Shown: in pieces, positions 1-33,295 of the stretch | How the letters are laid out: every line of letters starts with the position of its first letter | Numbering within the stretch: the first letter of the stretch is position 1 | Assembly (NCBI GenBank): GCA_002224055.1 | Contig: AZLU01000027.1 | Coordinates: 1 to 33,295 of the forward strand | Source: Pezizomycotina sp. ARF18 | Taxonomy: Eukaryota; Ascomycota | Length of the DNA stretch: 33,295 nt | Direction: 5' to 3' | Translations under genes and position numbers: made by a program | Notes under the pieces: generated by a model | The model's input: the letters and a program-made list of their open reading frames with translations, nothing else | Database searches by the model: none | What the model was told of the DNA's origin: nothing

Positions 1-37
1 CCTTACACAACCACTCCTCTAAACTCCCCTCCCCTAG

Positions 38-1465
38 GATGCACGGACTCTGGACTACAGCACACCCGCACCGACCCCTCAGCCGCAAGCCTCGCCGTTC
101 TTCGAGCGCTGGCAGTCCAGCCAGCGCCCGCCGCAGGAGCGAACAGATCCCCGTGAGGGCGTTCCCTCGTTCCCCTCGACCCCTCAACCGAATAGGAACT
201 CGGCCACCCCGCTGAGCTTTCCCCCCTTACTACAACACCCCTTCCCACGGCCCGCCTACGCCCCCGTCCCTTCTCCGACCCCTGGCCAGCCGAATTCTTC
301 TACCGATGGGACCTGGAGGCCCGGTTCCTCCCGCCACACCCGCGTGTCTCTCCGCACGGCTACCCAGCGCTGAATTGAACCCGTCAGTTCCTCTTCTCTC
401 GTCCTCGTCCATTCCCCAAACCCTTCCCCTAGACTTAATACTACTTCGTCTAGGACGTCTCCTTCTCCTAGATTAGCAGCAGAAAATAGCTTCCGGCCCA
501 ACGCCTGAATCGGCAACATTCTCACATCAACTCCGATTATGGTGGTGGTGACGATGACGATAAGGATTCGTTCTTGAACTGTCCTTATTGTCACCCTGAG
601 ACTTTTCTTCTCCCCATCCTTCTTCCCATAAACCTGATTCTTTCACCTCGGTTCCGTTCGAATCTGTCTCTCCCCACGTAGAGTTCAAATTCACGTAAGA
701 ACATTTCAACGACGAAAACCTATGATAGTGAAGGCATCGACAGCTGCATACCCCGAACAACCGCTCATCCCGACAGGCCCATCATTGCTCCTCCCGCGAC
801 AAGACTCGCTCCAGAAAACTCGCGCACCCGGACTCGGGATCCACTGGCGATATGCACCCCAGGGCCCACGGACGACTTCCGAAACCAGACGCCTCCGACC
901 AAGAGAAGAGCTGCCGCTGCAGGAACCCTCAGGGATATGCTCGAAGAACCGGGATCCCCAAGAGCGTCCATCTAGTGCTCCTTGGGTCGGTCTCGATGCG
1001 AACTCCCTGGGCAAGTGATCTCGACGGACCGTTTACCGCGACACCGGTACCCAATCCTCGACCACCGAGCTCGCAGGAGAACTTTGGCGTGTTGCTATTC
1101 AAACTTAGCGGAAAGAGCAAAGGGCTAGAGAATGCGTTGAGAACACCGAATTCAAACGACCTGAGAAGACCCTTGTGACCGATTCCTTGACTCCGGGGAC
1201 CGTCTTTGGATCGGCTGAAGAGGCTGCTCAGCGCTGCGAGGATTACTGTGGGCCGGTGCTCAGACTGCAACGGTGCTCCGAGAACAATGTTCGCAAGGGC
1301 TCTCGGGCGTGTTACAATGGGCAGCAGAGATGGCAAGGAGTTTGTGATGCCATGTTTGGACGTGAACGCGAGCTCGAGAGGACCGAGAACTGATGACTGG
1401 AATGAGGCTTTGGAGCATGAGGTTTTGATGCCAACTGTGAAGAAATTCTCGAGCCACATGCCTAA
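38..1465 (+). CDS. Unrecognised proline-rich protein, 5'-partial, frameshifted
   Basis: A coding stretch runs in from the left edge. The first exon base is probably 38, just after a CTAAAC-like branch and a CCCCTAG acceptor. The reading is Pro/Ser/Thr-rich (for example PAPTPQPQASPFFERWQSS), then passes by frame changes near 370, 510, 600, 720 and 975 through an acidic segment with a Cys pair (DDDDKDSFLNCPYCHPETF, about 550-610), an Arg/Pro-rich segment (TPPTKRRAAAAGTLRDMLEE, about 885-945) and a charged tail ending VKKFSSHMP. A plausible intron follows (1466-1547, GTATGT...TTTTCAG). I do not recognise the family. The Cys pair could belong to a zinc-binding site but no second pair is visible. 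The frame changes match the single-base breaks seen in known genes elsewhere in the window, so this is probably one gene, not several. The end is uncertain; coding may continue past 1548. Confidence 0.45.
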
Positions 1466-1739
1466 GTATGTTTGTTTGCTTCCTTTGCGGCAAACCTTCT
1501 CGCATACATCACTTCCCCCATCATCCTATCATTTCACCTCTTTTCAGCGCGTTCCGATTGTTTACGTGTTCGCGTCCACTTGCTGCTCTTTTGCGGCGCC
1601 ATCTCCCCTTTTTTCTCGAGGGCCGGCCTTTTCATTATTTCTTTTCTCTTCTCACTTCTTTTCTCCGATAATACCTCGACTTGCATTTATTCTCTACTGT
1701 CCTCTTCTTTCTGCTACTTCTGCCCACAATCGATAATTT

Positions 1740-4700
1740 ATTATTATAACTACCACTTACCTATACATCCGGTGCCCTCATTGTTAATACCATTCATTCT
1801 ATATATCCGTTTGCGCCTCTCAAATCTCATCTCAAAGTAAGGATTTCTTATATTTGTTTTATTTCCATGTAATTGTATTATTTCGCGTGCATCTCCTCCC
1901 TCTTCTTTTCTCTTATCTCTATCTCTCCGTAAGAAAAGTCTTTTGTTTTGGTTATCTTTCAAAACTGGGTTCTTTCTTTGTCTTTGTTCTCATCATGGGA
2001 AGGTTATACAAAAGTTTGTAATCGATTATTTCCATTTTGCTATAGCACTTTCATATCAGCCCTTGTGCGCTTCGTTTCATCAATAATCCTTTTATTTATT
2101 ATTTTTCGGTGGGAACATTTGCCAAACGTTTTTAGCGTCGTACATTTGCTTGTAGTCATAGCTTCCAAAAAGCATTCAGGTCTACAGGTTTCCTTCACTG
2201 CGCTGTTTTCTCACTTCTTAGTTCTCAAGCTTTTGTTTTTTTTTTAAATAACATCCGTCGCTTCGAGTAGCATGTTCTTTGGGTTGCTGCTACGGAAATA
2301 CCCTGTTGTAATTCTATTCTTTCATTATTATTTTTTTTCTTGAACAAGCCTCTCCTTATCATGTATTCTTTGGATCGTCTAAGTGAGGGATGACCCCGCC
2401 TAAGGTATCACCAGGCTATAGAGGAGGGATTTGCGAAAGTACGACACTCATGTCACGACTTGGAGGAGGAACCAAGAGGGAGGAAACCACCGAGAACGAT
2501 TTTTACCCGACGCTCGGCTGTGCCTTGACGTCAAAAGTTTTCCTTTTTATTTTTAACTTTTTTCGATTTTAGTCCATCGCGCAAAAATTTGTTTCGCATG
2601 TTGTTATTGTTTTAACCTGTTTATCATCGCCTCTGCAATGTTTCTCTCTGTTACATGCTTCCCAATACGCTTGGCTTATTTTCGACCGAGTTAATAATGC
2701 TCAAATTTTTAAACTTTTCTTTTTTGGCTTACTTGTACTGAAGAATCTTTAGTCTGTCGCGTTACTCTTCGATTTGTTTATTTGGTTCTTGATAATAAGT
2801 ACACTCTATCGCCCCTATCTGGCTTATTATATCACTTCAGTATATTCTTATCAATGTTAACTTTTGTTCTCTCTTCATCTTCGAAAAATACATAACACCT
2901 TTAATCCTACGATTCTTTTTTTATCTTGACTTTATTTTGTTTATCTATTGTTTTTGTTGTTTAATGCTCCTGTTTTTTAATCTTGTTCTTTATTGCTGCT
3001 ATCTGTTATTCCGTAATAAATAATATCGCGACTCCCTTCTAAACCTCTAACCGAGTGGCCCCAATACCTTAACTGTCTCTATAACTCTCAAATATATGGA
3101 GCGGCGGAGAGCAAGTAGTGATAGCTTAGATACTGCACCATTGTGCTCTCTCTTACCTATTCCTTTATTTTCCCTTCCCTGTCCCCATCGCGGACGACAA
3201 TATCCTTAATTTTGCACCTAGCTAGAATGTTTACCATACATACGCTTTATACACACCGCTCGTAAATGTAATAGTAATTATTGAGAAATTAGTTTAATCC
3301 TTTATAAATTTACTCCTTATAGACCGGTAGCGCTACATTTTCTTTCAGTCCCGTGATCCCTAGTATTCCGAACCGCCGCGAGTGAATAGTAGCTTTCTAA
3401 TAACGGGTGCCACAAGGTGTTGACGCGTTGTGGAAGTTAGGCTCTCACATGTTTCATCCGAAGTTAGTAAATTACTCAATTCGCAACGAACGAAGGAGAC
3501 TCCTAGGGGTAGCGGGGATCATCCAGGAAACAGGATCTCCTCTTACGAAGGTCTCCTCCTCCCCCCACGAATTCGCCCGTGCCTTCTTTTTTCCTCTCTT
3601 TCTCATTTTTCTTTTCTATTCTTTCTTCCCATATTCTATTCGTTTCCAAACAGCTGAGGAACCCCTTCCTAGTATTTCTTCATGATTCTCAGCTCTTTAG
3701 CTACTCGCTTTTTCTTTTTGTTACTTTTTTTGGGATTGCGTGAGTGGAGACTCAGCCCTGTGGCTTCCGCTTGCTCCGCCTCCCGAGGAGCCAAACGGCT
3801 GGGAACGCCGAGTGCTTTGGCTGGTTGGCTAAGGAAATATTAAAGATACTTATATATTAGTAGATATACTTATATATAAATCAAAAGTACCAGAGATAAG
3901 TGCTTAGCTTTATACTCTGCACGATTACGCTTAGCTATAGCTCCTTTCTCACGAGCATCGTTTGAGCTCGCAAGGCAGCGAAATGGTAACAGATACACAC
4001 AATAAGCACCTTAGCTTATCTTATCAATGCTAGTCGTTTATTTTTATTTTTCGCGAAGGGTTATTTGATTTATTTTTCTAGGATACCACTATGGATTTTT
4101 ATTGATGAGTATAACGGCGTATAGGGTTTCTTCTGTGAATATCACCCGTTCGCCTTGGGGCACGACGTTTTTGTCAAGACAGTGCTTCCAGAAACCCCAG
4201 CACGGGCGCTTATAAGATTTTTTTTTTTTTTCAATCCCTTTTAGCGCCGGGTTCGCCCCGCCACGCTCGCCAGAGACTGTTGTATCTCTCTTACCCCTTC
4301 TGTTCTTCGCTTCGAGTAATTTATTATCCTTGGACAGAAGCATCGGCCAATTTCTATTAATGACGCTCATCAAAATGTCAGATATATCGTTGGAATCGTT
4401 GGCAGATTATAATTAAGCTAAACGAGCGAAGGCCGTACCTCGTTCGCGGATACAAACTCGTGACGTTGAACTCACGACACTAACTGGAAGCATTGAAAAT
4501 TCCGCTTCCTATTATTACTATGTTTGGAGGGTAAAGGTAATTACCAATTGATTCAAGGCTGTGAAGCGCTTTCCTTACTCTGATGATCGCGCGTCGCGAT
4601 GCGTAGCACCTTTAATTCTTCTTCACGTTTAATCCCTTGAGGCTTGTAAGCAGGGACCATAACAAGAAAATCTAACCGCTCAACGAATGGACAGTTACGC

Positions 4701-6330
4701 ACACTCAGACATTTCCGATCGCGAGTTTCTGAATGCTATACTTTTTCCCTTTCTCTATTATTTAAGCTCTTGAACAAAAGAAGAACCCCCTGCCCCCTTT
4801 TTTTTTGCCACAAAAACGTGAAAGATCGAAAATATCATTTATTGCAAATTACGATTTCGTGGTCCCTCTTTGCATTGTACACTTTTGCCTCCACCACGAC
4901 AAAAGGCATTAATCCCAGATCTTATATATACGAACTCTCACGGCTCTCATAAATAAATTAGACGGTATCTATGCTTATTAAAACTACCAGAACTTAAAGC
5001 GCGCTTTAGTCATTATTTCGTCCTACTAAAGGGGAAAAAGAAAAGAAAGGAAAGGAAAAGGAAAGAAAGGAAATGAAAAACCAGGATATCAGACCCATAA
5101 CTGCCAACTAAAGGTTTCTTCCTATTATTCAACAAAAGGTGCGAGTAAAAAATTTTTTCTCCTTCTGCAGGATAATTCGCACGTTAGGGAACTGACAGAC
5201 GATACCGCACTATCACGTCTCAATATCTCTCTACTATGCCTCCTATTGTTTATAATAATGTATGATGCATATGCAGCCTAACGAAACTCCCAATTGCTTT
5301 GTACTAAGTCGAGTAAGAGATACCATGTAGTGGGAGGTGAAAATTTTTTTTCACTCTTCGCTCGTTCGGCATGCAGAATTTTCGCGCGACCATACTAAAC
5401 ATGCATGATGAAGCCAAGACCTAAAAAGAAGAAAAAAATTTTCCTGCCCAAGAGGGATTTTATTATCCCGTAACTTCCTGCAGTATTACATTCCCATCTC
5501 GGCTGGTAGCGTACTTATTTTATTGAACCTCAAAAGCCCTATGCATGTTCGTCAAGAAAACCCGTGCGAGATCGATCGATAGAACGGGTTCACCCAAAAG
5601 TGAAATTAGACTGAAACTAGGAATTTTTCTAAAACTTCATATTACAAGTTCAATACCGGAAAGTCACAAATGTGAAATATACGTTACAGCTTCGAGGGAA
5701 AGTGTCACTTTGCGCTTTTGGCGAAGTTTGAGAAGAAAAAAAATTTTTTTTTTCAAGGTCCTCTTTTTTTGAGACTACTTTGGGAATCGTAATTTTAAAT
5801 TTTTTGTTTAAAAAAATAAAAAAATTATTGATTTGTTACTTCCCCGGCAAGATAGACGAGGTTGCTTGTGAAAATGAGAGTCAGAGATCTTAAAAGCAGC
5901 AAAGAATACTGAGTGGTCAATATAAATTTTGATAGCGGTATTTCCGGGTTGATTATCTATACTATTCCAAGATTGTCGAAACTTACTATTTCGGACTTTT
6001 TATGGTCAGGGACTTTATTTTTGATTTGGCTAAAGTTTGTTCAAGGCATTGGTAATTTAAAAAAAAGCGGGCTGAGTTAAGTCATAATCTATTGGATAAA
6101 ATATTTGTTTTGTGGTTTATAAAAAAATCAGGAGATAGGAACACCAAACGAATAAAGAAAAAAAAAAAAAAAAACGATGAAATAAAGAGGGGAAAAAAAA
6201 AGCATTGTATAAGATTATATGGAGGTCCGCATCGAGGACGTGCCGGAAATTGGACCGAACCGCCTTTCGGCAGTAACAAACTGGATGGGAGAATGGGAGT
6301 ATATAAGAATCGAAGAGTCAACCTCACCGT
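1740..6330. other. Gene-poor interval, pyrimidine-rich then AT-rich
   Basis: No ORF here has convincing protein character. From about 1470 to 3000 the + strand is strongly T/C-rich. Later parts are AT-rich with A/T runs. Small open frames (2390-2572 +, 3407-3685 +, 4089-4373 -, 5545-5772 +) have no recognisable domain, splice sites or codon bias. Small items: a TTGACGTCAA palindrome at about 2526-2535, and a short GC-richer patch near 3770-3830 where AGCCAAA and TTTGGCT face each other across 20 bases. Confidence 0.6.
5030..5080. repeat. Polypurine (GGAAA/GAAAG) simple sequence
   Basis: About 50 bases contain only A and G on the + strand, built of irregular GGAAA, GAAAG and AAGG units. This is a low-complexity polypurine tract in intergenic DNA. 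No function is implied. Confidence 0.8.
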
Positions 6331-6846
6331 ACCAGCACGAATAACGGTGGTATTATTATATGACAATAGCAGCATTATATGTCTATCAACATGACATGTT
6401 TGTACCAACACTGGATGTTCGCACATTGGATGTTCGTGTCAACATCCAGTGTTCGTACCGACATGGATGTTCATGTCAACATCGTATGTTCGTATCATTA
6501 TATGTCGTATCAATATTACGTGTGCGCTCCATTGGATGTCCGCATTAGATGTTTGCACAAACATTGGATATACTTGTCAACATCGCATGTTATATCAGCA
6601 TATGTTTGTCTTAACATTACATGATGGTGGCAACAATACATGTTTGTTCAACATATCATGATTGGTAAATATACATGCAAGATATGATTAGCTTGTAGTG
6701 AACATCACAAGTTTGTATCAAACATTACAGCACGATATAATCGGCTTATAGCAGCGATTGACCAAAGTTAGGATGAATCAAAAGATACAAAAGGTGCTTA
6801 GAAAAAAGCGCCAGGTAGGATAAGAGAGGCAAGATTAGCCGTCCTT
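6331..6846. repeat. Dispersed element, copy 1 (long), with internal minisatellite
   Basis: It begins at CCAGCACGA and carries an array of imperfect units of about 20-25 bases containing GGATGTTCG and CAACAT motifs (about 6360-6660). It ends in a conserved 85-base tail (6761-6845) that finishes at AAGATTAGCCGTCC. The same head, units and tail occur again at 13135-13352, where the array is much shorter; the two tails agree at roughly 85-90% of positions by eye. The tail lies only a few bases from the stop codon of gene A, so it may form that gene's 3' UTR. No terminal inverted repeat or coding capacity is visible. The overlapping open frames here (6360-6661) exist only because the unit lacks stops. 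Confidence 0.75.
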
Positions 6847-6852
6847 TTTTCA

Positions 6853-8145
6853 TCATGTTTTCTTCCTCTTCCTCTTTTCTTCCTCTTTGTCTTTGTGACG
6901 TTTGGCCGTAATGGCCTTGTCGCCCTCGGAGGCCTTCTCAGAGACGTAACCAAATACGGGGCTGCCGGCGAGGATCAAGAGGCCCCGCGATAGATATCCA
7001 TTTTACCACCATGGTGGCGTATTTCAGCCCAGCGAGGTCGGGAGCCGTAACTCCCATCGCGTCGGCCGTACCTCCGACGAGAGCGACGCCGGCTTTGACC
7101 CAGTTCGCCCAGTCTGACCATATATATATCAGTCCTATAAACACTGCGGAATCTACCTTCCAGTTTTGCGAGATAACACGAGATGAGGAAAATTCCCATA
7201 CCAGAGTCTGCTTACCAGTATTGTTCGCAAGCTGCATGGAGAGAGTCTCCAGGTGGAATTTGTGTTTTGATATACCGATGGCCCGGCCGGTAACTTCCTC
7301 TTTGACTATACAGGTCGTTGGTTTTGTTCGTTAGCGAAACGTAGAATGGTCATTTTTAAGGAAGCTCAGAGAATTTTCCCTTGCCGCCGCTGAGGTCCTG
7401 TAGCTGGTTCCTAGCACGTCCAGCGCATTGGTCAGGACAGTCATTAGATCACCCTCTTTGGGGAGGTGTTTGAGGAGTGTGTCGACTTCAACTCATATTT
7501 AGATCAGTACACCGGCCGAACCAAAACGCGGTAGGATTTTAATGGTTTTGCCTAAATTTTATTTAACAAGCTTGAGATTTCCGGAACTTACTTTTGGTCT
7601 CGAGTTCGGCTAGATTTACATAAACAAAGAGAGCGTATTAGCGGGCGTGTAACTTGGTTAGGTGGGATTTTGAACCGCTCAAAGGATGGCTTTGAGCATG
7701 AAACTAACCAATATGGGAATGTTCGCCAGCGGAGGCCACAAGGATCCTGACTTCCATGCGCAAGACCGCATTTTCGGTGCCGAGTTTCATCTTCTCCCTG
7801 AGAAGTGCCGCAATTGTCCGCCTCCACTGCCGCCTTCTCCACCTTGAGTGTTTCGTTCTTTTGGATGAGGGGTAGCCCGATTTGATTCGATTTTTGGCTT
7901 TCGCATTTGTAAAAGTCGCGTTGATTGTTTCGAGAGTCGACTTATCCGCTTCCAGAGATCACTTGTTCAATTGTAAGTTTCTGCGTTATCAGACGCGAGA
8001 GTAACGACACCAGACTCTAGAACGCGCATCTCCTCTTCATCTTCACAATCTCCGTATTAAGGTGCTCATTTTTTGCGGCGCTTCTGTTCAAGAGCTTGTT
8101 TTCTTCCTTCGAGCTGCTGCGCTTTCCCCGCTATGGCGACTTTAA
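6853..8145 (-). CDS. Gene A: coiled-coil protein with C-terminal hydrophobic segment, paralogue of gene B
   Basis: Not a family I recognise. Read on the minus strand: a heptad-rich, charged N-terminal part (KAQQLEGRKQALEQK, EEEMRVLESGVVTLASD, GTENAVLRMEVRILV) ends in phase 1 at 7709. Intron 7708-7610 follows, then an 18-nt micro-exon (7609-7592, ELETK), intron 7591-7492, an exon from 7491 to about 7411 (VDTLLKHLPKEGDLMTVLTN), a third intron with a CGCTAAC branch ending at 7306, a 90-nt exon (7305-7216), intron 7215-7144, and a last exon. That last exon encodes WSDWANWVKAGV, a hydrophobic segment (MVVKWISIAG, then after one frameshift LLILAGSPVFGYV) and a highly basic/acidic tail ending KRKRKKT, stop at 6853-6855. 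The N-terminus is not resolved and frameshifts occur in the coiled coil. The donor of the third intron is not visible; one lost base near 7410 would explain it. The product is probably membrane-anchored with a cytosolic coiled coil (inference). Confidence 0.6.
7592..7609 (-). other. 18-nt micro-exon of gene A
   Basis: It is bounded by acceptor AAATCTAG and donor GTAAGT and flanked by introns of 99 and 100 nt. It enters and leaves in phase 1 and adds residues around ELETK, joining two coiled-coil segments in frame. The equivalent exon of gene B (11420-11437) is also exactly 18 nt and in the same phase. Confidence 0.65.
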
Positions 8146-8299
8146 CAAGCCTCAAGTCCACTCAAGTCCCCCTCCAAAAGAAATGTTCCAGAGCCGAAAA
8201 TTATAAGGACAACTTACTATTGTTTTCCTTGATTTCTTTTATAATTCAGCGTGTATTGATCCCGTAGGTTAGTCCAAGGTTTGTGGTTTTTTGATGAAA

Positions 8300-8313
8300 G
8301 GGGGGGGGGGGGG
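8300..8313. repeat. Poly-G run (14 G)
   Basis: Fourteen consecutive G in otherwise AT-rich DNA upstream of gene A. Runs of this kind are prone to length error. Confidence 0.9.
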
Positions 8314-8429
8314 AAGGCAACTGAGGTACTGGTTTTCTCGCCGATTTTCTCGGGAAGTGGTGATATGCGTGTCGACTGCAATCTCAAGAACTCAAAAGGG
8401 CGTTTTTTTTTTACGCGCATTACTCAAAC

Positions 8430-9055
8430 ATCATGGTAAGTTTGTTTACGAGGGGGGGATAACTAGTCTCGGAGCCTTCTCCGAAGGAAATAGCCGCCGA
8501 TGAAAATCTGACAATTTGTGACTTTTGATAACGGTATTTTAACCGTGGTGGGCAGGCTGGTTGGCCTTGCGGGCTGCCAGCTCCCCAGTGCAACTGCGTT
8601 TCATCTTCCGAAACAGAAGGGTGAACCAGAGTGGGGGAAAAAGAGGTTTATTCATCAATACCTTTAGAGAGTGAGATATAAAATTGTATATAGATACTTA
8701 GTTTTGTATTTGGTGGCCGCAGAACAAAAAAAAAAAAAACGTTGGGGCCTGGCTTGCCTACCTAAGTGGAGGGTAAAATTTGGTTACCAGAACCCACACA
8801 AAAAAAAAAAAAAAATTTTTTTTTTCCGTATTAGTAAGCAGAAAGTTAGCCTCTTTTTTTTTAATCTTGTGTCTTCCGCTATTATAAATTTAAGCCCTTC
8901 CTTCGCTTCTAAAAATACCTTTCCCCTTTCCCAATAACGCCACAAAAAAGCAAAGAATCGCAAATCAGTCAAAAAAAAAAAAAGAAAAAAAGAAACCAAA
9001 TCCAATCATCACCAACAACCATCGTCAATCAACAATAAAACCTCTATCTATCACG
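8430..9055. other. Divergent intergenic region between genes A and C
   Basis: This separates the 5' ends of gene A (-) and gene C (+), so it should hold both promoters. It carries A/T homopolymers, notably 16 A followed at once by 10 T (8800-8825), and an A-rich, CAA-rich leader just before the gene C start (8960-9050). The leader is typical of a fungal 5' UTR. No other gene is seen. Confidence 0.5.
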
Positions 9056-9596
9056 ATGTTCCCTCTTCTTGGGAGATCCTTGCACCGCCTCCCAAAGCTC
9101 AGGAGACAGCTGAGCAGCATCACTCCCGAGAGTCTTGATACTGTTCATATAGCTGCTAACGCTGCCGCCGCCGTAAGCTCCCATTCAAATTGGATTGGTT
9201 TTTCAAAACATCCTTCCTTTTCCTTTGTTTCTTCCCCTTTTCTAATAACATCCGAGTATTTATCATGTGACCATCAGCAAAAGGCGGGTATGTCTACCTG
9301 GTCGAAAGCGGGCGTCGGTATCGCCGTCGGCATGGCGACCGGTATCTCTGCGGCGATTATCGGCGTTCTGGGTTCTGCATACACCAGCATCATTCAGGGA
9401 GAGGTGAGTTGAGTTCAAACGTTATCCGGTTTTATAGGGTTGTTTTTAAACCTCTGGGCTTATTCATCTTTTTTTTTTTTAGTTCGTCACGATCAAGACC
9501 ACTTTGAAGGAGCACACCGCCAAATTTGAGGCTCAGTCAACGAAGCTTGAGTCCCTGTCGTCCAAGCTCGACACCCAATCGGAAAAAGCTCAATAA
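9056..9596 (+). CDS. Gene C: small predicted mitochondrial or membrane protein, glycine-zipper segment plus coiled coil
   Basis: An intact three-exon gene: 9056-9172, 9278-9403 and 9483-9596 (117, 126 and 114 nt). Both introns are phase 0, with donors GTAAGC and GTGAGT and acceptors CATCAG and T-run AG. The product is 118 aa. Residues 1-20 are basic and hydroxylated without acids (MFPLLGRSLHRLPKLRRQ), as in a mitochondrial presequence. Residues 44-80 hold STWSKAGVGIAVGMATGIS and further small residues with G/A spacing typical of a glycine-zipper membrane helix. Residues 83-118 (KTTLKEHTAKFEAQSTKLES and on) look like a short coiled coil. The family is not recognised. The W-x-K-A-G-V stretch also occurs in gene A, and W-A-K-S-G in gene B. 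Unlike most genes here it has no frameshift. An ATG at 9290 could give a shorter form without the presequence. Confidence 0.75.
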
Positions 9597-10608
9597 CGTT
9601 ATCGAAATTCTCAAGAATAAAAAATAAAATCCATCCCTTCCTTTTTTTTAAATCACGCATCCCGATTTTGTCTAGTATTAAAAATTCCCATTACATCAAC
9701 ATCAAGCAAGTGGTGGTTTTTTTTTCTTTTTCTTCTTCTTTTCCCCTTTTTTTCTGCTGTATTTATCGTATCCCCTTTTTGACACGACAAGGGAAAAAAA
9801 ATCCGGATGTTACTTTTTTTTTTTTTCATTTATCATGGGTCCCGTTTATTCATTATTGTTCTTCCTTTCCTATTAGCATCAAGCAAATGGTGTTTTTTTT
9901 TTTTCTTTCTTTCCTACGAAAGGGCGTTTTTTCACTCAATCCTACAAAACTTGCTATACTAGGACCTTCCATTGTTTTTTTCCTCCCTTCTTTCTTCTTG
10001 TAGCCTTATTACAGGTATGAACCTTTACAATGGTGGTTTAATAATAGGCGTTTATTTTATCATTCAAAAAACCCTTGTTCTAAAAATGGCGTTGCTGTGT
10101 TTCTTTATATAATATATTAGACCTTCTTTATTATCAAAGAAGACGTATTCCGGAGGTATATTGATTTTGTTAATAATCAGGCGGTTTTAATACAAAACCG
10201 ATTGCTTTCTTTTATTGTATATAACCCAAAGGACAACTCGATAGAGAGAGAAAGTTATTTTATTTTTTATTTTTTATTTTTTATTTTTTATTTTTTCCCC
10301 CTAAGCGAAGACACCAAAAGCATTTTTGCTTCTGAAAAGAAATACATTTTTGATTCAACGCTAAGAGAACTGGGTGCGGTGAAATTGATTCCGAAAAATA
10401 AACTCCTGCTTCAAATTTTATACCTCTTAAGTTACCATATCTGGACGCGAAATCACCGCCGTAGTCACTTTCCTAGGTAGTCCCCTGTGTTGTCGCCTGA
10501 TATTATTATTGTTGTTTGCCTTTGCTGTTGCCACCGCAGGTGCAACTGCTCCCTTTCATGAATAATATAGTAATTAATTTAACCCTCCCACAATTGAACC
10601 ACTATTTG
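9597..10608. other. Convergent intergenic region between genes C and B
   Basis: It lies between the 3' ends of gene C (+) and gene B (-). It is T-rich with several T runs (9717-9835, 9894-9904). It contains a hairpin-capable CGGTTTT/AAAACCG pair with a 5-nt loop (10182-10200) and the heptamer repeat at 10262. No convincing gene is seen. Confidence 0.55.
10262..10296. repeat. (ATTTTTT)5 tandem heptamer
   Basis: Five perfect 7-base units, with A at 10262, 10269, 10276, 10283 and 10290, ending at CCCC. Confidence 0.95.
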
Positions 10609-11740
10609 TCACAAAGGGGTGAGTTCGTTGCCTATGTTTATTTTGGGAGTAGGTCCTTTGACTTTCCCTTTACCGTCTCCTCCCTGGTCAGTCTTTGGTA
10701 CAAGATCCTCTCTCACCTTCGCCTGTTCCTCCTGTTTGTTGTCCTTCGCTGTGGCCAGCAGGAGCTTAGGCTTCGGACCTTTGTACCAGCCGTGCAGCTG
10801 ACAGCCTAGCGCGAAGATTATTCCGGCGAGGCCAACCCATTTCATTGTGCAGGTCGCGGTGCGAAGGCCCGTTGAGGTATCCACTGTGGCTCCTAATGCA
10901 TCTCCGATAGGGTTACCTAGGCCTAATCCGTTCTCAAGTATCAAAGCCAGACTTTGCCCAAATAATAAAATCCTCATTAGCGGACAACGGTACAGTCCCC
11001 AAGCGGGGGAAAGTGAAAATACGGTAATGGAAGTCGGGGAAGCTCACCAGCTTGATCATCCGCCGTACTTTTCCCTTGTAAAAGACGTATAACAGCTTCT
11101 AATTGATCCTTTTGGTCCAATATCCTCCCGCGAGAACCTTCAAGTCACTGCTTTCTGAAGGAAATGGAAAGCAAGACGTCAGTGCACGCGATAGTGATAT
11201 GCTTTAAAGAACGATAGATTGGGGCACTTACCGGCATTGAGTTTATCTAGAGTGTTCATGACTGTATCGAGTTTTGTACTTGGATCCGCTTTGTCGCTAC
11301 CACCCACCAGCGCCGTGAGGACGTTGTTCACTGAAACCAATGACATGTCAGTATTTCTATAGAGGAACGAGCCACCATTATAGCTTTATTTAAAGGAACA
11401 AGGGACTTGTGGCCCTTACGCTTCTCATCGATGGTGTCTAAATTAAAAAAAAAAAAAAAGATCTGGTTAGTGTATAGGGACGGATAAGTTTCATTGTCTT
11501 GACTTTTGTCGAAGGAGACATAGATTTGAACTTACCCAACGTTACCGCAGGTTTCTTAGATGGGGCTATCGCGTTTTGCTCAAGGTTCACCTGGCGTTGA
11601 AGAGCATCTTTTGCGGTTTGCTCGAGGTCCAGCTGCTGCTGGACTGACGCCGACTGCTGCCAACGTCTTTGAGGGCTGCCTCAAGACTGAGGAGTTTTCC
11701 CTAGCCTTTCTAAACCTCGTACCTCTCCCCCCCCACTTCA
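10609..11740 (-). CDS. Gene B: coiled-coil protein with C-terminal hydrophobic segment, paralogue of gene A
   Basis: Unrecognised family. Read on the minus strand: exon 1 part, about 11740-11536 (SLEAALKD, then after one frameshift QQQLDLEQTAKDALQRQVNL), ends in phase 1. Intron 11535-11438 follows, then an 18-nt micro-exon (11437-11420, TIDEK), intron 11419-11331, a 99-nt exon (11330-11232, NNVLTALVGGSDKADPSTK and DTVMNTLDKLNA), intron 11231-11155, and an exon 11154-11048 (DQKDQLEAVIRLLQGKSTAD). That exon is 107 nt, one base short of the 108 expected. After a last intron with an unclear acceptor, the final exon gives IIWAKSG, ENGLGLGNPIGDALGATVDT, a hydrophobic stretch (MKWVGLAGIIFALG) and a Lys/Gln-rich tail (TAKDNKQEEQAKVREDLVPK), stop at 10609. 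All resolved introns are phase 1. The 5' end is unclear: a CTAACAG acceptor near 11745 suggests upstream exons I cannot find, or a 5' truncation. Confidence 0.6.
11420..11437 (-). other. 18-nt micro-exon of gene B
   Basis: It sits between acceptor AATTTAG and donor GTAAGG, phase 1 on both sides, with flanking introns of 98 and 89 nt. It encodes TIDEK plus the two split codons (Asp before, Leu after). It matches gene A's micro-exon in length, phase and position between coiled-coil segments. Confidence 0.7.
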
Positions 11741-11759
11741 CAGCTGTTAGCAAGTGAAT

Positions 11760-13134
11760 ATTTAACAGTCAACCCTTTTTCCTTGTTTATTGGAGGAGGC
11801 TCATACTTGTGTAATATATTCTAATTATGAGTCCCTAAATGTGTATGTTTGAGGGTCAAAGAACGGGAGCTAAGGAAATTGAAAAAATAATTGTGGATTT
11901 TTGTTCAAAGAAGAAGGAAAGATCTTTTTGTTGTTTTATTATAGAAATGTATCTTCTTTTACTTGCTGTAACTTTTTAAACAAACAATAAATATGTTTTG
12001 TGATGGTTGTTTCTTAAGAGGGTCAGCCAGACTAGTTGTTTGCAGAGTGAAAGAAGTAGCTCCTGGAATTTTTGGAGGATGAATTTTTGTTAAAGGTGGG
12101 GTTTTTAAGAACGTCCTTATTTGCCTCCTGAGGTTTTTAAGGATGGTTGCTTTACTTTTCCTTCTAGATGGTTTGTTCTTAAAGCTATCGTTCAAAAAAT
12201 ATGATATAGACACTTATTATTGTGCTTTAATGATTTTTCATATTAGTGGTATATGACGTTCTTTGAAACGAATCTACGGAGAGGGTTGAGATCTCAAAGG
12301 TATAGAGGGCATTTACTCTTCGTGTTTAATTCATTTGAGTAGAACACAGTACCTGGCAAATTTACTCTAATGGATCTAACATGATTGTGCATTATATAGC
12401 TCGTGCTCAAGCCCCCTCAAGGATCTACATAATCCATTCTGGGCTTACTCATGTGTTGAAAACATGTACATCACTCGCTTGCAAAAGACTACTCGTGGAT
12501 TTCTGTCGTGGATTTCTGTCGTTTATTCATGAGCAGGTGTGAGGATGAAATCGATGCTGAGACTGGGCATGTCAATTTTCATGGGTGGGGTTGAGGTATG
12601 CTTGTATAATATATTTAAGAGCATTTTGGCCAAAAAAAGATATATTATATTTCTATGTCCGCTAAATGTACTCGATCCGTTTACGGGTAGTATCCCAATC
12701 CAACAGCTTCTCCCACGTCCGCCGCGTTCGGTCAGCTTCTTCTTTAACGTCTCCTTTACAATAAAACACCTTAACATTTTTCTCCCTTTTAACATTTTTT
12801 AATTTTAATCTTTATTATAATAATCATTTTATCTAATATTTTTAAAAGACAATAATATCACAGAATAATAACTACTACTTTAAAAACTTTATAATATTAT
12901 TATAATAAATTTTATTTTATTATATAAAAATAGTAATATATATAACGCCCGCTTTACAAATAATACCAGATATTTGTTATATATCTGCAAATTTTTTATA
13001 ACATCAAAGTACTAGTAAAATTCTTCTTTTCTATTTTAACTGTGCTATTCATTGACCAATTTGTTCCAACCCGTATATTTGGATGTTCATGCAAGTTGTT
13101 CTCGCCCTGGAGCATCCTAACATTGATAAGTTGT
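11760..13134. other. AT-rich intergenic region
   Basis: No gene is supported. A minus-strand open frame at 11959-12213 is Lys-rich but has no recognisable domain. A 13-base unit (GTGGATTTCTGTC) is repeated twice in tandem at 12495-12520. From about 12780 to 13010 the sequence is almost pure A/T. Confidence 0.55.
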
Positions 13135-13352
13135 GCCAGCACGATATGACGGCATCATCATTGCATGACGATAGCAACATTACATGTTCGCACCAACATT
13201 GGATGTTCGGACATTACATGTTCGTATCAATATTACCCAATATATTTCAGCTCGATGGTCTGTTGCCACCAAAGTTAGAATGAATCAAAGATACAAAAGG
13301 CACTTTAAAAAAAGCGCCAAGTTAGGAAAAGAGAGGTAAGATTAGCCGTCCC
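13135..13352. repeat. Dispersed element, copy 2 (short)
   Basis: The head (CCAGCACGA...), a few GGATGTTCG/CAACATT units and the 85-base tail (13268-13352, ending AAGATTAGCCGTCC) match copy 1 at 6331-6846 in the same orientation. This copy is about 300 bp shorter because its internal array is contracted. No neighbouring coding sequence like gene A is visible next to this tail. Confidence 0.75.
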
Positions 13353-13754
13353 TCTATCTTCAATGTTTCAAATTCGACCGAAAAACCAAAACCCGAATCA
13401 GGAAGGACCATTTCCTGAACCGTAAAAAAAGAGGTGTCTAAAATTTTTTTTTCTTTTCCACAAGAATATTTTCAATATGGAAAACAGCCCGAGTCCCCGT
13501 TTCTCTGACAGCTAGTAGTATTCACAAGAGCTACAAGCGTGGGGGTCCATTCTAATTCTTAAGCAGCTTGAAGAATTGGAGATTAAATAGCCTTACGAGC
13601 GAGCATGTGATGGTCGAGCCTATCGAGTTCGAACGAGCAATCAAGTGCTATTATGTTTTATAGCTTCCCACGCCTTATAAGGCCTTCGAGAACTCCACCT
13701 ATCAATCAATATAAAGAGTATAATAATATACAATTTCAAATTGGAGGAAATCAC

Positions 13755-13772
13755 GAGAGAGAGAGAGAGAGA
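13755..13772. repeat. (GA)9 microsatellite
   Basis: Nine perfect GA units. Confidence 0.95.
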
Positions 13773-14788
13773 TAAATTTCTGGAGATTTCTTATTATCTG
13801 CTGTGACTCATAAATCTAAAAGAAAACGATCTTGTGCTCCTCTCAATTTGGGGCACTTACGGGCAAGTTCTAGCAATCTATTTACTATACACGATACTAC
13901 TCACGATATATGCGGCTTGAAGGCTCCTTTTTTTTTCTTTTTATTTTCTTTTTTCCCGAGTCCTATACGCTGGTTGGCAGAAGGAGAATTCTAAGAGGTA
14001 CTACTTTTGAGCGAGAACCTACTTTGGGTGATAACATACCACAGGCATTCTCGTGAGATACACAAGGAAAGTAAATGTAAGTATTTATATATCTCTATGT
14101 AACATTAGGTATATTATCTAGTAATTTTTCGGAGCTGTAACTTTTCTCTCGAGACGTTTTCACAATTTGCTCCTGTGTATAACGGTAACACATAATAGAA
14201 AGTCGGCATATGACATCTTTGCGAAATAATGGAAGCAATGCATCGAGCTAAATCAGAGCAGAAAAAAAAAATCACGGAGAAGAAAATACCTGAAGTGGCG
14301 AACTAACGCAAATACGAAAAAGAAAAGAAAAGAAAAAAAAAATCTAAATACTGTTATTTATTGATAACGAAAGTTCAAGTTGTAGTATCATGGATGAAGG
14401 AAAAAGAAAAGGTATCCTTGATTGTATTACGACTTATATTAGCTGGCTCAAGATATTTCGAGTTCCAGATGACTTCGAAATGGCCCGCCATCATTGTCTA
14501 ACGCCGTAATACGACAGATCCTAGATCCTCAAGGTGGCTCATCGCATTGAGTTGCGAACATTTGAGATTTTCGGCGAATTCTGCGCACGTTTTGCCGATA
14601 CTGAATGAATCATATTTGATAGAAAATATGATTATATTGCCTTGAAGATATCCGTGGGATCATCGGATGGCATTCCTTGCTTTTAATATGACCCCAGGAG
14701 AGATGGCGAAGATCAGCTTTTACTTTGCTATTTGAATGCCACCCTGAAAACCTCGTGCGTCCGCGACGCTGTCCAAAAATGTTCAAGG

Positions 14789-14817
14789 AAAAAAAAAAAA
14801 AAAAAAAAAAAAAAAAA
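14789..14817. repeat. Poly-A run (29 A)
   Basis: An uninterrupted A run in intergenic DNA. It has no upstream gene or target-site duplication that would mark it as a retrotransposed tail. Confidence 0.9.
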
Positions 14818-15424
14818 CATAAAATATCAAAGGGATGAAAATCAAACGAAGAAGCTACAACACTCAAAGGTACCATATACATCTCGAGCCATGTCACTTT
14901 TTTTTTCTGTTTGATTTTTCGGCGATAGGCAAACGTGGCGGTTAAGCGCCGTGGAAGCACACCCCCACCAGCTCCAACCCACCCCTTCTTCTTTTGGCTC
15001 TGGTTACCTTGCGCGTAGTCATGGCGTCCTCTCGATATGCTTTTTTATACGAAAAATCAAGAAGCATCCTGAGATTATTGGTATTTCACCAGTGCCTCAA
15101 ACTAATGAAGTTGAAGAAGTCCTTTGAAGAATGGCCATCATTTCTCTTCTAGAGATATCTCGAGTTTCTATTGTTCTCACGGCTTTTTTTTTTTTTTGGA
15201 ACAAGGAAACAAAATATTACCCCCTTACTTGTGTTTCTGCAGGCCGGGCACTAGCATGAGGCTTTTTTTCGGCGAGTCGAAGCGGGGGTTCATGCACATT
15301 CGAACGAAGTGTTCACAGGTTTAGTAGAAAAACTAGTACGCAACGTTTGACACTAAACGTCTTTTACGCAGCGGTGCTTCTAGCTTGTTCAAGTGTGCTC
15401 GTGTGTAGCACGAGCCGCCATCTA

Positions 15425-15640
15425 TGCCCGACTTTAGGAGGGTTCTAGACGGGCCAGAATTTGCACAGCAGGGTCATGCCAAGATCACGTGAAAATCACG
15501 GACCATCCATACAATTTGCACGTGACTAATTAGGACAAGGTAATCAGGACGAGGCTGTCTGAGGGGGTAGGGCCCCTCCCACAGCTTGCAAACCTCTCTT
15601 TAGTAGCATTTAATTCCGCTATTAGTCCTAAAGTCGGGCA
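15425..15640. mobile_element. Candidate MITE-like element with 15-bp perfect terminal inverted repeats
   Basis: TGCCCGACTTTAGGA at 15425-15439 is the exact reverse complement of TCCTAAAGTCGGGCA at 15626-15640. Just outside both ends a further CGCCAT/ATGGCG match follows after a 3-4 base gap, so the arms may reach about 25 bp. The 186-bp interior is GC-richer than its surroundings, has no ORF, and holds two CACGTG hexamers (15486 and 15519) and a repeated AATTTGCAC. Size, inverted ends and lack of coding sequence fit a non-autonomous DNA element. No target-site duplication was found, so the call is tentative. Confidence 0.5.
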
Positions 15641-16416
15641 CCTCATGGCGAGTCCCAGCGAGCGTATCGTGTTATTATTAGCTGGTTGACGGTCGATGAC
15701 GGCCATGGGGGGTTAAGGAGGGATTGGTTATATTGGGCCTTCAGGAGGTAAGCAGCAGCAGCTACTTATTTCAACAATGTTTTGACTTACAACCACTACT
15801 ACTTAGTAGTCTACCTTTTTTTCCCCCGTAGTTTACCTCCTTTATAATGATATTCTTATATATATATAAATTATATTTGCGGGGACCATCTTTCCTATCT
15901 GATCGCCTTTTTTTGCATTTTGTATTTTGTGACTCGAAAAGAGAAATCCACCTTCTTGTCAAGTCTCGAGGTGGGACGCTCCTTTTTTTTTTTTTTTGAA
16001 AATCCTTTTTTTTTTTTTTATTGCAGCGTCTCGTAGCCATTGCTCGCAGCGTGAAAAAAGATGTCTGCCGCAACCCCACTGCGGCAGATATGGTCACGTG
16101 ATATAATGATCGAGACAGGTTGAAATATCCATCTACTCCACTTCGATATTACACGGCAATTTTTATATTGAAGTGAGTGGGATACGGAAACATTGCCAAT
16201 CTATATATACATACTGAGATATTGTATGTAGTGTAGTATTAGTATATTGGCAACTAGCTGGAATCTCCTCATACTGAAAAGAAAAAAAGGTAGGGTAAAT
16301 GAAGAACGGAGAGGGAATTCGAAGTCCAACTACTCCAGCAGAACGTGAGGAAGACAGACGTAACGCAAAGGGCAATATAATTCTGCTCTAAAGCCTTTTA
16401 TTTATTTTTTATTATT

Positions 16417-16449
<33 letters not shown>

Positions 16450-17015
16450 TCGAGAAGAGTTGACCATGTCACGAGTTCTGCTGAGGTCAGAGACAACTGC
16501 TATCATTTAATCATTTACCTCGTCATTCGCTCTAAAAATACGAGGGAGGTGATAGTTATCAAGTGCATATTTCATTTTAACCGGGGGTTCTTGATATAGT
16601 ACTAGTATTACCTACTAAGTATTATTATTATTACCCACTACGCTTTACCGCTTTTATACCGTCACTCCCCCCCGGTGCTATATATATTTAGGTATATAGC
16701 CAAATTAATAGTAATTAATATATTACTGTCCGTTCGTCCTTCACATTCTTAATCGTTACTTTTGCCATGTATTCCTCTTCTTTTCAGTAAGCTTTGGTTA
16801 CTACGTACGTAGGCACTTACCCAACAACCGTCGTTTACTGTTACGAGGCCCTTGTTGAAAAAAAGTTCAGCCCCAGATGGTCCGGCGCCGTTAGCATCTT
16901 GTGGAATTCAGCTTAGACACCACGTCCATCCCGACCCAACCTTCCTCGTTGCCACCCCGATACATTTTAATCTGGTAATGAGCCCTTTGGGTCTCGTCCC
17001 TCGGTCTCTTTCAAA
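15641..17015. other. Intergenic region upstream of the APP1-like gene
   Basis: No gene is supported. It contains a perfect 8-bp hairpin with a 7-nt loop (CTGCCGCA/TGCGGCAG, 16065-16087), a CACGTG at 16095-16100, a 30-base T run (16419-16448) and a TATATATAT stretch at 16679-16687. The last could serve as a TATA element for a downstream + transcript. Confidence 0.5.
16419..16448. repeat. Poly-T run (30 T)
   Basis: An uninterrupted T run in intergenic DNA. Confidence 0.9.
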
Positions 17016-17451
17016 GTGAGGAGACCTCTCTTCAACCTTCGTCCTCGGCTCCAGAACACTACATCCTTCTTCAGGTTCCTCGTCCGCCGGGGACTCTCCG
17101 TCGCAAACTCCTTCCGCGGTACCTTCGACCTTGGGGATCGAACACCCGCTTCTCCGCCACTCCTTCACAGGAGCTTCGGCCAGCGCACATACTCGAAGAT
17201 CTTTAATATACTTAATAATTGTGGCACAAAGAGGAGGCTTAAAAGGCACATCAAAGCTTTCGCAAAGATGCAACGGCAATATCCGTTGGCAGGAGGAGGA
17301 GGGGGCTGCGAAGGCGTGGGAGATGATGGAGAACCTATGATCGGCCCCGTATCAGTCAAGATCGAGGATCATCGGTTGGCACGGCTGGAAGACCAACGTC
17401 GTCATCATCGGCCTCGGGCGGGTGGTCCTCGTGGTGAACCCTGCAGCGTAC

Positions 17452-20034
17452 ATGCATTCTTCGGGAGAACCACGCGAGAAAGGGGCAAAGCGGAAGATGA
17501 TCGCTTCGTACCTGAAGGCTGCAAACGAGGTGCGACAAAACTACACTTCTGGCTACTTTTCCGATAGGTCGGTGCGCAAGGATATTGAAAGCGTGGACGC
17601 CGACGGGGGTGGTGCTTGGACGGATACAGAAATGATTCACAATGGAAGGGAGGAGATGATCGTATTCCCAGCTACGCCAGGCGGAGATCCACAGCCTGGA
17701 GGTCACAACAGAAGCGTCGACGAATCGGGTTACACTCGGCATCACCAGTATCCGGACGAGGAGGACCAGCAGCAGCAGCACGATGTGGAAGCGTTCAACA
17801 TGACGATTCGCAAAACAATGGCAACTGCCAGAATTCGTTGAGCAAAAGCCTATGGTTGACGTAGATGTCCGGGGTTGGATATTCTATCCTCACAACGGAC
17901 CACTCACCCGTAACAGAGAATATGGATGGTATGGCGCGGCAAATGTGCGGTCTCCCTTCCCAAGGGAGAGGAGTTACCAAGGGGACCAAGAAGCTGCCAA
18001 GGAAGCTGAAAGGGCCTTAGCACGTGATTCAGAACTGGCGGGAAGGGAAGTAGCAGACCATCCAGTAGCGAGGAGTGGATCCGAGGGCAACCACTCCGGA
18101 ACCTGGGGTGTGAAGCGCCTGTCATGGAAGCTTGCCGCGGCAGTAACGGGTTCCAGCGCAACCCCATGCAGAGCAATATCCACTTACGGGGCAGGAGCTG
18201 GATACGGCGCATGGATTCCTTAAACGAGGCTTGCGCCGTTCATGGCCAGGCCGACCCCACACCTCCCGTCACGCTATTCTTCTACAATTCCAAAACCTCA
18301 CAATCTCGCACGATTCTCACAAACGAATTCGGCCAGTTCTCCATCAGGGCGGGTCTTCCGTTTGTTCTACTCACGTGCGGGTTCTCGCTTCTGAGAAGCT
18401 GCATGAGACCGAGGAAATTCAACTCTTGGAACCGCACGGAATCAGCTGATATCCGACATTGACGATACCATCAAGCATTCCGCGGTGAGCATGGGTGCCA
18501 GGGAGATGTTTCGGAACACTTTTATTCGTGACCTTAAACCCTCGTCATTCCGGGGGTAAAGGAACTCTATAATACATTGAACCTGCTGGAGGTACCGATA
18601 CATTACGTTTCCAATAGCCCTGGCAACTTTACCCCTGCTATCCCAATACTTTTCCATAGCGGGCCTTCCGAAGGGTTCGTTTCATCTGAAACAGTACAGC
18701 GGCATGTTACAGGGCATTTTTGAGCCAGTTGCAGAGCGCAAGAAGCGACCTCGAAAGAATTCTCAAGGACTTCCCTGAACGCAGGTTCATCTTGGTGGGT
18801 GACTCGGGCGAAGCAGACCTCGAGGTCTACTCGGAGATAGCCCTGGGACATCCTGGTCGAATACGAGCTATTTTATCCGCGACATTACCACAAAGGAGGA
18901 TTTCGTTTTTTTCAGCGAAAACCGCCCGCCTAGCGATGGCCGTAGAGCGGTATCAGCCGAAGCGTAGTAGCTCAGACCTTGGGGTAGTAGTGAGCGGCCG
19001 CCAGTGCCGCCAAGGCCGGATTCCGCCATTCTGGACCACAGCGCCAACGACTATCGCGAGCCGGCGGAAAATCTGATCGATTTTTCTAGTTCAGATGAAG
19101 AAGGACCGGAAGAGCTCAAGCCGATGGAAGGAGTGTCCATGTACCCAACCACAGTCCTCAACATGTTCAAAGGCAGGGCAGCATCTCATCGGTATCATCG
19201 CGATCATCGCAACTGAATCGCCCCCTCCCTTACCGAAGAAACCGTCAGAGCTGAAAGGGTCGAAGCTGCCGTCTTCACACGATACGCCGCAACCCCGGGA
19301 AATGGTTAACGTCAATGCGATTGCAGCGGCAACCCTCCAGCGTCGGCTCTCGGTGTTGGTGGAAATTACGACAGGCTGAACAGCTCTACAGGCGGCGTAT
19401 ACCACCTCAAAAGCCGCCAAAACCTCCTTCCCTCTTCGATTCCGCCAAGGAGTCTGAGATTTCAGCTTTAATCGTCACCACTCTGCCAATGATGTCAGCG
19501 AACTCAAGGTGCCACCGCCGCTCCTCCCCGCAGGAAGGCTAACACTTGGAACGAGCACCAGCCTACTGCGCCAAGCTCCGCAATAGGCAGAGCTATAGCG
19601 CCGACCATGGCGGCAGCAGCAGCGCCTGCTCTGCACGACAAGCAAAAACTAGAATCCGTCGTCCCATCGCCGTTAGCACCGCCCAAACCTAAGCCGGCAA
19701 ACACAACAACTATGCTCAGGCGCGTAGCTGCCGGGAACCAGTCGTCACAGAGCCTAGGTCGTCCGTCGGCAGGGGCCATTCGTATAGCTATTCGGGTGGC
19801 GGAGGTTCCGGAGGTTCGATACCGCCGCAAACCGGCACTGAGGCCTATGATCCCGCTTCGGGCATAGAAAAAAGGTGTGGCTGTGGAACCAACGGTGGGA
19901 AAGGGCTCGCGAATCGATGGAAGCTCACGGTGTTTTTTAAAGAAATGGAGGAAGGAACCGATGTTCTGCAGGATGCCGTGAGTGTAGTTCAAGAAGTTAT
20001 GACGGGGGCCGACGGCAATAGAGAATCACCTTGA
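17452..20034 (+). CDS. APP1: APP1-like actin-patch phosphatidate phosphatase, frameshifted
   Basis: APP1-family enzymes are Mg-dependent phosphatidate phosphatases that dephosphorylate phosphatidic acid to diacylglycerol at cortical actin patches. Family landmarks appear in order across changing frames: N-terminal KRKMIASYLKAANEVRQNY (about 17490-17545), FPSYARRRS-like segment (17665-17690), VDVDVRGWIFYPHNGPLTRN (17855-17914), VTLFFYNSKTSQSRTILTNE (18268-18327), THVRVLASEKLHETEE (18370-18416), catalytic DIDDT (18455-18469) followed by KHS and GAREMFRNTFIRDL, HYVSNSP (18601-18620), GSFHLKQYSGMLQGIFEPVA (18674-18733) and LVGDSGEADLEVY (18791-18830). A Pro-rich tail with SH3-ligand-like PPPLPKKP (about 19221-19244) and PPQKPPKPP follows. 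A C-terminal KKVWLWNQRWERARESMEAH (from about 19868) is typical of fungal members. At least eight single-base frame changes interrupt it, one at the SP-W-QLYP site. The ATG at 17452 was chosen because the family-like sequence starts just after it; an in-frame ATG at 17422 and open sequence back to 17016 leave the start uncertain. Confidence 0.85.
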
Positions 20035-21670
20035 GGAAATCCTTCTCGTTCACTCTAAGTTCAAGTTGCCGTACATTACTGCACATCGCGAGTAGGGAAG
20101 TAAACCTCTTCGATATTCGTTCGCATAGAAATCTATGAAGAACTTGGGAAGCAGCTAGTCTTTTTTTTCTTTTTTTTTTTTTCACATTGCGTTGCTTTAT
20201 ACATTCAGCAGAGCAAAAAGTTTCTGATGGTGATTCAGAGTAGATGCCTGTAAAATAGGGATCTCCTTATCGTCTTCCCCGTTTTTGTCTTTCTTCTCTC
20301 GCCGGCCTCTTTTCTTTCTTTTTTTCTTTCTATTTATTTTTTATCTTTTTACATTCCTCTTAACTTACTATCCGTATTGTATTGATTAAAAGCATCACAA
20401 ACAGGTTGCATTGAATCCGTAACAACTCCGCTACCCACGTTCTCAGCATTTAGCCCGTCTTGACTTTTAGATCCCCTCATAGCTTCTCTTTTCCCCCCTT
20501 TCCCCCTTTCCTCCTTTCCCCTTTCTCTTTTCTTCCCTTCCTCTATTTCCTTATTCCTTTCGTTTCTTTTTTCCTTCTTGTTTCTTCTTTTCTTTCTTTC
20601 TTTTTTTCCTATCTTGTTTTAAACTTCATTTGCTTCATCAAACGCGATTTGCACAACTGTCACAACTATACCAATATTGGAACGGTCTCTCAGACGGGTC
20701 ACGATACTAAGATTGCTATACAAAGTTTAACGGGCACATATAATATTAATTGAACAATGAAAGAAATACTCTAGGAATAATGTATAGCCGTTCAGCCTTT
20801 TTAGAACTTCTCGTAACGTCTAGTAGCATTGAGAAGATTCTTCTATGATGCTCTAAGCTATAAGAACAAGCATATTTGGAGAAAGAGATGTCTAATAGAA
20901 GGTCTAGAATATTTACTAAGCACTTCAAGCAGCATTTATAAAAGATTTGTCACGAATGCATTCAATCTACCTCCGTAAGTATAAGACCAAAAACTTATCT
21001 ACCCCCCTTTTTTTTTTTCGCTACCGGCCGGCAGCCGCTGGAAAAGGGAAAGCGCGGGTAAAGAAAAGGTTAGAAGTCACGTGCCACCTACAGCACGCGT
21101 GATTTTACTTTCGCTTATCGAGAATCTCATAATCAAAAATCAAAAATCAGAAAAAAAAAAAAAAAAAAAAAGGCTAGGAAATCTCTCTGTCCATTAGGAG
21201 ATATATTTCTCAGCTTTGGCTAATCATACCGGTTAAAACATCCCCCCCCAAATCCGATTAATAACTAAAAATTATTGGAACGGCAACCAAAAAAAAAAAA
21301 AAAAAGATCCTTTGAAAAAAAAAAAAAAAAAATTGTTATCGCTGACAATTTAATTCCACTAGGACGGGTTCTCCTTCTTTCCTCTCTCACGATGTCGCTA
21401 TTGCTACCGAACGAAAGAAGTATAAATGGGCTCGCCGTTTCCCTCCTTGCCAAACATGTTCTCATTCAGAAAAACATCAGCATCAATTGCATTCATATCC
21501 ACAGTTGCTTTACTGTTCTCCATAATCGCCTACAATATAGATATCATTTCAAGTACTCTATCAAGAGCATTACTAGCACAATAAGCACCACCCATAACAA
21601 CAACTCCAGCTTCGGCAACAGCAAGTCAAAAACCCCCACTGGTGTTAAATACCCCGAATTCCCAACCGCA
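20035..21670. other. Intergenic region between APP1-like and pirin genes
   Basis: It is pyrimidine-rich, especially 20465-20610 where the + strand is almost only C and T, the kind of tract seen in fungal promoters. It also holds A runs (21151-21170, 21288-21305, 21317-21332) and a CACGTG at 21078-21083. An open frame from ATG 21458 could encode a short hydrophobic peptide ([20 protein letters not shown]) upstream of pirin. It may be a leader exon or chance; I see no proof. Confidence 0.5.
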
Positions 21671-22527
21671 ATGGCCAAGTCCTCTGTTTTCAAATTCATC
21701 CCCGTCTCTCTGCCTCCCGCGGTATGCCAACCACGGTTGCTCCAGAGCTACCACAGCTTCTCCTTCGCCTCGTACTATGACCCGAGTCAGACCCATTACG
21801 GCCCTCTCCGCGTCATCAACGAGGACAATATTGCGCCGGACGAAGGTTTCGACAAGCACCCACAGCTCCTACGAGATCTTCTCGTACGTCCTCCAGGGCG
21901 AGCTGACGCACAAGGATTCTATGGGCAACACGGAAGTCATGAAACGCGGTGACGTCCAGCACACCCGCGCGGGGACGGGTATTACCCACAGCGAGCAGAA
22001 CCTGCACAAATCAAAGGAGGCAAGCCTTCTACAGATCTGGGTCAGCCTGACATAACTAGGCTCCCGCCCAAGTACTTCACCCGCCACCACGATGAGGCTA
22101 GCAAGAGGGGAACTCTCAAGCACATCGTTGCGCCGATCAAGTCGTTTGCTAAGGACGCCGCTATCCCGGAGCAAGACGGCAAGGATGAGCTTATCCCCAT
22201 CCAGACCGACCTCAACTTTTTCGCCAGCCTCCTACCCTCGGCAGTCCGTTACCCACCAATTTATGAAGAGTGCGGGTGCGAGAAGGCTGATCCTAGCAGG
22301 GGCAGGCTCGGCTACCTGCACCTCGTCATGAGCTCTGGCATCAGGTCCCCAAGACACCAGTACCAGCTGATGGCGCCAAAGTCAAGGTGACCGCGGAAGA
22401 TGGCACCGAGATCGAACTCACGGAGGGCGATGCCGTCAAGATCGAGCCAAGAGATGAGCAAGATCACCATAGAAAGTACAGGCGGTAGGGAGCTGAATTT
22501 GTCTTCTTCGATATGAAGACCGAGTAA
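21671..22527 (+). CDS. Pirin family protein (cupin), frameshifted
   Basis: Pirins are metal-binding bicupins. Members act as redox-sensitive nuclear cofactors or as quercetinases; the role of the fungal branch is not settled. Visible landmarks: N-terminal YANHG and [20 protein letters not shown] (about 21720-21798), [20 protein letters not shown] (about 21800-21859), [20 protein letters not shown] (21865-21924), [20 protein letters not shown] (about 21938-22000), LQIW, then [18 protein letters not shown] (22195-22250) and a C-terminal [33 protein letters not shown] and [10 protein letters not shown]. The metal ligands expected from human pirin, HxH and HxE, correspond to the HP(H) at 21857 and HSE at 21987-21995; the second His of the first pair is lost to a one-base break. 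Other breaks lie at RGY, GW, after LQIW, mid-domain and near the C-terminus; several are mended by one extra G or C. The ATG at 21671 gives the usual short lead-in. Confidence 0.85.
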
Positions 22528-23225
22528 GGGAAGAAGAAAAGAAAAACAAGAGGGAATGATTATGTATTTTTTATAATGGCTTGAGATTATGTATATTAGA
22601 CAATCGTTCTAAATTTGCTCGCGTGCTTTGTGTAATTTTTACTAGCATAGCTTAACTCTCCTGCGAGTACTCCATAGCATTAATGAATAGATATTTGAAT
22701 ATAGCGGCACACACATACATATATTTACATTTCAATATAGGCTTTTAAAACGTTTGCATGAACTGTGATTCATGAGCTGTTCCTATGACTCTGTGGCCGC
22801 CGCGGTAACTATAATAAATACGCAAGATGAGAAAGGCGAATGTAGATAGCAAGTGCTTTTAAAATATTCTGCGAGACATGTATTCATTTAGACGTCTCAA
22901 AGCAAAGTTTTCTGAGCATTTATTATGCGAGTTCCCACTCACGAGGTAACCGCCGTAATTTACATAGATGCACTCCGTGTATTGAAATCATCAAACCACG
23001 AAAAGGAAACAAAAGAGAGAGGAAGAAGAACTCTACACGCCAGGAACCAAAACCGGTCACAAGGAAAAAAAAAAAAAAAAAATCATAGAGACATAGTAGA
23101 AAGGAAGTAAACAGGGGAAATTTTGTACCAAGTCACCAAACGGACAACACTGAAAGAGTGGTATAAAGCGATGATTTCAGGCAGACTAAGGGCCTTTGAG
23201 GGCCTCCCAAATCTACGGCATTTCG
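22528..23225. other. Convergent intergenic region, pirin to VPS24
   Basis: A 3' flank shared by two converging genes. It is AT-rich, with an A run at 23067-23082. The open frame at 22925-23110 has no recognisable content. Nothing else is seen. Confidence 0.55.
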
Positions 23226-23993
23226 TTAGCTCCTTAACATATTCAGTCTCTCCCGCATCTGATCAAGCACTCGGGTTCCTCCTCTTCTGCTTGGGTAGCT
23301 CTGCCGTCGGGACCTCTCCGGTCTTATCCAGCCTTCCACCGATGAGCTCAGAAAGCACCTTATCGACTTCCTCCTCGCTTCATCCTCCATTTCGTCTTCT
23401 CCTTGTCCCGGAAGCATATCCCGACCATTTCGTCTATTATTCCGGCTTTCATGAGCTCGGTGCTGAGTTCCCTCATCGTCCCCGTCAGCTCCGGCAGCCT
23501 GATGAGGGTGTTCACGTCCTTCATCACCCCGGTCGAAGCTTTGATGGAACCCTCGATCTTCCTGACCGAGAAGGCCTCCTTGACTTGCATCCCTACGGAC
23601 TCGAGTTGCGCCTTTGACGTTGCGAGGCGTGTCTGCTGCCGGCGTATGCGGACGAGCTCGCGGGCGAGACCTGGTCTCTTGCGGCGTGGAGGTTTTCCGT
23701 TTCGAGGTGGCGAGGATCTCCTTTTTAGCGCGGTTCTCGAGCAGGCGGAGGTTGTGGATGTCGCGGTCGAGCTGGCGGGCGTTGGAGCGGATGAGGCTGT
23801 TGCATTTCCTGAGCTTGGGCCAGCCGAAAGCAGAAACAAAGTAAGGAAGAGTCGTAAACAACAGAGCAAAAAAGATTAAAACAAAGAGAGCATTTATCCC
23901 GGTGTGAGCAGTAGCTGAAGGAAGATGATGTAAAACGTGACCTACCTGTTCCGCTGGATCGGGTTTCCAGAACAATCCTTTTATCGTGTCCAT
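23226..23993 (-). CDS. VPS24: ESCRT-III subunit Vps24 (CHMP3), frameshifted
   Basis: Vps24 is a Snf7-domain protein that co-polymerises with Vps2 on endosomal membranes to cap Snf7 filaments and drive cargo sorting into multivesicular bodies. Exon 1 (23993-23946) encodes MDTIKGLFWKPDPAEQ, a typical Vps24 start. A phase-0 intron, 23945-23814 (GTAGGT...CCCAAG), is followed by LRKCNSLIRSNARQLDRDIH. Further in, by frame changes, come RAKKEIL, LARELVRIRRQQTRLATSKA, LESVGMQVKEAFSVRKIEGS, TGVMKDVNTLIRLPELTGTM and RELSTELMKAGIIDEMVG, then DMLPGQGEDEMEDEA, an acidic linker and a C-terminal MIM1-like LDQMRERLNMLRS. Length fits the family (about 220-230 aa). At least four single-base breaks (near 23695, 23420, 23355 and 23280) interrupt it, all compatible with lost bases. 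The intron is open in one frame, so the uncorrected ORF reads straight through it. Confidence 0.9.
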   Translation of the reverse strand: MDTIKGLFWKPDPAEQVGHVLHHLPSATAHTGINALFVLIFFALLFTTLPYFVSAFGWPKLRKCNSLIRSNARQLDRDIHNLRLLENRAKKEILATSKRKTSTPQETRSRPRARPHTPAADTPRNVKGATRVRRDASQGGLLGQEDRGFHQSFDRGDEGREHPHQAAGADGDDEGTQHRAHESRNNRRNGRDMLPGQGEDEMEDEARRKSIRCFLSSSVEGWIRPERSRRQSYPSRRGGTRVLDQMRERLNMLRS

Positions 23994-24891
23994 CTCCCTT
24001 GTTCGCCTTTAGACCGGTTCCCTATGCTCAAGCGCAGACTTGGACGAAAGCTCCGGCTCTACAGCCAAAAAAAAAGAAAAAAAAAAGGGCTGCTGAAGGA
24101 TGTGCTTGATGGTTTACTTTTCTTTATAAAGGTGGTTTGGTCAGGCTCTTAAAAGAAAAAGATGATGCGGAAGACAGGAAAAGAGGAAAGCACCTGCCGG
24201 TATTATTATTACCTTAATGAGAGCAGCTAAACTTTCAGGTTTCAAGTCACAATTACGTCTTGGCCAAGAGAGCCGCAACCTATCATATATAAAGTATGTC
24301 TATAATTTAACCCTCGAAATAGAGAAAGATACTTATCACACAAACGCGATATACGAGGTGTAAACTAGACGAATTGCGTCCCAAGCTGTTCCAAGCATGC
24401 TTACTTGAGTAGTTGGTGAATCAGGCCGGAGGCTGAGATCAAAGAGCCTTGGGAAGGCTGTTGTTGTCGGAGCTTTGCTTCCAGAATAAACAACTTGCAG
24501 CGATGGGTTTCACACGGTCTTCCGCTGTAAATACGTCGTTACTTTCCTCGCGCTTCCATGGCCTTCTCTGAACCCTGTTAGACAAAGAAATAGTAGCACT
24601 CTCTCTCTCTCTCTTTTTTTTTTTTTTTTTCTTTGTCTTATTTCACCCGCCCCACTAACAAGTAAAGTAACAGCCTTCTCCCCCCACCATCCATAGAAAA
24701 ATAAAAAGCACCCGCAAAAAAAAATCTTTTTTAAACCTCGCAAACTTTCCTCCTTCAATTTTTCACTAACCATCTTGCAATAGCAGCAAATAGACACCAC
24801 TTATATAATAAAACAATAAACTTCATCACTTTGTCACAAGCTTATATTCCTATACACAAATCCTTGCTTGTATAATAAGAAAAGAAGCGCC
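23994..24891. promoter_or_regulatory. Divergent promoter region, VPS24 / p23
   Basis: About 0.9 kb separates the start codons of VPS24 (-) and the p23 gene (+), so both promoters should lie here. It contains a (CT)7-T17 tract (24599-24630), which is CT-rich for the + direction, and a CAA-rich segment (24780-24860) typical of fungal 5' UTRs before the p23 ATG. No specific factor site is called. Confidence 0.4.
24599..24630. repeat. (CT)n-T17 microsatellite
   Basis: About seven CT units followed directly by 17 T, in the region upstream of the p23 gene. Confidence 0.9.
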
Positions 24892-25856
24892 ATGTCGAAA
24901 GAACTCACTCCGAAGGTAGTCCAAGTAGCTCATAGTTATTAGAATGTAGCTCGATAGCTATATCCCGTTGGGCACGAGTTTGCTCTTTTGCCGTCAAAAT
25001 GGAGAGAATACCTTCTTCATTTATCGAGCACAACTCAAATACACCGTTCAGCTTCTCTATCCAGTAGAAATCGAATATTGGCTAATTGTTTGTTCCTTTG
25101 GTTCCAATAGTTACCTGGCTCAGCGCTCCAACGCCGACGACGAGTCCAAGAACGTCATCTACTTGACGATAAATGTTCCGGATGTTGATGATGATAAGCT
25201 CGACCTCAAGCTGACCCCGACTACCTTGAGCTACAAGGGCACGAACAAGAAGGCGTTACCTACGCCCTCAAAATTGAGTTCAACGCCGAGATCGACCCAG
25301 ACGGGAGCAAGAAGCACCACACTCCCCGTGACACTTTCTGCATCCTCAAGAAAAGGAAAACAAGGCTGAGCACTGGTCGAGGCTCCTCAAGGACAGCAAG
25401 AAGGCTCACTGGCTCAAGACGGATTTCGATAGGGTTCGTTCATATCGCTCCACTACCGGTTTTCTAGCTATTTACCTTGCTTCCTTCTTTCTTTACATAC
25501 TTTTTTTTTTTTTTAAAAAAAAAAAAAACTACATTACTAATATATGTTACGATGTATTCTAACTAATTTTTCTCGCCTTTTCCTTTTAGTGGGTTGACGA
25601 AGACGAGCAAGAAGGTGAACCCGCAGAACCTGGCTTTGATCCTTCCATGATGTCTCAGTTTGGTGGAGGTGATGGTGCTGGTGGCTTTGGCGGTATCGAC
25701 TTCTCTCAGCTGGGTGCTGGTCAGGACATGTCCGGTCTCAAGCAAGGAATGGGTGACGCCGACTCGGATGAAGGAGATGACGATGACGAAATGCCAGACC
25801 TCGAAGCCCCGAAGGACGATGCTCCCGAAGCGAAGAAGATCGAGGAGGTTAGTTGA
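24892..25856 (+). CDS. SBA1: Hsp90 co-chaperone p23/Sba1 (CS domain), frameshifted
   Basis: p23 binds the ATP-bound closed Hsp90 dimer and slows ATP hydrolysis to stabilise client complexes in cytosol and nucleus. Exon 1 (from 24892) encodes MSKELTPK. An intron of about 210 nt ends at 25110 (CCAATAG). Exon 2 (25111-25433) encodes the CS domain: TW-AQRSNADDESKNVIYLTI, VPDVDDDKLDLKLTPTTLSY, KIEFNAEIDPDGSKKHHTPR, HWSRLLKDSKKAHWLKTDF. Phase-0 intron 25434-25589 follows, with a T14A14 block inside. Exon 3 (25590-25856) encodes WVDEDEQEGEPAEPGFDPSM, a Gly/Met-rich stretch (GGFGGIDFSQLGAG) and an acidic tail (GDDDDEMPDLEAP) ending KKIEEVS, as in fungal p23. Breaks at TW-AQ, before VTYALK and after ILKK are each consistent with one lost base. 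The exon 1 donor also needs one extra G to keep phase. Confidence 0.88.
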
Positions 25857-27571
25857 AGAGGTGCTTTACGATAAAAAAAAAGAAGAAAAAAAACAGAAAA
25901 GGAAATATGTGCCGCGTCAACTCTTACTTCCTATTATTCAAAATAGTACGATCTATGTCAAAGACGATGTGGGAAAAGCATTCTTCACATTATTATTACT
26001 CCTATTATCTGATATTGTATTTTTGGGTCTAAAAAGTCAGATAGGAAGAACAATGGGGAAATTTTTACACTATAATATTCGATTTCCTCCCCAAATCTTC
26101 ATCCATACCCACCTAGTAATTTTCTATACTGTCTTCTTTCTCTATTCTGTCCGTTAGTCCTCATCATCATATAGAGGAAAAAATACCTTTTTTTATCATA
26201 GCAAAGAGCGAGGTGTTTCTCGGTCATGGTGTTAACCTTTCTAGACTTTTTTAATCTAAAAGTTGGCAAAGGTTTTATCCGCATTTCCTTATATTATGGA
26301 ATTCATCTCTGTTAAACGATTATATGCATTATTATATATCTCGTTCCCTGTGTTTTTACCTCTACTTTATGTTTTAATCCTTGTCGTCGTCGTCGGTGAA
26401 AAGAGTAAGGGTTGGTATTTACGGGCTATTTGAACCAGAGTTGATATTTTAAATGCTACTCACAAGAAGGAAATATAAAGGCCGCCTCAAGTAAAATATA
26501 ACACAAGTTCGCTGGAATGGCCCCATAAATTCGAACCTGTGTGGAGTCAGCCATGACTCTACTGGTTAAGTCCGAAAGTCTCTGCAGACAACGATGCCTA
26601 GAATAAACGTAAATGTTAGAATATCAATGATCTATTGCTCGTCGACAATGGAGTAGGTTACCACCTACTTAGTACTTAAGTATGAAGTGAATATGAAACT
26701 TTTTTTAAAAAAAAAAAAAATAAACGGCTTGGTTGGAAAAATGCTTCGCCTGTTTAGGGATATATATCTTCTGCTAAAATACATATTAGAATATCTAACT
26801 CGGACTTTGTGATTTTCAAGTCAACTTGAGGAGTTGCGCTCTCCGTCGCGACTCGCGACTCGCTTCAAGATATCCCAGTATCTTCGAAAACCCTAGTTTC
26901 CATTGTCGCATCTGTATGACGATATCTCCTAAAAGGCGAGGGCGGAGGGATATACAGCAAGAAAGAAACCAAGCAGAGATATAAGTATCCTTTCTTATTA
27001 GAGTGTTTATCACGTGACTTACGTTACAAGTTGACGCGTAAAGTGGTATATATAGGGTGGCGTGAACACGCGCGGATTTTATTTTATTGTTTGCTTTTGT
27101 CGCCCAGCCAACGTCACTGGAAACAACCCTTTTCTTTTTTTTTTACCCTACTTATCTTTCTTTTTCTTTATTGCTCACAAAGCATCATCGTGATCATCAC
27201 AGTTGCATCATTTGACAAGCAAGACCTAGCCAGCATCTATCCTACAAAGGCCAGCTACGGTTCGCCTTTATCTTTTGACGTCGAGGACTTCTATATATAT
27301 ACACAAGATTTCCACGAGGATTTTGAAGTGGAGTGACGGGCATTCTTAGGCGGGGAGAACAACAAACATAATAAACATTTAAGGTATGGTATTTCACGCC
27401 AACTAATCTACAAAAGCGGGCCCGAAAACGAAGACATTCACAGGACACTGATATGGAAACTCGTTTACTTACTAATTTTTTTCCCCCAATTTTTAAGGTA
27501 TTGGGAAATAGCTCTCGGTTTCACATGACATCGCTCCTAAAGGAGATTCGGAGAACGGACCTTTACAAAAG
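25857..27571. other. Intergenic region between the p23 gene and the 27.6-kb gene
   Basis: AT-rich with an A14 run (26707-26720). A short open frame at 27031-27336 ends in an acidic stretch (SFDVEDFYIYTQDFHEDFEV) that could be an upstream ORF or exon of the next gene, but no splice link is clear. No tRNA could be confirmed despite a GGTTCGAAT on the minus strand near 26530. Confidence 0.45.
27011..27054 (+). promoter_or_regulatory. Candidate core promoter: CACGTGA plus TATATATA
   Basis: CACGTGA at 27011-27017 and TATATATA at 27047-27054 lie 520-560 bases upstream of the start codon of the next gene. A T/C-rich tract (27128-27175) follows, as is common near fungal transcription starts. Spacing suggests a transcript beginning near 27080-27180 with a long leader. 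This is inferred from motif order only. Confidence 0.35.
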
Positions 27572-30447
27572 ATGAGCCACGGCCTCTATATCCCTCCCGA
27601 ATCCGACCCAGAGGCCTTCCCGCCCGATATTTCTCTTCCAGGAAATTGCTCCCCATCGGACATCATCTTATGCTCGTCTCCTGAACCTGAAGATATCGAT
27701 GACGCTGAGGGCAGCCTTGCTCTTGAGCGGAGGTCAGCAAAACGTAGGCGGATCGAACAACATGCGCGACGCTACCTGCGAGGCGACACACTTTACATTC
27801 ATTCCGCAAGGCTAAGGGGCCCTTTCACTGATAATCCGTGGAGCAGAGCGAAACTCAAGGAAAGGCCGGAGAATGTGCAAGCTAAGGCACCAACAAGTGT
27901 GGGAGCTGCTGCTGCGGGGAAAAAGAAGGCTGACGCTGGAAAGAAGGCACAGCAGACTAATCTCAAGGGAAAATTGAAATCTTCAAAGCCAAAAATTACT
28001 GTTGGAAGCCAAGAAACGGAGAAAACAAAGGATGAAGGTCTCGATTTTTCTTCGACGAAGGGACCGGCTGCCTATACCAGTGGCGACTGCTAAGCCTGCG
28101 AAAAGTTATGCGCGAGCTCCACTTGATACATTCGTGGCAGACTCTCCAAAAATCCCACGAAGGCTGCCGCCTACGGAGTCGATACCTTCTACTTCGCAAC
28201 AAATGAGGGAGGAAATGGAGGAGAGTAAGAAAGAGATGAGGAATTCTTCAGCTCCAAGACAGTAGATGAACGCCGTCCGTCCCTCGAAGATACGCCCACG
28301 ACAAAGCTTCGTAATACCTTATCCCGTGTGCCGACGACCAGAGGTGGACATCACGAGCCCCTTCACCATCCCCGCATGCGAATGCCCGAAAATTCAAGGC
28401 ACCGTCCAGAGCTAGGAGCGAGCTGGCCATGAACAACCGCACGGTCAGGCCCCGCTTTGTTCCAGTTGCCGGACAGGACGGGCACGCTGCAGAAATCTAA
28501 AGTGCTACCGGCTGCTGGGCAACAAATCTGCTGTTTGGCCTAGCGAAACGGCAGAAGCGCAATTTATCCGTGACAGGCTAGGGAGCCAAGTCGCCGTCAT
28601 GACCCTCTCACCTTTTGATTATAAACCAACTAATGGAGCAGCGCCACGAAACACACGGCCGCAGAAGTAATCTCCGAAGCCGAAAAAACGCTGCCGACAA
28701 TGGTGCCAGCAGCTCAGAGGATATTATACCCTTCAAAGCAAAAGAGGCTCCAAAACGGAGGCGCTCGAATAGTGGAATAGCAACATTTTCTCCAGGAACA
28801 GCGTACCGCGGAAAAAAAGAAGCTCAGGTAAAGCAGGACAAGGAAGCGACTGCTTCCAATCGAACCCACGGAAGAAGAATCGGAGGAAGACGATTGCATT
28901 GAGCCTCCTCCGCCGAAAAGTCTCGGAAAACCAGTGCTAAAGCGGGCGACGCCCAAGAGAAAGCTGGTCCAGCAGTGCCAGTCAAGAAGGTTGCGGCAAA
29001 ACCAAGGAGAAACCTTCTAAGAAGCAGAATGAGAAGCCGAAAGCGCTACCGAAGGCAAAGCCCAGGGCTAAGGCAAAGGCGAAGATTAATAAAGCCGCAG
29101 AGTATGCCTCATATTCACAGACTTTGGTCTTCATCCTTATTCAGTGTTTCTAAAAGATTAATGTGTAATTTTTTCATAGGCAAGAAAAACCCGATGCTCC
29201 CGTTCCCGTTCCTCAGCTACAGGAGGTTAATCCGGCCCTCAACAAAAATATCATCGTAAATGATCCGATTGAGGCAACTCCTCAAACTTCGAAAGATCAA
29301 GCTCTAAGCAAACCTGATCGGACAGAACAAGTGTTGATAAGTCTGAAAGCAAGGATGGGCAGCTCAACCACCGGCAAACCACCGAGAGTCGATAGTCGAG
29401 GCAGTCCGGCCGCAAGAGGGCATACGTCTCCGAAGCGCACACGGCTGTCTTGACAAGCCCGGCCTGGAAATATGTCTCCGGTGTCCCCATTGGATGAGCT
29501 TATGGTGTATGATCACCCGGAAGCATTCCCTGGGACTGCCCATCACCTCTGGAAGTCCGCAAGATCATTAAAGCCCCATCGCCGTCACGCAAGATTGTCG
29601 AAACAACTAGTCTACCGGGCAAATCTAACACGACTATGGCTCCTACTTCGCGAGCAGATGAACCACCACCTTCATCAAAACTGACGTCGCCTCCGGCATC
29701 GGACGAACTAGATCGCAGGAGAGCACGGTAGAGATGTCTAGCGGGCGATTCCGGGACGCCTTAATGCACTCGCTCAGAAGATACAATCAGCACAGAGGAC
29801 ATACTTCCTATAGAGGACATAGCCACTCCGCATATTCCACTGAATACACAAGCAGAGTTCTTAGCTGCCGCCAATTCGTTTAATAGATGCTTAGCCAATT
29901 CACCAGTCAAATTCACAGCTGATACACCGGCTCCTATTCAAATGCCGCTAATCACTGCACCAGTTTTACGGCCATCAACTCGCCTGATCGTCCAGCCCTT
30001 GTTGATGAAGAGCAAACGAGGCGAAAACTGTTCCGCACAAGCCCACTGAAACATGGGCATTTTACTCCATTTAAGTCTATCGACCAGGTCACCCATCTAA
30101 GAAACGGCTCTCTCTTGTGGGAGGATCTCAAGCGAACGCGTCGTATAGTGCGGGTTCTTACAGCCCTCTACGTACTCGCCTTCGTTACTGGACAGAATTC
30201 TGGTCCTATGTCCGCCGAAGGTGTCGTTGGTGATAACAATCTTCCAGGGAGCCAGTCGATAGCGATGGGACTAGGTAGGATCGAGTCTAGTAGTTGGCTT
30301 GACGATGTTCTAGGCCAAAATGAAGAGTTCCTAGAAAGGGATTCGTTTAATCTTGACCAGGAGGCAAAGGCTGAAGCGGTGACGAAAACACCGATGACAA
30401 CGCGCAAGGGGAAGATAATCACGTCGCGCTCAAGGATTTCTACCTAG
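27572..30447 (+). CDS. Long Lys/Pro-rich fungal protein of unknown function, frameshifted
   Basis: It starts MSHGLYIPPESDPEAF at 27572. The N-terminal block contains SKRRRIE-like basic residues and YLRGDTLYIHSARLRGPF followed by NPW. This arrangement resembles the conserved N-terminus of large low-complexity Pezizomycotina proteins sometimes labelled protamine P1-like; that match is from memory. Then come SYARAPLDTFVADSPK (28109-28156), an acidic-to-basic segment (TEEESEEDDCIEPPPPKSLG), a Lys/Ala/Pro-rich run (KALPKAKPRAKAKAK, about 29039-29085), a phase-2 intron 29103-29179 (GTATGC...TCATAG), Ser/Pro-rich sequence (GHTSPKRTRLS), an NTQAEFLAAANSF motif (29847-29885) and a C-terminal LLWEDLKRTRRIVRVLTALY with WLDDVLGQNEEFLERDSFNL. 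Lysine-rich content suggests a nuclear protein (inference). At least seven frame changes interrupt it, so the exact end is uncertain; 30447 is the last stop in the final good frame. Confidence 0.6.
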
Positions 30448-31493
30448 GGCGAGTGATAATTATCATTCAAATTCAATCTTCCGTCCGCTTTCCTTTTCTT
30501 CTTCTTTCCTCTCTCTCCCCTCTAAAGAGTGTCAGGGTTTCTTTAGCTTCAATACTTTGCAATTTCAGTACTGGAATCGAAAGAGCACACATTCGTATCT
30601 ACATATCATATATTTTCTGGCATTTGGTTTGACTCTTAATTACGAGTCTTCTTGTGGAAGGGTTTGACGCTCCATCCTCTATGTGCTCTAAGTTCTAACT
30701 TACTAAAGATATCGTTCAATACCCTCTTCCGTATTCTTCTCTTTTATCATTTCCCTATTTAAAATTCTTCCTTCCGCCTTTTCTCAAAATTACTCTTTGT
30801 CCTCCTTTTCCTTTTTTGGGGGGGGTTCTTTGTTTTACCCCGGATTCGTATTGTTTTGATCTTCGCCATGGAGTTCCAGTTTTAGACAGCATCCAGCGGT
30901 CGTCTCTATGAACATACCACCTTTAGCGTATCATTCGTATGAAAGCATTTTAGAGGTATTATCACTATTCACATCATGGTAATCATCATTCTGCATCATT
31001 ATAATCAAAGACACGAGCCTCTTTTCGCTGTGTATATAGCAGTGAATAAAGCCTTTACAATCAAAGCATCATTTATTGTCTTTCAAGTGCTTAGGTTGTT
31101 GAAATACAAGTATTCACCAATATCGCTTAAACAGAGAACACAAGAAGTCACAAAGGCCTAGATTCGTATATTGCTTTTCAAGCTATATCAAACTACAGCT
31201 TAGAGCGTTACATCGTAGAACATAGTTTCCAAGGTCCCACACGCGCATTTTCTGGTAAGCTGCCGGAGCACAATCGAAGGGTAGTGTATGATTCTCGTGG
31301 TGGGGAATAAGCGTGCGCTTTAAAAGCTGCTGCAGTCAGTACGTTCGACGAGGAGCTTGTATGCCTCGAAGGACCGAAGCTGCACGTTTCCAGGCACTTC
31401 AGAGCATCATATGCCCCCCCGCAGGTGAGAGCGACTAGCGCTATTTTATGTTTTCTCGTTCAGGTGTCACAGGGCAATCAAAAGGTGCCATGT
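30448..31493. other. Convergent intergenic region
   Basis: 3' flanks of the 27.6-kb gene (+) and the Rpr2/Snm1 gene (-). T/C-rich at 30480-30530 and 30720-30840, with an eight-G run near 30818. The open frame at 30976-31161 has no recognisable content. Nothing else is seen. Confidence 0.5.
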
Positions 31494-32457
31494 TCATGTC
31501 ATCTCATGAAGTCCATCAAATCTAGACCGAACCTCGCCAGAATTATCAGCGCGGTGCTTCTCTTTTGATAGTAGATCCGAGAGCGTTCCTTTCTTGCGTT
31601 GCTTCGCGCGCTTCTTCGAGCCGGCATTCGCGGGAGAGGACGCTGCCACCTGAGCTGGGTTACTACCCGTGGCCGGTTTAGCAGCTGAAGCTACCGTTCC
31701 TGTTCCTGCTGTGTGCTTTTCGGTACGTCCGTTACCGTTGGAGTGGCGATAGTGGCTGATGACAGTAGATTGGCCACAGCTTTGAGGGCCGGTACCGTGG
31801 GAGCCGGCACTGCGTGCGTTGTCTTGCGGTCGCAAAGCAGGCAGGTATAGACTCCCGTAAGCCTCGCTTCGTCTTAGCCACCTTATTTTCCGCCGATTTA
31901 ATCTTCTTCTTCTTTTGGCGTTTCCGCCTCTTCTTCTCTTGCATCGTTGTCTGATCGACGACATCTTTAACGCGCGACATATGTTTGGCTTCTTCCCGAC
32001 CATCTTCTGCCTGGTCGAGTTGTTCATCGGTTGAAGAACGCCCCGCTCTACGGCTGCGCCTCCACTATGCTCGCCTTTGCTTCCAATTACTTCCCGACCT
32101 TTTGCTCCTCCAGCATGTATACTATGCGGCGCGCCTCATCCACCTCCTCAGTGCAACTACCACCACGGGTAACCCTTTCAAGCCGTTCCGTTCCTGCCTC
32201 TTTGTCGCCTTCTCTGACCTTGTAGCCTCGTATTCTCACCTTTGCTGTCCAACCGGGGACGAGGAGAGAACCACAGCAGGCGCACTGTGACCTGAACACT
32301 GCATTCCGATAGCGGGACGTTCGATGCCGCAGCAGCCGAGCGCAGGCGACAGGCAATGTGCGCTGAGACGCCGGCGCGGAGGCAAAGAGGAGACGAGACG
32401 CAGAGTGCAGATGCTGCAGCTTCCTGTGGTCTGGTTGGTGGGATTGAGGGACGCCAT
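31494..32457 (-). CDS. Rpr2/Snm1-type RNase MRP/P zinc-ribbon protein, frameshifted
   Basis: Proteins of the Rpr2/Rpp21/Snm1 family are small basic zinc-ribbon subunits of RNase P (pre-tRNA 5' processing) or RNase MRP (rRNA processing) in the nucleus and nucleolus. Read on the minus strand from ATG 32457: MASLNPTNQ, then LQHLHSASRLLFASAPA and SAHIACRLRSAA (helical N-terminus), first Cys pair in CACCGSLLVPGWTAKVRIRG (about 32285-32225), a variable acidic region, a Lys-rich stretch (QEKKRRKRQKKKKIKSAENK), second Cys pair in GVYTCLLCDRKTTHAVPAP (about 31845-31790), then an Ala/Thr-rich linker and a basic C-terminus SKKRAKQRKKGTLSDLL, typical of fungal members. Both CxxC pairs needed for zinc are present. 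Several one-base breaks split the frame; the stop at 31494 belongs to the last frame. The Ser-Ala-His-rich N-terminus looks more like Snm1 than Rpr2, but I cannot decide. Confidence 0.72.
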
Positions 32458-33295
32458 TTTTTTTTTTTTTTCAAAGTCCTGTTCTAAATTATTGATTGAC
32501 GATGCTTCAGGTCTCTTTCATGTGCGTGTGTGGGGGGTAAGCGTCTCCATCCTGAAATTTTTGAAACTTGAGAGCAGGGGAGGTAGTGCCCGTTCATTGA
32601 ACGAGATGGTATCCAAGTAGTAATAGATTGAAAACAATAATGTAAGGTTTAGTCCGGGATTTAATTCTTTGAAAATAAATAAATAAAAAAAAAAAAAAAT
32701 TTGGAACTGCTAAATTGAGCTTGTAGCGTCAGCAGCTTCCCGGTTGAAAAAAAAAAAAAAAAAAATCCGTTTTTAAACCGAACGCCTTTGCTTATCTTTT
32801 CAGAAGAAAAAAACCTTATAGGCTCTCTCTCCTCGGCAGCGAGATCTTCTCGACACATTCAACAACGCCAGCTACATTGCGCAAGTCTTCATTGGCCACA
32901 TGTTAAAAGATTTAATGCGGCTCATACTAGAATACTAGAAGATATCCTCTCCCTCCTTCTCATTTGCTGGAAAAGATGAGTTTTTTCCTTGCATTAGTAA
33001 GTATTTATATTTCTTGCATAAAAAAAGAGCGAACAAGGTGGTGGACCGGATCCACAGATAATGATACACCTCATCTTCCCTTTTTCTCTCGCTTCGACTG
33101 TCCGTATCCAGAGTTTCTTTCCGATTTTCACGGAATATACTCGAATGTCCAGTTAGAAGAACGGCAGTTACTTCAAGAAATCATTTCTGATATATCCTTC
33201 AACTTTAAAGAATAATAATAAATAAAAAAATCAAAAGGAAAAAGGAAAACCGCGGAATGATCCGGTATAGCAATCCACGAGACATACGCGAAGAG
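32458..33295. other. Intergenic region at right edge, with one weak ORF
   Basis: It holds the 5' flank of the Rpr2/Snm1 gene, including a T run right upstream of its ATG (32459-32471), and A runs at 32687-32699 and 32747-32765. A + open frame from ATG 32976 to 33215 (LPFFSRFDCPYPEFLSDF) has some protein-like character but no recognised domain or splice signal. I leave it as a weak candidate. Confidence 0.4.

Follow-up and report, generated by a model that had tools for sequence, protein, structure and literature searches.

A diverged tandem pair of genes for putative membrane-anchored helical proteins with a candidate 18-nt micro-exon in common in an ascomycete contig

Background

The window considered here, a stretch of 33,295 nucleotides from contig AZLU01000027.1 of Pezizomycotina sp. 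ARF18 (assembly GCA_002224055.1), contains two minus-strand genes, A and B, which the initial annotation described as coiled-coil/membrane paralogs sharing an 18-nt micro-exon and a run of symmetric phase-1 exons that could tune the length of the coiled coil. The locus raises the question of whether the two genes are indeed related, whether so small an exon is real, and whether the symmetry of the exons has any regulatory meaning. We consider it fairly likely that A and B arose long ago by tandem duplication of an orphan fungal gene and have since diverged strongly, that they encode membrane-anchored helical proteins with one ordinary 18-nt micro-exon, and that the breaks in their reading frames are mainly errors of the assembly. 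The residues of the fungus's actin would be in line with a filamentous ascomycete.

Organization of the two genes

Gene A (approximately 8143-6853, minus strand) starts with a charged, helix-rich exon (7709-8143) that was placed from frame pieces, has a provisional 5' limit and five frame changes as read, and ends before a donor at 7708. This is followed by a 99-nt intron (7610-7708, GTTAGT...CTAG), the micro-exon (7592-7609; AELETK plus split codons, phase 1-1) and a 100-nt intron (7492-7591, GTAAGT...GAG). The next exon, previously given as 81 nt, starts at 7491, and neither GT nor GC is found at 7410 to serve as its donor. The donor that matches the end of the corresponding exon of B is a GC at 7384, which gives an exon 3 of 107 nt as read (7385-7491), with one internal frame change and an end peptide that aligns with the end of exon 3 of B, and a 79-nt GC-AG intron (7306-7384). 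A 90-nt exon 4 (7216-7305) and a 102-nt intron (7114-7215) lead to the last exon (6853-7113), with W-V-K-A-G, DAMG, a KW-containing hydrophobic segment, a charged tail, and one frame change near 6984.

Gene B (approximately 11688-10609, minus strand) shares this plan. Its first recognized exon (11536-11688) codes for a Gln/Leu/Lys-rich helix with one frame change, and its 5' limit is provisional, a further exon upstream being possible. Thereafter come a 98-nt intron (11438-11535), the 18-nt micro-exon (11420-11437; DTIDEK plus split codons, phase 1-1), an 89-nt intron (11331-11419), a 99-nt exon 3 (11232-11330) and a 77-nt intron (11155-11231). Exon 4 (11048-11154), earlier put at about 108 nt, measures 107 nt as read and contains a single frame change. 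Phase 1 had also been proposed for the last intron (10973-11047, about 75 nt), but with its acceptor, which is uncertain, ending at 10973 this intron is not in phase 1 as read. The last exon (10609-10972) has W-A-K-S-G, DALG, the KW hydrophobic segment and the charged tail, so that the motif series proposed for this exon, W-x-K-[AS]-G, DA[LM]G, KW and charged tail, is present in both genes; in B, however, W-A-K-S-G lies in a different frame from the rest of the exon, with the frame change near 10950.

Relationship between A and B

The paralogy of the two genes is borne out by their last exons, whose alignment scores 88 while shuffles average 27.4 (z 12.2); none of 2000 shuffles reached that score, which rules out chance as the source of the similarity. 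A search of the 46-Mb genome with the last exon of A points the same way, as it returned only A itself, in two pieces, and B, the latter at E 5.6e-4 (30%, query 8-83); the reverse search recovered A at E 0.194 only. Exons 3 and 4, taken alone, show weak similarity or none at the sequence level. The score of the micro-exon with exon 3 was reached by 161 of 2000 shuffles, that of exon 4 alone by 1462 of 2000, and that of exons 3 and 4 joined by 31 of 2000.

A genome search with exons 3-4 of B found only B itself and not A, and distant copies can therefore be missed by such searches. Similarly, tblastn with single pieces gave no A-B link on contig C27 at E 5 or better, and over the window together with C27 33001-231100 nothing at other loci scored better than E 0.05, the best matches being Lys-rich stretches to the tail of A, and A to a small intervening gene, C. 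As this procedure also left A and B unlinked, it is a weak test for further copies.

The 18-nt exon

The initial annotation placed 18-nt micro-exons at 7609-7592 and 11437-11420, and both are seen at the same relative place, bounded by AG on one side and GTAAG on the other, with flanking introns of 99 and 100 nt in the case of A, and of 98 and 89 nt in that of B. With exon boundaries that had been picked with the finding already in view, one of 5000 shuffled A/B pairs had micro-exons of equal length positioned within 15 nt, and two of 5000 had equal length anywhere; within the 6-60 nt range B contains a second candidate, of 43 nt. The shared placement of these signals and their rarity in shuffled pairs suggest that the 18-nt exon is probably real in both genes.

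The alternative is that a single intron of 217 nt in A or 205 nt in B joins the helical exon directly to exon 3, the 18-nt match being a coincidence or an unused relic. The phase 1 junctions on either side would keep the frame without the exon, and the two stretches of 18 nt are dissimilar both as DNA, where 841 of 1000 shuffles reach their score, and as peptides, AELETK and DTIDEK having one identical residue at a matching place. Against this stand the shuffled pairs and the sizes of seven introns, estimated where conserved genes in this assembly show gaps (74-141 nt, median 105), all of which are shorter than 205 nt, while the introns of the model with the micro-exon (75-102 nt) are near these sizes. 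Taken together, the above observations make a single long intron improbable. Of the introns flanking the exon, the first has diverged between A and B (similarity reached by 688 of 1000 shuffles) and the second is weakly alike (51 of 1000); that the signals of the micro-exon have stayed in place despite this divergence speaks for the exon.

On the preferred reading, in which the micro-exon is retained, it would predate the duplication and would have been kept in both copies since. Its splicing would follow ordinary intron definition, the model having introns of 75-102 nt, and it would extend the end of the helical part by six residues.

Frame breaks

Across the assembly, coding frames are interrupted roughly once every 280 bases, as estimated from two HSP70 genes in which the frame breaks six times over 1783 nt and six times over 1609 nt (12 breaks in 3392 nt). 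Actin has 3 in 1075 nt, and a pirin gene in the window is spread over two frames. At this rate the 3 frame changes in the 737 coding nt of B are at background, 2.6 being expected, whereas the 7 in the 907 coding nt of A are somewhat above the 3.2 expected (P 0.045). Either gene or both, but A in particular, might be decayed pseudogenes whose splice signals are relics. The excess in A, the fact that start codons were not found for A or B, and a dispersed repeat at the stop codon of A would all be in keeping with decay. The repeat was traced with the stretch 6380-6860 (minus strand) as query; among copies that contain the start of this stretch, the match mostly begins 6-9 nt past the stop codon and in a few cases extends over it. 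On the other hand, conserved genes such as HSP70 and actin are likewise broken, and frame breaks were thus rejected as sole proof of pseudogenes; B does not exceed the background, and the splice signals and membrane segment have been kept across the deep divergence of A and B. We regard decay as unlikely, and the breaks in both genes as assembly errors for the most part.

Predicted products and the neighboring gene C

The hydrophobic 19-residue stretch of the last exon has a mean hydropathy of 1.76 in A, where one X was set to 0, and of 1.50 in B, and a structure model of the last exon of B has a 32-residue helix at this stretch, with low confidence (pLDDT 51.6, pTM 0.22); the quality of this prediction does not suffice for assigning a fold or for a fold search. 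The product of A and B would be a charged helical protein, probably held in the membrane by the hydrophobic C-terminal KW segment, which is followed by the charged tail. Its N-terminal helical part might extend away from the membrane and act as a tether or as an arm for self-association.

The initial annotation recognized no known family, and the searches agree. The A and B pieces had no Pfam match at the curated profile cut-off and weak matches only in NCBIfam, where the best for B had E 0.24 and 11.3 bits, the cut-off being 40. No relative was found in the PDB by sequence with the last exon of B, or among plasmids by tblastn with one frame of A. None of the 600 pattern matches in viral contigs and none of the 356 in prokaryote genomes was confirmed. 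Orphan is used here with respect to these libraries, fungal genomes at large lying outside them. Rfam and tRNA searches in the window found nothing.

Between A and B, on the plus strand, lies gene C (9056-9596), which codes for a small protein in which W-S-K-A-G-V stands at the head of the membrane span and the tail is heptad-like. Its intron at 9404-9482 is in phase 0 as read, and there is perhaps a further intron before 9270, though the frame stays open through that part. A relationship of C to A is weak and unproven from sequence comparison, and a genome search with C found only C itself.

Exon symmetry

All internal exons had been described as symmetric (1-1) and multiples of three. As read, this holds for four of the six, namely both micro-exons, the 90-nt exon 4 of A and the 99-nt exon 3 of B, but not for exon 3 of A and exon 4 of B with 107 nt each, two exceptions that may be indel artefacts of the assembly. 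Exon-symmetry arguments fail easily in an assembly with this frequency of frame breaks. The exons correspond to 6, 30, 33 and 36 residues (36 if the 107-nt exons are taken as 108), none of them a multiple of 7 (remainders 6, 2, 5 and 1), and skipping would therefore disrupt the heptad register. Moreover, compared with shuffles, six of the seven A/B pieces are unremarkable in their heptad periodicity and one is borderline: the observed values were reached by 3255, 252, 3034, 3325, 683, 4874 and 3866 of 5000 shuffles. As the lengths are not heptad multiples and the periodicity is largely ordinary, the proposed tuning of coiled-coil length is unsupported; furthermore, two exons and one intron are off the symmetric plan as read.

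A broader possibility is alternative splicing of the symmetric exons to diversify the protein, which would make the pair a fungal analogue of micro-exon genes. The four symmetric exons, and the other two if possible indels in them are set aside, would permit this, but the lengths break the register and the micro-exonic share is only 18 nt, out of some 900 coding nt in A and 740 in B, compared with about 80% in schistosome micro-exon genes (MEGs; PMC5825161); we hold this to be very improbable. There is scarcely any likelihood, in our estimate, that A, B and C form a lineage-specific fungal family of membrane-anchored helical proteins in which all exons from the 18-nt exon to the pre-membrane exon are phase-1 symmetric and are skipped or included to alter the stalk, and to which C, with its W-x-K-[AS]-G membrane motif, would belong as a rearranged third member. 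On the whole, there is no evidence of a switch role for the 18-nt exon or any other exon of A and B.

Comparison with known systems

If expressed, the pair would represent an orphan family of fungal membrane proteins and a micro-exon kept through deep divergence. Three known systems offer comparisons. Stwintrons occur in filamentous ascomycetes of the Hypoxylaceae and Xylariaceae (PMC8469720, PMC12403724), and A and B resemble them in having adjacent intron-like signals. In a [D1,2] stwintron, however, the external donor is interrupted after its first base by the internal intron, whose removal creates the external GT. Such a split is absent from A and B: the first AG is followed by C in A and by A in B, where a T would be needed, and no GT arises at the junction once the first intron is removed. 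In schistosome MEGs, about 80% of the coding region consists of symmetric exons of 6-36 nt (PMC5825161), and the products are secreted or membrane-anchored and come in variants through alternative splicing. The micro-exon of A and B is likewise symmetric and within these sizes, and their product is predicted to be, probably, membrane-anchored, but each gene has a single 18-nt exon in about 907 (A) or 737 (B) coding nt, a share at which we do not assign them to the MEGs. A parallel is offered by the cytochrome P450 genes of Phanerochaete chrysosporium, a fungal multigene family with micro-exons of 2-10 codons (PMC1184071). The six codons of the A/B exon fall inside this range, and at the sequence level both genes have the ordinary fungal arrangement of 2-10 codons between two canonically signalled introns; they differ in coding for another protein, probably in a different phylum, and in that the micro-exon is common to two diverged paralogs.

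Paralogy and extent of genes A and B

A reading of both strands places two minus-strand genes, A and B, at about 8143 to a stop at 6853 and about 11688 to a stop at 10609, respectively. No start codon was found for either in this reading, leaving the 5' ends undefined, and an acceptor-like AG heads the helical exon of B, which gives space for one more exon upstream. The alignment score of the two last exons is reached by none of 2000 shuffles (z 12.2), and a genome search with the last exon of A matched only A and B, the latter at E 5.6e-4; the reverse search with B matched A at E 0.194 only, and plain tblastn with single pieces gave no A-B link. The shuffling result, taken together with the restriction of the genome matches to A and B, shows that the last exons are homologous and that these genes are true paralogs, as the initial annotation had proposed. 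The likeness of exons 3 and 4 is much lower, with scores reached by 161/2000 shuffles for the micro-exon plus exon 3, 1462/2000 for exon 4 and 31/2000 for exons 3 and 4 joined; hence, their homology rests on order and position. At the DNA level the likeness of the last exons is not significant (125/1000 shuffles), implying that the duplication is old. A dispersed repeat (6380-6860 and 13144-13368) begins at the stop codon of A, with its start 6-9 nt beyond this stop in most copies that contain the start. Parts of the 481-nt repeat query, which includes an inverted repeat (6385-6474), match at least 28 further places, 25 of them on other contigs, at 68-89% identity.

Frame breaks and exon-intron architecture

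The genome comprises 46.36 Mb in 408 contigs, with the window, 33,295 nt, at the start of contig C27, and frame breaks are numerous in the assembly. Two HSP70 genes show 6 frame changes in 1783 nt (C49), with no space for introns, and 6 in 1609 nt (C70), while an actin gene (C382) shows 3 in 1075 nt and an HSP70-like gene (C303) 3 in 2162 nt, intron gaps counted in. The C382 actin piece, to which 8a5d is the closest of the solved actins, appears to be of filamentous-ascomycete type. Frame changes without space for introns, mostly (15 of 18 in these genes) in the missing-base direction, point to a likely error-rich long-read assembly. Against a background of 12 changes in 3392 nt, taken from the two HSP70 genes only, A has 7 in 907 nt where 3.2 are expected (P 0.045) and B has 3 in 737 nt where 2.6 are expected (P 0.48), counts that are soft because the positions follow our own judgement of helix-like pieces; a fourth change in B, at the last intron, is possible. 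Given these many breaks, exon lengths modulo three are unreliable to the base. Elsewhere in the window, a pirin gene (21269-22055) is divided between two frames, of which one covers positions 12-47 of the profile with a match below the cut-off (E 0.0038) and the other positions 39-108 (E 9e-21), and an Rpr2/RNase P subunit domain lies on the minus strand at 32087-32470 (E 5.2e-10).

The previously described architecture is over-read. Exon 3 of A, given as 81 nt, is 107 nt as read (7491-7385), there being no donor at 7410. With a GC donor at 7384 its end coincides with that of B exon 3 in the protein alignment, and a GC-AG intron (7306-7384) is probable from the sequence. Exon 4 of B is 107 nt as read instead of about 108 nt, and phase 1 is not obtained for the last intron of B. 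The W-A-K-S-G of B lies in another frame than its DALG part, and the motif is absent when the same bases are read in the DALG frame.

Predicted proteins and gene C

Neither A nor B matched a known family profile in the libraries searched, in agreement with the original failure to recognize a family. The N-terminal part of both is charged and helix-like, and a 19-residue stretch about the KW motif (mean hydropathy 1.76 in A and 1.50 in B) is followed by a charged tail. A predicted model of the last exon of B has a 32-residue helix at the KW stretch, and with pLDDT 51.6 and pTM 0.22 it proves nothing. The most economical reading is that these proteins would form a membrane-anchored helical arm. 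Heptad periodicity is ordinary relative to shuffles in 6 of the 7 A/B pieces, making "coiled coil" a label and not a result. The suggestion that skippable symmetric exons tune a coiled coil is not supported: skipping would preserve the reading frame, but exons of 6, 30, 33 and 36 residues leave remainders of 6, 2, 5 and 1 modulo seven, so that the heptad register would be lost. No tuning mechanism is demonstrated.

Between A and B lies a small, apparently unbroken plus-strand gene, C (about 9056-9596), with a presumably presequence-like N-terminus, a pronounced membrane span, headed by W-S-K-A-G-V and averaging 2.13 in hydropathy, and a heptad-periodic tail (16/5000 shuffles). Its alignment is weak with A (8/3000 shuffles; tblastn E 0.05-0.07) and unconvincing with B (120/3000). 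Six-frame translation of the window plus C27 33-231 kb (466,506 residues) contains three instances of W-x-K-[AS]-G with 15 open residues after it, in A, in C and at 28464 on the minus strand, the last not hydrophobic; the motif of B is left out by the stop after it in its frame. As C has a phase 0 intron as read and its parts in reversed order, it is not called a paralog.

A probable shared micro-exon

Mid-way between the helical exon and exon 3, which are 217 nt (A) and 205 nt (B) apart, both genes contain AG, 18 nt and GTAAG in succession (18-nt segments at 7592-7609 and 11420-11437). When each stretch (216 and 204 nt used) was dinucleotide-shuffled 5000 times, 5.9% of the shuffles for A and 6.5% of those for B contained a candidate micro-exon 6-30 nt long, with equal length in both in 2/5000 and equal length plus position within 15 nt in 1/5000 pairs; the real B sequence holds one more candidate, of 43 nt. 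The first introns show no similarity (688/1000 shuffles equal or better) and the second only slight similarity (51/1000), so that the shared splice signals do not simply reflect a young duplication. CTAAC/CTGAC branch-like words, spotted by eye and unscored, lie close to the acceptors.

The alternative that each gene instead has one long intron of 217 or 205 nt is improbable: the unlike 18-nt sequences (841/1000 shuffles) and the A-B link missed by single-piece tblastn speak somewhat for it, but such introns exceed the 74-141 nt (median 105) of seven introns, sizes estimated from gaps in the HSP70, HSP70-like and actin genes. With the micro-exon, introns of 75-102 nt are needed. This agreement in size, along with the rarity of matching shuffled pairs, favors the annotated 18-nt micro-exon as probably real. 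On balance, we consider it fairly likely that A and B are old, diverged duplicates encoding membrane-anchored helical proteins with a real micro-exon, a weighting of both readings that takes into account the unlike 18-nt sequences and the link missed by single-piece searches. Fungal micro-exons of such size are already known (PMC1184071).
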